64,000 nucleotides of DNA from Opitutus sp. GAS368. GTDB lineage: Bacteria; Verrucomicrobiota; Verrucomicrobiia; Opitutales; Opitutaceae. Within the stretch, counting starts at the first letter, position 1, and the number at the start of each line of letters is the position of its first letter. Below, piece by piece: positions 1 to 64,000 of the stretch. The DNA is taken from the NCBI RefSeq assembly GCF_900104925.1, contig NZ_LT629735.1:186001-250000 (forward strand). The letters run 5' to 3'. The notes under the pieces were generated by a model, which saw nothing but the letters and a program-made list of their open reading frames with translations, was not told the origin of the DNA and searched no databases. Made by a program: the position numbers and the translations under genes.

Positions 1-1770
1 GCCTTGGCGAAGGAGGGTCCCTTCTCGCCCGAGCAGAAGGAGTATTTGCAGGGCTTCATGGCCGGGGTCTTGGCGAGCAGCGCTTTCGTCGGCACCAACG
101 CGGCCGGTCAGCTGACGGCCGATGCCGCGACCGCCACGGGCGGCAATCTCGCCGCTCCCGAGGCCAGCTTCCACGGCACGCCGCTCGGCGACCTCTGCAA
201 GGAGGAGCGCTGGAAATACGACGAGAACCCGCTTGACGCGTGGGAGCGCCTGCTGCGGCACGCCGACGAGGACAAGTTTCCCGATCCGGAGAACACCTAC
301 CGCTTCAAGTTCCACGGGCTCTTCTACGTCGCCCCGGCACAGGACAGCTTCATGCTCCGTCTGCGCGTGCCGGCCTGCGAAATCACGTCCGGGCAAAGCC
401 ACGGCCTCGCCGACCTCGCGCAGGAGTTCGGCGGCGGCTACCTGCACATCACCACCCGCGGCAACCTCCAGATCCGCGAGTTCAAGCCGCGCGACCTGAT
501 CCTGGTGCTGACCCGCATCCAGGAACTCGGGCTCACTTCCCGCGGTGCCGGCTGCGACAACATCCGCAACGTCACCGCCTCGCCCAATAGCGGCTTTGAC
601 CCGGGCGAGCTGCTCGACGTGCGCCCCTTCGCCAAGGGCCTGCATCACTACATCCTCAACCAGCGCGACCTCTACGGCCTGCCGCGCAAGTTCAACGTCG
701 CCTTCGACAACGGTGGCAGCATCTCCGTCGCCGCCGCCACCAACGACATCGGCTTCATCGCCTGCCGCGTCACGGAGAAATCCCTCGCCGCGCTCGACCA
801 GGCACCCGTGGCGCCCGGCGTCTACTTCCGCGTCCAGCTGGGCGGCATCACCGGCCACCTCGATTTCGCCCGCGACACCGGCCTGCTCGTCACCCCGGCA
901 CAAGCCGTGGCCGTCGCCGCCGCGATGATCCGCGTATTCGCGGACAACGGTGACCGCACCAACCGCAAGAAGGCGCGGCTCAAGTATCTGCTGGAGAAGT
1001 GGGGCGTGGAAAAGTTCCTCGAGGAAACCCAGACGAAACTCGCCTTCCCGCTTGTCCACCTGCCGCTCACGGCCTGCGAACCGCGCCGTCCCGTCCTCAA
1101 GCAGGGCTGGCTCGGCGTCCATCGCCAGACCCAGCGCGGCTTCAATTCCCTCGGCATCGGCGTTCCGGTCGGCCGCTTGAGCGCGAAGCACCTCCACGCC
1201 CTCGCCGACCTCGCCACCAATTACGGCAAGGGCGAGCTGCGTCTGACCGTCTGGCAGAGCGTGATCATCCCGCACCTGTCCGACGCCTTTGTTCACACGG
1301 CCCGCCGCGCGGTGCAGCGGCTCGGCTTCTTCACCGAGCCGCACAGCCTGGCGGGCGGTATCATTGCCTGCACCGGCAACCGCGGCTGCAAGTATTCCGC
1401 CGCCGACACCAAGGCCCACGCCGTCATCCTGCAAAAGCGCCTCGCCGCGCTCCCGGAGGACGCCCCGCCGCTCAACATCCACTTCACCGGCTGCCCGCAC
1501 TCCTGCGCCCAGCACTATTGCGGCGATCTCGGCTTCGTGGCCACCAAGCTCACCGACGGCGACGAGGGCTACCATGTCGTCCTCGGCGGCGGCATGGACC
1601 ACGAGCAGGGCATCGGCCGCGAGATCTTCCGCGGCGTCCGCGCAACCGAGATCAACCCGTTGGTTGAAAAAATCCTGGCGACCTACCAAGACCGCCGCCA
1701 CTCGGGCGAAACCTTCGTCCAGTGGTCACGCCGCCACTCCGTCAAGGAACTGCAGGAATTCCTCTCCTGA
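1..1770 (+). CDS. NirA-type siroheme nitrite reductase, 5' end possibly outside window
   Basis: Predicted cytoplasmic assimilatory nitrite reductase, taking six electrons to reduce nitrite to ammonium. The four cluster/siroheme cysteines are visible: CTGNRGC (C456, C462) and GCPHSC (C497, C501), numbering from the TTG at base 4. The two nitrite/sulfite reductase ferredoxin-like half repeats lie around residues 105-170 and 365-430. The frame is open to base 1, so the true start may lie upstream. The N-terminus carries SPEQKEYLQGFMAGVLAS, a motif shared with the next protein and with CysJ. It is the first visible gene of a nitrate operon, 2 bp from the flavoprotein gene. A sulfite reductase role is possible, but the nitrate reductase and MobA neighbours favour nitrite. 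Confidence 0.88.
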   Translation, partial: ALAKEGPFSPEQKEYLQGFMAGVLASSAFVGTNAAGQLTADAATATGGNLAAPEASFHGTPLGDLCKEERWKYDENPLDAWERLLRHADEDKFPDPENTYRFKFHGLFYVAPAQDSFMLRLRVPACEITSGQSHGLADLAQEFGGGYLHITTRGNLQIREFKPRDLILVLTRIQELGLTSRGAGCDNIRNVTASPNSGFDPGELLDVRPFAKGLHHYILNQRDLYGLPRKFNVAFDNGGSISVAAATNDIGFIACRVTEKSLAALDQAPVAPGVYFRVQLGGITGHLDFARDTGLLVTPAQAVAVAAAMIRVFADNGDRTNRKKARLKYLLEKWGVEKFLEETQTKLAFPLVHLPLTACEPRRPVLKQGWLGVHRQTQRGFNSLGIGVPVGRLSAKHLHALADLATNYGKGELRLTVWQSVIIPHLSDAFVHTARRAVQRLGFFTEPHSLAGGIIACTGNRGCKYSAADTKAHAVILQKRLAALPEDAPPLNIHFTGCPHSCAQHYCGDLGFVATKLTDGDEGYHVVLGGGMDHEQGIGREIFRGVRATEINPLVEKILATYQDRRHSGETFVQWSRRHSVKELQEFLS

Positions 1771-1772
1771 CC

Positions 1773-3503
1773 ATGACCTCAGCTCCGCTCATCCCCGACA
1801 CCGCACCCTTTACGCCCGAGCAGCGCGCCTGGCTCAACGGCTTCTTTGCCGGCGTTTTCTCCCGGGCGGCTGCCGCGCCGCAATCCGCCGCGGTGGTCGC
1901 CGCGGCCCTCCAACCCCTGACGATCCTCTTCGGTTCCCAGACCGGCACCGCCGAGGGTCTGGCCAAGAAGGCCGCCAAGGAGGCCGGCAAGCGTGGCTTC
2001 GCCGCCAGCATCCTCGACATGGCGCAGACTGACGCCGCGAAACTCGCCGCCGAGAAAAACGTGCTCGTCATCACCAGCACCTACGGCGATGGCGAACCGC
2101 CCGACAACGCCAAGACCCTCCACGCGGCGCTCAAGGCTGCCACCGGCACCTTGCTCGCCGCGTTGCGCTTCTCCGTCTGCTCGCTCGGCGACACCAACTA
2201 CACGCTTTTCTGCCAATGCGGAAAGGACTTCGACGCCGCGCTGGAGAGACTCGGCGCCACCCGTGTCGCTCCCCGCGTGGACTGCGACCTCGATTATGAG
2301 GAGGCCTTCACCCAGTGGCTCGATGCTTCGCTCGCGGCGCTCGCACCTTCTGCTGTAGGAGGGGCTTTACGCCCCGAACAGGATCTTGAATCGCGGGATA
2401 AACCCGCTCCTACAGTTGAAGAGACTGCCTATTCCCGGAAGAATCCTTTTCCGGCGGCTGTCCTCACCGTCCGCAACCTGAACGGCGCCGGCTCCGCGAA
2501 GGAGGTGAACCATGTCGAATTCTCCCTCGAGGGTTCGGGCCTGGCCTATGCCGCCGGCGATGCCCTCGGGGTCTACCCGCAGAATTGCCCGGCGCTCGTG
2601 GCCGACGTGCTCGCTGCGCTCGGCTGCGACGGCGAAGAGGCCGTGCCGACGCCCGCGGGCGAACTGCCCCTGCGTCGCGCCCTGACCGAGTGCTACGATC
2701 TCGGCAAGCCGGCACCCGAGCTGCTCGCCCTCGTACCGGCGCTGGCCGGAGCGGCCCATGGCGCGCCCGTGCTGTTTCATGTCATCGACGCCCTGCTCGC
2801 CATCCCGGCCAAGCCGGCCGCCGCCGATTTCGTTCGCACGCTGAAGAAAATCCAGCCGCGGCTCTACTCCATCTCGTCCTCGCCCCAGGTCCACCCCGGC
2901 CAGGTGCATCTGACCGTCGGCGCCGTCCGCTATGAGAAGGACGGCCGCCCGCGCAAAGGTGCCTGCTCCGCGTTCCTGGCCGAACGCGCCCTGGCCGCCG
3001 GCAAGGTCGGCGTCTTCGTGCACTCCAACCCCGCCTTCCGGCCACCCGCGAATCCCGACACGCCCATGATCATGGTCGGTCCCGGCACGGGCATTGCCCC
3101 GTTCCGCGCGTTTCTTGCGGAACGCCGCGCCGCCGGGGCGAAGGGCAAAAACTGGCTCTTCTTCGGCGACCAGAAGGCTGCCAGCGATTTCCTCTATCGC
3201 GAGGAGCTGCTCGGCATGGAGGAGGCCGGCCTGCTCGCGCGGCTCGATCTCGCCTTTTCTCGCGACCAGGCCGAGAAAATCTATGTCCAGCAACGCATGC
3301 TGGAAAACGCCGCGGAGCTCTACGCCTGGCTCGAGGCCGGCGCGCACTTCTACGTTTGCGGCGACGCCTCGCGCATGGCGAAGGACGTCGACGCCGCCTT
3401 GCACAAGGTCATCGAGACTGCCGGCGGCAAGTCCCCGGCCGACGCCACGGCCTACGTCCAGTCGCTCAAGGCCGCCAAGCGCTATCAACGCGACGTCTAC
3501 TGA
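1773..3503 (+). CDS. CysJ-type diflavin (FMN/FAD) reductase
   Basis: Predicted NADPH-dependent flavoprotein that passes electrons through FAD and FMN to a siroheme reductase, here probably the upstream nitrite reductase. The flavodoxin domain (about residues 48-190) starts with LFGSQTGTAEGLAKKA. The FAD domain has RLYSISSSPQ, the NADPH-binding part has GPGTGIAPFRAFL, and the protein ends RYQRDVY as E. coli CysJ does. The ATG at 1773 is chosen because the N-terminal TPEQRAWLNGFFAGVFS motif follows it; an in-frame ATG 51 bases upstream lies inside the previous gene. The linker between flavodoxin and FAD domains (about residues 194-214) is encoded by a palindromic repeat. Length, 576 residues, is close to CysJ. 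Confidence 0.9.
   Translation: MTSAPLIPDTAPFTPEQRAWLNGFFAGVFSRAAAAPQSAAVVAAALQPLTILFGSQTGTAEGLAKKAAKEAGKRGFAASILDMAQTDAAKLAAEKNVLVITSTYGDGEPPDNAKTLHAALKAATGTLLAALRFSVCSLGDTNYTLFCQCGKDFDAALERLGATRVAPRVDCDLDYEEAFTQWLDASLAALAPSAVGGALRPEQDLESRDKPAPTVEETAYSRKNPFPAAVLTVRNLNGAGSAKEVNHVEFSLEGSGLAYAAGDALGVYPQNCPALVADVLAALGCDGEEAVPTPAGELPLRRALTECYDLGKPAPELLALVPALAGAAHGAPVLFHVIDALLAIPAKPAAADFVRTLKKIQPRLYSISSSPQVHPGQVHLTVGAVRYEKDGRPRKGACSAFLAERALAAGKVGVFVHSNPAFRPPANPDTPMIMVGPGTGIAPFRAFLAERRAAGAKGKNWLFFGDQKAASDFLYREELLGMEEAGLLARLDLAFSRDQAEKIYVQQRMLENAAELYAWLEAGAHFYVCGDASRMAKDVDAALHKVIETAGGKSPADATAYVQSLKAAKRYQRDVY
2353..2415. repeat. Palindromic repeat inside the diflavin reductase gene
   Basis: A 63-bp element bounded by the perfect inverted repeat CTGTAGGAG / CTCCTACAG. 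It contains two internal hairpins, GGGGCTTTACGCCCC and GCGGGATAAACCCGC. It belongs to the TGTAG/CTACA repeats found between genes elsewhere in the window, but here it is translated in frame as 21 codons, giving AVGGALRPEQDLESRDKPA and flanking residues in the domain linker. Confidence 0.85.
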
Positions 3504-3504
3504 C

Positions 3505-5073
3505 ATGGTCGCACCCCGCCAGCCCTTGGGAGATTTCCTCGCGGAGCTCCTGGCCGAGCAGGGCCAGTTGCAAACCCCCGTCACCCGCTTCTCCGCGGCG
3601 CCCAAACGCGAGCCGACCTACCGTGACCTGATCCCTTTGACCAAGCCCAGCCCGGGCGAGCAATACGCGTTCGAGGTCGATCTCGACTCGTGCAGCGGTT
3701 GCAAGGCCTGCGTCGTCGCCTGTCACGCCCTCAACGGGCTGGAGGACGACGAATCCTGGCGCGATGTCGGCCTCATCCACGGCGGCTCGCACGCCGCGCC
3801 GTTCCAACAGACGGTCACGACCGCCTGCCATCATTGCGCCGATCCCGGCTGCCTCAATGGCTGCCCGGTGCTCGCCTACGAGAAGGATCCCATCACCGGC
3901 ATCGTGCGGCACCTCGATGACCAGTGCATCGGCTGCCAGTATTGCATCCTGAAGTGTCCCTACGATGTGCCGAAATACAGCGAGCGGCTCGGCATCGTCC
4001 GCAAGTGCGACATGTGCCACAATCGCCTGGCCGAGGGCGAAGCCCCGGCCTGCGTGCAGGCCTGTCCGACCGAGGCCATCAAGATCATCAAGATCGAGAT
4101 CCATGTCGGAGCCGCGGTGCGCGTTGACACTTCCGCTTTCCTGCCCGGCGCGCCCGATCCGGCCTACACGCAGCCAACCACCCGCTACATCAGCCGCCAG
4201 CCGCTCCCCGAAAATGCGGCGGCCGCCGATGGGGCGGCGCTCCGGCCCCAGCCGCCGCACTGGCCGCTGGTCGCCCTGCTGATGCTGATGCCGATGGCCG
4301 TCGGGTGCGGCGTGGCCGACAAGGTCCTCGACCTGAAAACCCCGGCGCTGGCCGTATGCGGTTGGGTGGCCGGAGCCGCGGGCCTGGGTCTGGCCGCCTT
4401 GCATCTCGGTCAGCCGCTGCGGGCGTGGAAGGTCTTCCTCAACCTGCGCCGCAGCTGGTTCAGCCGCGAGGCCGTCGTCTTCGGCCTGTGGTTTCCCCTC
4501 GCCTCGGCCTACGTGGCGGTGCGCCTCGGCTGGCTGCCACTCGCAGCCGGCCCGCTGCGCTCCAGCCTCGCCGTGGGCACCGCCCTGCTGGGCACGCTGG
4601 GCCTGTTCTGCTCCGTGATGATCTACGCCGACACACAGCGGGCGTTCTGGTGCTTCGCCAACACCGCGCCACGTTTCTTCGGCACAGCGGTGATCCTCGG
4701 CCTGGCCGGAGCCCTCATTGCCCCCGGCGCGCCGCTCGCCCTCGGCTATTTGCTGGCGGCCGCCACCGCCCTGAAGCTCGCCTTCGAGGCGCGCGCCTTG
4801 ACCCCGATCCAGGAGGAAGACGACGGCCCGTATCCGCCCGCCCGGCAGACCGCCCGGCTGCTCGTGGGTCCGCTGCGCCCGGTCAACGAACTGCGCGCGG
4901 TCGCCGGCCTGCTCGGCGGCATCCTCGTGCCCCTGATGGTGGCGACTGGTTCAGTGCCCCCGCGGGCGGCCTGGCTCGCCCTCGGCCTGACCCTGCTCGG
5001 CGAGCTGGCCGAACGCTACCTGTTCTTCCGGGCCGTTGACGCTCCGAAAATGCCGGGTAGCGTGCGCTCATGA
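3505..5073 (+). CDS. Fused DmsB-like ferredoxin and DmsC-like membrane anchor
   Basis: Predicted electron-transfer subunit of a molybdoenzyme, fusing an iron-sulfur protein to a membrane anchor in 522 residues. The first half (about 55-205) has four cysteine clusters for [4Fe-4S] centres, beginning [11 protein letters not shown] (C63, C66, C69, C73) and followed by [26 protein letters not shown] and CDMC...CVQACP. The second half (about 250-522) is hydrophobic, with roughly eight membrane segments, as in the DmsC quinol-oxidising anchor. DmsB and DmsC are normally separate proteins. The ATG at 3505 follows the previous stop by one base, and the stop overlaps the next start by 4 bp. It probably feeds quinol electrons to the downstream nitrate reductase. 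Confidence 0.85.
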
Positions 5074-7280
5074 AGGCGAAGATCGAGCAGCTGCTCCGCG
5101 CCCGCACCGGTCCGATGACCTGCGAACTGGTGCTGCGACCGGGCGACTTCGGCCTCGGTCGCGTCCCTTCCCGGCTGACGCCCGCCGGCACCGCCAGGTC
5201 CATCTGCGGTTTTTGCAGCACCGGCTGCTCGCTCAAGATTCACCTGAACCGGAAAGGCGAGGCCATCAACCTCACGGCCGACCCCGACTATCCCGTCAAC
5301 CTCGGCATGGCCTGCCCCAAGGGCTGGGAGGCACTCACGCCACTCGCTGCCTCCGATCGCGCCACCTCACCGCTGCTGCGCAACCCGGCGGCCGGCCGGC
5401 TTGGGCCGGTGTCGTGGGAACGCGCGCTGGCGGCCTTCGTCGAAAATTTCCAGGGCGTCCAGCGACGCCACGGGCCGCACGCCCTCGCCTTCCTCAGCAC
5501 CGGGCAGATCGTGATGGAGGAGATGGCGCTGCTCGGCGCGCTGGCGAAGTTCGGCATGGGCATGCTGCACGTGGACTCCAACACCCGGCAGTGCATGGCC
5601 ACCTCGCATGTCGCCTACAAGCAGTCGTTCGGCTTCGACGCCCCGCCCTTCACCTACGCCGACTTCGAGGAGAGCGACGTGCTGGTGTTTGTCGGCGCCA
5701 ACCCCTGCATCGCCCACCCCATCATGTGGCAGCGGGTGATAATGAACAAACGCAACCCGACCATCATCGTCATCGACCCGCGCAAGACCGAGACCGCCAT
5801 GCTCGCCGCGCAGCACCTGGCCCTGCGCCCCAAGGGCGACCTGCCCCTGCTCTACGGCCTGGCCCGCCAGCTGATCCAGTTGGGCGCCGTGAAGCGCGAT
5901 TACCTCGCGGCCCACACGACCGGCTTCGCCGAGTTCGAGCAGTTCGTGGCCGGGTTCACCCTGGAGCGCACCGCGGCCGAGAGCGGCGTGCCGGTGGCCG
6001 ACCTCGTGCGCTGCGCCGAAAGCATCGCGCGCGGCGAACGCGTGTCGTTCTGGTGGACCATGGGCGTCAACCAGAGCCACGAGGCCACGCGCACGGCGCA
6101 GGCCATCATCAACCTCGCGCTGATGACCGGCAACATCGGCCGGCCCGGCACCGGCGCCAACTCCATCACCGGCCAGTGCAACGCGATGGGTTCGCGCCTG
6201 TTTGGCAACGCGACCTCCCTGCTCGGCGGCTATGATTTCGCCAGTGCCCCGCACCGAGCGCATGTCGCCGGCATCCTCGGGATCGACACCGCCCGCATCC
6301 CGGCGGAGAAGAGCTGGGCCTACGATGAGATCATTGACGGCATCGAGCGCGGCGACATCCGCGGACTGTGGGTCATCGCCACCAACACGGCGCACTCCTG
6401 GATCAACTCGGGCCGCTTCGCCGCGATCCGGGCCAAGCTCGATTTCCTCGTCGTGCAGGACATGTATGCCACCACCGAGACGGCCCGGATGGCGGACCTG
6501 GTTCTGCCCGCCGCCGGCTGGGGCGAGAAGGACGGCGTGTTCATCAACAGCGAACGCCGGCTCGGCGTCACCCGCAAGGTCGCCCGCGCGCCCGGCGCCG
6601 CGCTGAGCGATTTCGCCATCTTTCAGCTCGTGGCCGAGGCCTGGGGCTGCCGGGACATGTTCCGTGCCTGGAGTTCGCCTGCGGCCGCATTCGGGCTGCT
6701 CAAGCAGCTCTCCCGCGGCCAGCCGTGTGATTTCTCCGGCATCCGGGACTACGCCCAGATCGAGGAGGCCGGCGGCATCCAGTGGCCCTATCCCGAGGCG
6801 CGCGAACCGCGGCCGGCGGACAGGGAACGCCGGTTGTTCAGCGACGGGGGATTCTTCACGCCCGACGGCCGGGCCCGGTTTCATTTCGACGAGCCCCGCC
6901 CGATGCCCGAGCCGACCGATGCGGAGTATCCCCTGATCCTGATGACCGGCCGCGGCAGTTCCGCCCAGTGGCACACCGGGTCGCGCACTGACAAGAGCGC
7001 CATCCTGCGCAAGCTCGCGCCGAACGCCCTCCACGTCGAGATCAACCCGGCCGACGCGGCGCCGCGGGGGATAGCGGACGGGGCGCGTGTGGCGGTCCGC
7101 TCGCGCCGGGCCTCGATCGAGGCCGTCGCCTTCGTCACCGCCGTCGTCCAGCCGGGCACGGTGTTCATGCCGATGCACTTTCCCGAGGTGAACAAGCTTA
7201 CCTTCCCCGCCTACGACCCGCACTCGCGCCAGCCGAGCTACAAGGCCTGTGCCGTGGCGATCAAACCTTTGGCTTCATGA
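5070..7280 (+). CDS. Molybdopterin oxidoreductase, probable assimilatory nitrate reductase
   Basis: Catalytic Mo-bis-MGD subunit of 736 residues, predicted to reduce nitrate to nitrite. The N-terminal [4Fe-4S] motif is complete (C46, C49, C53, C81), followed by the molybdopterin oxidoreductase domain and a C-terminal dinucleotide-binding domain (from about residue 610; [17 protein letters not shown]). No twin-arginine signal is present, so it should stay in the cytoplasm like NasA, unlike exported DmsA. It overlaps the upstream ferredoxin/anchor gene and the downstream MOSC gene by 4 bp each, so the genes are translationally coupled. Nitrite reductase in the same operon supports nitrate as substrate; formate or another oxoanion cannot be excluded from sequence alone. 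Confidence 0.82.
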
Positions 7281-7762
7281 ACACCCCGGTTGCCACCAGC
7301 CTCCTGCTCCACCGGATCTATATTTCCGCCGGGCACAGCTATGTCGGCCGTCACGGGCTCGGCTCGGTGCCGCGGATCATCGAGGAAGTGGACACCGTCG
7401 AGTGCGTCGCCGACCGCGGGCTGCGCGGCGACCGGTTCTTTGACCACAAGGAAAACTACAAGGGTCAGGTCACGTTGTTCTCCGTCGAGGTGTTCGCGGC
7501 GCTCTGCACCGCGCTCAACCTACCGCGCGCCCGACCGGCCGTGTTGCGCCGCAACCTGCTGGTCGGTGGCATGAACCTGAACGAGCTGATCGGCCGGCCA
7601 TTCGAGCTGCAGGGCGTGCTGCTCGAGGGCACGGAGGAATGCCGGCCGTGCCACTGGATGGACGAGGCGCTCGGCCCGGGCGCCGAGGCTTGGCTGCGCG
7701 GACGCGGCGGCTTGCGCTGCCGCATCCTCACGGACGGTTGGCTGCGGAGGGACGGCGCATGA
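7277..7762 (+). CDS. MOSC domain protein
   Basis: A 161-residue MOSC (molybdenum cofactor sulfurase C-terminal) domain protein. This family binds molybdenum cofactor or transfers sulfur or thiol groups. Visible features are the N-terminal strand ending [10 protein letters not shown], the central region [11 protein letters not shown], and a cysteine pair in ECRPCHWMD near residue 117, which matches the position of the conserved MOSC cysteine. It overlaps the nitrate reductase gene by 4 bp and mobA by 4 bp, so it is made with them and probably helps to mature or protect the reductase's cofactor. The exact reaction cannot be read from sequence. Confidence 0.85.
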
Positions 7763-8379
7763 AACCCGGCGAGTTCACCGGGGCCGTCATGGCCGGCGGT
7801 CAATCCCGGCGCATGGGCCAGGACAAGGCCCTTCTTGTTCTCGATGGCGAAGCGCTCTGGTTGCGCCAAGCCCGCGTGCTCCGCGAGGCCGGAGCCGGCG
7901 TGGTCGGCGTGGTCCGCCAGCGCGAGCAGGCGCCACTCGCCCTGCCCCCCGATATTCATCTCTGGCACGACGCCGTGATCGGGGCCGGGCCGCTGGCCGG
8001 CCTGCATGCCGCGCTCACCGCGGGTGAGACCGAATGGCTGGCGGTGCTCGCCACCGACATGCCGCGCATCGACGCCGGCTGGTTCCACTGGCTGGGCACG
8101 TTCTGCCGGCCCGGTTGTGGCGCCATGGCGCGGCCGGCAGCGGGCCACGAGCCCTTGGCGGCCATCTATCCGCGCGCGGCCCTGGGGGAGGTCACCCGCC
8201 GATTGGAGGGAGGCCAGCGGTCACTGCATCCGCTGGCGGACGCTTTGATCGCGGCGGGGCGGCTGACGAGCGTGACCCTGCCAGCCACCGAGTTCTGGCG
8301 GGTGGCGAACTGGAACACGCCGACCGAGATCGGCGCCGGTTACGAGTCGAAGCCGACGGCCTTGGCGACGGCGTCGTAG
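7759..8379 (+). CDS. mobA: Molybdenum cofactor guanylyltransferase
   Basis: Transfers GMP from GTP to Mo-molybdopterin to form the guanine dinucleotide cofactor needed by the nitrate reductase. The nucleotide-binding signature VMAGGQSRRMGQDKALL lies at residues 10-26, and ATDMPRI holds the metal-binding aspartate. The ATG at 7759 overlaps the MOSC stop and places the signature at the usual distance; an in-frame ATG 120 bases upstream lies within the MOSC gene. It is 206 residues, of normal length. The last dozen or so codons run past the usual end of the family, NTPTEI, and overlap the convergent alanine dehydrogenase gene by 40 bp, so the original stop may have been lost. Confidence 0.9.
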   Translation: MKPGEFTGAVMAGGQSRRMGQDKALLVLDGEALWLRQARVLREAGAGVVGVVRQREQAPLALPPDIHLWHDAVIGAGPLAGLHAALTAGETEWLAVLATDMPRIDAGWFHWLGTFCRPGCGAMARPAAGHEPLAAIYPRAALGEVTRRLEGGQRSLHPLADALIAAGRLTSVTLPATEFWRVANWNTPTEIGAGYESKPTALATAS

Positions 8380-9431
8380 GTGATACGGCCGTTGCGGGTG
8401 TTCACGCCCTTGGCCAGGCCCTTGTGCTCGCTCAGCGCACGCTCGACACCCTTCTGCACCATCATGGCAACGAACGGCTCGGTGGCCTGGGTCAGGCCCA
8501 TCGTCGAGGTGCGGCCGACCAACGCCGGCATGTTGGGCACCGCGTAATGGATGACGCCGTGCTCCTTGTAGGTCGGCTTCGTGTGGGAGGTGGGCTTGAT
8601 GGTCTCGATGCAGCCACCCTGGTCGATGGCGATGTCGCAGATCACGCTGCCGGGGCGCATCTGGGCGACCATCTTCCCGGAGACGACGATCGGGGCCTTG
8701 GCGGCGGGGATGAGCACGGCGCCGATGAGCAGGTCGGCGTCGGCGACGGCGTGCTCGATGTTGGCAGGGTTGGACATGAGGGTGACGATCCGGCCGCGAT
8801 ACTCGGTGTCGAGGACCTCGAGCTTGCGGGTGTCGAGGTCGAGCACGGTCACGCGCGCGCCCATGCCCGCGGCCATCTGCACGGCGTGTGCGCCGGAGTT
8901 GCCCGCGCCGACCACGACCACGTGGCCGGGCATCGTGCCGGGGATGCCCCCGAGGAGGACGCCGGAGCCGCCGAGTTGGGACTGGAGGAAGTAGGCGCCG
9001 ATCTGGATCGAGAGCCGACCGGCAATCTGGGACATCGGCTTGAGCAGCGGGAACTGGCCGTCACCGCCCTCGACCGTCTCGTAGGCGATGCCCAGGATGC
9101 TTTTCCGGCACAGCTCCTTTGCCAGCGTCGGACCCGCGGCGAGGTGCAGGTAGGTGAAGATGGTCTGGCCCTGCTGCATGAGGTCGTATTCGGCCTCGAG
9201 CGGCTCCTTGACCTTGAGGATCATGTCGGCGGTTTTCCAGACCTTCGCCGCCGTGGGGGCGAAGGTGGCGCCGGCGGCCTTGTATTCGTCATCGGTGAAG
9301 CCGGCGGTAAGCCCGGCCCCTTTTTCCAACAGCACCTTCCCGCCGAGCGCGGTCACGCGCCGGCAGAGGCTGGGGGTCATCGAGACGCGGGTTTCACCAA
9401 TCTTAATTTCGCGGGGAACGCCGATAATCAT
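8340..9431 (-). CDS. ald: Alanine dehydrogenase
   Basis: NAD-dependent L-alanine dehydrogenase, interconverting alanine and pyruvate plus ammonium. The start MIIGVPREIKIGETRVS is the family N-terminus, which fixes the ATG at 9431. The NAD-binding fold has VVGAGNSGAHAVQMAAGMGA, and the C-terminal half contains SVICDIAIDQGG and HYAVPNMPALV. It is 363 residues, close to the usual 370. It points toward the nitrate operon and overlaps the mobA 3' end. Placed next to ammonium-producing genes it could help capture ammonium, but no shared regulation is visible. A palindromic repeat lies 40 bp upstream of the start. Confidence 0.95.
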   Translation of the reverse strand: MIIGVPREIKIGETRVSMTPSLCRRVTALGGKVLLEKGAGLTAGFTDDEYKAAGATFAPTAAKVWKTADMILKVKEPLEAEYDLMQQGQTIFTYLHLAAGPTLAKELCRKSILGIAYETVEGGDGQFPLLKPMSQIAGRLSIQIGAYFLQSQLGGSGVLLGGIPGTMPGHVVVVGAGNSGAHAVQMAAGMGARVTVLDLDTRKLEVLDTEYRGRIVTLMSNPANIEHAVADADLLIGAVLIPAAKAPIVVSGKMVAQMRPGSVICDIAIDQGGCIETIKPTSHTKPTYKEHGVIHYAVPNMPALVGRTSTMGLTQATEPFVAMMVQKGVERALSEHKGLAKGVNTRNGRITYDAVAKAVGFDS

Positions 9432-9471
9432 AGGGGGGTTAGGACACGGGGTTTCCCGGCCGCATGCAATC

Positions 9472-9532
9472 CTGTAGCAGCGGTCTGCGACCGCCGTTTG
9501 GCGTATTCGGCGGTCATGGACCGCCGCTACAG
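9472..9532. repeat. TGTAG/CTACA palindromic repeat supplying a stop codon
   Basis: A 61-bp element bounded by CTGTAGC and GCTACAG, with two internal hairpins (GCGGTCTGCGACCGC and GCGGTCATGGACCGC). Read on the minus strand, its end CTG-TAG forms the last leucine codon and the stop codon of the DUF885 gene. It lies between that stop and the ald start. Confidence 0.85.
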
Positions 9533-11338
9533 TTTTTGCTTGGCCACCCAATCCTTAATGTGCTCGTCCAGCACACTTAGGGGAACCGCGCCGTTCTTCA
9601 GCACCTCGTCATGAAAGAGGCGCACATCGAACTTCTTGCCCAGTTCCTGCGTGGCGTAGGCGCGCAGTTCCTTGATTTTCAGCTCCCCAAGCTTGTAGGC
9701 CAGTGCCTGGCCGGGCCACACGATGTAGCGGTCGATTTCGACGACAATGTCGTGCTCCGACTTGCTGGAGTTGGCCTTGAAGTAATCGATGGCCTGCTGG
9801 CGCGACCAGCCGAGCGCATGCATGCCGGTGTCGGTCACGAGCCGGATCGCGCGCCAGATCTCGAAGGTCAGCTGGCCGAACTTGTCGTAGGGATCGGTGT
9901 AGAAACCCATCTCCTCGCCGAGGCTCTCGGAATAAAGCCCCCACCCCTCGACGAACGCCGTGTAACCGCCGTATTTCCGGAAGTCCGGCAGGTCGCCCAT
10001 CTCCTGGGCGAGCGAGATCTGCAGGTGGTGGCCGGGCACGGCCTCATGCAGGGTCAGCGGCTGCATTTCCCATTTCGGCCGCGTGTTCAGGGCGTAGGTG
10101 TTGGCATAGAAATAACCGGGCCGGCCCGTCTCCGGCGCTCCGCCGTTGTAGTAAGCGGTGGTCTGCGACTTCTCGGCATAGGCCGGCACCTCGATCACAC
10201 CATAGGGCAGGCGCGGCAGGGTCTTGAACAGCTTGGCCAGCTGGGGGTCGGCGCGCTTCGCGATGTCGCGATAGGCGCGCATCAAGTCCTCCTTGTTGGT
10301 GAAAAAGAATTTCGGGTCGGTCTGCAGGTAGGTGAAAAACTCCGGCATCGTGCCCTTGAAGCCGGTCTGGTCCTTGATCTTTTCCATCTCCGCCCGGATC
10401 CGCTTCACCTCCGCGAGGCCGATCTCGTGGATTTTTTGCGCGGTCAGGTCGGTCGAGGTCTGCGTCTTGATGCGCCACGCATAATAGGCCGCTCCATCCG
10501 GCAATGCGGACGCGGCGATGGTCTGGCGCGCGCCCGGCAGATATTTCGTGGTGATGAACTGTTCCAGCCGCTGGAACGCCGGCCGCACCTGCTCGGCGTA
10601 GCTCTTGGCCGCCGCGGCGCGCAGCCGGGTGCCCGCCTCGCCCGGCACGGTCGGCGGCAGGTCGTTGAAGCCGGCCAGCAGCGGACTCTTGAACGCCTCC
10701 TCGGGAATCTGGGCGTGCACCTGCTCCGGCACATCCCGCAGCGTGATCTGCGGCGGCGTGAAGCCGTGCTTCAGGCCCTCTTCCAGCAGCGCGATGACCT
10801 GGTCCACCTCGGCCGGCAGCGCCTGCAACCGCGCCAGCTGGTTCTCCAGCTGCCCGGAGGTCTGGTTGGGCATCATGCTGAAAAGCTGCGCGGCGTCCTG
10901 CTGGATGCCGCCGAGTTGGGTGACTTGGTAATACTCCGTGGGGAAGCGATTGCCCTCGAGCGCCTCCGCCGCCTGGCGTTTGAACAGGTCGAAGTTGACC
11001 TGGTCCGCCGGCGTCAGCTGCGCGCGATCGATGGTCGCGAGCACCCGCAGTTCCTCGCCGGGCAACTGGCGGCGGGCGGCGATGGCGGCGGGCGAGAGGT
11101 CCGTCCATTTCATGTCGTAACCGGGGACGCCCAGGTAGGTCGCCAGCTCGGGGGAGACCTCCAGGGTGATGGCCCAGTCGACCTTGAAGAGCTCGTGCAA
11201 CCGGGCCGCCTCGGGGGTTTTGCCTTTGGTCGCGACGACGGCCTCGTAACGCGCGACAAAGTCATCGGCTCGCACCGACACAAAAAAAGCGGCCCCGAAA
11301 CCGAGAGCCGCCGCCAGAAAACGAAGTTTGCTACGCAT
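9527..11338 (-). CDS. Exported DUF885 family protein (probable metallopeptidase-like)
   Basis: A 603-residue DUF885 protein with an N-terminal signal peptide, RSKLRFLAAALGFGAAFF, ending near VRADDF. The family motif HEAVPGHHLQ, a likely metal-binding site, lies about two thirds along, followed by AFVEGWGLYSESLGEEMG. DUF885 proteins resemble zinc carboxypeptidase-like hydrolases, but a substrate cannot be named here. The ATG at 11338 is chosen because the signal peptide follows it directly; the frame is open further upstream but overlaps folA there. The gene is divergent from folA with a 42-bp gap, so the two share a promoter region. Its stop codon lies inside a palindromic repeat. Confidence 0.85.
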   Translation of the reverse strand: MRSKLRFLAAALGFGAAFFVSVRADDFVARYEAVVATKGKTPEAARLHELFKVDWAITLEVSPELATYLGVPGYDMKWTDLSPAAIAARRQLPGEELRVLATIDRAQLTPADQVNFDLFKRQAAEALEGNRFPTEYYQVTQLGGIQQDAAQLFSMMPNQTSGQLENQLARLQALPAEVDQVIALLEEGLKHGFTPPQITLRDVPEQVHAQIPEEAFKSPLLAGFNDLPPTVPGEAGTRLRAAAAKSYAEQVRPAFQRLEQFITTKYLPGARQTIAASALPDGAAYYAWRIKTQTSTDLTAQKIHEIGLAEVKRIRAEMEKIKDQTGFKGTMPEFFTYLQTDPKFFFTNKEDLMRAYRDIAKRADPQLAKLFKTLPRLPYGVIEVPAYAEKSQTTAYYNGGAPETGRPGYFYANTYALNTRPKWEMQPLTLHEAVPGHHLQISLAQEMGDLPDFRKYGGYTAFVEGWGLYSESLGEEMGFYTDPYDKFGQLTFEIWRAIRLVTDTGMHALGWSRQQAIDYFKANSSKSEHDIVVEIDRYIVWPGQALAYKLGELKIKELRAYATQELGKKFDVRLFHDEVLKNGAVPLSVLDEHIKDWVAKQKL

Positions 11339-11380
11339 GCGATCGAGCCTTGGACTCCGGGGCCCTGACGCAACACCGCA

Positions 11381-11872
11381 ATGCCCAAGCCGCTCAACCT
11401 GATTGTCGCCTGCGCCGAAAACCGCGTCATGGGCCGCGCCGGCCGGCTGCCCTTCCATATCCCGGAGGACAAGGCCTGGTTCCACGCCAAGACCGCCGGC
11501 CAGACCGTCGTGCTCGGCCGGATCGGTTTCGCGAGCTGGTCCAAAGCGCTCGCCGATGGCCGCCAGCCCGTGGTGATCACCCGCGACCAATCGCTGGCGT
11601 CGGATCGCGTGCGCCTCGCCGGCACTGTCGCCGAGGCCTTGGCCATCGCGCAGACCCTGCCCGGCGAAATCATGATCTGCGGCGGCCAACGGATTTATGA
11701 GGAGACGCTGCCAATCGCCGACCGTCTCCTGCTGACGCTCGTGCATGCCGAGGTTCCGGGCGACACCTGGTTCCCCGAATGGCGGCACCTGCCCTGGCGC
11801 GAGTCGTGGCGGAAGGAAAGCCGCGACGCGAACTACCGGTATACCTTCAGCGTGCTGGAGCGCGTTCCCTAA
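11381..11872 (+). CDS. folA: Dihydrofolate reductase
   Basis: NADPH-dependent reduction of dihydrofolate to tetrahydrofolate. At 163 residues it has the usual length and order: LIVACAENRVMGRAGRLPF at the N-terminus, the acidic residue in IPEDKAWF, TVVLGR for NADPH binding, IMICGGQRIYEETLP, and GDTWFPEW near the C-terminus. The W of the common LPWH motif is F here, a tolerated change. It is divergent from the DUF885 gene. Downstream lie about 40 bp of unassigned sequence and then the remains of a domain read on the other strand. Confidence 0.92.
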   Translation: MPKPLNLIVACAENRVMGRAGRLPFHIPEDKAWFHAKTAGQTVVLGRIGFASWSKALADGRQPVVITRDQSLASDRVRLAGTVAEALAIAQTLPGEIMICGGQRIYEETLPIADRLLLTLVHAEVPGDTWFPEWRHLPWRESWRKESRDANYRYTFSVLERVP

Positions 11873-11910
11873 TCACGGCGTTCTGGTCCCGCGCGGGCCC
11901 GGGCCATTTA

Positions 11911-12106
11911 ATGCAGGGCGAACGCCATGATTTCCCCGCGCCATCGCGCTCTAACCAGATCTCCGCCTTCACACCGGTGATGCTGTAGCGGCGGGCGGCC
12001 GCAGCTTAAGGCGCGACTGGTTGGTGGCCTGCAGGAACAGCGGCTTGCCGTCCGCGGTGATTGCCATGACGAAAGATGCCGTGAACGGATAGCTGCCCGG
12101 AAACTC
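11911..12106 (-). pseudogene. Broken C-terminal domain of the beta-lactamase-like gene
   Basis: On the minus strand, directly after the TGA stop of the serine hydrolase gene, the same frame continues with EFPGSYPFTASFVMAITADG and then KPLFLQATNQSRLKL. This resembles the DUF3471-type C-terminal domain that often follows a class C beta-lactamase domain. After LKL the match jumps frame to RYSITGVKAEIWLERDGAG and again to EIMAFALH, where a TAA ends it. One nonsense codon and at least two frameshifts are therefore needed to explain it. It is a degraded part of a once longer gene. Confidence 0.65.
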
Positions 12107-13186
12107 TCACTCGGGCCGCTTCTCCACGGGGACGGTGGAGGCGTTGGGCGGTGGCATCTGCCCCGCCAGCAGGTTGAAACCCAGCGATTCCAGGCTGTGG
12201 GATTGATTCGCGAGAATCACTATGCCGGTCTTCCTGGCTGGATTGAGCGCAACAAAGCTCCGGTAGCCGCCCGTGGCCCCATTATGCCAGATCAGCGTGG
12301 AGTCGTCGCGCCGTTCAATCTGCCAGGCGAGACCAATCTGCCGCGTGGGAACATAACCTGACACCCGCGGACGCAATGTTTCCGCCAGCACCGCCTGCAA
12401 GGGCGTGGTTCTCAGCCCGAGGCAGGCTTGCACGAATTTCGCCAGGTCCCGACTGGTTGAAACCATCGCCAGGGCGGGAGCGTAAGCGTTCAGATCCCAG
12501 TGCACGATCATCCCGGCCTTGTTATGGCCCGGCGCCAGGCGGGCGGCGCCGGCTTCGCGCCAGGAAATAACCGTGTCATTGAGTTCCAGCGGCCTCAACA
12601 CCCGTTCCTTCAGCAAGTCGGCATACGACTTCCCCCAGGCGCTGGCCAGGGCCTGGCCAAGGACCGCAAAACTGAGATTCGAATTGAACAGCCCCGGGCC
12701 CGGTTTCGCCGTCGGCGCAACCGACGCAAATAATTCCAGCAGCGACGTCAGTGTCTCCCCCGCATAGGGATTGGGCAAATCGTAACCGATTTTGTCCGCA
12801 TACGTGAGCGGCAGTCCCGCGGTGTGGGTGGCAAGCTGCAGATAAGTAACCCGACTGGGGGCGAAGGGCGGTCCGACCGGCGCCTCCAACAACACCTTGC
12901 CCGCCTGAACCGCATCGGCGAGCAGCACGGCCGTGAATACCTTGGTGATTGAGCCGATCTCGAACTGCGTATCGGGCGTGATCGCGGAAACTCCGGCCGC
13001 GTCGTCCAATTTACCGGCGTTATAAAAGGTGACGCCGTCGGCATTCACATAGGCAATCACAATGCCGCCCGGTCGCTGCTCCAGCCATTTTTGGAGCGTC
13101 TCATCAAGGTTGGCCGGTATGGCGGCTTGCACCGCCCCGGCCGCGCTGAAAACGGCGAGAGACAAACCGGGGAGAAATTGGCCCAT
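12107..13186 (-). CDS. Class C beta-lactamase-type serine hydrolase, truncated and probably inactive
   Basis: A 359-residue exported penicillin-binding-protein-like hydrolase with a signal peptide ending near AVQAA. The nucleophile motif SITK is present (S79-K82), as is a HxG-type third motif, IWHNGATGGYRS. The second motif, normally YxN in the context PGxxFxYSNxxY, reads FNSN (residues 167-170), so the catalytic tyrosine is replaced by asparagine. A TGA cuts off a C-terminal domain whose remains follow downstream. Together these suggest an inactive or decaying gene. The ATG at 13186 begins the signal peptide. Related proteins act as esterases, peptidases or beta-lactamases; no substrate can be assigned. 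Confidence 0.75.
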   Translation of the reverse strand: MGQFLPGLSLAVFSAAGAVQAAIPANLDETLQKWLEQRPGGIVIAYVNADGVTFYNAGKLDDAAGVSAITPDTQFEIGSITKVFTAVLLADAVQAGKVLLEAPVGPPFAPSRVTYLQLATHTAGLPLTYADKIGYDLPNPYAGETLTSLLELFASVAPTAKPGPGLFNSNLSFAVLGQALASAWGKSYADLLKERVLRPLELNDTVISWREAGAARLAPGHNKAGMIVHWDLNAYAPALAMVSTSRDLAKFVQACLGLRTTPLQAVLAETLRPRVSGYVPTRQIGLAWQIERRDDSTLIWHNGATGGYRSFVALNPARKTGIVILANQSHSLESLGFNLLAGQMPPPNASTVPVEKRPE

Positions 13187-13221
13187 GGGTAAAAAGCGGA
13201 ATAGGCAGATGCCGGGCGACG

Positions 13222-13749
13222 CTAAGCTCGCAGAGCGGCGTGGGCTTTGGCGACCTCAATATATTTCTCCGCCCAGCCACGCAGCCCCAGCAGCTCCGGC
13301 CCGGCCAGCGGACGGACCACCTTGGCCGGTGAACCAAGAATCATTGATCCCGGCGGCGCGACAAAACGCTGCGTCACCAGCGAGTTCGCCCCGACGATGC
13401 AGTGATCGCCGATCTTCGCGCCGTCCATGATGGTGGCCCCCATGCCGATCAGGCACTCGTCGCCGACCTCGCAAGCATGAATGATGGCGCTGTGGCCGAT
13501 GGTGCAGTAACGGCCGACCTTGACGCCATGGTCGTCCGCCAGGTGGACCATCGTCAGGTCTTGGATATTGGTGCCCTCCCCGATCTCGATCGAGTTGATG
13601 TCACCGCGCAGCACGCAGCCATACCACACGCTGCTGTGGGCTCCAAGACTCACGTCGCCGAGCACCGTCGCGTTCGCCGCGACAAAGGCGGCCCGCGCCG
13701 TGTCGGGTTTCTTGCCGAGATGCCGCGCCAGCCGCTGCTTGAGATCCAT
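13222..13749 (-). CDS. Gamma carbonic anhydrase-like hexapeptide repeat protein
   Basis: A 175-residue left-handed beta-helix protein of the YrdA/gamma carbonic anhydrase family. Hexapeptide repeats run from about residue 25 to 140 (for example ANATVLGDVSLGAHSSVWYG). The metal-ligand histidines are visible in TMVHLADD and in GHSAIIHACEVG. Many members bind zinc but show little carbonic anhydrase activity, so the reaction is uncertain. The start MDLKQRLARHLG is unambiguous. The upstream gene on the same strand encodes a 43-residue membrane peptide; no operon partner explains its function. Confidence 0.88.
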   Translation of the reverse strand: MDLKQRLARHLGKKPDTARAAFVAANATVLGDVSLGAHSSVWYGCVLRGDINSIEIGEGTNIQDLTMVHLADDHGVKVGRYCTIGHSAIIHACEVGDECLIGMGATIMDGAKIGDHCIVGANSLVTQRFVAPPGSMILGSPAKVVRPLAGPELLGLRGWAEKYIEVAKAHAALRA

Positions 13750-13791
13750 GCGCGGACTCTAGCCGGAGTTGGTCCGGCGCCAAGCATGCAG

Positions 13792-13923
13792 TCAGTGGCC
13801 GGGTTTGGGTGGCAGCGATTTGCCGCCGGCCAGCCAGACGAGCAGCCCCAAACCGCAGACGACGCCCACCGCGAGCGCCGCCGTCAGTCCGCCGAGCATC
13901 ATAATGAGATCGATTAGGTTCAT
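13792..13923 (-). CDS. 43-residue single-span membrane protein
   Basis: A small open frame starting MNLIDLIMMLGGL and ending PPKPGH, with one long hydrophobic segment at about residues 5-32 and a short, lysine- and proline-containing tail. Codon use is GC-rich at third positions, as in its neighbours. It lies between the carbonic anhydrase-like gene and nupC on the same strand. No clear ribosome binding site is visible, and I do not recognise the family. It may be a membrane microprotein or a chance frame. Confidence 0.4.
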   Translation of the reverse strand: MNLIDLIMMLGGLTAALAVGVVCGLGLLVWLAGGKSLPPKPGH

Positions 13924-14045
13924 GTTGGTGGTGGCCCGTTGGTGAGACGATGAATCCCGCGGGACGTTACCAGCCAGTGCAAACCGGCCCGCGCGCGGCC
14001 GGCTTGAGGGCTTTTACCAGATCTTCAATCCCCTCAGGCAAAGCC

Positions 14046-14081
14046 TGTAGCGAGACTAGGGCGCGGCCTTATCCGCGCGCC
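14046..14081. repeat. Half or decayed palindromic repeat at the nupC 3' end
   Basis: Begins CTGTAGCGAGACTAGG and contains the imperfect hairpin GGCGCGGCCTTATCCGCGCGCC. It ends 2 bp from the nupC stop codon. It looks like one arm of the TGTAG-bounded elements found elsewhere in the window and may act as a transcription end signal for nupC. Confidence 0.45.
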
Positions 14082-14083
14082 GT

Positions 14084-15343
14084 TCAGATGATGATGCCGG
14101 CCAAGGTCGCCGAGAGATACGAGGCGAGCGTGCCGCAAAGGAGGGCCTTCAGGCCGAGCTTGGCCAGGTCAGTGCGACGCTCGGGCGCGAGGGCGCCGAT
14201 GCCGCCGATCTGCATGCCGACGCTGCTGAAATTGGCGAAGCCGCAGATGGCGATGCTGAGGATGAGCAAGCCCTTCTCCGTGACAATCGGCACCCGGTGC
14301 GTGGTCAGGTTCTGGAAGGCCACGAATTCGTTGATCGTCAGCTTCTGGCCGAGCAGCGTCGCCACATTGTTGATGTCCTCGGAAGGCACGCCCATCGCCC
14401 AGGCCATCGGGTAGAAGAATTTGCCGAAGATCCAGTTCAAGGTGAGGTCGAAGCCCGGGTTGAACAGGTGGCCGATGGCAACCAGGATCCAGTCGATGCA
14501 GGCGATGACGGCGATGAACCCGATGAGCATGGCGATGACGTTCATCGCGATCTTGAAGCCGTCCCCCGCCCCGTGCGACACGGCGTCGATCACGTTGCTG
14601 TAGCCGCTCTTCACCTCGAGCTTCACCGTGCCCATTGTCTGGCTCTCCTGCGTCTCGGGGAAGACGATCTTGGCGATGACCAGCGCGCCCGGCGCGGCCA
14701 TCAGCGAGGCGGTGATCAGCTTGGGGGCGAGGTCCATGCCAGCCGCGGCGCCCATGTTGGCGTAGACGACCAGGATGCCGCCGGCGATGCAGGCGAGGCT
14801 GCCGCTCATCGAGGCGAGCAGCTCGCTGTTGGTCATGCCCGCGAGGTAAGGCCGGATCATCACCTGCGCCTCCACCTGGCCGACAAAGGCGCTGGCGACG
14901 TTGCTCAGCGCCTCCGCGCCGCTGACCCGCATGACAAAGTTCATCGCCCGGGCGATGATCGCCACCACCCGCTGCATGATGCCGAAGTGGTAGAGGATGG
15001 CCACCAGCGCGCAGACCAGGATGATGGTTGCCGTGACGTTGAAGGCGAAGACGAAGCCGCCGGCGAGGTAGTTGCCGGTTTGGCCGAACTGATCCACGAT
15101 GATGCCGCCGTAGACGAAGGCCGCGCCCTGCCGGGCGAACTCCTCGAGCTTGCCCATGCCATGGCCAAGGATGGAAAAGAACCGCGCCACCGGCCCGACC
15201 TTGAAGATCAGGAGGGCGATCACCACCTGCAGCGCGATGCCGGTGCCCACGAGCCGCCAGTTGATGCGTGAGCGGTTGTTCGAAAACAGGATCGCAATGC
15301 CGAGGATGAAGGCGACGCCGAGCAAACCATGTAGACGGTCCAT
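14084..15343 (-). CDS. NupC-type concentrative nucleoside transporter
   Basis: A 419-residue inner-membrane cation-coupled nucleoside importer of the CNT family. About eight to ten membrane segments are visible, starting GLLGVAFILGIAILF. Family regions include GKLEEFARQGAAFVYGG, the substrate/ion-binding segment FVGQVEAQVMIRPYLAGMT, and GAAAGMDLAPKLITAS. The ATG at 15343 is preceded by a purine-poor leader; upstream frame extension adds only non-membrane sequence, so it was not used. It stands alone between a small membrane protein gene and a divergent lipoprotein gene. Substrate preference between purine and pyrimidine nucleosides cannot be read. Confidence 0.9.
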   Translation of the reverse strand: MDRLHGLLGVAFILGIAILFSNNRSRINWRLVGTGIALQVVIALLIFKVGPVARFFSILGHGMGKLEEFARQGAAFVYGGIIVDQFGQTGNYLAGGFVFAFNVTATIILVCALVAILYHFGIMQRVVAIIARAMNFVMRVSGAEALSNVASAFVGQVEAQVMIRPYLAGMTNSELLASMSGSLACIAGGILVVYANMGAAAGMDLAPKLITASLMAAPGALVIAKIVFPETQESQTMGTVKLEVKSGYSNVIDAVSHGAGDGFKIAMNVIAMLIGFIAVIACIDWILVAIGHLFNPGFDLTLNWIFGKFFYPMAWAMGVPSEDINNVATLLGQKLTINEFVAFQNLTTHRVPIVTEKGLLILSIAICGFANFSSVGMQIGGIGALAPERRTDLAKLGLKALLCGTLASYLSATLAGIII

Positions 15344-15481
15344 AGAGGGGATTGGGGTGTAGGTTGCGCGGACACTGCGCAAGCCGGCCCGTGAATTCAA
15401 CCCCGATAGTGGCCGGCCGGCCCACCCGGCGCCCAACTCCAGGGTTGAAACCGCCCCGGTCGCCGGGCTTTAGTCGTCCCG

Positions 15482-15985
15482 ATGCCGTTGCGAAGTTTCT
15501 CCCTCCCTCTGCTGGCTGCCCTGCTGCTCGCCGGTTGCACCAGCGCTCCGGCTCCTGCCGGCAAACTGGCACCTGCGGCCGCGCCAACCGGTCCGGTGCC
15601 CGCCGGCCCCGCGAAGGTCGCACTGCCGCCCGCCAGCATCCGCGGTTCGCAAGAGTCGAGCACGCTGCTCGACAACTTCACCGCGTTCATCATCGCGGTG
15701 GACGGACGGGCCGTGACCGTCGGGCGCAAAGGTTGGAACCAGCCGGTGTCACTCACCGCGGGCCAGCATCGCCTGGCGGTCGAATTCAACCGCGGGGTCT
15801 TTATCGCGCGCACCGAGCTGCCGCTGGACGCCAAATCCGGCGCCGCCTACGAGCTTCGGTACGCCAGCGACGCCCAGGTCTATGGCGGGCACTCCTACTG
15901 CGAATTCTGGGTCGTGGACCTCGCCACGGGCGAAAAGGCCACGGCCGTCAAGCGCATCGGGCTCAGCAACGTGAAAGGCGGCTGA
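15482..15985 (+). CDS. Lipoprotein with a PEGA-like C-terminal region
   Basis: A 167-residue predicted lipoprotein. The signal peptide ends in LLLAGC, a clear lipobox with the acylated cysteine near residue 19, followed by an Ala/Pro-rich linker (about 20-55). The rest, with a pattern like VDGRAVTVG ... PVSLTAGQHRLAVEF, resembles PEGA-type surface domains, with a tyrosine-rich segment AAYELRYASDAQVYGG. I do not recognise a named family. It converges with the ydbL-like gene 6 bp away, so it is not part of that operon. It is probably anchored in the cell envelope. Confidence 0.7.
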   Translation: MPLRSFSLPLLAALLLAGCTSAPAPAGKLAPAAAPTGPVPAGPAKVALPPASIRGSQESSTLLDNFTAFIIAVDGRAVTVGRKGWNQPVSLTAGQHRLAVEFNRGVFIARTELPLDAKSGAAYELRYASDAQVYGGHSYCEFWVVDLATGEKATAVKRIGLSNVKGG

Positions 15986-15991
15986 AGCCGC

Positions 15992-16357
15992 CTATTTCTT
16001 CTTCCACGCGCCGGACTCATCCTGCAGCCAGACGCCAGGCTTGCTGTTCGCGGCGATCTGCTTGGCGCGGGCCCGGGCGACCGAATCGGAGGAGGCGCCG
16101 GTCTCCTTGGCAATGAGGGCATAGACCGCCTCGCGGTCGCGGTTCTCGTCGGATACCACGCTGCCGGAGCCGGGCTTGCGCTCCTCGAGGAGGCCGCGGT
16201 TGTTCTCCCCGAGGATTTCCCGGGCTTTGAACGCATCGATCTGCGGCAGGCGTTGTTCCATGCGATGGCGGATGTCGGCCGCGGTTTCGGCGAAGGCCGT
16301 GACCGTCAGCAGGCAGAGGGCGGCAAACAGGGTGCAGAGTCGGGTTTTCATGGTCAT
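15992..16357 (-). CDS. ydbL: YdbL-like periplasmic DUF1318 protein
   Basis: A 121-residue exported protein with a signal peptide ending TAFAETA. It shares the E. coli YdbL pattern: a helical middle (REAVYALIAKETGASSD), then KQIAANSKPG and the C-terminal GVWLQDESGAWKKK, matching the YdbL end. In E. coli YdbL works with YnbE and YdbH in transporting phospholipid to the outer membrane. The start at 16357 is chosen because GAGGAGA lies 5 bases before it and it overlaps the ynbE-like stop by 4 bp. It is the last gene of the ydbH-ynbE-ydbL-type operon. Confidence 0.82.
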   Translation of the reverse strand: MTMKTRLCTLFAALCLLTVTAFAETAADIRHRMEQRLPQIDAFKAREILGENNRGLLEERKPGSGSVVSDENRDREAVYALIAKETGASSDSVARARAKQIAANSKPGVWLQDESGAWKKK

Positions 16358-16554
16358 TTGGTCTCCTCGTGAGCGATCGTGGCGGACTTCTTGTCGAGGT
16401 CGCCGAAGAAATCGTCGAGCGCCTTCTCCACCTTCACGTTCACGTCGACCGTGATGTGGATCGGCTTCACCTCGATGGGCGCGGTCGTGACGTTGAGGCA
16501 GCCGCCCAGCAGGAGCGGCGCAAGGGCGAGGGTCAAAAGGTGTCGACGGTTCAT
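16354..16554 (-). CDS. ynbE: YnbE-like outer-membrane lipoprotein
   Basis: A 66-residue lipoprotein with lipobox LLLGGC (cysteine 19). The mature part IEVKPIHITVDVNVKVEKAL strongly resembles E. coli YnbE, a short beta-strand-forming lipoprotein that pairs with the end of YdbH so that the bridge reaches the outer membrane. It lies between the YdbH-like gene (40-bp gap) and the YdbL-like gene (4-bp overlap) in the same order as in E. coli, which strengthens the call despite its small size. Confidence 0.82.
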   Translation of the reverse strand: MNRRHLLTLALAPLLLGGCLNVTTAPIEVKPIHITVDVNVKVEKALDDFFGDLDKKSATIAHEETK

Positions 16555-16594
16555 GCGGGAGGTGAAGCTTAGTCAGCGCCAGAGGTCAAAGGTT

Positions 16595-18088
16595 TCAAGG
16601 TTTGGACCCGAAACTGACGCGGGAGTCGAGCCCGAGGTTGATGAGCCTTTCCAGCGGGCCGTTGACATTGAGGTCGAGAATCACCGGCGCCTTCACGTTG
16701 GGGTCCACCGGTTCGCCGGCCAGATGCAACTGGGCGGAACGGCCCGGCGGGGCGCCGGGCGGCCGGATGTCGAGCCGCATCTCGGTGATCTTGAGCTTGA
16801 GCAGGCCGGACTCGACCTTCTTAAGCACGGCGTAGCTCGGGCTGCTGGGCGAGGCGCCACCGGTGAGCAGGCCGTTGGCATTGAACTGGATTTCGGCGTA
16901 AACGCCGGGCTTGAGCTCCAACCAGCCCGTGCCGAGCCGCAGGCCGCTGTCGTCGATGCGGATCGGGAAGCGCCCGTTCACGCGGCCCACGGCCTTGGCC
17001 GGCAGATCCTTGGTCAGTGCCATGACTTGCTCGACATCGATGCCTTCCACCAGCACCACGGTCTCGAGCTCGCGCAAACTGAGGAAGTAGTTGAAGGGTT
17101 CCATCGCCACGGTCCCCCCGAGGGCCTTGAACGTCGCCTTGCTGACGACCATCTTGTTGGTGTCCGCGAAGGCAAAGACGCAATCGAGATCCTGCAGCGC
17201 CAGCTGACCCGTTCGCACCTCGCGGATCCGCATGGTGCCTGGCTTGGTGGCGAACCGGACGAAATCGGTGAACTCCAAGTTGGCCTCCAGGCCCTCGGCC
17301 GTTACAGCGAGGGCGGTATTGCTGGCCCGCCCGTCACGCAAGCGCACGGTGCCGGTGGTGGTCAGCTTCTTCCCCACCAGCCGGCCTTCCGCGCTGCCGG
17401 TGAACTTTCCCTCAAGCTCCCACGCCCCGCCGGGAAGCAGCACGATCCGGCGCACAAATTCCTGCCACGCCTTCACGTCAAGCGCCACCGCGGGCAGCTT
17501 GAAAGCCAGCTCGTCCCGCGTCATGTCATAGCTGCCCTCCCCCTGCACGCTGAGGCCGGGACCATCCGCCTGCACGTGGCCGGTCCAGGTGTTTCCGGGC
17601 GTCAGGCGCGCCTCAAGCTTCACGGTAATTTCCTGCGCGGGCACCGCGGCGGCCTTCACCACCAACCGACCGTCCAGGGCCAGCTCCTCCAGCGGCGTCT
17701 GCCACGGCTGGACCTTCGCCTGGCCGTTCTGGTAGGTGGACCAGGTGAAGGGACTGGTGTCCGATCCGTCGACAGTGATGGGCACGCGGGCCTGCTCCAC
17801 GCGGACGGTGCCGAGCGAGGGGGTCCACCAGTGCGCGCGGGTGAAGGTCACGCGCTTGGCGGCAAACCCCTGCGTGCGGACCGAGAAGCCGATGTCCTCC
17901 ACGACCACCCGCCACGGCGAGGCCTCGGTGATCGTGAACTTGATCTCGGAGGCGCCCGCCAGCTGCAGCAGGGCATTCACGGCGAGACCGGTTAGCGCCT
18001 GCCGCGCCAGCAGGCCCGCCGTCAACAGCGTGACGGCCAGCCCGGCCGCGCCCAGCAGCATGCGGCGTTTGCTCAGGGTTATAGTCAT
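16595..18088 (-). CDS. ydbH: YdbH-like AsmA-family intermembrane lipid transport protein, short form
   Basis: A 497-residue envelope protein with one N-terminal membrane anchor (about 10-32, GAAGLAVTLLTAGLLARQAL) and a long beta-rich periplasmic part. AsmA-like proteins of this type (TamB, YhdP, YdbH) form hydrophobic grooves that carry phospholipids between the membranes. The C-terminal third (EMRLDIRPPG ... VILDLNVNGPLERLINLGLD) resembles the conserved YdbH end. E. coli YdbH has about 880 residues, so this form is little more than half as long. The identification rests mainly on the adjacent ynbE- and ydbL-like genes and the fold pattern. Confidence 0.75.
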   Translation of the reverse strand: MTITLSKRRMLLGAAGLAVTLLTAGLLARQALTGLAVNALLQLAGASEIKFTITEASPWRVVVEDIGFSVRTQGFAAKRVTFTRAHWWTPSLGTVRVEQARVPITVDGSDTSPFTWSTYQNGQAKVQPWQTPLEELALDGRLVVKAAAVPAQEITVKLEARLTPGNTWTGHVQADGPGLSVQGEGSYDMTRDELAFKLPAVALDVKAWQEFVRRIVLLPGGAWELEGKFTGSAEGRLVGKKLTTTGTVRLRDGRASNTALAVTAEGLEANLEFTDFVRFATKPGTMRIREVRTGQLALQDLDCVFAFADTNKMVVSKATFKALGGTVAMEPFNYFLSLRELETVVLVEGIDVEQVMALTKDLPAKAVGRVNGRFPIRIDDSGLRLGTGWLELKPGVYAEIQFNANGLLTGGASPSSPSYAVLKKVESGLLKLKITEMRLDIRPPGAPPGRSAQLHLAGEPVDPNVKAPVILDLNVNGPLERLINLGLDSRVSFGSKP

Positions 18089-18179
18089 GCCGTTCTGTTA
18101 CTTTAAAAAACTCGGCACCCGGACCGGGATGGCTAGCATCATGATGGGCCCATACCTACAACCAGAATCCTTTTCCGCC

Positions 18180-18698
18180 ATGAAAAAGTCGTTGCTCGCA
18201 CTGTCTCTTCTCGTTGCCACGGTCGCGTCCGCCTCCCCCAGCGCCTCGCCTCCGCCCCCGCCTTCGACGGGCAGCAGCAGCGCGCCGGCCCGCCATGATG
18301 CCCTCGAGGTCACGTTCTTCAACGACGGCACCGTGATGCTGTTCAAGAAGCAGTGGGCCGCCGCCCAGCAACAGTTCGAAGCGGCGCTGGCCATCAACGA
18401 AAAGATGGCCGAAGCGCACAACAACCTCGCGTATGTCCTGCGCAAGCAGGGCCAGGACCGCTACGCCGCCTCGTTGCAGCACTACAACCGCGCCATTGAG
18501 CTCAAACCCAAGATGGCCGAGGCTTACATGTATCGCGGCGCCCTTTATGCGCTGAGCGGCAAGGCCGGCCTCGCGCAGGCCGATTACGACATGCTGGTCA
18601 GGATGAAGTCCAAGCTCGCCCCCCATCTCAAGAAGGTCATCGACACCGGCACGGAAGAGGAGCCCGAGCAGTTCTACGGCGTCTCCAAGAAGCAATAG
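18180..18698 (+). CDS. Exported TPR-repeat protein
   Basis: A 172-residue protein with a signal peptide (MKKSLLALSLLVATVASA), a Ser/Pro-rich linker (about 19-40), and two to three tetratricopeptide repeats between about residues 50 and 145 (QWAAAQQQFEAALAINEKMA, then SLQHYNRAIELKPKMAEAYM). TPR modules bind partner proteins. No partner can be identified: upstream is the divergent ydbH-like gene and downstream the convergent glycogen phosphorylase, 7 bp away. The ATG at 18180 is chosen because the signal peptide begins there. Confidence 0.75.
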   Translation: MKKSLLALSLLVATVASASPSASPPPPPSTGSSSAPARHDALEVTFFNDGTVMLFKKQWAAAQQQFEAALAINEKMAEAHNNLAYVLRKQGQDRYAASLQHYNRAIELKPKMAEAYMYRGALYALSGKAGLAQADYDMLVRMKSKLAPHLKKVIDTGTEEEPEQFYGVSKKQ

Positions 18699-18705
18699 CG
18701 CCAGC

Positions 18706-21204
<2,499 letters not shown>

Positions 21205-21290
21205 GGGAGGGAGGGAATCACAAGTCGTGCCAACGCGACAGGCAAGGCGGGATTAGCCCGGCCGCCCAATCTTAACCTCCTCCCCCGCCC

Positions 21291-23069
21291 TCAGCGCTGG
21301 AAACGCCGCCCCAACTCCCCCTTGCTCAGCTCAAAATGCGTCGGCCGGCCCACCGGGCTGGTATGCGGCTGGGTGCAGGCAAAAAGCCGGGCGACCAGCG
21401 TAAGCGCCTCGGCTTCGCTGACCGCCACCGGCAACCGCACGGCCTTCTGCGCCGCCAGCCGGGCCAGTTCCTCGTTGGCGAGGTCGGCCTTCTTTTCGTC
21501 GAGCCGGCCTTCGCGCATCAGCCCGAGCACATCGCGCAGGAAGGTTTCCGCGTCGGCCGGCTCCAGCCAGGCCGGCACAGCCTCGATCCGGAAGAAATTC
21601 CGGCCGAACTCGGCGACTTCAAGGCCATGCGCGTGCAGGAACTTCAACCGGTCGGTCAGCAGCGCGCTGGCGATGGCGTCCAGTTCCACCGGCAGCGCGA
21701 ACAGCAGCCGCTGGCTGGCGACCTCGCCTTGGGCAAACTCAGCCTGCAACCGCTCGAACCAGACACGTTCATGCGCCGCGCGCCGGTCGAGCACCACCAC
21801 CCCGCCCGGCGCCTCGAACAGCGCATAATCGCCGTGCGCCGTGCCCAGGAAGCGCCAGCCCATCAGGGAAGAGGCCGGCAGCGGCGCGCGCGCCAGCGGG
21901 GGCGGATTCGCCGGAGCAGCGGGGACCGGCGCGGCCGGCTGGGGGTGGATCTCCACCGTGAACGGCGCGCGCGTGAACGGCCGGAACGGTTGCGACATCA
22001 CACTTGGAACAGGAATGGGCGCGAGAGCCGGGCGCTGCGGGTCACCGGGCAAATGGTCCGCCGGCTCGGCCGGAGCGGGCGCGTTGAACTCCCGCAACGT
22101 CTGCAGCACGGCACGGATCACAAAGCCGCGCACCGCACCCTCGCTGCGGAAACGCACCTCGCGCTTCGCGGGGTGCACGTTCACGTCCACCGCCGCCGGG
22201 TCGAGGTTCAGGAAGAGCACCGCCACCGGGTAGCGCCCCTTGGCCAGCGACGTCGCATAGGACTCGATCAGCGCGTAATTCAGCGTGCGGCTGTCCACCG
22301 GCCGGCGGTTGACGAACAGCAACATCTCATGGCGCGTGGCGCGACTGACGCCGGGCTTGCCGATGAGCCCGCTGAGCTTCAGTCCCGACTCGGTCATCTC
22401 GACGGGAAGCAGGTCCCCCGCCAGCTGCCGGCCGAAAATCTCGGCGACGCGCTCGGCCAGCGTCGAACACACGGGCGACTGGAACAGCACCCGGCCGTCC
22501 TCCACAAGGGTGAACGCCGTGGCGGGACAAGCCAGCGCGTAGAGCCGCACGGTCTGGATGATGTGCGCCGACTCGGTGGCGTCGGTCTTGAGGAACTTCC
22601 GGCGCGCGGGCACCGAGTTGAACAGGTGGGTGACGGTCGTGCGCGTGCCGGGCGCCAGGCCGCACTCGCGCACGTGCACCAGCTTGCCGCCGTTGATGAC
22701 GATTTCCGTCCCCGGACCCGTGGCGGGCCGCGTCTGCAATTCGAAATGGGAAACGCTGGCGATGGACGGCACGGCCTCGCCGCGAAAGCCGAAGGTGTCC
22801 AGCCGGCCGAGGTCGGCCGTCTCCAGAAGCTTGCTGGTCGCGTGCCGTTCGAGCGAGAGCAGCGCGTCGTCCTTGGTCATGCCGCTGCCGTTGTCCTCGA
22901 CGCGGATGTAGCTGCGCCCGCCGTGGCGGAACTCCACCTCGATGCGCGTGGCGCCGGCGTCGAGGCTGTTCTCGACCAGCTCCTTCACCACCGCGGCCGG
23001 GCGCTCGATGACCTCGCCGGCGGCGATCTGGTTCGCTACCCGGTCTGAGAGGATACGGATGGTCGGCAT
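21291..23069 (-). CDS. mutL: DNA mismatch repair protein MutL without the endonuclease motifs
   Basis: A 592-residue MutL. The GHKL ATPase domain is intact: KELVENSLDAGA, DNGSGM and GFRGEAVPSIASVS. A proline-rich linker (about 335-405) leads to the dimerisation domain. In nicking MutL proteins that domain has DQHAAHE, ACKAA and CPHGRP metal-binding motifs. Here they read DRRAAHE (near residue 428), AAQKAV and SPVGRP, with the metal-binding histidine and cysteines lost. The ATG at 23069 gives the standard start MPTIRILSDRVANQIAAGE; an in-frame ATG 18 bases upstream adds six non-conserved residues. Confidence 0.92.
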   Translation of the reverse strand: MPTIRILSDRVANQIAAGEVIERPAAVVKELVENSLDAGATRIEVEFRHGGRSYIRVEDNGSGMTKDDALLSLERHATSKLLETADLGRLDTFGFRGEAVPSIASVSHFELQTRPATGPGTEIVINGGKLVHVRECGLAPGTRTTVTHLFNSVPARRKFLKTDATESAHIIQTVRLYALACPATAFTLVEDGRVLFQSPVCSTLAERVAEIFGRQLAGDLLPVEMTESGLKLSGLIGKPGVSRATRHEMLLFVNRRPVDSRTLNYALIESYATSLAKGRYPVAVLFLNLDPAAVDVNVHPAKREVRFRSEGAVRGFVIRAVLQTLREFNAPAPAEPADHLPGDPQRPALAPIPVPSVMSQPFRPFTRAPFTVEIHPQPAAPVPAAPANPPPLARAPLPASSLMGWRFLGTAHGDYALFEAPGGVVVLDRRAAHERVWFERLQAEFAQGEVASQRLLFALPVELDAIASALLTDRLKFLHAHGLEVAEFGRNFFRIEAVPAWLEPADAETFLRDVLGLMREGRLDEKKADLANEELARLAAQKAVRLPVAVSEAEALTLVARLFACTQPHTSPVGRPTHFELSKGELGRRFQR

Positions 23070-23121
23070 GGCAGTTCGGAAAACCACTAAGCCACACTAA
23101 TGAACACTAATTTCCCGGCAC

Positions 23122-23209
23122 TGTCATTCTGAGCGCAGCGAAGAATCCATGCGTTCGCAGATGATATCATGATCGGTGCCGTGGATTCTTCGCTGCGCTC
23201 AGAATGACA
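23122..23209. repeat. TCATTCTGAGCG-type long inverted repeat
   Basis: An 88-bp palindrome. TGTCATTCTGAGCGCAGCG at the left pairs with CGCTGCGCTCAGAATGACA at the right, and the arms continue with AAGAATCCA / TGGATTCTT. It lies in the mutL-argH gap, 31 bp from the argH stop. Similar elements are at 25696 and 48212. Confidence 0.85.
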
Positions 23210-23240
23210 AACAAGAGTGAAGCGAGAATTGATGACGACA

Positions 23241-24641
23241 TTACCCCAGCAGCTTCGCCCAGCGTTTGAACTGCAGCGCGACCTGCGCCGGGCCGGGCAT
23301 GCCCGTGCCCTGGCGGCGGGCCATGGCCTTCTGCAGGTGGAAGGATTCCACCCAGTCCCGGGCAAACCCGGGGTGCACGGTGCGGACCTCGGCCAGCGTC
23401 AGGCGGTCGAGCGCCACTTTCTTCTCCTCCGCCAGCCGCACGACCGCGCCCACGGCATGGTGCGCCTCGCGGAAGGCGACACCCCGGCGCACGAGATAGT
23501 CGGCGAGGTCGGTGGCCAGCAACGCGGGATCCGCGACGGCCGTGGCGCACTTCGCCCGGTTCATCTTCAGGCCCGCGATCGTGCCGGCCAGCACCTGCAG
23601 GCACAGCACCGTCTGGTCGTGGCTGTCGAAAACCGGCGGCTTGTCCTCCTGGAGGTCGCGGTTGTAGGTGAGCGGCAGGCCCTTCACGAGCACGAGCAGC
23701 GTGTGCAGGTTGCCCTGCAGCCGGGCCGACTTGCCGCGAAGCAGCTCCAGCGAGTCGGGATTTTTCTTCTGGGGCATCAGGCTCGAGCCGGTGCAGAACG
23801 CGTCGGGCAGATCCACGAACTTGAATTCATGGCTCGCCCAGAGGATGAGGTCCTCCGCGATGCGGGAGAAATGCACGCCGGCCAGCGCACACGCGGCCGC
23901 AAACTCGATGTAGGTGTCCCGGTCGCTGACCGCGCCCATGCTGTTCCGCGTCGCCCGCGGCCGGCCGGCCTCGTCCACAAAGCCCAGCAGTTTCGCCGTG
24001 AACTCGCGATCGATCGGCAGCGTCGTGCCGGCGATGGCGCCGGAGCCGAGCGGGCACCAGTTGGCGTGGTCCGCCACCGTGGCGAAGCGCTCGGCGTCGC
24101 GCGCCAGCATTTCGAGGTAGGCGAAGAGGTGGTGCGCGAGGAACACCGGCTGGGCCCGCTGCAGGTGCGTATAGCCGGGAATGAGCACGTCGCGGTTCTT
24201 CTCCGCGACCTTCAGGATGGCGCGCTGGGCGGCGGTGATGTGGCCGATGATCTCGGCGCACGCGGCCTTGAAATAGAGCCGCATGTCGGTCGCGACCTGG
24301 TCGTTGCGGCTGCGCGCGGTGTGCAGCTTGGCGGCGGCGGGCACGCGCCTGGTCAGCGCCTGCTCGATGTTCATGTGCACATCCTCGAACTTCGTGTGCC
24401 AGGTGAACTGGCCGGCGGCGATCTCGCGCCCGATGGCGTCGAGGCCCCGGTGGATGGCGTCGCGTTCCTTTTGGCTGATCAGGCCGACCTTCGCGAGCAT
24501 GGCCGAGTGGGCCTTGCTGCCCTGGATGTCGAACGGGGCGAGACGACGGTCGAACGAGACCGATTCGCTGAAACGCAGCATCAGCTCGGCGGGGCCCGCC
24601 GAGAAACGTCCACCCCAGGTGGCTTGCGCCTGCTTTGCCAT
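23241..24641 (-). CDS. argH: Argininosuccinate lyase
   Basis: Last step of arginine synthesis, cleaving argininosuccinate to arginine and fumarate. The 466-residue protein carries the fumarase/aspartase signature [20 protein letters not shown], plus [16 protein letters not shown] and the catalytic-region motif [16 protein letters not shown]. The ATG at 24641 gives the family N-terminus, [13 protein letters not shown]. It is a single gene without other arg genes in the window. It is divergent from the secreted-protein gene at 24744. Confidence 0.96.
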
Positions 24642-24671
24642 AGGGGGCGAAGCAACGGCCCGCTGCCGGTC

Positions 24672-24701
24672 TTGGCAACGCGGAAATTCTTCCGGGTAAA
24701 T
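24672..24701 (+). promoter_or_regulatory. Possible sigma70-type promoter for the secreted protein gene
   Basis: TTGGCA and GTAAAT separated by 18 bases, 42 bases before the ATG at 24744. Both hexamers differ from consensus, and the spacing is at the edge of normal, so this is only a candidate. Confidence 0.25.
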
Positions 24702-24743
24702 CCAGTTTGCGTGCAACCTCCGCCCATCCATGGTGAAGTATTC

Positions 24744-25244
24744 ATGATGATGTCGCGCCTGAGACTGTATCTGTGCCTGCTGCTGGGTGCTGCCGGCGGC
24801 CTGCGCGCGCCGGCCGCGTCCGACCTGACCAACTGGGAACATGTCAAGGTGGCTCCGATGAAGACCTCCATTTATATCGGCAGCGTGCGCCTCACCACGG
24901 GCACGTTCGAGCGGAAGGACTCCACCCTCGCCACCACCTACGAGGCCAAGGTCGTGCCGTGGTTTTTTTGGGGGGAGACCGGCCGGATCACCATCACCCT
25001 CACGGACACGGACCTGGCCAGCATGGCCCGCGGCGAGACCGCCGACTTCACCGGCGAAGCGTTCAACCACAGGAACAAGCCCCGCTCGGTCACCGGCCGG
25101 GTGCAGCCCGCCACCGCCACCTCCGGCAAGATCAAGGTCCGCATCATGGCGGACGGCATCGAGCTGATCTTCAACTCGACCTACGAGTTCGTGGATCCGA
25201 AACGGCCCGACCGGCCCGCCGTCACTCCGCCCAGTGGAAAGTGA
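24744..25244 (+). CDS. Secreted protein of unknown function
   Basis: A 166-residue exported protein. Three consecutive ATG codons (24744, 24747, 24750) precede a signal peptide, [19 protein letters not shown]. The mature part is predicted mostly beta strand ([20 protein letters not shown], then [19 protein letters not shown] and [20 protein letters not shown]), with no cysteine after the signal and no catalytic motif I can see. I do not recognise the family. It is divergent from argH, and its 3' end overlaps the convergent OsmC gene by 23 bp. Confidence 0.65.
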
Positions 25245-25635
25245 CGGGACGCTCGATCGCCGGGTGCAGGCTGTGATGCACCGGACAGTTGAGCGCGGCC
25301 TTCTCCAGCACGCCGGCCGGGTCCTTCGACTTCGGGAAAGGGAACCAGACCTGCGTCGCGAGGCGCACGATGCGCCGCGGGGCGTCGGCCGACATCTCCT
25401 TGGTCACCTCCCAGCGCACGCCGGGAATGTCGAAGCCAAGCTTGGTCTTCGCCGCAATTGCCATGGTCGTGACCATGCAGGAGGCGAACGACGCGGCGGT
25501 CAGGTCCGTCGGCGAGAACGCCAGGCCGCGGCCGTGGTTGTCCTTGGGCGCGTCGGTCTCGATCTTCTGGCCCGAGGGGCCGTGCGTGAGCTGGCAGTTG
25601 AGCTCGCCTTGGTAGGTGCCGGTGCTTTTGACCAT
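25222..25635 (-). CDS. OsmC/Ohr family protein
   Basis: A 137-residue OsmC-type thiol peroxidase-like protein, a family that reduces organic hydroperoxides. The first cysteine region [20 protein letters not shown] and the second, [10 protein letters not shown], hold the two conserved redox cysteines (about residues 52 and 118). The ATG at 25635 gives the usual N-terminal strand, [12 protein letters not shown]. It is more like the YhfA/OsmC-like branch than Ohr. It overlaps the convergent secreted-protein gene by 23 bp. No oxidant-sensing regulator is nearby. Confidence 0.85.
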
Positions 25636-25695
25636 GGGAGAAGTTGGCCACAAAAAGTCACGAAAAGACACAAAAAAACCGGCCGTCCCATGGTT

Positions 25696-25768
25696 TGTCA
25701 TTCTGAGCGCAGCGAAGAATCCAGCTGGCCGTGACATCACTGGACCCTTCACTTCGTTCAGGATGACA
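25696..25768. repeat. TCATTCTGAGCG-type inverted repeat
   Basis: A 73-bp palindrome, TGTCATTCTGAGCGCAGCG at the left and the partly diverged CACTTCGTTCAGGATGACA at the right. It lies upstream of the OsmC start and 57 bp from the stop of the PIG-L gene. Confidence 0.8.
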
Positions 25769-25825
25769 GGTGCGGGAATAGTTCCGCCTTCCAGTCCTTC
25801 CGCGTGTTTCCGCGATTGCCCCCTC

Positions 25826-26668
25826 TTACTTGAAACGCCGCAGCCGCGCGGCCACATCGGCGCGAAGCCGGTCGAGGTGGCCGAGGGTGTATTTCTCAAC
25901 GGAGAGTTTGTCGTCCTGCACCAGCGGCGTCAGGTCCATCGCCCACGTAAGCGCCGTGGCGCGGTCGGTGGCGTGCGAGGCGTGGAAGGTGGCGTTGGCG
26001 AGGCGCCGGCCGGCGATGGCCAGGTCGTAACGCTTGCCGCCGGCGATCTGCGACGCAAAGGCCGCGATGAGCTGGGCGGCGAGCTTCGGCCGGGCGGAAT
26101 CGTCGAGCACGACCTTGTCGGTATCGAGCAGCCAGTCGAGGTTGCGCCAGACCTCGCAGCCGTAGACGGCCTTGGGGCGGAGCCGCGCCGGCAGCGAACG
26201 CAGCGCCTCGAGACAACGCTGGAAACAGGCCACATGGGTGTCGTGCTTGTCGGCGGGATTGTGCAGGTAGACGACGTCGGGCGCCGTGGCCCGCAGGATG
26301 GCCGCGAGATCCGCCACGACCTCGAGGCGGCGCGGATCCTTGACCACGGCGCTGGGGTGCGCGAGCTGGAGCATGGCACCATAGTGGCCGAGCCGGGCCG
26401 CGCGGCGTTGCTCCACCCGGCGGACCGCCCTCATCTCCTCGTCTGAAAATTTCGCAAACTTTCCCGCGCGCGGACTGCCCCCGCCGTCGGTGATGACCAC
26501 GCCGGTGAACGTGCGCCGGGCGTAGGCCGCGCTGATGCCGTGATAGGCGAGAATCTCGATGTCGTCCTGATGCGCGGCGAGGCAGAGGTGCGTGGTGCGC
26601 GCCAGCGCCGCTGCCAGAGGGCGGCGATCCGGCACATAGGCATCGGCGGTGGGGGAAGCGAATCTCAT
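25826..26668 (-). CDS. PIG-L/LmbE family deacetylase
   Basis: A 280-residue zinc-dependent deacetylase-fold protein. The N-terminal metal motif is AAHQDDIE (usually AHPDD), and the third ligand is in HNPADKHDTH. The family removes acetyl groups from N-acetylglucosamine-type amines in glycoconjugates or cofactors such as bacillithiol and mycothiol precursors; the substrate here is unknown. The start ATG shares a base with the stop of the upstream ymdB-like gene, so the two are probably co-transcribed. Confidence 0.85.
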   Translation of the reverse strand: MRFASPTADAYVPDRRPLAAALARTTHLCLAAHQDDIEILAYHGISAAYARRTFTGVVITDGGGSPRAGKFAKFSDEEMRAVRRVEQRRAARLGHYGAMLQLAHPSAVVKDPRRLEVVADLAAILRATAPDVVYLHNPADKHDTHVACFQRCLEALRSLPARLRPKAVYGCEVWRNLDWLLDTDKVVLDDSARPKLAAQLIAAFASQIAGGKRYDLAIAGRRLANATFHASHATDRATALTWAMDLTPLVQDDKLSVEKYTLGHLDRLRADVAARLRRFK

Positions 26669-27447
26669 CAGGGCAGTTTCAGGCTAAGCCATTCGATGCG
26701 CTCGGCGCGACCTGTTTTCGCGAACTCCACCACCGCGACCGACAGGCGGTTGTCGCCCGTGGCCACCTCGAAGCGGCGCGGCATGCCGTCGAGGAACCGG
26801 CCGACGACGGGCTCGATCTCGCGGCCCAGCACCGACTCGTGCGGGCCGGTCATGCCGACATCGCACATGAAAGCCGTCTGCTTGCGCAACAGCGATGTAT
26901 CGGCCGTGGCCACGTGCGTGTGCGTGCCCAGCACAGCCGTGACGCGCCCGTCCAAGTGCCAGCCCATGGCCTGCTTTTCAGAAGTCGCCTCGGCATGGAT
27001 CTCGACCAGCGCGCCGTCGAACTGGCCGGCCAGTCTCTTGAGCAGCGCATCCGCCCCGAGGAAAGGACACTCGGCCTTCAGGCCCATGAAGCTGCGGCCC
27101 AACACGGTGAACACCAGCAGGCGGAAACCGTCCTTCTCGACAATGACATGGTCGCGCCCCGGACAACCGGCCGGCAGGTTGGCCGGGCGGCATACGCGCT
27201 CCAGCGTGGTGATCTCGTGCTCAAATCCCTTCTGGTCCCACACGTGGTCGCCGAGCGTGATGACGTCGACGCCCGCCGCGAGGATGGCCGAGCACAGGGA
27301 ACCCGTAATGCCCGCGCCAGCCGCGGCATTCTCGCCGTTGGCGATGACAAAATCGATGCCCCGTTCGGCGCGGACCTTCGGCACCAGCGCACTGACGATC
27401 CCGCGCCCGGGCTTGCCGACGATGTCGCCGATGAACAGGAGCTTCAT
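26668..27447 (-). CDS. ymdB: YmdB-family metallophosphoesterase
   Basis: A 259-residue member of the TIGR00282/YmdB family. Bacillus and Mycoplasma homologues hydrolyse 2',3'-cyclic nucleotides and affect biofilm and sporulation decisions. Metal-binding residues of the calcineurin-like fold are visible in [38 protein letters not shown] and [11 protein letters not shown]. It is upstream of, and overlaps by one base, the PIG-L gene. The function in this organism is inferred from family only. Confidence 0.9.
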
Positions 27448-27455
27448 GGTGATTG

Positions 27456-27543
27456 TGGTAGGGGCGGTTACCCTTAACCGCCCTGAGGGCGCTTGGGGGC
27501 AAGCGCCCCTACCCGCGGTCCGGCGACAAGCGCCGACCCTACA
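27456..27543. repeat. Compound TGTAG/CTACA palindromic repeat
   Basis: An 88-bp element with three hairpin units: GGGCGGTTACCCTTAACCGCCC, GGGCGCTTGGGGGCAAGCGCCC and CGGCGACAAGCGCCG. It is bounded by TGGTAGGGG and ACCCTACA. It lies between the ymdB start and the TolB-like gene stop, 13 bp from the latter. Confidence 0.8.
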
Positions 27544-27556
27544 TTGCGGAACTCAC

Positions 27557-28741
27557 TCACGGCGCCAGGTAGGCGGCGCCGGAGGCGTTGCCGAGCGAAG
27601 TCGGGCTGAGCCGCGTGGCCTTGCCGGACTCGGTGTCGAGCAGGTAGAGGCTGCGGGTGTTGGCGGCGCGGAACGTGCAGATGACATGGCGGCCGTCAGC
27701 CATCCAGACCGGCTCGATGGCATCGGCGGGCGCCTTCGAAACGATCGCCCCTTTCCCGCTCGCCAGGTCGTAGACGGCAACCTGGAAGCCGCGACCCTGG
27801 GCCGCGGTGAAGGCGATCTTGTTCGGGTTGGCCATGCTCCAGTCCGGCTCGGCGCAATAGTTGAACCCGGTCACCAGGCGGGTCATCGGCCCGCCGCTCG
27901 CGGACATGACCTGCAGCTGGGGCCGCCCCGTGGCGATGATATCGGAGGTGAAAATCAGGCGCGAGCCGTCCGGCGACCACACGGGGGACGCCTCGACCGC
28001 CTGGTTGTTCGTGAGGCGCCGGATCTGCCGGCCCTGCGCGTTGCCGACGTAGATCTCGGGGTTGCCCTCGCCGGAAAGCACCATGGCGACGCGCTGGCCA
28101 TCGGGACTGAAGCGGCCGCCGCTGTTGGTGCCCTTGAAGCTCGCGAGCAGGGAAATGCGGCGGTTGTCCAGCTCCAGCACATAGATGTCAGGAAAGCTGG
28201 TGCGATAGCTGGTGAAGACGATCTTCGTGCCGCCCGGCACCCAGCGCGGGCTCATGATCTGCTTGCCATCGGAGGTCCAGCGCTGGGCCTCGCCGAAGAA
28301 AAGGTCCGAGGTGTAGATTTCCGTCTTGCCGGTCGCCTCGCCGACGAAGGCCAGCTTGCCCGCGAAGAAACCGCGCAACCCGCTGGTCTTGGTGACCGCG
28401 ACATCGGCGGCGCGGAGCAGGGCGTTGCGCAGGCTCGTGCCCGCAACGGTCTCGCTGTGCACCGGCGTGCCCGCGCTGCCCTTGGTGATGGTGACCGTGA
28501 CCGCGGTCGCGCCCGCCGGGGTGAAGGTGAGGTTGAAGGCGCCGCCGCTGGTGACCGTGCGATAGCGGCCATGGGCGCCAAAGGCCTTCAGGGCCAGGTT
28601 CTGCAGCTCGGGTGATGAGGAGGAGACCGTGATACCCATGACCTGCGAGTTAACATCAACGATAATATCACCGATGTCGCGCTGGGCGAAAAGGGGCGCG
28701 ACCAACGCGAGTCCAAGGAGGAAACGAAAGGTGTTCTGCAT
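27557..28741 (-). CDS. TolB-like beta-propeller protein
   Basis: A 394-residue exported protein with a signal peptide (NTFRFLLGLALVAPLFA). An N-terminal TolB-type alpha/beta domain (about 22-130) precedes a WD40-like propeller. The repeats show the PD40 pattern (MSPRWVPGGTKIVFTSYR, RFSPDGQRVAMVLSG, SPVWSPDGSRLIFTSD). TolB in Proteobacteria works with Pal and TolA to hold the outer membrane during division. No tolA, tolQ, tolR or pal gene is in the window, so it may be a true TolB or a related periplasmic propeller. Confidence 0.8.
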   Translation of the reverse strand: MQNTFRFLLGLALVAPLFAQRDIGDIIVDVNSQVMGITVSSSSPELQNLALKAFGAHGRYRTVTSGGAFNLTFTPAGATAVTVTITKGSAGTPVHSETVAGTSLRNALLRAADVAVTKTSGLRGFFAGKLAFVGEATGKTEIYTSDLFFGEAQRWTSDGKQIMSPRWVPGGTKIVFTSYRTSFPDIYVLELDNRRISLLASFKGTNSGGRFSPDGQRVAMVLSGEGNPEIYVGNAQGRQIRRLTNNQAVEASPVWSPDGSRLIFTSDIIATGRPQLQVMSASGGPMTRLVTGFNYCAEPDWSMANPNKIAFTAAQGRGFQVAVYDLASGKGAIVSKAPADAIEPVWMADGRHVICTFRAANTRSLYLLDTESGKATRLSPTSLGNASGAAYLAP

Positions 28742-28855
28742 GAGGATGAGTCTGGAATTAATGATGAAAGTTCGGGTCCGGTTTTTGTTTTACTCCCGGC
28801 AGCCTACTCACAAGGTCAAAGCCACTCGTTTTCCAAGCCATTTTCACGACCCATT

Positions 28856-29917
28856 GTGACCACCGACACCATCAAGGAAGCCCTCAAGCAGGTAAAGTAT
28901 CCCGGATTCAGCCGGGATATCGTCTCTTTCGGGCTCGTGCGCTCGGCGACGTTCGCCGACGGCACGGCCAAGGTCGCGGTGGCCATCACTACCTCGGACC
29001 CCAAGGTGCCGACGATGCTCAAGGCTGAGATCGAAAAGTGCCTGCGCGCACTGCCCGGCGTAAAGGACGTGATCATCGAGCTCGCGGTCTCGGCCGCCAA
29101 GGCCCCGCCGCAGCCCGGCCAGAGCACCCCGGGCGGCGGCACCGCCCCCACCGGCCTCAAGCACTCCGTCGCCATCGCCTCGGGCAAGGGCGGCGTCGGC
29201 AAGTCCACCTTTGCGGTCAACCTCGCCTGCGCCCTCGCTCAACTCCTCGAGAAGCGCGGCCGCCCCGGACGCGTCGGCTTGATGGATTGCGACATCTACG
29301 GGCCCTCCGTGCCCCTCATGATGGGCCTGCAAGGCCGCCCGGCCATCGACGGCGAGTCGCTGGTGCCGCTGGAGCGCTACGGCGTGAAGGTCATGTCCAT
29401 GGGCTTCCTCGTGGACGACAACACGCCGGTCGTCTGGCGCGGCCCGATGATCATGAAGACCATCCAGCAATTCGTTCAAAACGTGAAGTGGGGCGAGCTG
29501 GACATTTTGCTGGTTGATTTGCCGCCCGGCACGGGCGACGCACAGCTTTCGCTGGTCCAGACGCTCCCGCTCGACGGCGCCATCCTGGTGACGACGCCCC
29601 AGACGGCCGCGACCAACATCGCGCGCAAGGGCGGCCTGATGTTCCAGAAGGTCAATGTCCCGCTCCTCGGCGTGGCCGAGAACATGAGCTGGTTCGAGGA
29701 TGCCAACGGCAACCGGCAGTCTCTCTTCGGCGAGGGCGGTGGCGCCATCACGGCGGAGCTGCTTGGCACGGGCCTCCTCGGCCAGGTGCCGCTCTTCCCC
29801 GAGATCCGGGCCGGCGGCGACACCGGGCATCCGGTTACGGTCAATAACCCCGACGGCAAGCCGGCGCAGGTTTTCCGCGCGATCGCCGCCGGCCTGCTCA
29901 CGAAGCTGAAGATCTGA
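28856..29917 (+). CDS. Mrp/NBP35-family ATPase lacking the CxxC motif
   Basis: A 353-residue Mrp/ApbC-type P-loop ATPase, a family that carries and delivers iron-sulfur clusters. An N-terminal MIP18-like domain (about 1-80) leads to the deviant Walker A, SGKGGVGKST, with DCDIYGPS and the later LVDLPPGTGDA. The usual CxxC that holds the bridging cluster, normally just after ENMS, is missing: the segment reads ENMSWFEDANGNRQSLFGEG (about residues 275-294). The start is GTG at 28856. It stands alone, with a palindromic repeat directly after its stop. Confidence 0.88.
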   Translation: MTTDTIKEALKQVKYPGFSRDIVSFGLVRSATFADGTAKVAVAITTSDPKVPTMLKAEIEKCLRALPGVKDVIIELAVSAAKAPPQPGQSTPGGGTAPTGLKHSVAIASGKGGVGKSTFAVNLACALAQLLEKRGRPGRVGLMDCDIYGPSVPLMMGLQGRPAIDGESLVPLERYGVKVMSMGFLVDDNTPVVWRGPMIMKTIQQFVQNVKWGELDILLVDLPPGTGDAQLSLVQTLPLDGAILVTTPQTAATNIARKGGLMFQKVNVPLLGVAENMSWFEDANGNRQSLFGEGGGAITAELLGTGLLGQVPLFPEIRAGGDTGHPVTVNNPDGKPAQVFRAIAAGLLTKLKI

Positions 29918-30000
29918 GGTGGAACGCGCTGACCTCAGCGCGTTGGGGTATTCGATCTCCGATGCCCCTAAAAGCGGGCTGAGGTCAGCCCGCTCTACCC
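29918..30000. repeat. GGTGGA-type paired-hairpin repeat after mrp
   Basis: Starts GGTGGAACGCGCTGACCTC directly after the Mrp stop codon and ends CGCTCTACCCC. It has two hairpins, AACGCGCTGACCTCAGCGCGTT and GCGGGCTGAGGTCAGCCCGC. It is an intergenic relative of the elements at 30426 and 33933. Confidence 0.8.
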
Positions 30001-30039
30001 CAAGCCAACCCGTTAAGACACGCCCGCTCCGCACGCGGG

Positions 30040-30069
30040 TTGACACGGACACCGCGGAACATCTAGGGT
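30040..30069 (+). promoter_or_regulatory. Possible sigma70-type promoter
   Basis: TTGACA, a perfect -35 hexamer, is followed after 18 bases by TAGGGT, a weak -10. It lies about 100 bases upstream of the 82-residue protein gene at 30171 and beyond the repeat that follows mrp, so it could start a separate transcript. Confidence 0.35.
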
Positions 30070-30170
30070 GTTCCTCGCATGACACAGCAGCCGGGCCGCC
30101 ACCATCTTCCGACGATGCAAGTCGGGTGTATCTCCGTTTGTCTTTGTCGCTAAGCCCCACCGTGCCTGCC

Positions 30171-30419
30171 ATGATGCCCCCCCCCGCAGAAACCACCGGC
30201 AGCCGCGACTTTGTCAAACAGTCGAGCCTCTACCAGGAGTTCCTGGCGGAGCGGGAGGAGATCCTGAAACACAAGTGGATCGAGTCGGAGCGCCTGGGTT
30301 ATGACATCGGTTTTGAACGCGCCCTGCTCGACTGGATCCGCAAGCATCGGGACAGCTGGCGCGCCGCACGTCGGGCCCAGCTCGCCGCCGGGGCCACGGC
30401 GCCGGTCGAAAAAAAATAG
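30171..30419 (+). CDS. Small charged protein of unknown function
   Basis: An 82-residue protein with a low-complexity start (MMPPPAETTGS) and then a helical, highly charged body: YQEFLAEREEILKHKWIESE, GYDIGFERALLDWIRKHR, then an Arg/Ala-rich tail. The pattern EREEILKHKWIESE with GFERALLDWI appears conserved-looking and I recall similar short bacterial proteins, but cannot name a function. No signal peptide or membrane segment is present. The two adjacent ATGs at 30171 and 30174 are both possible. A hairpin at 30493 could end its transcript. Confidence 0.6.
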   Translation: MMPPPAETTGSRDFVKQSSLYQEFLAEREEILKHKWIESERLGYDIGFERALLDWIRKHRDSWRAARRAQLAAGATAPVEKK

Positions 30420-30425
30420 CCCCAA

Positions 30426-30484
30426 GGTGGAACGCGGCCTCTGGGCGCGTTTGTGCAAAGCCCGCCCGGAGGTCGGGCTCCACC
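30426..30484. repeat. GGTGGA/TCCACC palindromic repeat
   Basis: A 59-bp element from GGTGGAACGCGGCCTC to GAGGTCGGGCTCCACC, bounded by GGTGGA and its complement. It begins 6 bp after the stop of the 82-residue protein gene. Confidence 0.8.
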
Positions 30485-30492
30485 CAAGCAAA

Positions 30493-30517
30493 AGGCCGGT
30501 CCGCGAGGAACCGGCCT
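30493..30517. terminator. Bidirectional terminator-like hairpin
   Basis: AGGCCGGT pairs with ACCGGCCT across a 9-base loop. On the minus strand TTTTG follows the stem, so it can end the rpmG transcript. On the plus strand GAATCTTTATTT follows, so it can also end transcription from the 82-residue protein gene. Confidence 0.6.
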
Positions 30518-30528
30518 GAATCTTTATT

Positions 30529-30581
30529 TGTAGCGGCGCTCTATGAGCGCCGGACGGGCGGTCGCTAGACCGCCTCTACAG
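30529..30581. repeat. TGTAG/CTACA palindromic repeat at the rpmG 3' end
   Basis: Left arm TGTAGCGGCGCTCTATGAGC, right arm GCGGTCGCTAGACCGCCTCTACAG. It contains hairpins GGCGCTCTATGAGCGCC and GGCGGTCGCTAGACCGCC. It ends 7 bp from the rpmG stop codon. Confidence 0.8.
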
Positions 30582-30588
30582 CCAAACC

Positions 30589-30753
30589 TTACTTGATCTC
30601 CTTGTGCAGCGTGTGGCGCTTGAGGAAGGGATTGTATTTCTTCTTCTCGATGCGCTCGGTCACGGTCTTCTTGTTGCGCTTGGTGAGGTAGCGCGAAGCG
30701 GGTTTGCCCTCTTTGCGGGCTTCAGTGCACTCCAGTGTAACGGTTTCTTGCAT
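30589..30753 (-). CDS. rpmG: 50S ribosomal protein L33
   Basis: A 54-residue basic ribosomal protein. The sequence includes [20 protein letters not shown] and ends [14 protein letters not shown], the typical L33 end. Only one cysteine remains ([10 protein letters not shown]), so this is the zinc-free form of L33, not the four-cysteine form. It starts [12 protein letters not shown]. The gene stands alone on the minus strand between two palindromic repeats, with a terminator-like hairpin downstream. Confidence 0.95.
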
Positions 30754-30821
30754 GGCTTAAATGGGTTGGAAGGGCCGAAGAAAGGCGGCGCGCCAAGGCC
30801 CTGCAACTCAATTCTCCAAAA

Positions 30822-30882
30822 TGTAGGGTCGGTGCTTGCGCCGACCTAGCGCGCGAGGCCGCCGCAATCGGCGACCCTACAC
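30822..30882. repeat. TGTAG/CTACA palindromic repeat
   Basis: A 61-bp element from TGTAGGGTCGGTGCTTGCGC to AATCGGCGACCCTACA. The left hairpin is GGTCGGTGCTTGCGCCGACC. It lies upstream of rpmG and 15 bp from the stop of the EIIA/diadenylate cyclase gene. Confidence 0.8.
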
Positions 30883-30897
30883 TCAAGCTGCACGAAA

Positions 30898-32250
30898 TTA
30901 GGCACTTACCTTCTTTTCCGTCAGCGGCATCATCACTCCGCGACGGAAAAGCGTCACCTGCCCGGAGCTCGATGAGACGACCAGCGCAATGCAGTCGGCC
31001 GCCACGGAGATGGCCGCCGCTGCCGCATGCCGCGCGCCCAGCCCGCTGGGCAAGGCGTGGTTATAGTCTGAAGCCTGGATCAGTGAACCGGCTGCCTCCA
31101 CCACCCCGTCCCCGCGGATGACGAACGCGCCGTCGATGGACGAGAACTCCTTGATGGTCTCGTCCATGAAGGGATTCAGGATGTTCCGGTCCTCCTCCTT
31201 GTAGCCGTAAAAGGGATTGAGCACGAGCGGCTTGGTCAGCGTAGCGAGCTTCTCGCTGTCGCCCACGACGAACAGACAGCCGACCGGCCGGCCCTCGCGG
31301 CCCTCGACGGCGAGCTCAGTGGCCACGGCAATCACGCGCTCAAGCACCTCGGGCTTCACGTCGGGCGGCAGCAGGTCGGCGTGGCCGGTGAGCAGGGTCG
31401 AGAATTCCTTCTCCACGTCGACGATCACGATCGAGTCGAACTGGTTGCTGCCCGCCAGGCCGCCGACGCAGCAGATGCGGTCGTTGAAGGTGATCAGGCC
31501 GCGCGTGATGCCGACGAGCACCGCGCTGCGCAACTGCGCCATGCGCTGGCTGGAAAAGGAGCGGACCTGGATGCTGTCGTCGAAACGTCCGGGGCGGTCG
31601 TCGGTTTCCGACAGGTTGCGCGTCACGAGGATGGTCTTGAGCTTAGTGGTCCACTTCGGAGCCTTGAAACTGCCGGTAAAGGTGTCACCGAACACCATCA
31701 GCCCGGTGCAGCCGCTGCCGGCCGCGATCTTCTCGGACTCGCGCAGGACGACGCGGTTGACGCGGGTCTGCGGCGCCGCGACGGGCTTGGCCGCCATGCC
31801 GCCGAAGCCGGTGAAGAGCCGGTCATAAAGCGCGTCGAGGTCGGGGGCCTGCACGAGGCTGTCGACGAAATCCTGCTCCTTCATCAGCCGCGCCAGGGCG
31901 GCGAGCAACTGGAGGTAATCGCGCGTCTTCTCGTCGGCGATGAGCATGAACACGAGCCGCACCGGCTCGTTCTCCATCGCGCCGTCATAACGGATGCCGT
32001 AATGGCTGCGGCCGATCGCGAGAATGTAGCGCCGGCCCATCTTCACGCGCACGTGCGGCATGGCCACGCCGAGGCCGAGGTAGGTCGTCATCGTGTTCTC
32101 GCGGCGCAGCAGGCCCTTGAGCAGGGCGTCCTTGTTCAGGTCCGGGAAACGCTCAACCGTCAGGTTGAGCAGCTCGACCAGCGCGCCCTCCATGTCGGCG
32201 CTGCCGAGGTCGAGGACGCGGCTGCGCGAGATGTATTTGTCGAGCCGCAT
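30898..32250 (-). CDS. PTS EIIA domain fused to a DacZ-like diadenylate cyclase
   Basis: A 450-residue soluble fusion. Residues about 1-150 form a PTS fructose/nitrogen-type EIIA domain with the phosphorylatable histidine in GVAMPHVRV (H66). Residues about 165-345 form an alpha/beta domain like the N-terminal half of archaeal DacZ proteins. Residues about 350-445 form a DisA_N cyclase domain with the DGA motif (IDGAFVIRGDG, D373) and GLGARHAAAAAIS (403-415), the DacZ form of the RHR motif, then LVVSSSSGQV. It is predicted to make the second messenger c-di-AMP under control of PTS phosphorylation. The domain calls are from motifs; activity is untested. No neighbour suggests a pathway. Confidence 0.8.
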   Translation of the reverse strand: MRLDKYISRSRVLDLGSADMEGALVELLNLTVERFPDLNKDALLKGLLRRENTMTTYLGLGVAMPHVRVKMGRRYILAIGRSHYGIRYDGAMENEPVRLVFMLIADEKTRDYLQLLAALARLMKEQDFVDSLVQAPDLDALYDRLFTGFGGMAAKPVAAPQTRVNRVVLRESEKIAAGSGCTGLMVFGDTFTGSFKAPKWTTKLKTILVTRNLSETDDRPGRFDDSIQVRSFSSQRMAQLRSAVLVGITRGLITFNDRICCVGGLAGSNQFDSIVIVDVEKEFSTLLTGHADLLPPDVKPEVLERVIAVATELAVEGREGRPVGCLFVVGDSEKLATLTKPLVLNPFYGYKEEDRNILNPFMDETIKEFSSIDGAFVIRGDGVVEAAGSLIQASDYNHALPSGLGARHAAAAAISVAADCIALVVSSSSGQVTLFRRGVMMPLTEKKVSA

Positions 32251-32371
32251 GGGGAAACGTCGGGCTTAGAATGTGGAACTCAGGAAGGCCGGAATGGGCA
32301 GGGTGCTATTTCCCTGGTTTCCTGATTTCCACATTTTCAGATGAGAGAGGAATCAAGAGTGATCCCGCACA

Positions 32372-32746
32372 TCACTTCTCCCATTCCAGTGCGCCCTTCT
32401 TCACCTCGTAGAAGAGGCCAAGCACGAGCACGAAGAGGAAGAACAGCATGGGCGAAAGGATCGCGATGTGGTTGGCGAGGAAATCGCGGTAGACGAACGT
32501 CCACGGGATGAGGAACACGACCTCGATGTCGAAGAGGATGAAGAGCATCGCGGTGACGTAGAACTTCACCGAGAACCGCGTGTGCGTGCTGCCGTCGGAC
32601 AGGATGCCACACTCGTAGGCCGCGTCCTTGATCTTGGTGTGCAACGCGCGCTGGCCCAGGAACTGGCTCGCGGCGATCACGACGGTCGTGATCCCGGCGG
32701 CCAGGACGACTTGGACCAAAAACGGCAGGTAGGCGGCGTAGCTCAT
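32372..32746 (-). CDS. nuoA: NADH-quinone oxidoreductase subunit A
   Basis: A 124-residue membrane subunit of complex I with three transmembrane helices. The conserved loop YECGILSDGSTHTRFSVKFY carries the family cysteine and the core YVTAMLFILFDIEVVFLIPW segment follows; the end is VKKGALEWEK. It is normally the first gene of the nuo operon, but no nuoB or other subunit lies downstream here: the next gene on this strand is the EIIA/cyclase fusion, 120 bp on. It therefore appears to be an isolated copy or a split operon. Confidence 0.92.
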   Translation of the reverse strand: MSYAAYLPFLVQVVLAAGITTVVIAASQFLGQRALHTKIKDAAYECGILSDGSTHTRFSVKFYVTAMLFILFDIEVVFLIPWTFVYRDFLANHIAILSPMLFFLFVLVLGLFYEVKKGALEWEK

Positions 32747-32862
32747 CAGCCCCTAGAGTTCCCACCCGGCGCGCCGGTTCAAGTGGAATTTTTCATCCGC
32801 CGAGGATTGTCCCCGCCATTTCCCGGTTGCGGGGCTGCGGCGTTTGAACTGAAGGTAGGTTC

Positions 32863-33930
32863 ATGTCCGCCTACCAAGCCCCCGTTTTCCTCACCGAGCT
32901 GCTGCGCGCCAAGTCACCCTCCGGCGCCGAAGCCCAGGCTCAGGCTGTCTATGACCGCTTCGTGAAGCCCCATGCCGCCGTCTACGCCAACGACGCCCTT
33001 GGCAACCGCCTCGCCACGCTGAACCCCAAGGGCGGCCCCACCCTCATGATGGCCGGCCACATGGATGAGCTCGGCCTGATCATCACCTACGTCAACAAGG
33101 ACGGCTACCTCTACTTCGACACCATCGGCGGGCACGACCGCAGCATCATCTCCGGCCGCCGCGTCATCATCCAGACCGCCGCCGGCACCGTGAAGGGCGT
33201 GACGGGCAAACGCGCCATCCACCTGATGGACGAAGCCGACCGCAAGAAGGTGCCCGAGATCCACGAGATCTGGATCGACATCGGTGCCAAGACCAAGGCC
33301 GAGGCCCTCACCCGTGTCGCCATCGGCGACGTGGCGACCTACGACCACGAGTTCGAACTGATCAACGGCAGCATCGGCACCGCCCGGGCCTTCGACAACA
33401 AGGTCGGCGCCTACATCGTCGGCGAGGCCCTCATCCGCCTCGCCAAGGCCAAGGACAAGCTCAACGCCAAGGTGGTCTCGGTCGCCACCACCCAAGAGGA
33501 GATCGGCACCCGCGGCGCGCAGACCTCGGCCTTTGCCGTCGACCCGCATATCGCCCTCATCGTCGATGTCGGCCACGCCACCGACCACCCGGACTGCGAC
33601 CCGCGCAAGCACGGCGAAACCAAGCTCGGCGCCGGCCCGATCATCTGCCGCGGCCCGAACATCAACCCGAAGGTCTTCGACCGCCTCGTCGCCAGCGCGA
33701 AGAAGGCCAAGCTCCCCTACCAGCTCGAGGCCGACCCCCGTCCGACCGGCACCGACGCCCGCGCCATCCAGATGGCCCGCGGCGGCGTGGCCTGCGGTCT
33801 CGTCTCGATCCCGCTCCGCTACATGCACACGCCCAGCGAGGTCGTGGACCTGGAGGACGTGGAGAACTGCGTGAAGCTCTTCGCGGTTTTCGCCAAGTCC
33901 GTCGGCAAGGGCGAAAGCTTCAACTGGTAG
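32863..33930 (+). CDS. M42 family aminopeptidase
   Basis: A 355-residue dinuclear metallo-aminopeptidase of the TET/M42 type. Metal ligands and catalytic residues are visible in MMAGHMDELGLII, the aspartate in ARAFDNKVGAY, the catalytic glutamates in TTQEEIGTRGAQ, DVGHATDHP, and the final histidine in RYMHTPSEVV. Members cut N-terminal residues from short peptides in the cytoplasm as large dodecamers. The ATG at 32863 begins MSAYQAPVFLTELL. It is divergent from nuoA and followed after 2 bp by a palindromic repeat shared with the end of clpX. Confidence 0.92.
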   Translation: MSAYQAPVFLTELLRAKSPSGAEAQAQAVYDRFVKPHAAVYANDALGNRLATLNPKGGPTLMMAGHMDELGLIITYVNKDGYLYFDTIGGHDRSIISGRRVIIQTAAGTVKGVTGKRAIHLMDEADRKKVPEIHEIWIDIGAKTKAEALTRVAIGDVATYDHEFELINGSIGTARAFDNKVGAYIVGEALIRLAKAKDKLNAKVVSVATTQEEIGTRGAQTSAFAVDPHIALIVDVGHATDHPDCDPRKHGETKLGAGPIICRGPNINPKVFDRLVASAKKAKLPYQLEADPRPTGTDARAIQMARGGVACGLVSIPLRYMHTPSEVVDLEDVENCVKLFAVFAKSVGKGESFNW

Positions 33931-33932
33931 TC

Positions 33933-34015
33933 AAGGTGGAGCGCGGCCTCCGGACGCGCTTTCAGGGCTTCCGAATGCCACAAGGCAAACCCGTCCGGAG
34001 GCCGGGTTCCACCTT
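33933..34015. repeat. GGTGGA/TCCACC palindromic repeat between convergent genes
   Basis: An 83-bp element bounded by AAGGTGGA and TCCACCTT, with GCGGCCTCCGGACGCG and GTCCGGAGGCCGGG inside. It lies 2 bp from the M42 peptidase stop and 14 bp from the clpX stop, so it fills the space between the converging genes and could end both transcripts. Confidence 0.85.
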
Positions 34016-34029
34016 CAGAGGCAACCCAC

Positions 34030-35328
<1,299 letters not shown>

Positions 35329-35388
35329 AAAATGAGTATATCGGCGCTTGCGGCCCGTTAGTCGAGGGATTTTCCAGCGTGCATTTAA

Positions 35389-35442
35389 TGTAGGGGCGGC
35401 GCTCGTCGCCGCCCGCGGGTGCCGGCAAGCGGCACCCCTACA
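35389..35442. repeat. TGTAG/CTACA palindromic repeat between clpP and clpX
   Basis: A 54-bp element from TGTAGGGGCGGCGCTCGTCG to AAGCGGCACCCCTACA, with hairpins GGGCGGCGCTCGTCGCCGCCC-like and GGTGCCGGCAAGCGGCACC. It lies 11 bp from the clpP stop and may separate clpX expression from tig-clpP. Confidence 0.8.
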
Positions 35443-35453
35443 TCAAGGCTCGC

Positions 35454-36074
35454 TCAGGCGGCGGCCGTCTGGGCGATCTTCTGGGCGTCGCGAGTGGAGC
35501 TCACGACGTGGTCGACGATGCCATAGGTCTTGGCCTCTTCCGCACTGAGATAGTAGTCGCGGTCGGAATCGGTCTCGATCTGCAGCGCCGTCTTGCCGGT
35601 GTGCTTGGCGATGGTCTCGTTGAGGGTCTTGCGCCAGCGGATGATCTCCTTCGCCTGGATGGCGATGTCGGCCGCCTGGCCGCCCGCGCCGCCCGAGGGC
35701 TGGTGGATCATGACCCGGCTGTTGGGGAGCGCGAAGCGCTTGCCCTTGGTGCCGGCCGCGAGGAGCACGGTGCTCATGCTGGCCGCCATGCCGATGCAGT
35801 AGGTGACAATGTCACACTGCAGGAAGTTCATGGTGTCGTAGATGGCCATGCCGCCGGTCACGACGCCGCCCGGGGAGTTGATGTAGAGGTGGATATCCTT
35901 CTTCGGCTCCTCCATCTGGAGGAACAGCATCTGCGCGATCACGAGGTTCGCCACCATGTCGTCGATCGGCGTGCCGATGAAGATGATGCGATCCTTGAGG
36001 AGGCGGCTGTAGATATCCATGGACCGCTCGCCGCGGCCGGTGTTTTCGAGGACGATGGGGACGTAGTAGCTCAT
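35454..36074 (-). CDS. clpP: ATP-dependent Clp protease proteolytic subunit
   Basis: Serine protease that forms the tetradecameric chamber of ClpXP. At 206 residues it is full length. The nucleophile serine is in GMAASMS (S99), the catalytic histidine in VMIHQPSGG (H124), and the third residue is in the [14 protein letters not shown] segment. The start [16 protein letters not shown] is typical. It overlaps the tig stop by 4 bp, so translation of the two is coupled. Confidence 0.97.
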
Positions 36075-37393
36075 GCTTTGGCTGTTGCCGTCTTTACGGT
36101 AGCCTTGGAGACGAGAAAATCAAGGGCCTTGTCGAAAAGCAGCTGCTGCTGGATGGCGCGGAGCTGCTCGCGGTCCTTGCCGAGGTCCTTCGCGAGCTTG
36201 TCAGGACGCTGGCTGGAGCGCATGGCCTCGCGCATGATCCAGTTGTTGAAATCCTTCTCGTCGACCTTGAGCTTTTCGGCGTCGGCGATCTTGGCGAGCA
36301 TGAGCTGCACCTTCACGCGGGAGATGGCGGCCTTGGTGGCGCTGTCGTAGAGTTCCTTCTTGTTTTGCTCGAACTGCTCCTGCGGGATGCCGCGGCGCAT
36401 GTTCTCCTCGATGAACTGGCGGAGCACGCCGTCGCGCTCGGAGGCGATCAGGCTGTCCGGCACGGGGAAGTTGGCCTGGGCGACGAGGGCATCGGTCACC
36501 TGGCGGCGCTGGGCGGCGCGGTTCTCATGTTCCTTGCGCATCTTCAGGTTGGTCGCGACCTGCGCCTTGAGGCTGGTGAGATCGTCGGCCTGGTTTTCCT
36601 TGAAAAACTTCTCGTCCAGCGGCGGCAGCACGCGTTCGCGGACCTCCTGCACCTCGATGGCGTAGGTGACGGTCTTGCCGGCCAGCGCCGGGACGGCGGC
36701 GAATTCCGCCGGGAACGTGACGGTGGCGTCCTTCTTGTCGCCCGCCTTCAGGCCGGCGAGCTGCTTGGACATGCCGGGGAGCAGGCCCTCGTTGGCGCCT
36801 TCGACCTCTTCCCAGGTCTGGGGGGCGGCGGCATAGATGGCTTTGTCGGCCACGAGATCGGCGAGGGGCTTGCCGTCAAGCGTGCCGGTGTAACCGAAGC
36901 GAACGTAGTCACTCTTGGCGGCGGCGCGCTCGGCGACCTTGAAATCGGCGCGCTCGGCGCGCAGGCCCTCGATCACGGTGTCGACCTCGGCGTCGGTCGG
37001 CTCGACGAGCGCGATCTCGGTGGAGAGGCCGTTGTAGTCCGGCAGCTTGAAGTCGGGGCGCACATCCACGGTCAGCTTGATGGCGGCGGAGAGGCCGGGT
37101 TCGATCGCGCCTTCCTCGACGTCGACCAGCGAGAGCACCTCGAGCTTCGACTGGTCGAGGCCGTCGCGGTAGGCCTTGCCGATGACCTTCTGCTTGAACT
37201 CGTCCTTCAGCTCCTTGCCGAAGCGCTTGGCGACCATGGCGGCCGGGGCCTTGCCCGGGCGGAAGCCGGGCAGGCTGACCTGCTTGGTGAATTCGCCGAG
37301 GATGGTGTTGTATTCGCCATCGACCTCACCCTTGTCGAGGGTGACGGTCAGCGTTTTGCGGGTCTCGTTGATATCGGTGATTTGAACGTTCAC
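36071..37393 (-). CDS. tig: Trigger factor chaperone
   Basis: Ribosome-bound chaperone and peptidyl-prolyl isomerase that meets nascent chains at the exit tunnel. At 440 residues, the N-terminal ribosome-binding motif [14 protein letters not shown] is near residue 40. The FKBP-like domain (about 160-250) includes [13 protein letters not shown], and a helical C-terminal chaperone domain follows. It is the first gene of tig-clpP-clpX and overlaps clpP by 4 bp. Confidence 0.95.
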
Positions 37394-37537
37394 GGTGTAA
37401 TAAATAGGCGGATTTCAGTCGATGAACCGGCCAACGTAGGCCACGAGCCCCTCCGGTCAACGTCAGATTGGTCCGGCTGGCCGGTCTGAAACCAACATGG
37501 ACTTTTGCCCGCCCGGGTCCAAGCTGCCCCTCGCGTA

Positions 37538-38218
37538 ATGCCTTCGCTCACACAGCTTTTGGCCAGCCATGGCCGCCTCCTCGTCCTCGACGCCGCCTCC
37601 ACGCGGGTGCAGGTCGGGCTGCTCCGATCCGGCGCCCCCGCCCTCTGGCTTGGTTTCGACGCCGAGGCCGGCATGGGGATATTCACCGGTACGGAGACCG
37701 TGCTGCGGGAAGGCGGCGGCAAGCTCGACGACGTCGGCGCGTTTCTTTTCTGCGAGGGCCCCGGCTCGATGCTCGGCACGCGCACCGTCGCCATGGCCCT
37801 GCGCACATGGCAGGTGCTCAAGCCACGCCCGGCCTACGCCTACCAAAGCCTCGCCGTCGCCGGGCGCTCGGCCTGGACGCATTCACCGCACGCTTTCGCT
37901 GTCATCGCCGATGCGCGGCGCGACACCTGGCATGTGCAAGCCGTCGGCGCCGATGGCCGGTTGGCATCTTTGCAGCGTGTGCCCGCGGCCGGGCTGCCGG
38001 CCGGGGAATTGCTGACGCCGGAAAATTTCCGCGCGTGGGCCCCCCCGCCCCGTCCGGCCGCGTCGTGCAGTTACGACCTGGCGAAGATTTTCCCGTCCCT
38101 GGGTGACGGCGATTACTTTCGCCCGGTCGAAGCACCCGACGCCTTCCAGCACGAGGCACCCGAATACAAAAAGTGGTCCGCGCAGGTGCACAGCGCCGAC
38201 GCCGTGATTCGGCACTAG
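37538..38218 (+). CDS. tsaB: TsaB-like tRNA threonylcarbamoyladenosine protein
   Basis: A 226-residue protein of the TsaB/YeaZ group, the non-catalytic partner of TsaD in making t6A37 of tRNA. The N-terminal actin-like motif LLVLDAASTRVQVGLL and the conserved EGPGSMLGTRTVAMALRTW region match the family's GPGSFTGLR segment. The sequence is divergent after about residue 120, so the call is not absolute. The ATG at 37538 is preferred to one 33 bases upstream because conservation begins after it. It is divergent from tig and followed by alr. Confidence 0.75.
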   Translation: MPSLTQLLASHGRLLVLDAASTRVQVGLLRSGAPALWLGFDAEAGMGIFTGTETVLREGGGKLDDVGAFLFCEGPGSMLGTRTVAMALRTWQVLKPRPAYAYQSLAVAGRSAWTHSPHAFAVIADARRDTWHVQAVGADGRLASLQRVPAAGLPAGELLTPENFRAWAPPPRPAASCSYDLAKIFPSLGDGDYFRPVEAPDAFQHEAPEYKKWSAQVHSADAVIRH

Positions 38219-38302
38219 CTCCTCTGCCATGAACTTTCCAACACGAGCCACAATACTTGGCAGGGTGAATTCATCTGTCATTGCGGATCTTCGGGACGCT
38301 AC

Positions 38303-39454
38303 ATGACGGCCTCCGCGCAATTGCCGCGCCGCTGTTGGGTCGAGATCGACCTCGCCGCCCTCGAGCGCAACCTGAAACTTATCCGCGCCTCGCTGCCGCC
38401 GGAGATCAAGTATGTCGCCGTCGTGAAGGCCGACGCCTACGGCCACGGCCTGCACCACGTCGCCGCCCGCCTGATGCACGCCGGCGCCGATCTCTTCGCC
38501 GTGGCCAACGTCGCCGAGGCCCTGTCCCTGCGCGAACTGAGCGGCGACTGGCCGATTCTGTTGCTGAGCCCCGTGCTGCCCGAAGAGGACCGCTACCTGG
38601 CCGACCACGACCTGGCCGCCACCGTCTCGTCCGCCGAGGAGGTGGCGCGCTTCGACGCCGCCGGCCGGGCCGCCGGCAAGCCCATCGCGGTGCACCTCAA
38701 GATCGACACCGGCATGGGCCGGCTCGGCGTGTGGCACGAGCAGGCGGGCGCGGTGTATGAGCGGATCCGCGCGGCCCAGGGTGTGTGCCTGGCCGGCGTG
38801 TTCACCCATTTCTCCAGCGCGGACGAGGACCCGGTGTTCACCGCGGAACAGCGGCGCCTCTTCCTGGCCACGCTGCAGCGTTTCCCGGGGTTCGACCCCG
38901 CCGGGCTGTTCATCCACGCGGACAACAGCGCCGGGCTGGAATCCACGCCGGGGCAAAGCGTGTTCAACGCCGTGCGGGTCGGCCTGCTGCAGTTCGGCAT
39001 TCTCCCCCACCCGCACTCGTTGCTCGCCCGCGTGCACCCCGAACCCGTGTTCAGCTTCCACACCCGCGTCGGTCTGGTGAAACAACTGCCCGCCGGCACC
39101 GGCATCAGCTACGGCCGCACGTTCAAACTCAAGCGGCCCAGCACGGTCGCCGTCCTCACGGCCGGTTATGGCGACGGCCTCGCCCGCGCCAGCAGCAACC
39201 GCGCCGAAGTCCTCATCCACGGCCGGCGCTGCCCCGTGCTCGGCCGCGTCACCATGGACCAGACCATTGTGGACATCACGGACATCGCCACACCGGTGCA
39301 CGCCGGCGACGCCGTCGTGCTCGTGGGCCGGCAGAATGGCGTCCACATCTCCATCACCGAGTTCAGCGCGTGGGCCGACTCGATCCCGTGGGAAACCCTC
39401 TGCTCCGTGACGAAGCGCGTGCCCCGGTTCTACCGAACACCCCTCGGCATCTAA
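38303..39454 (+). CDS. alr: Alanine racemase
   Basis: PLP enzyme making D-alanine for peptidoglycan. At 383 residues it is full length: the PLP lysine lies in VVKADAYGHGLH (K42), KIDTGMGRLGVW is a conserved segment, and the second catalytic base, tyrosine, is in GTGISYGRTF. It ends SAWADSIPWETL ... RTPLGI. A degraded second version of its last 120 or so bases lies 4 kb downstream, beyond a histidine kinase gene and an IS element, so the region after the stop codon has been rearranged. The 236 bp after the stop show no feature I can name. Confidence 0.95.
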   Translation: MTASAQLPRRCWVEIDLAALERNLKLIRASLPPEIKYVAVVKADAYGHGLHHVAARLMHAGADLFAVANVAEALSLRELSGDWPILLLSPVLPEEDRYLADHDLAATVSSAEEVARFDAAGRAAGKPIAVHLKIDTGMGRLGVWHEQAGAVYERIRAAQGVCLAGVFTHFSSADEDPVFTAEQRRLFLATLQRFPGFDPAGLFIHADNSAGLESTPGQSVFNAVRVGLLQFGILPHPHSLLARVHPEPVFSFHTRVGLVKQLPAGTGISYGRTFKLKRPSTVAVLTAGYGDGLARASSNRAEVLIHGRRCPVLGRVTMDQTIVDITDIATPVHAGDAVVLVGRQNGVHISITEFSAWADSIPWETLCSVTKRVPRFYRTPLGI

Positions 39455-39690
39455 AGGCCGGTCGAAGCCAAAGTCATGTTCTCAGCGGTGCACCTGGTCC
39501 GCTGGGCTTTGTCTAAGCAAGCCCCTGCGACCAAGCCGTCTGACCGACCGGGTGCCTTCAGGCCGGCGGCTCCGGTGCTGGTTGTGCTGGACTAAGGCGC
39601 GGGTAAGGAAACAAGATATCGCCATCGCCTCTTCGCTTGGCTCCTTGCCGGCAGCGGCAGGAGCCGGCAGGTGTCTCTTGCGCCGCATCC

Positions 39691-42345
39691 ATGCATACAT
39701 TTCTGGACCTGCCCACCACCTATTTCGTTTGTTGCGTCGTAAATCTGGCGCTGAGTCTGGCCTTGGTCCTGGTGCTTTTTACCAGCCGGACCTATCCCGG
39801 CTTTCGCCAGTGGGTGCTGGCGTCGACCAGCGTGTTCCTGTCGATGGCCATGCTGGCAATGTTGAATCTGGAACTGCTGCCGCCGGCGCCGGCCACCCTG
39901 CTGATCAACCTGACGTTTTTTGCCCACCCGCTGCTGGTGGCCGGCGGCCTGCGGTACTTTTCCGGCCAACCGCCGCGAAACTGGGTCGCCTATGTGGTGA
40001 TGACGCTGGTCGCAGGCATCGCCATTTTTTTCACTTATGCCCGGCCGGACCCGAATGCCCGGGTGTTCCTGCTGTCGCTCATGTTGGTGCCGCTTTTCGC
40101 CGACTGCGCGGGGTTGGTCCGGCGCGTAAAACCCTTCGCCCATCCGGCCATCAAACACAGTCTGATCGCCACGTTCGGCCTGCTTTCCGCGTGGAACCTG
40201 CTGCGCGTGCCGCTCGGACTCGGGTTCATCAGTTGGAACGGGCACGGCGTGCCCGCACCGATCCTCGCCGCGGGCACGATCATCATCCTGACCGCCGCGA
40301 ACATCTGCATCAGCATCGGCGTGATCCTGCTGAATTTCGCCCGCGCGCAGGACTCGTTGCATGAGAGCGAGGAGCGGTTCCGCTCCGCGATGCATCACTC
40401 GCCCATCGGCATGTCGCTGGTCACGCTCGACGGCCGCTGGCTTGAGGTCAATCCGGCGCTGTGCGCCATCGTCGGCTACACGCGGGAGGAGATGTTGAAC
40501 CGGGACTTTCAATCGGTCACCCACCCCGATGACCTGCCGGCCGACCGGAGCGCCATCGCCCAACTCGTGGCGCGGCAGACCGCCAGCTATCAGCGCGAAA
40601 AACGCTACCTGCACAAGGACGGACGCACCGTCTGGGTGCAGGTGCACGTCTCCCTCATCCTCACCGCCGACGGCCGCCCGCAGTATCTCGTCTCCCAGAT
40701 CGTGGACGTCACCGAACGCAAGAAAACCGAGCAGGCCCTTCGCGAGCACCAGACGAAGCTGATCCTGGCGATGGACGCCGCCAAACTGGGCCACTGGGAA
40801 TATGAGGTCACGGCCGGGGTTCTCCGGATCGATGAAAACTTCTGCAAGCTCCTCGGCCTGCAGGGCACCCGCAAAGGCGGCATGCAAATGAAGCGGGAGG
40901 AATACGTGCGCCGGTTCATCCCGCCCGAGGAATCAGCCGGGGTGGCGGTGGAATTGCAGCGGGCCATCGAAACGGCCGACCCGCACTATTCGCGGCAGGT
41001 TGAACACCGGTTCCTGCGAGCCGACGGCTCGACCGGCGTGATGTCGGTGCGCATGGCCATCGAGAAGGATGCCACCGGTCGCACGGTGCGCGCCTACGGC
41101 CTGAGCCAGGATATCACGGAGCAGACCCAGGCGGCGCAGCGGCAGCGCGCCCTGGAGGAGCAGCTGCGGCACGCCCAGAAGCTGGATGCGCTCGGCACGC
41201 TGGCCGGGGGCATCGCCCACGACTTCAACAACATCCTCACGGGCATCATGGGCAACCTGCAGCTGGCGGAACTGGAACTGCCGGCCAACCATCCCTCCCT
41301 GCCGCGGCTACGCGAGGCGAACCGCGCCAGCCAGCGGGCCCGCGATCACATCGCCCGGGTCCTGACTTTCAGCCGCCGTTACCAAGGCGACCGCATCGCC
41401 GTCCCGCTCGGTCCCATCGTGCATGAAGCCGTGCAATTGCTGCGCGCCAGCCTGCCGGCCAACATCGAGATCCGCACGGTGATCGCCGCCGACTGCCCGC
41501 CCGTGCTCTGCGACGCGACCCAGATCCATCAGGTCCTGATGAACCTCGGGACGAACTCCGCGCATGCCATGCGCAACACCACCGGCTTGCTGGAGATTTC
41601 GCTCCACCCGGTCACCCCCGGCCAACTGCTGCTGGAGCAGTATCCCCAGGTGGACCCCAGCCACCGGTTGCGGCTGACGGTGCGGGACACCGGCGCGGGC
41701 ATGGACCAGGTGGTGCTCTCCCGCCTTTTCGAACCGTTCTTCACCACCAAGGCGCCGAACGAAGGCACCGGCCTGGGTCTCGCCATGGTGCATGGCATCA
41801 TGCGGGACCACGGCGGAGCGATCACGATCGAAAGCGAGGTGGGGCGCGGCACCACGTTTGCGCTTTATTTCCCGGTCGCCACCCAGACGGCGCGCGGCCC
41901 CGCCGCCGCCAGCAATCCACCGATGCATCAGCAAGCGGCTTTCGGCGCGGGTCGCCGGATCATGCTCGTCGACGATGACGAGGTCATCCTGGCCCTGGGC
42001 CGGGACATTCTGCGGCGCTTTGGCTTTGTGCCCGAGGTGTTTGCCGATCCGCTGGCTGCATTGAGGCGGTTCGAGTCCGCCCCGGCCGAGTTTGCCGCTA
42101 TAATCAGCGACCTGACCATGCCGGGCATGAGCGGGATCGAATTGGCCCGGCATTGCGAAGCCATCCGCCCGGCTACGCCATTCATCCTCTCCTCCGGCTA
42201 TCTGGATGCCGACGCACACGGCGGGGCGCAGGCGTCTGGCGTCACCCATTTCGTCAACAAACCCTTCGACCTCGACGAGTTCCTGACCAAGTTGCGCAGT
42301 GCCTTGGAACGGACGCCTTTGGTCCCCGGGCAAGGCAAGCCCTGA
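39691..42345 (+). CDS. Membrane-bound hybrid sensor histidine kinase
   Basis: An 884-residue hybrid kinase. Six to seven membrane segments (about 1-215) form the sensor, with no known sensing motif. A first PAS domain (about 225-345) begins [17 protein letters not shown], and a second PAS/PAC region spans about 350-475. The NtrB-like dimerisation domain carries the phospho-histidine in [12 protein letters not shown] (H510). The ATPase has [17 protein letters not shown] and [14 protein letters not shown]-terminal receiver has [10 protein letters not shown] and the phospho-aspartate in ISDLTMPG (D807). The ATG at 39691 is chosen because the first helix follows. It lies between alr and an IS element and appears inserted into an older alr-ugd junction. 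Its signal and output are unknown. Confidence 0.85.
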
Positions 42346-42388
42346 GGCATCCCGGCGCCTGACATCCCCGATTGAGCATCAAGTCTCA

Positions 42389-42409
42389 CTAGATGTTTAG
42401 TCCCAGAGA
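42389..42409. repeat. Left terminal inverted repeat of the IS
   Basis: A perfect 21-base match to the reverse complement of 43424-43444. Weaker similarity (GTGGTGTG against CTGGTGTGGG) continues inward on both sides. Confidence 0.9.
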
Positions 42410-42452
42410 GAGGTGGTGTGATGAATCCAAGTGAGGTAACACCACAAGCTCT

Positions 42453-43444
42453 ATGGGACAGATACTTCACGGGTGCGCCCGCACGACAGCGGCGGTGCGT
42501 CGGACAATCCAACATAGTCAAGAGAGCCTAACGACTCTGGCTGACCGTTACGGGATCAATCCCAAGACGGTACATAAGTGGAGGAGACGCTCCACGGTGG
42601 AGGACGCTCGAATGGGGCCTAGGCCCCATTCGAGCGTCCTGAGCGTCGAGCAAGAGGCCATCGTCGTCGCGTTTCGCAAGCACACGTTGTTGCCCTTGGA
42701 TGACTGCCTATATGCCCTACAAGCCACGATCCCGGCGCTGACTCGCTCCGCCCTTCATCGATGCCTGGTTCGGCATGACATCAACCGGCTGCCGGATCTG
42801 GCTGGAGTGCAGCCCCTCAGAAGAAGAAATTCAAGTCGTACCCAATCGGCTATTTTCACGTTGATCTCACCGAGGTCCGTACCGCTGAAGGCAAGCTGTA
42901 CCTGTTCGTCGCAATTGATCGCACCTCAAAGTTCACTTTTGTGCGGCTCGTGCAGAAAGCCACCCGCAGGGCCGCTGGGGACTTCCTTCGAGATCTCACC
43001 CAGAGGGTGCCCTACAAGATCCATACGGTTCTTACCGACAACGGGACCCATTTCACATCCCCCGGCAACATCGCTTCGGCAGCTCCTTTGATCAAAGAGG
43101 CTCGGGCGCGCGGTGAGCTCTTTCTTGCCCACTCGTTCGAGCTTGCCTGTGCCGACCTCGACATTGACCACCGCCTGACAAAACCCAACCACCCCTGGAC
43201 TAACGGTCAGGTCGAACGAATGAATCGAACGATCAAACAAGCGACCGTGAGGACCTACTTCTACGACCTGCACAGCCAACTCCAGGAGCACCTCTATGCT
43301 TTCATCGACGCCTACAACTATGCGAAGCGACTCAAGACTCTGCACGGCCTAACCCCCTACCAATTTATTTGCTCTTGCTGGCAGAAGGAGCCTCAGCGAT
43401 TCATCCGCAACCCACACCAGGTTTCTCTGGGACTAAACATCTAG
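42453..43444 (+). pseudogene. IS481-family transposase broken by a frameshift
   Basis: DDE transposase in two frames. The first part, from ATG 42453 (MGQILHGCARTTAAVRR), has the helix-turn-helix LADRYGINPKTVHKWRRR. Around 42810-42825 the homologous frame shifts by -1: upstream ends LPDLAGVQP, downstream continues KKKFKSYPIGYFHVDLTEVR. The downstream frame holds all three catalytic acids: the D of FHVDL, the D of TDNGTHF and the E of GQVERMNR. It ends at TAG 43442-43444 in the right inverted repeat. A single lost base explains it. Programmed frameshifting is less likely because this family normally has one open frame, and no strong slippery site is seen. Confidence 0.85.
43424..43444. repeat. 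Right terminal inverted repeat of the IS
   Basis: Perfect inverted copy of 42389-42409. It ends in ACATCTAG and contains the transposase stop codon. Confidence 0.9.
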
Positions 43445-43445
43445 G

Positions 43446-43590
43446 CCCGGCAGGGTGGCGTCCACATCTCCCTCCCGGAATTCAGCGCGTGGGCCGCAAC
43501 CCGATCCCGTGGGAAATCCTGTCTTCGGTCGCCAAGCGGGTGCCACGGCTCTACCGCCCGGTGCTGGGCACCGGCACGCACCGCGGGCTC
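43446..43590 (+). pseudogene. Fragment of an alanine racemase 3' end
   Basis: Directly after the IS, the sequence closely follows the last part of alr: GGVHISLPEFSAWA matches NGVHISITEFSAWA. After a one-base loss the match continues in the next frame as NPIPWEILSSVAKRVPRLYR against DSIPWETLCSVTKRVPRFYR. Similarity is clear but well short of identity, so it is not a recent copy. It has lost its stop codon and runs into the convergent ugd gene. It is the remnant of an older or second alr copy. Confidence 0.8.
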
Positions 43591-44982
43591 TTACGCCGCG
43601 TCACCCTCGCGGCGGCGGCCCGCGGGCTTGCCGATGCCGGAGGCCTTGAAGCCGATCTTCCGCAGCGCGGCGAGGTCCACGATGTTGCGGCCGTCGAAGA
43701 GGAACGCCGGCTTGGGCATGCCCGCGAAAATCTTCGCGTAGTCGAGCGCCTTGAACTCGTCCCACTCGGTCACGATGGCGATGGCGTGCGCCCCGGCGCA
43801 GGCTTCGTAGGCGTCCTTCGCGACCGTCAGGCGCGGGTTCTCCCCGTCCTTGCCGAGCGTGTCGGCGACGATCTCGTGCGCCGGCACCTTCGGGTCGTAG
43901 ACCGAGACCTTGGCGTGCTCGGCCAGCAGATCGCGCACGACATTGATCGCGGCGGACTCGCGCGTGTCGTTGGTGTCCTTCTTGAAGGCGAAACCCAGCA
44001 CGGCGATTTTCTTGTCGGCAACGGTGTTGAAGAGCTCCTTCACGATCCGGCCGGCAAAACGCTTCTTCTGCCAGTCGTTGATGCCCACGACACTCGTCCA
44101 GTAGTCGGCGACCTCGGGCAGGCCGAAACTCTCGCAGAGGTAGGTCAGGTTGAGGATGTCCTTCTGGAAGCACGAGCCGCCGAAGCCGACGGAGCTCTTC
44201 AGGAATTTCGGGCCGATGCGGCTGTCCTTGCCGATGGCGTTGGCCACCTCGTCCACGTCGGCACCGGTCGCCTCGCAGAGGGCCGAGATGGAATTGATCG
44301 ACGAGATACGCTGCGCGAGGAAGGCGTTGGCGACCAGCTTGGAGAGCTCGGACGACCACAGGTTGGTCGTGATGATGCGGTCGCGGGGGATCCAGCGGGC
44401 ATAGACGCCGGCGAGGGTTTCCATGGCTTTCTCGCCTTCCGGCGTGCGCTCGCCGCCGATGAGGACGCGGTCGGGGTTGAGCAGGTCCTTGACCGCCGTG
44501 CCCTCGGCAAGGAACTCGGGGTTGGACAGCACGGAGAATTTCAGGCCCTTCGAGTTGGCGGCGACGATCGCCTTGATCGCGTCGGCCGTCTTCACCGGGA
44601 TGGTGGATTTCTCGACGATGATCTTCCCGGACTCGGCGTGCTCCGCGATGGTGCGGGCGACGGACTCGATGAAACGCAGGTCGGCGGCGCGGCCGGCGCC
44701 GACGCCGTAGGTCTTGGTCGGCGTGTTGACCGCCACGAAGATGATGTCCGCTTTCTTGATCTGGCCGGCGACGTCGGTGGAGAAGAACAGGTTCTTGCCC
44801 CGGGCCTGGTTGACGACGTCATCCAAGCCAGGCTCGAAGATCGGCAGGGTGCCGCTGTTCCAGGCGGCGATGCGCGCGGCGTTCATGTCCACCACCGTGA
44901 CGGTGATGTCGGGGCATTTCAGGGCGATCATGGCCATGGTCGGCCCGCCCACGTAACCGGCGCCAATGCAGCAGATGTTCAT
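43591..44982 (-). CDS. ugd: UDP-glucose 6-dehydrogenase
   Basis: Oxidises UDP-glucose to UDP-glucuronate using two NAD, for surface polysaccharides. The N-terminal Rossmann motif is [16 protein letters not shown], the catalytic cysteine is in [14 protein letters not shown], and the C-terminal domain has [15 protein letters not shown]. At 463 residues it resembles the longer, animal-type form. The ATG at 44982 starts [13 protein letters not shown]; 15 further in-frame codons upstream run through a hairpin and were rejected. A 23-base hairpin ends 7 bases before the start codon. Its 3' end meets the alr fragment. Confidence 0.93.
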
Positions 44983-44989
44983 AATGAAA

Positions 44990-45012
44990 GAGGCCGGCAG
45001 AATGCCGGCCTC
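44990..45012 (-). terminator. Strong hairpin between ftsH and ugd
   Basis: On the minus strand GAGGCCGGCA pairs with TGCCGGCCTC (10 bp) around a TTC loop, followed by TTTCATT. It can end the ftsH transcript, but it also lies 7 bases before the ugd start codon, where it would cover the ribosome site of any read-through mRNA. Confidence 0.6.
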
Positions 45013-45041
45013 CGCAGAGAAAACCAAGGCTGATTTTACAC

Positions 45042-47048
<2,007 letters not shown>

Positions 47049-47163
47049 GGAGGAATGAGAGTGGTCGGGCAAGGTGTAGGTTCCGTCTGGATAAGTCAAA
47101 CGAACGACTGGCGGAAATATTGAGGCATTTTGCAGCGGAACCTGGCCGGAACCGCCGATTATG

Positions 47164-48216
47164 TCACGCCTTCCGGAAGCCCAGCCCGCCGCGCCGCACC
47201 ACGGCAAAGCCCTTGGCGCCAAGACTGAAACGCGTGTCGCGCCCGCGCTCCACTGCCGCCAGCAGCTGGTTGAAGCCTTGGCGCGACAAATCGGTCTCCG
47301 GCCGGACCGCGAGCAACCAGCGGTGCAGCGCCCGGCGAACCAGCGCCCGGGGCTTGCCCGCCAGCCGGCCCAAGTCGAGGCGGCCGCGCCGGTCGAGGGG
47401 CTTGAGTTCGTCCAGCCAGGCTTCGAGCGCCGCATCGTCGTCGTCCAGCAGTTCGCGCGACAACGCCGCGCCGGCAAGGGCATCGCGTCCGGCGGCCTTG
47501 ATCCAGGCCGGCAGCACCCGGCGCCGGATGCGGTTGCGGAAATGATCATCGGTGGCATTCGACGCGTCCTCACGCCACCCGGCGCCGGCCTTTTTCAGCG
47601 CGGCCGTGAGGTCGGCCTTCTTCAAGCTGAGCATCGGCCGCAGGTGCAGCCGCCCCTCGCCCATCGCCTGCACCGGCCGGGGTGCAGCGAGACCACCGGT
47701 CCCGCTGCCGCGCGCCAGCCGCATCAGCAGGCTCTCGGCGATGTCATCCTGCTGGTGCGCCAGCCAGAGCAGGCGGATTTTCCGCCGACCCATCTCGCGA
47801 CCGAAAAACTCAAAGCGCGCCGTGCGCGCCGCGGCCTCGCTGGCCGCCTTCGGCGCCTTGTGCCAGCGCCCCGCGACAAAGGTCACGCCGAGCGCCGCGC
47901 AGACTTGCGCGCAAAATTTCTCGTCCGCATCCGCCGCCTTCCCGCGCAGTCGGTGATTGAAATGCAGCACGACGAAATCCCGCCCCCATCGACCCGGCCC
48001 CTCCGCCCAGAAGATCAACAGCAGCGCGAGCGAGTCGGCCCCACCGGAAAAGGCCAGGGCCCAGCGGGACGGTCGGCCGCCCTTGTGCGTCTCCCGCCGA
48101 TACTCGGCGAACGCCCGCAGCATCGCCGCCGGATGCAGGGCCCCATGCGAAATCCGGGCCGCGAAAGCCTCGGCCACGGCGGGCCAGTCGGGTTTTGATT
48201 TGCCGGTGCGGGTCAT
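47164..48216 (-). CDS. tilS: tRNA(Ile)-lysidine synthase
   Basis: Modifies cytidine 34 of the minor isoleucine tRNA to lysidine so that it reads AUA. The PP-loop ATP motif SGGADS lies at residues 57-62. VLHFNHRLRGKAADADE and the LAHQQDDIAESLLMRL segment are also conserved. At 350 residues it lacks much of the usual C-terminal extension. The start ATG falls in the end of a TCATTCTGAGCG repeat, which supplies the AATGAC. It is upstream of ftsH on the same strand. Confidence 0.92.
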   Translation of the reverse strand: MTRTGKSKPDWPAVAEAFAARISHGALHPAAMLRAFAEYRRETHKGGRPSRWALAFSGGADSLALLLIFWAEGPGRWGRDFVVLHFNHRLRGKAADADEKFCAQVCAALGVTFVAGRWHKAPKAASEAAARTARFEFFGREMGRRKIRLLWLAHQQDDIAESLLMRLARGSGTGGLAAPRPVQAMGEGRLHLRPMLSLKKADLTAALKKAGAGWREDASNATDDHFRNRIRRRVLPAWIKAAGRDALAGAALSRELLDDDDAALEAWLDELKPLDRRGRLDLGRLAGKPRALVRRALHRWLLAVRPETDLSRQGFNQLLAAVERGRDTRFSLGAKGFAVVRRGGLGFRKA

Positions 48217-48293
48217 TCTGAGCGAAGCGAAGAATCCAGAATGATGTCCGTGACGATTATCCTGCTGGATCCTTCGCTGTGCTCAGGATGACA
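48212..48293. repeat. TCATTCTGAGCG-type inverted repeat overlapping the tilS start
   Basis: An 82-bp palindrome with left arm GTCATTCTGAGCGAAGCGAA and right arm TTCGCTGTGCTCAGGATGACA. The reverse complement of the left end gives the tilS start codon. The right end is 13 bp from the serS stop. Confidence 0.85.
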
Positions 48294-48306
48294 GGTGTCG
48301 TTGGCC

Positions 48307-49575
48307 TTATTTGAAACTCAGATACTCCTTGCCGAAATACGGCACGAGCGCCGCCGGCAGCTTCACGCGGCCGTCGGCCTGCAGGTTGTTTTCCAACAGC
48401 GCGGCCAGCACGCGCGGCACGGCGAGGCCCGAGCCGTTGAGGGTGTGCACGAGCTCCGGCTTGCCGGTTTCCTTGTTGCGGTAGCGGATCTGCGCGCGGC
48501 GCGCCTGGAAGGATTCGAAGTTCGAGCAACTGGACACCTCGAGCCAGCGCTTCTGGCCGGCGGCCCAGACCTCGAGATCGTATTTCTTCGACTGGGCAAA
48601 ACCGAGGTCGCCGCCGCACATCAGCAGCACGCGGTAGGGCAGCTCTAGTTTCTGCAGCAGGCGCTCGGCATCGGCGCGGAGCTTTTCCAGCTCGTCGTAG
48701 CTCGTGGCCGGGTGAACCCACTTGAGCAGCTCGACCTTGTCGAACTGGTGCACGCGGTTCAGCCCGCGCACGTCCTTGCCGTAGCTGCCGGCCTCGCGGC
48801 GGAAGCACGGCGTGTAGGCGCAGCGGCAGACCGGCAGCGCCGTCTCCTCGAGGATCTCGTCGCGGAAGAAATTGGTCAGCGGCACCTCGGCCGTCGGCAC
48901 GGCGTAGAGCTTGTCGGTCGTCTCATACATCTGGCCTTCCTTGTCGGGCAGCTGGCCGGTGGCCGTGGCGCTGGCGGCGTTGACGAAGATTGGTGGGCTG
49001 ACCTCGGTGTAGCCGGCCTTCACGTCCTCATCCAGGAAGAACTGCAACAGCGCGCGCGACAACTTCGCACCCTCGCCGATGAAGAACGGGAAACCCGCGC
49101 CCGTGACCTTGGCACCGCGGGGAAAGTCAATCAGGTTGCCGAAGCCGCCGATCTCCCAGTGCGGGACGGCGAGCTTCGAGGTCGCCTCGATGGAGCCGCG
49201 CGTGGCATGGACAGCGTTCTGCTCCGGCGTCTTGCCGTCCGGCACGGTGGCATGCGGGATGTTGGGCAGCGTGAGCAGGGCGGCGTGCAGCTTCTCCTCG
49301 ACGGACTTCAGCGCCTCTTCGGCGGCCTTGGCCTGCGCCGAGACGCCCTTCATCTCCACCACCTTGGCGAGGAATTCCGGCGAACCCTTCTTGAGCGCCA
49401 CCATCTCGTTGTTGGCGGCCTTTTGCTTGGCGCGCAGGGCCTCGACCTCGCCCAGCTGCGTGCGCCAGGCGGTGTCGAGCGCCAGCACGGCGTCAAGGTC
49501 GACGTCGAGGTGCTTCCGGGCGATGGCGGTGCGCACGGTTTCGGGCGATTCACGGAGAAGCTTGGGATCGAGCAT
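48307..49575 (-). CDS. serS: Seryl-tRNA synthetase
   Basis: Class II aminoacyl-tRNA synthetase charging tRNA(Ser). At 422 residues it is full length: an N-terminal coiled-coil arm that contacts tRNA (about 30-105, with LRAKQKAANNEMVALKK), motif 2 (FRREAGSYGKDVRGLNRVHQ) and motif 3 (LNGSGLAVPRVLAALLE). The start MLDPKLLRESPETVR is typical. It lies between tilS and a glycosyltransferase, with palindromic repeats on both sides. Confidence 0.97.
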   Translation of the reverse strand: MLDPKLLRESPETVRTAIARKHLDVDLDAVLALDTAWRTQLGEVEALRAKQKAANNEMVALKKGSPEFLAKVVEMKGVSAQAKAAEEALKSVEEKLHAALLTLPNIPHATVPDGKTPEQNAVHATRGSIEATSKLAVPHWEIGGFGNLIDFPRGAKVTGAGFPFFIGEGAKLSRALLQFFLDEDVKAGYTEVSPPIFVNAASATATGQLPDKEGQMYETTDKLYAVPTAEVPLTNFFRDEILEETALPVCRCAYTPCFRREAGSYGKDVRGLNRVHQFDKVELLKWVHPATSYDELEKLRADAERLLQKLELPYRVLLMCGGDLGFAQSKKYDLEVWAAGQKRWLEVSSCSNFESFQARRAQIRYRNKETGKPELVHTLNGSGLAVPRVLAALLENNLQADGRVKLPAALVPYFGKEYLSFK

Positions 49576-49636
49576 GACTGGCTAGGTTCAAGGGATATCC
49601 CGTCCGGGGAACAACCCTTTTCCGCGCGCGATTCTT

Positions 49637-49688
49637 CTGTAGCGGCGCTCTATGAGCGCCGTCCGGCGGTCACAGACCGCCGCTACAG
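49637..49688. repeat. TGTAG/CTACA palindromic repeat abutting a stop codon
   Basis: A 52-bp element from CTGTAGCGGCGCTCTATGAG to AGACCGCCGCTACAG, with hairpins GGCGCTCTATGAGCGCC and GCGGTCACAGACCGC. Its right edge touches the stop codon of the family 9 glycosyltransferase at 49689. Confidence 0.85.
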
Positions 49689-50675
49689 TCAGGCGTGCGC
49701 CAGGGCGGCCTTGGCCTGCGCCTTGTGCAGCGAGGCCTCGATCCGGTTGAAGAGGTAGAATACTTCCTTGGCCGAAAGCAGGTGCAGGTCGCCGACCGGG
49801 GCCTGGATGACGTAGTTCGTCGGGGACTTGAGCGGATAAGGCCCGTATTGCCGCGGGTCGGTCGGCCCGAAGAGCCCGATGGTCTTGAGGCCCATGGCCG
49901 CCGCCAGGTGCATCGGTCCGCTGTCGTTGGAAATGACCCAATCGGCTTTGCCGAGTAGCGCCGGCAGCGAGGTCAGGCTGGTGTTGCCCGTGAGATTGAG
50001 GAAAGTGCCGTCGGGGAACGCTTCCTTGCACGGCAGGTAGTTGTTGCCGGCCCACACGACCTTGCGGCCCCCCTCGCGAATCAGCTGCGCCGTGAGCTGG
50101 GCGTAGCCGTTCCACTTCTTGTTGCTCTGGCCGCTGTCGGGAAAAATCAGCACGGGGCGCTGGCCCTTGCGCGGCTCCATGAAGCTCAGGTTGAGCCGCT
50201 CCAGCTCGCGGAAGCGCAGCGGCCCGGCCAGGCGCGGCTCGGCGCCGACGGTGGTGCAGAATTGCAGGAGAATATCGAGCACGTGCGCCGCGCGACCGGC
50301 GGCGGGCAGCGGGATCTTCTCGCCGTAGAACATCCCCGCCCCTTCGCGCGCGTCCGCGCGGCCGACCTTGCGCTTGCCGCGCGCCCACTTGGTCATGAGC
50401 CCGGTGCGCAGCAGCCCCTGGAAATCCAGCACCAGGTCGAATTCCTTTTTCCGGACCTCGCGCATGGTGGTGAGGAACCCGCGCGCGCCCTCGTGGCGCC
50501 GGAACACGTAAACCTGGTCCACCGCGGTGCACGAGCGCACCAGCGGCGAGAAAATGTCGCGCACGATCCACGAAATGCGCCACTCCGGCCGCTGCGCCTT
50601 GATCGACGCCGCGACCTGCAATCCGTGAACGATGTCACGGAGCGCAGAGGGCTTGATGATGAGCATTTCCGGCAT
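49689..50675 (-). CDS. Glycosyltransferase family 9 (heptosyltransferase-like)
   Basis: A 328-residue GT9 protein, the family that adds heptoses or related sugars to lipopolysaccharide core in the cytoplasm. The N-terminal LIIKPSALRDIVHGLQVAAS matches the ADP-heptose transferase start, and the C-terminal donor-site region is WVISNDSGPMHLAAAMGLKT followed by LFGPTDPRQYGPY. The start at 50675 gives MPEMLIIKPSALRD; the ATG at 50666 is also possible. It is a close paralogue of the next gene and on the same strand. Confidence 0.88.
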   Translation of the reverse strand: MPEMLIIKPSALRDIVHGLQVAASIKAQRPEWRISWIVRDIFSPLVRSCTAVDQVYVFRRHEGARGFLTTMREVRKKEFDLVLDFQGLLRTGLMTKWARGKRKVGRADAREGAGMFYGEKIPLPAAGRAAHVLDILLQFCTTVGAEPRLAGPLRFRELERLNLSFMEPRKGQRPVLIFPDSGQSNKKWNGYAQLTAQLIREGGRKVVWAGNNYLPCKEAFPDGTFLNLTGNTSLTSLPALLGKADWVISNDSGPMHLAAAMGLKTIGLFGPTDPRQYGPYPLKSPTNYVIQAPVGDLHLLSAKEVFYLFNRIEASLHKAQAKAALAHA

Positions 50676-50799
50676 GGCGGACGGACTAGACCACGCTTTC
50701 TGCGTGGCGTTCCCAAGGTTGTTGGCGGGCAAAGAAACGCAAACGCGAACCCGTCGCCCCCGCGCTTTTTGCCGGATTTACCGGGCTTTCGCAGCCCCG

Positions 50800-51759
50800 T
50801 CAAAGCGGCCGCGCCCGCAATTCCTCCAGCGCCGCCAGGACCGCCGCCGGGTCGAGATCCGCCAGCCGGCCGTCCGGTGCCTCGACGGCCCGGTGCTTCG
50901 GGTTATCCAGCGGGAACGGCCCGAAGCGCCGCGGCGAGGTCGGCCCGAAGATGGCCAGAACCCGGTTGCCGGACGCCGCCGACAGGTGCATCGGTCCGCT
51001 GTCGTTGCCGATGAAGGTCGCCGGCTGCCGCACCAGCGCGATCATCTGGTCCATCGGGCAACCCGTGAGGTTCAGGAAGCGTTCGCCCGGCACTGCGACC
51101 TCGGGCTTGGCGGGTTTGCCGGCGCACCAGGCGATTTTGCTGCCCGGAATGGTGCGGAAAATCAGCGCGGTCAGTTCGTTGAACCGCGGCCATTCCTTCT
51201 CCGCCCCGCGACTGTCCGTGAAAATGACAAAGGTGCTGCGCGGGTCGCCGGCGAAAAACGCCTGCCACGGGTAGATCACGCCCGCCCGCAGGTTCAGCGG
51301 AAAGTCCAGCCGCGGCGCGAGGCCGTCGGCCCGCAGGAAGGGCTGCAATATCTCCAGCGCGTGGTGGGGGCCCGCGCCCTCCGGCCGATCCACGCGGCGG
51401 GTGTAGAAAATCCCCGCGCCCTCGCGCGAATCGGGCCGGCCCCATTTCACCGGAGCCCGGGCCGCCGCGGTCATCAGTCCGGAGCGCAGCAGCCCCTGCA
51501 TGTCCCAGACCGCATCGAACCGCCGCCCGCGCCCGCGCAGCTGCCGCAGCAGCCGCAGAAAAGCCCGCCAGCCGTCGCGCCGGCGGAAGATGATGACCTC
51601 GTGCACGAACGGCGCCGCCTGCACCAGCCCGGCGAACCGTTCCCGCACCACCCAGCTGATCCGGCAGCCCGGCCGCTCCTTGGCCAGCACTTGCACCACC
51701 TGCAGCGCGTGCACGATGTCGCCGAGGGACGACGGCTTGATGACGAGGAGGCTTTGCAT
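50800..51759 (-). CDS. Glycosyltransferase family 9 (heptosyltransferase-like)
   Basis: A 319-residue paralogue of the preceding GT9 gene. The N-terminus MQSLLVIKPSSLGDIVHALQ and the donor site TFIGNDSGPMHLSAASGNRV with IFGPTSPRRFGP are clear. The ATG at 51759 places the N-terminal strand at residue 3. It is upstream of the paralogue with a 124-bp gap holding short hairpins, and divergent from the DUF4254 gene, 59 bp away. The sugar added cannot be read. Confidence 0.88.
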   Translation of the reverse strand: MQSLLVIKPSSLGDIVHALQVVQVLAKERPGCRISWVVRERFAGLVQAAPFVHEVIIFRRRDGWRAFLRLLRQLRGRGRRFDAVWDMQGLLRSGLMTAAARAPVKWGRPDSREGAGIFYTRRVDRPEGAGPHHALEILQPFLRADGLAPRLDFPLNLRAGVIYPWQAFFAGDPRSTFVIFTDSRGAEKEWPRFNELTALIFRTIPGSKIAWCAGKPAKPEVAVPGERFLNLTGCPMDQMIALVRQPATFIGNDSGPMHLSAASGNRVLAIFGPTSPRRFGPFPLDNPKHRAVEAPDGRLADLDPAAVLAALEELRARPL

Positions 51760-51818
51760 CGCGCGGATTCGCAGGCTTGTGTCCGGGCCTGTTTTGTCCA
51801 ACTCAATTTGCCGCCCGC

Positions 51819-52418
51819 ATGAAATTCGACGCCCCGGAAATCGCCGCCCGCCAGACCGAACTCACCGCCTGCTGGCATCAAGCCACGCCCGCCGTCGGCG
51901 CGGATGGTTTTTTCCGGCTGCTCGAGGAAAACCACCTCCGCAATTTTTCGCTCTGGCACGAGGAGGATGTCGCCCGCCGCGACGACCTCGGCTTCGAGCG
52001 CGTCTACCAGGCCAAGCGCAACATCGACCGCTTCAACCAGGAACGGAACAACTTTGCCGAGGAGATGGACAAGGCCGTCGTCGCCGCGCTCCATCCGCCG
52101 CAATCCGGCTGCCCGCGCAACTCCGAGACCCCCGGCATGATGATCGACCGCCTCTCCATCCTCGCGCTGAAGGAATACCACATGCACGAGGAGACCGTGC
52201 GCCCCGAGGCCTCCGTCGAGCACAAGGCGAAGTGCGCCGAGAAGCTCGCCCGCATCCGCCAGCAGCGCGCCGACCTTACGGGGTGCCTTGCCGACCTGTT
52301 CGCCGACGTGATCGCGAAACGCCGCACCTTCTCCGCCTACTTCCAGTTCAAGATGTATAACGACCCGGCGCTGAACCCCCAGCTCTACCGCAACGCGCCG
52401 AAGTCAGGCAGCGCATGA
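51819..52418 (+). CDS. DUF4254 protein in a lipopolysaccharide locus
   Basis: A 199-residue DUF4254 protein of unknown biochemical role, a family usually found among lipopolysaccharide glycosyltransferase genes. Family features are NHLRNFSLWHEEDVARR, the KRNIDRFNQERNNFAEEMD segment, and NSETPGMMIDRLSILALKE followed by HMHEE. It is largely helical, without signal or membrane segments. The ATG at 51819 starts MKFDAPEIAARQ. The stop overlaps the acyltransferase start by 4 bp, so it is co-translated with a lipid A-type enzyme. Confidence 0.85.
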   Translation: MKFDAPEIAARQTELTACWHQATPAVGADGFFRLLEENHLRNFSLWHEEDVARRDDLGFERVYQAKRNIDRFNQERNNFAEEMDKAVVAALHPPQSGCPRNSETPGMMIDRLSILALKEYHMHEETVRPEASVEHKAKCAEKLARIRQQRADLTGCLADLFADVIAKRRTFSAYFQFKMYNDPALNPQLYRNAPKSGSA

Positions 52419-53323
52419 GCGGCGCCGGCGAGCACCCGCGCCTCTGGCTGCCGCAGCACTGGCCCATGTGGACCGGCCTCGGCTTCCTCTGGTTGGCCGA
52501 CAAGCTCCCCTGGCCCGAGAAGCGCGCCCTCGCCCGCGTCCTCGGCTGGCTCGTTTTCCATGTCGTCGGCATCCGCCGCCGCGTGGTCTTCACCAACCTG
52601 AAGCTCTGTTTCCCCGAAAAATCCCCCGGCGAAATCACCACCCTGGCCCGCGCCCACTACGACTCGCTCGCCTTCGGGCTCTTCGAGGTCTGCGCCGGCT
52701 GGTGGGCGAAGTCCTCCGACCTGCCGCCCCACCGCGTCGTCGGCCTCGAGCACCTGACGGCCGCGCTGGCCCGGGGCCACGGCGCCCTCCTGCTCACGGC
52801 GCATTTCACCACCCTTGAGATCGGCGGCCGGTTCATGTCCGAATCCCACCCCATGGGCGGACTCTTCCGCGACCCCAACAATCCCGTCGTCGCCCACCTC
52901 ATGCGCGGCCAGCGCACCCGCCACCTGTCGCCCGCCGTGCATTTCGACGACCTGCGCGGCCTCGTGCGGGGCCTGCGCGGCAACGCCGCCATCTGGTATG
53001 CCCCCGACCAGGGCAAGCGCAGCAAGTCCTCCGAAATCCTCCCCTTCTTCGGCGTGCCGGCCATCACCAACACCGCCACCAGCAAGATCGCCGAAATGAC
53101 CGGCTGTGCCGTCGTGCCCTTCTTCGCGAAGCGTGAGGCCGACCATTCCTACACGCTGACCATTCTGCCGGCCTTGGAAAACTTCCCGACCACGGACGCC
53201 GCGGCCGACGCCGTGCGGATCAACCAGCTCATCGAGCAGCATGTCCGCCTCGCTCCCGAGCAATACTTCTGGGTGCACAGGCGCTTCAAGGCTCGCGGCG
53301 AGGGCTACCCCGCGGTCTACTGA
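52415..53323 (+). CDS. LpxL/HtrB-like lipid A acyltransferase
   Basis: A 302-residue membrane-associated acyltransferase that probably adds a secondary fatty acid to lipid A. The catalytic H(X4)E motif is in TAHFTTLEIGGR, and later conserved segments are FRDPNNPVV and YAPDQGKRSKSSEILPFFG, as in the LpxL/LpxM family. It has a hydrophobic stretch near residues 38-52 instead of a long N-terminal anchor. It is coupled to the DUF4254 gene by a 4-bp overlap and followed after 3 bp by a GT9 gene, so it belongs to a five-gene run. Confidence 0.88.
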   Translation: MSGAGEHPRLWLPQHWPMWTGLGFLWLADKLPWPEKRALARVLGWLVFHVVGIRRRVVFTNLKLCFPEKSPGEITTLARAHYDSLAFGLFEVCAGWWAKSSDLPPHRVVGLEHLTAALARGHGALLLTAHFTTLEIGGRFMSESHPMGGLFRDPNNPVVAHLMRGQRTRHLSPAVHFDDLRGLVRGLRGNAAIWYAPDQGKRSKSSEILPFFGVPAITNTATSKIAEMTGCAVVPFFAKREADHSYTLTILPALENFPTTDAAADAVRINQLIEQHVRLAPEQYFWVHRRFKARGEGYPAVY

Positions 53324-53326
53324 GCC

Positions 53327-54352
53327 ATGCCCTGGCCCGACCCGCGCCCGCTGCGCATCCTGGTGATCCGCTACCGTTTCATCGGCGACACCGTCCTGGC
53401 CATCCCCACCCTGCGCAACCTCCGCCGCGCCTTCCCGAAGGCGAAGATCGACGTGCTCGGCGAACCGGTCTCGGGCGACACCCTCGCGCTCTGCCCCTAC
53501 AAGGATGAACTCCTCTACTTCGCCCCGCGCCTGAAGGGTGAAAAGAAGCGCGCGGCGAAATTTCCGACGACGCTGCTCGGCGCCGCGGGTTTCCTGCGCG
53601 CCCGGCAATACGACCGCTGCTACATCCTGCGCCGCTCCTTCTCCAGTGCCATCCTGCCGTTGCTGGCCGGCATCCCGCACCGGGTCGGCTTCGCGACCGA
53701 CCGCCGCGCCTGGCTGCTCCAGCGCAGCACGCCCTACGCCGACAAGCACGAGGTCGAGTGCTTCCTGGATGTCCTCCGCGCCGACGGCATTCCCGTCACC
53801 GACACGCACAACGAGAACTGGACCGATCCCGCGGCCGACGCGCGCGTTGCCGCCGGCCTGCCCCCGGGCAAACGCCCCCGGGTTTTCCTCTGCGCCAAGT
53901 CCATCGTGCCGTCCAAGGATTGGGCGCCCGGGCGCTTTGCCCGGCTCATCGCCTGGCTGGTCAACGAGCGCGGTTGCGAGATCCACCTCTGCGATGCGCC
54001 CGGCTACGCGGCTTACTACGAAGAAATCCGCGCCGCGCTCCCCGCGCCGCTCGCCCGCGACTGGACCGACTGGAGCAAGCAGCTCTCGATCAAGGAATCC
54101 AATTCACTCTTCCAGCGCATGGACCTCGCCATCGGCATCGACACCGGCCTGCTGCACCTGGCCGCTTCGTTCCATGTGCCGGTCGTGGCCTTGTTCGGCC
54201 CGCTCGAGCCGTGGCGCTGGCACCCGTGGGACACGAGGCACACGATCCTGCGGCCCGACGACCTCACCGGCCCGCGCCCGTTGTTGCGCCTGTCCGTCGC
54301 CGAGGTGCAAGCGGCGGTTGAGCCCTACCTGGCCGCCATCGCCCCGCCATGA
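53327..54352 (+). CDS. Glycosyltransferase family 9
   Basis: A 341-residue GT9 protein. The N-terminus ILVIRYRFIGDTVLAIPTLR is a GT9 signature, and the donor-site region LAIGIDTGLLHLAASFHVPV leads to LFGPLEPWRWHPW. It is more distant from the two minus-strand GT9 proteins than they are from each other, so it probably adds a different core sugar. It sits 3 bp after the acyltransferase gene and overlaps the next gene by 4 bp. Confidence 0.87.
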   Translation: MPWPDPRPLRILVIRYRFIGDTVLAIPTLRNLRRAFPKAKIDVLGEPVSGDTLALCPYKDELLYFAPRLKGEKKRAAKFPTTLLGAAGFLRARQYDRCYILRRSFSSAILPLLAGIPHRVGFATDRRAWLLQRSTPYADKHEVECFLDVLRADGIPVTDTHNENWTDPAADARVAAGLPPGKRPRVFLCAKSIVPSKDWAPGRFARLIAWLVNERGCEIHLCDAPGYAAYYEEIRAALPAPLARDWTDWSKQLSIKESNSLFQRMDLAIGIDTGLLHLAASFHVPVVALFGPLEPWRWHPWDTRHTILRPDDLTGPRPLLRLSVAEVQAAVEPYLAAIAPP

Positions 54353-55455
54353 GCGCGAAAGCCCGTGTGATTCACTTCGTCACGGGCGGCGGCTCCGGCG
54401 CGACCAGGGTTGCGCTCGAACTCGCCTGCGGCCACCTGCGTACGGGCAACTATGAGCCACTGCTCGTGTTGCGCCGCAAGCGGGTCCCGCTCCCCGCGCC
54501 CATGCAGGCGCAGATTGCCGCGGCCGGCCTGCGCACCGCGTGGGTGGACGAAGGCCCCAAGTGGACGACCCGGCGCCAACTCGCGGCGCTCATCGCGGAA
54601 TTCAAACCGCAGGTCCTGGCGGCGCACGGCAACAGCGAGCACCTCTGGGGCCGACAGGCGGCCTTCGCGGCAAATGTGCCCGTCGTCCTGCATGTCGAGC
54701 AGAACTGCGAGCGCTACCTGTTCTGGCGGCGCTGGTCCGCGCAACGGCTCGCGGCCCAAACCACGGCGACCGTCTGCGTCTCGCAGGGTGTCGCCGACCA
54801 CGTCCGCCCGCTCGGGCTCGTCGGCCCGCGCCTCGAAATCATCCACAACGGCGTCGATCCGGCGCACTACTCCGCCGGCACGCCGGCATTCGCCTCGCGC
54901 AGCCAGGACATCATCATGTTCGCCCGCTTTGCCCGCCAGAAGGACCAGCCGACCCTGATCCGGGCGGCCGGGCGGCTGGTCGCACAGGGCTGGACCGGCC
55001 GCCTGCTGCTCGGCGGCTGGAACAAGGAGTCGCACCGTCGCGCCAGCGAGAAACTCGTGCGCCGCCTCGGGCTGGCCGGCCGGGTCGATTTTCTTGGGCA
55101 GGTCGCGGATGTCGCGCCCATCTACCACCGCTGCCGGGCCGCGGTGCTTTCGACGCATTACGAAGGCCTGCCGCTGGTGCTGATCGAATATATGGCGGCC
55201 GGCTGTGCCGCCATCGGCAGCGAGGCTCCGGGCGTGACCGACATCATCCAACCCGGCGTCAATGGCTGGCTCTTCCCCTCCGGGGACGCGGCGGCGCTGG
55301 TCGCGATCCTGACCGGCGTGCTCGCGGGCGGCCCGGCCATTGAGGCCGTGGTGGCCCGCGGCGAGGCCGACGCCTCGGCGCGCTTCTCGCTCGCGCGGAT
55401 GATCAGCCGCTACGAGGCCTTGTTCGCCGAACTTCTCGCCCCTGGGGCCGGCTAA
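54349..55455 (+). CDS. Glycosyltransferase family 4
   Basis: A 368-residue retaining GT-B glycosyltransferase. The N-terminal HFVTGGGSGATRVALELA region and the C-terminal donor domain are clear; the EX7E-type motif lies in HYEGLPLVLIEYMAAG, followed by ITDII-like VTDIIQPGVNGWLF. It is probably cytoplasmic and acts on lipopolysaccharide core or O-antigen. It overlaps the preceding GT9 gene by 4 bp. The donor and acceptor sugars are unknown. Confidence 0.9.
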   Translation: MSAKARVIHFVTGGGSGATRVALELACGHLRTGNYEPLLVLRRKRVPLPAPMQAQIAAAGLRTAWVDEGPKWTTRRQLAALIAEFKPQVLAAHGNSEHLWGRQAAFAANVPVVLHVEQNCERYLFWRRWSAQRLAAQTTATVCVSQGVADHVRPLGLVGPRLEIIHNGVDPAHYSAGTPAFASRSQDIIMFARFARQKDQPTLIRAAGRLVAQGWTGRLLLGGWNKESHRRASEKLVRRLGLAGRVDFLGQVADVAPIYHRCRAAVLSTHYEGLPLVLIEYMAAGCAAIGSEAPGVTDIIQPGVNGWLFPSGDAAALVAILTGVLAGGPAIEAVVARGEADASARFSLARMISRYEALFAELLAPGAG

Positions 55456-55496
55456 GTTCTTGTAACGGGAACATCGGCCTGCTCGTCTGTAGGCCA

Positions 55497-56558
55497 GTGT
55501 CTGCACACACACCGCTGGTCATCCGTTTCGGCGCCATGGGGGACATGATCCTGCTCGTCCCCATGCTGAAGGCCCTGCAGCAGCGTTACGGGCAGCCCTG
55601 CACCCTGATTTCCTCGGGTGGCTGGACCCCGCCGCTCATGCAACGCGTGCCCGCCTGCGGCGAGGTGAGCCTGCTCACCAGCCGCCGGGCACCGTATTTT
55701 TTCAACCGCAGCCAGTGGCAACTGGTGGATTTCCTGCGACGGCGCCCGCCCGGGCCCGTTTACGTCATGGAACCGGATGAGAAACCCCTGAGCCTCCTCC
55801 GGCGCGGCGGCGTCGGCCCGGAATGGATCTGCACCATGCGGGACCTGCCGCGGCTGCCGGGCGAGCACGTTGCCACGCACGCCTTGCGCCTCGCCCGCCA
55901 GACCCCGGTCGCACTGGGCACTGACACCGCCTTCAACGGGGAAATCCCCGCGGCACCCGATACCCGCCTGACCTTGTCCGAAGCCGACCGCCGCGACTGC
56001 GCCGCGTGGCTGGAGAGCCGGCACCTGGCCGGGGCGCCGCTCGTGCTGATCCAGCCCGGCAACAAGAAGACCATGAAGGGCGGCCCGCGCCAGCGGGGGA
56101 GTAATGCGAAATACTGGCCGGAAGACAACTGGGCGGAGGTCATCGCGGCCGTGCGGCGGCTTCTGCCCTCGTCTCGCGTGCTGATCTGCGGCGCCCCGAG
56201 CGAGCGTCCGCTGGCCGAGGACATTGCGAGCCGGCTGCCCGGCGAACAAAGCCATGTGCTCATCGCCACCGATGACCTGCCGGTTTCCCGGCTGCTCGCG
56301 CTGCAGGAGCGGGCGCACAGCATGATCAGCGTGGACACGGGACCGGCCCATGCCGCCGCGGCCATGGGTTGCCCGCTGGTCGTGATGTTTGCCCGCAAGG
56401 CCCATATCGCCGCGGAACTCTACGCTCCGATTCCGACGGCCGCACCGGTGAAAATCCTTCTGCCGTCGGATCCGTCGCCCGACGCCGGCCTGCTCTCGGT
56501 CACCCCCGCCACCGTCATTCAGACCTGGCAAGGACTGCTTCCCGCCTGCCGGAGCTAG
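55497..56558 (+). CDS. Glycosyltransferase family 9
   Basis: A 353-residue GT9 protein starting at a GTG (55497). The N-terminal VIRFGAMGDMILLVPMLKAL is the GT9 signature, and SMISVDTGPAHAAAAMGCPL is the donor-site region. It closes the lipopolysaccharide gene run, 41 bp after the GT4 gene. A KKTMKGGPRQRGS segment in the middle may contact phosphate groups. A start at a non-ATG codon fits the lack of an ATG near the conserved start. Confidence 0.85.
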   Translation: MSAHTPLVIRFGAMGDMILLVPMLKALQQRYGQPCTLISSGGWTPPLMQRVPACGEVSLLTSRRAPYFFNRSQWQLVDFLRRRPPGPVYVMEPDEKPLSLLRRGGVGPEWICTMRDLPRLPGEHVATHALRLARQTPVALGTDTAFNGEIPAAPDTRLTLSEADRRDCAAWLESRHLAGAPLVLIQPGNKKTMKGGPRQRGSNAKYWPEDNWAEVIAAVRRLLPSSRVLICGAPSERPLAEDIASRLPGEQSHVLIATDDLPVSRLLALQERAHSMISVDTGPAHAAAAMGCPLVVMFARKAHIAAELYAPIPTAAPVKILLPSDPSPDAGLLSVTPATVIQTWQGLLPACRS

Positions 56559-56625
56559 CCTCCGCCGCCGGACCGGTTTTGGCGTTGCTGCCTCGCTCGC
56601 CAGCCGCAGCCTCATTCCTGCCGCC

Positions 56626-58344
<1,719 letters not shown>

Positions 58345-58372
58345 GCGACAAGACCATCGCGTCGTGGCCGGC

Positions 58373-58993
58373 ATGAAACCAACCCTCCTCCAATTCTTCC
58401 TGCCGGTCCTGCTCCTTCTGCCCGCACTTCGCGCCGACCCCATGCCACCGGCACCCGAACGGGAGGCCCGGGCCCACCAGGCCACGCAGCAACGCCTGGC
58501 CCACGCCGCCTCGGCGAAATACAATCCCTACGACACCGGGAACCGCGATATCCGGAAGGCGGCCTATGCCCTCTTGGATCAAAAGAAACCCGCGGAGGCC
58601 ATCGCGTGCGCCGAAAAGGGATTGGCGCGTTTCCCGTGCGACATCGAACTGCGGATGATCCTGGCCAGCGCCTGGCGCGAGGCCGGCGACCAGGCCAAGG
58701 CCGATCAGTTCCAGGCCGAATGGATGGGTCTGGTGGATTCCATCCTGCAAAGCGGCACCGGCCGCGATTACGCCTCGGCCTTCCGGGTCATCAGCGTGGA
58801 CGAGGAATATTGCGTGCTGCGCGTTCTCCGCCTGCAAGTGACCAAGCAGGCGCTCGATCAGCACGACGGCAGTGCCTTCGATCTCATGACCGTCAAGCGG
58901 CCCGAGTCCGACGCCGAGCTCACCCTCTATTTCAACATCGATTTGCCCTCGCAGTGGCTCGCCCAGCAGTTCGCGGCCCCGGTAAAAAAGTAA
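58373..58993 (+). CDS. Exported DUF4919-like protein
   Basis: A 206-residue protein with a signal peptide (QFFLPVLLLLPALRA). The N-terminal half has a TPR-like helix pair (YALLDQKKPAEAIACAEKGL, then LRMILASAWREAGDQAKADQ). The C-terminal half matches the DUF4919 pattern, AFRVISVDEEYCVLRVL, DGSAFDLMTVKRPESDAE and LYFNIDLP. The family's function is unknown. The ATG at 58373 begins the signal peptide. It follows the ABC ATPase by 28 bp and may share its transcript. A short hairpin follows the stop. Confidence 0.7.
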   Translation: MKPTLLQFFLPVLLLLPALRADPMPPAPEREARAHQATQQRLAHAASAKYNPYDTGNRDIRKAAYALLDQKKPAEAIACAEKGLARFPCDIELRMILASAWREAGDQAKADQFQAEWMGLVDSILQSGTGRDYASAFRVISVDEEYCVLRVLRLQVTKQALDQHDGSAFDLMTVKRPESDAELTLYFNIDLPSQWLAQQFAAPVKK

Positions 58994-58997
58994 CCCC

Positions 58998-59018
58998 AAC
59001 GGCCATGCCCCGTTTTTT
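58998..59018 (+). terminator. Weak terminator after the DUF4919 gene
   Basis: AACGG pairs with CCGTT over a 7-base loop, followed directly by TTTT. It lies between convergent genes, 4 bp after the stop of the DUF4919 gene. The short stem makes it uncertain. Confidence 0.4.
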
Positions 59019-59035
59019 GCCTTACCGCTTGAACC

Positions 59036-59518
59036 TCACCCGCCCAACGCGGGACCGGCCGGCAGACCGACCTGCCGCAACGCCTCGTAGGTGGCGATAC
59101 CCGCTGCGGTCGAGAGGTTGAGCGAACGCAGCTCGCCGTTGGCGTGCGGGATCTTGACGCGCTGCGGATCGCCGAGCTCGCCGTGCAGCCACTCGGGCGC
59201 CCCGGCCTCCTCGTTGCCGAACACCAGCCCGTCGCCGTCGACATAGGTCACATCCCAAAAAGTCCGCGTCGCGTGCGTGGTGAACAGCCACAGCCGGCGC
59301 GGGGCCGCCGCACTGGCCTTGAAGGCCGCCCAGTCGGCGTGGTGGTGCACATCGAGCGAATGCCAGTAATCCATGCCCGCGCGCTTGAGGTTGCGATCGT
59401 TAATCTCGAATCCCAAGGGATGAACGAGATGCAACCGCGTCCGGGTTACCGCGCACATCCGGCCGATATTGCCGGTATTTTGCGGAATCTGCGGTTGAAA
59501 CAACACCACGTGAAGCAT
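59036..59518 (-). CDS. trmL: tRNA (cytidine(34)-2'-O)-methyltransferase
   Basis: SPOUT-fold methyltransferase that methylates the wobble ribose of leucine tRNAs. At 160 residues it has the N-terminal LFQPQIPQNTGNIGRMCAVT, the central VFGNEEAGAPEWLHG, and the knot region RSLNLSTAAGIATYEALRQ. The start MLHVVLFQPQIPQNTG is standard. It is divergent from the response regulator gene, 91 bp away, and convergent with the DUF4919 gene. Confidence 0.92.
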   Translation of the reverse strand: MLHVVLFQPQIPQNTGNIGRMCAVTRTRLHLVHPLGFEINDRNLKRAGMDYWHSLDVHHHADWAAFKASAAAPRRLWLFTTHATRTFWDVTYVDGDGLVFGNEEAGAPEWLHGELGDPQRVKIPHANGELRSLNLSTAAGIATYEALRQVGLPAGPALGG

Positions 59519-59609
59519 TTGCGATGGTTGGAAGGCTTAATCCGCTTTACGGCAAGCCGTTTTCCCCTAGTTAAGCAGGTGCCGCACGGGCCGCGGCCAC
59601 ACCTAAGCC

Positions 59610-60077
59610 ATGCCTAATTCCGCGCCCAAATCAGGGGAAAAGATCGTTGTGCTCGTGGACGACGAGTTCTCCTACATTGACCTGCTCCAACAACTGCTCG
59701 GCGAGCACCTCGACCGCCCCGTGCACGGTTTCACCAAACCGGCCGACGCCATCCGCGCGCTGCCCGCCCTCAATGTCGGCATCATCATCACCGACTACCA
59801 GATGCCCGACATCAACGGCCTGCAGTTCATCGCCGCGGTGCAGAAGATCGATCCCCGGATCCCGGTGGTGATGATCACGGCCTACAACATGTCGTTCACC
59901 GAACGCGAGCTCGCCGCCGTGCCCTCGCTCAAGACCATCGTGCGAAAACCCTTCAAGTGGACCACGCTCGCCGCCGAGGTCGTGAAATACTGGCCTGATG
60001 CGAACCCACCTCAGGTCATCCGCTCGAGCTCGCCCTTCAAGGAGGGCGGATCAGGCGCGCCGTTTAAGAACGCGTAG
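59610..60077 (+). CDS. Single-domain response regulator
   Basis: A 155-residue receiver-only protein. The acidic pocket VLVDDEF, the phospho-aspartate in IIITDYQMPD (D62), the switch threonine in VMITAYN and the lysine in IVRKPFKW are all present. There is no DNA-binding or other output domain, so it probably acts through protein contact. No partner kinase is adjacent. A possible promoter, TTTACG and TAGTTA 16 bases apart, lies at 59546-59573. Its 3' end overlaps the convergent thrB gene by 27 bp, and the last 25 residues are low-complexity and probably read into that gene's antisense. Confidence 0.88.
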   Translation: MPNSAPKSGEKIVVLVDDEFSYIDLLQQLLGEHLDRPVHGFTKPADAIRALPALNVGIIITDYQMPDINGLQFIAAVQKIDPRIPVVMITAYNMSFTERELAAVPSLKTIVRKPFKWTTLAAEVVKYWPDANPPQVIRSSSPFKEGGSGAPFKNA

Positions 60078-60974
60078 CCCGTTGTTGTCGGCGTGGAGCG
60101 GGTGGATGGTCGCGGGCAGCTTGTGCGCCGCAAAGGCCGCCGCCATCGCGCGGCCGACCTTCGCTGCCTTCGCCGGCCGGGCCACGCACAGCACGCTCGA
60201 GCCGCTGCCGCTCAGCCAGCCGGTCAGCGCGCCCGCGGCCACGCCGGCCTCGATGGCGTTCTTCGCGCCGGGAATCAGCGGCAGCCGGTAGGGCTCGTGT
60301 AGAAAGTCGCGCACGGCGTCGCGCAACCGGTCGTATTCCCCGGAAAGGATGGCGGCCGTCACGTAGACGGCGCTGTTCACGCTCTTGATCGCGTCGAAAT
60401 ACGGCAGCTCCTTCGGCAGGATGCCGCGGGCCTTCTTGGTCTCGAGCTCCTGGTCGGGGGAGACGACGACGAAGCACAGGTCCTTGCCGATCGGCTTGCG
60501 CAGCACGCCGAGCAGTTCGCCGGTGTGTGGATCGCAGCGCGCCACGCAGAAACCGCCGATGACGGCGGGCGTCGCGTTATCGGGATGCCCCTCCAGCTGG
60601 GTCACAAGGCTGCACAGGTCGTCCTTGGTCAGCTTGGCGCCGGCCAGCTCGTTGAGCGCCGCGACCACGCCGGCGCGCAGCGTCACGCTCGAGCCGAGGC
60701 CGCGCGACATCGGCACGTCGCCGGTGATGCTGAGCTCGTAGCCGAACTCCTCCACCCCGGCGCGCACGAAGAACAGCGCCGCCGCCTCGTCGGCCATGCC
60801 AAGCCCGGCGGTGTCGCGGTCGGTCAGCGGCCGGGCGCCGCTCCAGTCGCCGCGGGTCAGCGTGATGTCATTGTAGATGGACAGCGCGAGCCCGAGCGTG
60901 TCGAAGCCCGAGCCGCAATTGGAGGTGCTGCCAGGCACGCGGACGGTGACGCGGTTCGGGAGTTTCTTGCTCAT
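60051..60974 (-). CDS. thrB: Homoserine kinase
   Basis: GHMP kinase phosphorylating homoserine on the threonine pathway. At 307 residues it has the N-terminal VRVPGSTSNCGSGFDTLGLA, the ATP-binding glycine loop SRGLGSSVTLRAGVVAAL, and LEGHPDNATPAVIGG. The C-terminal GSGSSVLCV follows. Its ATG overlaps the smpB stop by 4 bp, so the two are translated together, although their functions are unrelated. The 3' end overlaps the response regulator gene. Confidence 0.94.
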   Translation of the reverse strand: MSKKLPNRVTVRVPGSTSNCGSGFDTLGLALSIYNDITLTRGDWSGARPLTDRDTAGLGMADEAAALFFVRAGVEEFGYELSITGDVPMSRGLGSSVTLRAGVVAALNELAGAKLTKDDLCSLVTQLEGHPDNATPAVIGGFCVARCDPHTGELLGVLRKPIGKDLCFVVVSPDQELETKKARGILPKELPYFDAIKSVNSAVYVTAAILSGEYDRLRDAVRDFLHEPYRLPLIPGAKNAIEAGVAAGALTGWLSGSGSSVLCVARPAKAAKVGRAMAAAFAAHKLPATIHPLHADNNGLRVLKRRA

Positions 60975-61444
60975 GCGCGGTGTTTGAGGGCCTTGCGGGC
61001 CTCGAGGTTCTGCTCACGTTTTTTGACGTCGGCCCGCTTGTCGAACTGCTTTTTGCCGGACGCGGTGGCGATCTCGACCTTCACGAGCGCCTGCTTGAAA
61101 TACATGCGCAGCGCCACGATGGTCTTGCCGCCGGTCTCGACGGCCTGCGCCAGCTTGCGGATTTCGTTCGCGTTGAGCAGCAGCGCGCGGACGCGCCGCG
61201 GGGCGTGCTGGGAGAGGCCGCCGTGCGAGTATTCCTGGATGTAGGCGCCGTAGAGCCACACCCCGCCCTTCTCGACCCGGGCGAAGGCGTCGGTGATCTG
61301 CGCCTTGCCGGCGCGGATGGACTTCACCTCGGTGCCGGCCAGCTTGATGCCCGCCTCGAACTTGTCGTGGATGAAATAGTCCCGCAGAGCCTTCGAATTG
61401 CGAAGCTCGGTGTAGCGGGCGGAGTCTGACGGCTTGGCGGCCAT
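60971..61444 (-). CDS. smpB: SsrA-binding protein
   Basis: Binds tmRNA and delivers it to stalled ribosomes in trans-translation. At 157 residues it has the family segments LAGTEVKSIRAGKAQITDAF, GGVWLYGAYIQEYSHGG, and the basic C-terminus KREQNLEARKALKHRA. The ATG at 61444 starts MAAKPSDSARYTELRNSK; the extra in-frame codons upstream run into a terminator hairpin and were rejected. It is co-translated with thrB by a 4-bp overlap. Confidence 0.95.
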   Translation of the reverse strand: MAAKPSDSARYTELRNSKALRDYFIHDKFEAGIKLAGTEVKSIRAGKAQITDAFARVEKGGVWLYGAYIQEYSHGGLSQHAPRRVRALLLNANEIRKLAQAVETGGKTIVALRMYFKQALVKVEIATASGKKQFDKRADVKKREQNLEARKALKHRA

Positions 61445-61491
61445 GGGCGGAAGGCAGTGATGCGCCGGACGGCGCGGGGCGGCAAACAAAA

Positions 61492-61515
61492 GAAGCGAGG
61501 CCGGGGCCTCGCTTC
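61492..61515 (-). terminator. Rho-independent terminator after rpoZ
   Basis: On the minus strand GAAGCGAGGCC pairs with GGCCTCGCTTC (11 bp, 2-base loop), followed by TTTTGTTTG. It lies between rpoZ and smpB and so separates them into two transcripts. Confidence 0.8.
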
Positions 61516-61525
61516 GCGGAAATCA

Positions 61526-61556
61526 GGTGGAACGCGTTGACCCCAACGCGTTGGGC
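61526..61556. repeat. Half GGTGGA-type repeat after rpoZ
   Basis: One arm only: GGTGGAACGCGTTGACCCCA and its hairpin partner AACGCGTTGGG. It begins after the terminator and ends 4 bp from the rpoZ stop codon. It resembles the left half of the element at 29918. Confidence 0.65.
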
Positions 61557-61560
61557 CGGC

Positions 61561-61761
61561 TCAGGCCGTGTGCAGCTCGTAGCTGATCTTGCCTTCGATG
61601 ACCTCGCGCAGGGCGATGTCCTCGGGGCTCAGCTTCTCGAGCGACTCGACGAGCGGACGGCTGCCGCGGCGGAGCTGCTTCACGCGGCGGGAAACCACGT
61701 TGATCAGGACGTTCGGGTCCTGGATGACTTTCTGGGCGTCGCGGATGTATTCGTCTCTCAT
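61561..61761 (-). CDS. rpoZ: RNA polymerase omega subunit-like protein
   Basis: A 66-residue protein likely to be omega, which supports assembly of beta' into RNA polymerase. The features are IQDPNVLINVVSRRVKQLRR, LSPEDIALREVIEGKISYEL and the small size, consistent with the N-terminal omega core that ends EIxxGKI. The ATG at 61761 begins MRDEYIRDAQKVI. It stands alone, followed by a terminator. Small size makes the call less than certain. Confidence 0.8.
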   Translation of the reverse strand: MRDEYIRDAQKVIQDPNVLINVVSRRVKQLRRGSRPLVESLEKLSPEDIALREVIEGKISYELHTA

Positions 61762-61892
61762 GGGTGGCGGCGGGAAATTTTTGTGAACGGATAGACCTAC
61801 GAGGGAAAAAAGGAGCGTCAAGGGGCAATTTGGGCCCGGCGCGGCCTTTCTTTTGGCTTTGCCGCGGGCCGCCAGCCTGTGAAACTGCCTGC

Positions 61893-62231
61893 ATGTTCGT
61901 GGCTTGGACAACCACCGCCAAACGCGCCGACGCCGACCGGCTGGCCCGCGGTGCGGTCGAGACGCACCTCGCGGCCTGCGCCCAGGTCGACGGACCGATC
62001 ACTTCTTACTATCACTGGGAGGGCAAGCTCGAGTCGGCCGAAGAATTCCGGGTGTGGTTTAAATACCTGCCGGGCAACGCCTCGGCGCTCAGCGGCTGGG
62101 TGCACAACCACCACCCCTTCGCCACGCCGCAATGGATTGAGCTCAGCGCCGAAAACGTGGGCGAAAAATACTTGTCATGGGCTATCGCCAACTCTACATC
62201 CGCACCCTTCCAAAGCCCGAAACCACGTTAA
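61893..62231 (+). CDS. cutA: CutA-like divalent ion tolerance protein
   Basis: A 112-residue trimeric CutA1-fold protein. The start FVAWTTTAKRADADRLARG and the conserved LAACAQVDGPITSYYHWEGK followed by EEFRVWFKY match the family. The usual substrate-interface residues ATPQWIEL are present. It was linked to copper tolerance in E. coli, but its role is still unclear. The ATG at 61893 is chosen because the first strand begins there. The C-terminal end is unusual (SAPFQSPKPR). The small basic protein gene follows after 14 bp. Confidence 0.87.
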   Translation: MFVAWTTTAKRADADRLARGAVETHLAACAQVDGPITSYYHWEGKLESAEEFRVWFKYLPGNASALSGWVHNHHPFATPQWIELSAENVGEKYLSWAIANSTSAPFQSPKPR

Positions 62232-62245
62232 TCCAAACCACTTTT

Positions 62246-62401
62246 ATGTCCCAACATCCCAGTCTCAAGTCCGGCGGCGGTCTCGTCGTGAAACGCAATG
62301 TCCTCAAGCGCTTCGAGCGCGTGGCCCTGCTCAAGAAGCGCGGCCAGTGGAAGGCCGGCGACCGCGTCCAGGGCCTCCGCAAGACCAAGGCCGACGTTTA
62401 A
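62246..62401 (+). CDS. Small basic protein, Verrucomicrobia/Chlamydiae type
   Basis: A 51-residue protein, highly basic: GGLVVKRNVLKRFERVALLKK then GQWKAGDRVQGLRKTKADV. It resembles a small basic protein family I know from Verrucomicrobia and Chlamydiae, whose function is not established. The charge suggests RNA or ribosome contact, but that is inference. The ATG at 62246 gives MSQHPSLKSGGG; codons upstream overlap the cutA gene. A strong terminator follows, so it ends the cutA transcript. Confidence 0.75.
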   Translation: MSQHPSLKSGGGLVVKRNVLKRFERVALLKKRGQWKAGDRVQGLRKTKADV

Positions 62402-62420
62402 TCGGCGAATTTTTCTGCCT

Positions 62421-62449
62421 GGCGGGCGTCCCACACGCCCGCCTTTTTT
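62421..62449 (+). terminator. Rho-independent terminator directly before a start codon
   Basis: GGCGGGCGT pairs with ACGCCCGCC across a short loop, followed by six T. It ends the cutA-small protein transcript. The DedA start codon follows the T tract after 4 bases, leaving no room for a ribosome binding site outside the hairpin. Confidence 0.85.
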
Positions 62450-62453
62450 ATTT

Positions 62454-63080
62454 ATGCACGACTTCTTCAAGCCCCTTCTGGATTGGTATCTGCAGTCGCT
62501 CGAAACGGGCGGTTACCCGCTGATCGTGCTGCTCATGTTCGTCGAAAGCACGTTCCTGCCGCTGCCAAGCGAGCTGATCATCCCGCCGGCCGCACACCTC
62601 GCCTACACCAAGGGCAACATGAGCCTGACCGGCATCGTGCTCGCCGGCGCTCTCGGCTCCTGGCTCGGCGCCACCGCGATGTATTGGGTGTCCCGCTGGG
62701 CCGGCCGGCCGTTCATCCTGAGGTATGGGAAATTTTTCCTCGTGACCGCCGAGAAGGTCGGGAAGGCCGAGCGCTGGTCCGCGGCCTACGGCAACTTCGG
62801 CATCTTCGCCTCCCGCCTCCTGCCCGTCGTCCGCCATCTCATCGGCATCCCGGCCGGCATCGTGCGCATGGATTACTGGAAGTTCTCCCTGTGGACCATC
62901 GTCGGCTCCGGCCTCTGGTGCGGCGTGCTCTGCTGGCTCGGCATCAAGGCCGGCCAGGACGAGGCGCTCATGAAGGGCGAGCTGCATGCGATCACCCTCT
63001 GGGGTGCGGCCATTCTCGGCGTCCTCGGCGTCATCTACTATTTCTTCGTTCACCGCCAGATGCAGGCGGGGAAAAAGTAA
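62454..63080 (+). CDS. DedA family membrane protein
   Basis: A 208-residue inner-membrane protein. DedA proteins flip lipids such as undecaprenyl phosphate or phosphatidylethanolamine across the membrane. Features are ESTFLPLPSELIIPPAAHLA, GSWLGATAMYWVSRWAGRPF, and the re-entrant region FASRLLPVVRHLIGIPAGI with the family arginines, then several membrane helices to VIYYFFVHRQMQAGKK. The first methionine of the conserved region is at 62454, 4 bases after a terminator T tract. A downstream start would cut the first helix. Confidence 0.9.
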   Translation: MHDFFKPLLDWYLQSLETGGYPLIVLLMFVESTFLPLPSELIIPPAAHLAYTKGNMSLTGIVLAGALGSWLGATAMYWVSRWAGRPFILRYGKFFLVTAEKVGKAERWSAAYGNFGIFASRLLPVVRHLIGIPAGIVRMDYWKFSLWTIVGSGLWCGVLCWLGIKAGQDEALMKGELHAITLWGAAILGVLGVIYYFFVHRQMQAGKK

Positions 63081-63108
63081 GCCCGCCCAGGCCGGCCGCG
63101 AGACTCTC

Positions 63109-63167
63109 CTGTAGCGCGCTCCATGAGCGCCGTCCCCCACCCCGGCGGTCACAGACCGCCGCCACAG
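63109..63167. repeat. TGTAG/CTACA palindromic repeat after the DedA gene
   Basis: A 59-bp element from CTGTAGCGCGCTCCATGAGC to AGACCGCCGCCACAG, with the hairpin GGCGGTCACAGACCGCC. It is close in sequence to the copies at 30529 and 49637 and starts 28 bp after the DedA stop. Confidence 0.8.
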
Positions 63168-63252
63168 GTTCTCCGGATCCGCCGTCATGACACTAATCCC
63201 TGTTGCCTCAGGCCAGCCGGCCGTGGCAAATTTTCGGCTCAATTCCACACCC

Positions 63253-64000
63253 ATGAGCTCCCCGAAGAAGAAAGTCGCCATCCTCACCGCGGGCGGACAC
63301 GCCCCCTGCCTCAGCGCCGCCGTCGGCCAGCTCATCCTGCACTACACGAAGCAGTGCCCCGACTGGGAGATCATCTGCTACCGCTCCGGCTACAAGGGCC
63401 TGCTCCTCGGCGACAGCATCAAGGTCACGCCCGAGATCCGCGCGCAGGCCGGCGTGCTGAAGCAATACGGCGGCAGCGTCATCGGCAACAGCCGCGTCAA
63501 GCTCACCAACGTCAAGGACGCCGTGAAGCGCGGCCTCGTGAAGGAGGGCCAGCTGCCCCTCAACGTCGCGGCCGAGCAGCTCACGAAGGACGGCGTCGAC
63601 ATCCTCCACACCGTCGGCGGCGACGACACGAACACCACGGCCGCCGACCTCGCCGCCCATCTCCAGAAGAACAACTACCAGCTCAACGTCATCGGCCTGC
63701 CCAAGACGATCGACAACGACATCATCCCCATCCGCCAGAGCCTCGGCGCCGTCACCGCCGCCGAACAGGGCGCGCGCTTCTTCTCCAACGTCGTCACCGA
63801 ACTCGGCGCCAGCGCGCGCATGCTCATCGTCCACGAGGTCATGGGCCGCAATTGCGGCTGGCTCACCGCCGCCACCGCCCGCGCCTACCAGGCCAGCCTG
63901 GCCTCGAAACCGTGGGTCCCGGGCATCGGCCTCGCCAAGGAGCGCTACGGCGTCCACGCCATCTATATCCCCGAGCTCGCCCTCGACGTGGAGGCCGAGG
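63253..64000 (+). CDS. pfp: PPi-dependent 6-phosphofructokinase, 3' end outside window
   Basis: First 249 residues of a phosphofructokinase that probably uses pyrophosphate, giving a reversible glycolytic step. The start is MSSPKKKVAILTAGGHAPC. The PPi-specificity residues are visible: GGDDTNTTAADLA has Asp where ATP enzymes have Gly, and PKTIDNDI has Lys where ATP enzymes have Gly. VHEVMGRNCGWLTAATA follows. No stop occurs before the window ends. It is on the plus strand after the DedA gene, with a repeat and about 85 bp in between. Confidence 0.93.
   Translation, partial: MSSPKKKVAILTAGGHAPCLSAAVGQLILHYTKQCPDWEIICYRSGYKGLLLGDSIKVTPEIRAQAGVLKQYGGSVIGNSRVKLTNVKDAVKRGLVKEGQLPLNVAAEQLTKDGVDILHTVGGDDTNTTAADLAAHLQKNNYQLNVIGLPKTIDNDIIPIRQSLGAVTAAEQGARFFSNVVTELGASARMLIVHEVMGRNCGWLTAATARAYQASLASKPWVPGIGLAKERYGVHAIYIPELALDVEAE

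Follow-up and report, generated by a model that had tools for sequence, protein, structure and literature searches.

Does the phosphorylation state of the PTS set c-di-AMP synthesis in a member of the Verrucomicrobiota? The question is raised by a single gene in the window, a 64,000-nucleotide stretch of the Opitutus sp. GAS368 genome (contig NZ_LT629735.1). A preliminary description of this DNA had read the gene product, which has 450 amino acids followed by a stop codon, as an EIIA domain, a middle alpha/beta domain, and a C-terminal DisA_N-type domain, that is, as a DacZ-type cyclase with EIIA in front. Profile searches bore out this layout. PTS_EIIA_2, DacZ_P, and DAC all scored above their Pfam cutoffs, which range from 27 to 27.4 (27 for DAC and 27.4 for DacZ_P), and the motifs that had been pointed out were located where they were expected: MPHVRV, which contains H66, in the EIIA domain and IDGAFVIRGDG (residues 372 to 382) and GLGARHAAAAAIS (residues 403 to 415) in the C-terminal domain. 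The best NCBIfam match was DacZ (4.1e-32), at 111.6 bits against an equivalog cutoff of 430 (NF041371). The scores for the other equivalogs also lay below their cutoffs, at 32.5 bits versus 225 for CdaM, 29.8 versus 188.8 for CdaA, 29.8 versus 225 for CdaS, and 18.2 versus 201 for DisA. A single DAC protein was found in this genome, which is one contig of 4.15 Mb. The features of the locus are collected in Table 1.

Table 1. Positions in the window of the fusion gene, its domains and key residues, and the adjoining genes
Feature	Position	Strand	Basis
EIIA-DacZ_P-DAC fusion gene	30898..32250	-	ORF, Pfam domains, frame kept in 36/38 order genomes
PTS EIIA type 2 domain, residues 16-144	31819..32205	-	PF00359, 80.3 bits
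H66 codon, EIIA phospho-acceptor by alignment	32053..32055	-	PH histidine of solved IIA-Ntr chains
Y112 codon, place of the second EIIA histidine	31915..31917	-	Alignment
DacZ_P domain, residues 164-285	31396..31761	-	PF21755, 60.5 bits; pyruvate kinase C-terminal domain fold (model)
DAC (diadenylate cyclase) domain, residues 314-439	30934..31311	-	PF02457, 75.8 bits
DGA motif, D373-A375	31126..31134	-	D373 in 121/121 aligned proteins
GARHA, residues 405-409 (RHR of CdaA/DisA, second R replaced by A)	31024..31038	-	Alignment
SSSSG, residues 426-430, at the place of SEETG	30961..30975	-	Alignment
nuoA-like gene, upstream of the fusion, 121 bp off	32372..32746	-	PF00507
Short ORF downstream, ribosomal protein L33 (rpmG) by eye	30589..30753	-	Sequence reading

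The three-domain fusion is real. Its entire reading frame is kept in 36 of the 38 genomes of the order Opitutales that were sampled and is therefore not a chance arrangement. The survey of the Verrucomicrobiota that had been proposed covered 240 genomes (20 of the same family, 18 others of the order, and 202 from the rest of the phylum) and found the full-length fusion in 20 of 20, 16 of 18, and 3 of 202 of these, respectively. The two order members that lack it (G102 and G143) gave no DAC match at all. Both genomes are nearly complete, and that of G143 (1.3 Mb) has kept EI and has no HPr match. The best Pfam E values for DAC in fusion-bearing genomes of the order ranged from 8.5e-17 to 6.3e-24, leaving aside G220, which carries a second DAC. 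Values were far stronger (8.8e-35 to 4.6e-41) in genomes from other families of the class, and the DACs of those families are taken to be CdaA-like on the strength of these matches.

The fusion is not confined to this group. A scan of genome contigs confirmed at least 543 relatives, and of the 80 that were listed, 76 align from query residue 15 or earlier; the scan favors fusions because the query was a full-length alignment. By record titles, relatives of the fusion occur in at least eight phyla: Verrucomicrobiota, Kiritimatiellota, Planctomycetota, Spirochaetota, Fibrobacterota, Hydrogenedentota, Myxococcota, and Walliibacteriota, of which Myxococcota and Walliibacteriota are represented by one MAG contig each, so that misbinning is possible. 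A Lacunisphaera MAG (L148) also carries the fusion. Shorter forms were seen as well. The genome G169 has a second DacZ_P-DAC gene without EIIA (L078:3750-4637) in addition to the fusion, and the DacZ_P-DAC protein of G114, whose match begins at residue 166, probably lacks EIIA.

A full-length AlphaFold2 model built from 40 sequences had a mean pLDDT of 81.9 and a pTM of 0.57; the individual domains are good, but their packing is uncertain. When domains of the model were compared with solved structures by VIA-align, residues 1 to 152 matched EIIA-Ntr proteins with Z scores of 19.6 to 21.1 (best 1a6j_A, Z = 21.1, rmsd 1.7, 147 residues aligned), and residues 156 to 283 matched pyruvate kinase (5ws9_A, Z = 14.6, rmsd 2.8, 121 aligned). 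The C-terminal part resembled both DisA with c-di-AMP (residues 292 to 443; 9y4s_D, Z = 16.0, rmsd 2.2, 125 aligned) and CdaA-AMP (residues 296 to 445; 8c4n_B, Z = 15.9, rmsd 2.7, 131 aligned). The C-terminal part thus matches the DAC profile, a mismatch with which would have refuted the preliminary description, and at the level of the fold it matches DisA/CdaA.

The middle domain had been correctly noted as present but was left without a name; it is DacZ_P, modeled with the fold of a pyruvate kinase C-terminal domain. Modeled alone from 62 sequences (pLDDT 83.4, pTM 0.79), it aligned with the C-terminal region of pyruvate kinase (5ws9_A residues 346 to 471, Z = 14.2, rmsd 2.8, 120 aligned), and all 50 matches listed for this model were pyruvate kinases. 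The best Foldseek matches listed were also pyruvate kinases by title, with the exception of 3khd, whose title is a gene name only. The C-terminal region of pyruvate kinase binds effectors, and the modeled fold suggests that DacZ_P is probably a second sensor in the fusion. The modeled fold agrees with the PK_C-like fold that parts of Braun 2019 (PMC6741144) predict for the N termini of DacZ and its close bacterial homologues.

DAC domains need head-to-head pairing and have DGA and RHR at the active site, as stated in passages of PMC8573169. In the fusion and its relatives, D373 of DGA is invariant, as are R407 and H408 in 119 of 119 proteins (the 121 aligned minus two duplicates). The full RHR motif is not present in the window protein, which has RHA; the second R is replaced by A in 34 and by S in 2 of the 36 order proteins, and 2 of the 119 aligned relatives have R there. 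At the place of the CdaA motif SEETG, the window protein reads SSSSG and has lost both acidic residues. S stands in for the second E in two haloarchaeal DacZ proteins and in 118 of the 119 relatives, none of which has E. The first E is kept by both haloarchaeal DacZ proteins and by 43 of the relatives; within the order, 2 of 36 proteins have it. Across the alignment, many other lineages have E or Q at this position, and the E is mostly gone in the order. Judged from these alignments, most of the departures from the DAC motifs are of the DacZ kind, and the loss of the first E appears to be a trait of the order that might affect metal binding.

DacZ is among the known cyclases closest to the fusion. 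The archaeal DacZ proteins of Haloferax and Haladaptatus likewise join a PK_C-like N-terminal domain to DAC (according to parts of PMC6741144) and share with the fusion the DGA motif, the R-H pair, the absence of the second R, and S for the second E of SEE. In contrast to the fusion, they have no EIIA, and they are 30 to 34% identical over 63 to 70% of the DacZ part. They also read RHH rather than RHA and keep the first E that the window protein has lost. The sequence GARHAAAAAI had been put forward as the form typical of archaeal DacZ, but the two haloarchaeal proteins read GTRHHAAAAIT. CdaA and DisA have in common with the fusion the DAC fold (in the model) and the DGA motif. They differ from the window protein, in which RHR has become RHA and SEET has become SSSS and which does not reach their equivalog cutoffs.

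The EIIA domain retains the residue on which a PTS input would depend. Among 117 EIIA-bearing proteins, 104 have H at position 66, 9 have Q, 2 have S, and 1 has K; the remaining protein has a gap there. H66 had the highest background-weighted information of 150 EIIA columns (weighted 85% H; 116 proteins), while by plain frequency it ranked ninth, behind E51, R50, L116, G85, P65, A120, G80, and G61. All 36 order proteins have Tyr at residue 112, which aligns with the second histidine of Escherichia coli IIA-Ntr; among the 117, this position is Tyr in 60, His in 33, and something else in 24. The second EIIA histidine is accessory and does not define EIIA type 2. Elsewhere in the Opitutus genome, a separate EIIA protein with the motif ALPHAR (L081:3155-3742) also has Tyr at this place; Tyr is therefore not peculiar to the fusion. 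Compared with EIIA-Ntr (PtsN), the fusion has the same fold, with the phospho-acceptor histidine in place and a genome in which no PTS_EIIC was found, and it differs in being joined to a cyclase and in having Tyr for the second histidine.

Partners for a phosphorelay are encoded almost everywhere. Of the 240 genomes of the phylum, 238 gave an EI match and 239 an HPr match, and the Opitutus genome has both. Since nearly every genome has them with or without the fusion, the relay is permitted but is not tied to the fusion. In the Opitutus genome, EI and HPr match their families across most of their length and keep their motif histidines (RTSH in EI and IHARPA in HPr). EI-Ntr of the nitrogen PTS carries a GAF domain, whereas EI of this genome has three EI domains and no GAF by Pfam. 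Another 48 genomes with the fusion were picked from outside the Opitutales set, and 47 of them have EI and 45 have HPr; HPr was not found in two (L085 and L122) although H66 is present, and the completeness of both genomes is unstated. The carbon supply invoked in the preliminary description does not appear to refer to sugars imported by PTS_EIIC (PF02378) permeases, since a search of the Opitutus genome turned up none. PTS_EIIC was found in 3 of 35 order genomes, and its absence here makes the relay look regulatory. The conservation of H66 together with a genome that encodes EI and HPr makes phosphorylation of H66 plausible.

Natural variants of the fusion speak to this point in different ways. 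One Wallbacteria genome (L140) has neither EI nor HPr, and the EIIA of its fusion lacks the PH stretch. Two genomes of the order family f3 have S66, with EIIA scores of 23.9 and 26.1 bits against the Pfam cutoff of 27 and DAC scores well above cutoff; both encode EI and HPr. Compared with four proteins of the Opitutus family, the f3 proteins are 26.5% identical in EIIA, 34.1% in DacZ_P, and 62.2% in DAC, while four other families of the order are 45 to 48%, 47 to 52%, and 66 to 72% identical in these domains. The divergence of DacZ_P in f3 nearly equals that of EIIA. No DAC match was obtained for G102, the third genome of f3, and the whole system may thus be fading in this family. The L140 and f3 variants fit a sensor whose use has ended. 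Nine proteins with Q66 behave otherwise. Eight come from Fibrobacterota and one from a bacterium without an assigned phylum, all nine genomes encode EI and HPr, and the EIIA of the one protein scanned (L102) is still recognizable at 77.7 bits. On a tree made by a quick method, Q66 requires at least four changes. The Q66 group does not fit a universal phospho-switch. Joint loss of H66 and the PTS was also considered as standalone evidence and was set aside: H66 is missing in 11 of the 48 genomes, and EI is missing in 1 of the 11 (chance probability, 0.23), so that the link depends on the single genome L140.

On balance, we are inclined to regard the protein as a DacZ-type enzyme that makes c-di-AMP and whose own chain includes two metabolic sensor modules that set its activity. 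Phosphate from PEP would pass through EI and HPr to H66 of EIIA, and the phosphorylation state of H66 would alter the packing of EIIA on the pyruvate kinase-like DacZ_P domain. This shift in packing would favor or hinder the head-to-head pairing of DAC domains that joins two ATP molecules into c-di-AMP, and DacZ_P might add a small-molecule input. The c-di-AMP made would then act on ion transport, for which one candidate is an Na+/H+ exchanger-type protein with two TrkA_C domains. We infer the catalysis, phosphorylation, coupling, and output of the fusion and leave the sign of the effect open. In light of what passages of PMC11808508, PMC7900238, and PMC8573169 describe, a change in DAC pairing upon EIIA phosphorylation is the simplest proposal. 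The link from the PTS to c-di-AMP that the preliminary description drew from the sequence is attractive and unproven, and osmotic or wall control, named there as the output, is likewise hypothetical.

EIIA could instead be a docking or allosteric module that needs no phosphorylation, with partners or unmodified EIIA setting cyclase activity through PtsN-like binding. The Q66 proteins, with EIIA recognizable in the one scanned (L102) and in genomes that have EI and HPr, speak for this, and Tyr in place of the second histidine throughout the order is in keeping with it. There is also a precedent in E. coli, where, as passages of PMC11808508 report, PtsN without its phosphate binds the K+/H+ antiporter YcgO and inhibits it. 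Pure docking, however, does not obviously demand a histidine at position 66 in 104 of 117 proteins over at least eight phyla, and we consider it rather unlikely. The conservation of an acceptor-type histidine across these phyla also argues against EIIA being a structural or oligomerization part without any signaling, as does the existence of DacZ_P-DAC proteins that do without EIIA (L078 and the two haloarchaeal DacZ proteins). Such a part could stabilize an oligomer, which would agree with the retention of the region in all 36 order fusions, and its decay is tolerated in f3 and L140; we nevertheless judge a purely structural EIIA improbable.

The cyclase end of the protein invites two further readings. 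The DAC domain of the window protein, in which RHR has become RHA and both E residues of SEETG are S, could be inactive or could serve as a nucleotide-binding sensor only. The second R and the second E are, however, absent from the two haloarchaeal DacZ proteins too, although these keep the first E, and DacZ of Haloferax volcanii is active with Mn according to parts of PMC6741144. Moreover, D373, R407, and H408 are invariant in a domain that is the sole DAC found in the genome, and we regard an inactive domain as very improbable. The flow could also be reversed, with c-di-AMP or the state of the cyclase controlling EIIA as a PtsN-like regulator of other proteins. EIIA-Ntr proteins do regulate K+ transport (passages of PMC6488665 and PMC7900238), but at least one separate EIIA protein in the Opitutus genome could do that job, and we give this reading hardly any credence.

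If the fusion is a synthase under two sensors, a broader possibility can be raised, although we do so tentatively and with some doubt. The fusion may be a hard-wired junction of a nitrogen-type PTS and c-di-AMP, each of which has its own established role in potassium control. EIIA phosphorylation (PEP to pyruvate) and an effector bound by DacZ_P would each take their signal from the PEP-pyruvate node, and between them they would determine c-di-AMP in at least eight phyla. An input from central metabolism to c-di-AMP would then sit within one chain. Passages from the Discussion of PMC7900238 pair PtsN with c-di-AMP in the control of potassium, where the two have similar tasks in different bacteria. 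The union of EIIA and the only DAC found in the genome in one protein allows a direct test of whether PEP-dependent phosphorylation sets c-di-AMP, for which the variants with Q66, with S66, or with the PH stretch missing are ready-made natural controls.

The fusion architecture is probably already known. Presumably, reviews of c-di-AMP list a cyclase class, DacD, with EIIA. Passages of Braun 2019 (PMC6741144) give DacD five representatives, namely, Lacunisphaera, Puniceicoccaceae, Coraliomargarita, a Verrucomicrobia bacterium, and an Opitutae bacterium, all from the group whose genomes usually have the fusion as their sole DAC. From these listed members, DacD would correspond to EIIA-DacZ_P-DAC. 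Because the DacD class is listed and Pfam holds DacZ_P, along with DacZ_A and DacZ_T, the architecture has very probably been catalogued. A limited literature search returned no EIIA-DAC fusion and no test of its regulation among the matches listed, and such a fusion may all the same have been described in print. The present analysis adds the breadth of the fusion, the conservation pressure on H66, its natural variants, the fold of the second sensor, and the PTS inventory.

Components that might receive or remove c-di-AMP were sought in the Opitutus genome. TrkA_C is a c-di-AMP site, and the Na_H_Exchanger protein with two TrkA_C domains (L174:1414-3759) is a possible c-di-AMP target. Three DHHA1 proteins were found, of which the one scanned has DHH and DHHA1 domains. 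The genome contained no PgpH-type 7TM-7TMR_HD protein and no RF00379 riboswitch, and the window gave no Rfam match.

Shared gene neighborhood was considered as a functional clue and rejected, as the recurring neighbors are lineage bound. The scan pooled 81 of 113 same-strand neighbors and matched 79 families, of which the 25 commonest were listed; 10 of the 81 were also scanned singly, as was one opposite-strand neighbor in L075. By BLAST, 28 other loci, all from Verrucomicrobiota, have a homologue of the nuoA-like gene immediately upstream of the fusion and on its strand; it appears to be a conserved neighbor, and no functional tie is implied. An acyltransferase-type cluster adjoins the fusion in 12 loci of the Fibrobacterota group and a PGI-type cluster in 10 loci (one member of each scanned singly), and fumarase is a neighbor in three spirochaetes (L089, L091, and L113). 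EIIA_2 matched 3 of the 81 scanned neighbors, all from Pontiellaceae, where two further EIIA proteins are encoded near the fusion. One is an amino-acid-permease-like transporter with a C-terminal PTS_EIIA_2 domain (L083:7510-9363 and L075:7882-9717). In Pontiellaceae B1224 (L075), an EI gene lies between the permease-EIIA gene and the fusion, in keeping with a PTS input to the latter; EI was not found in the stretch from Pontiellaceae B12219. The other is a Zn_ribbon_9-PTS_EIIA_2 protein encoded two genes upstream of the fusion (L083:3976-4818 and L075:2278-3120).
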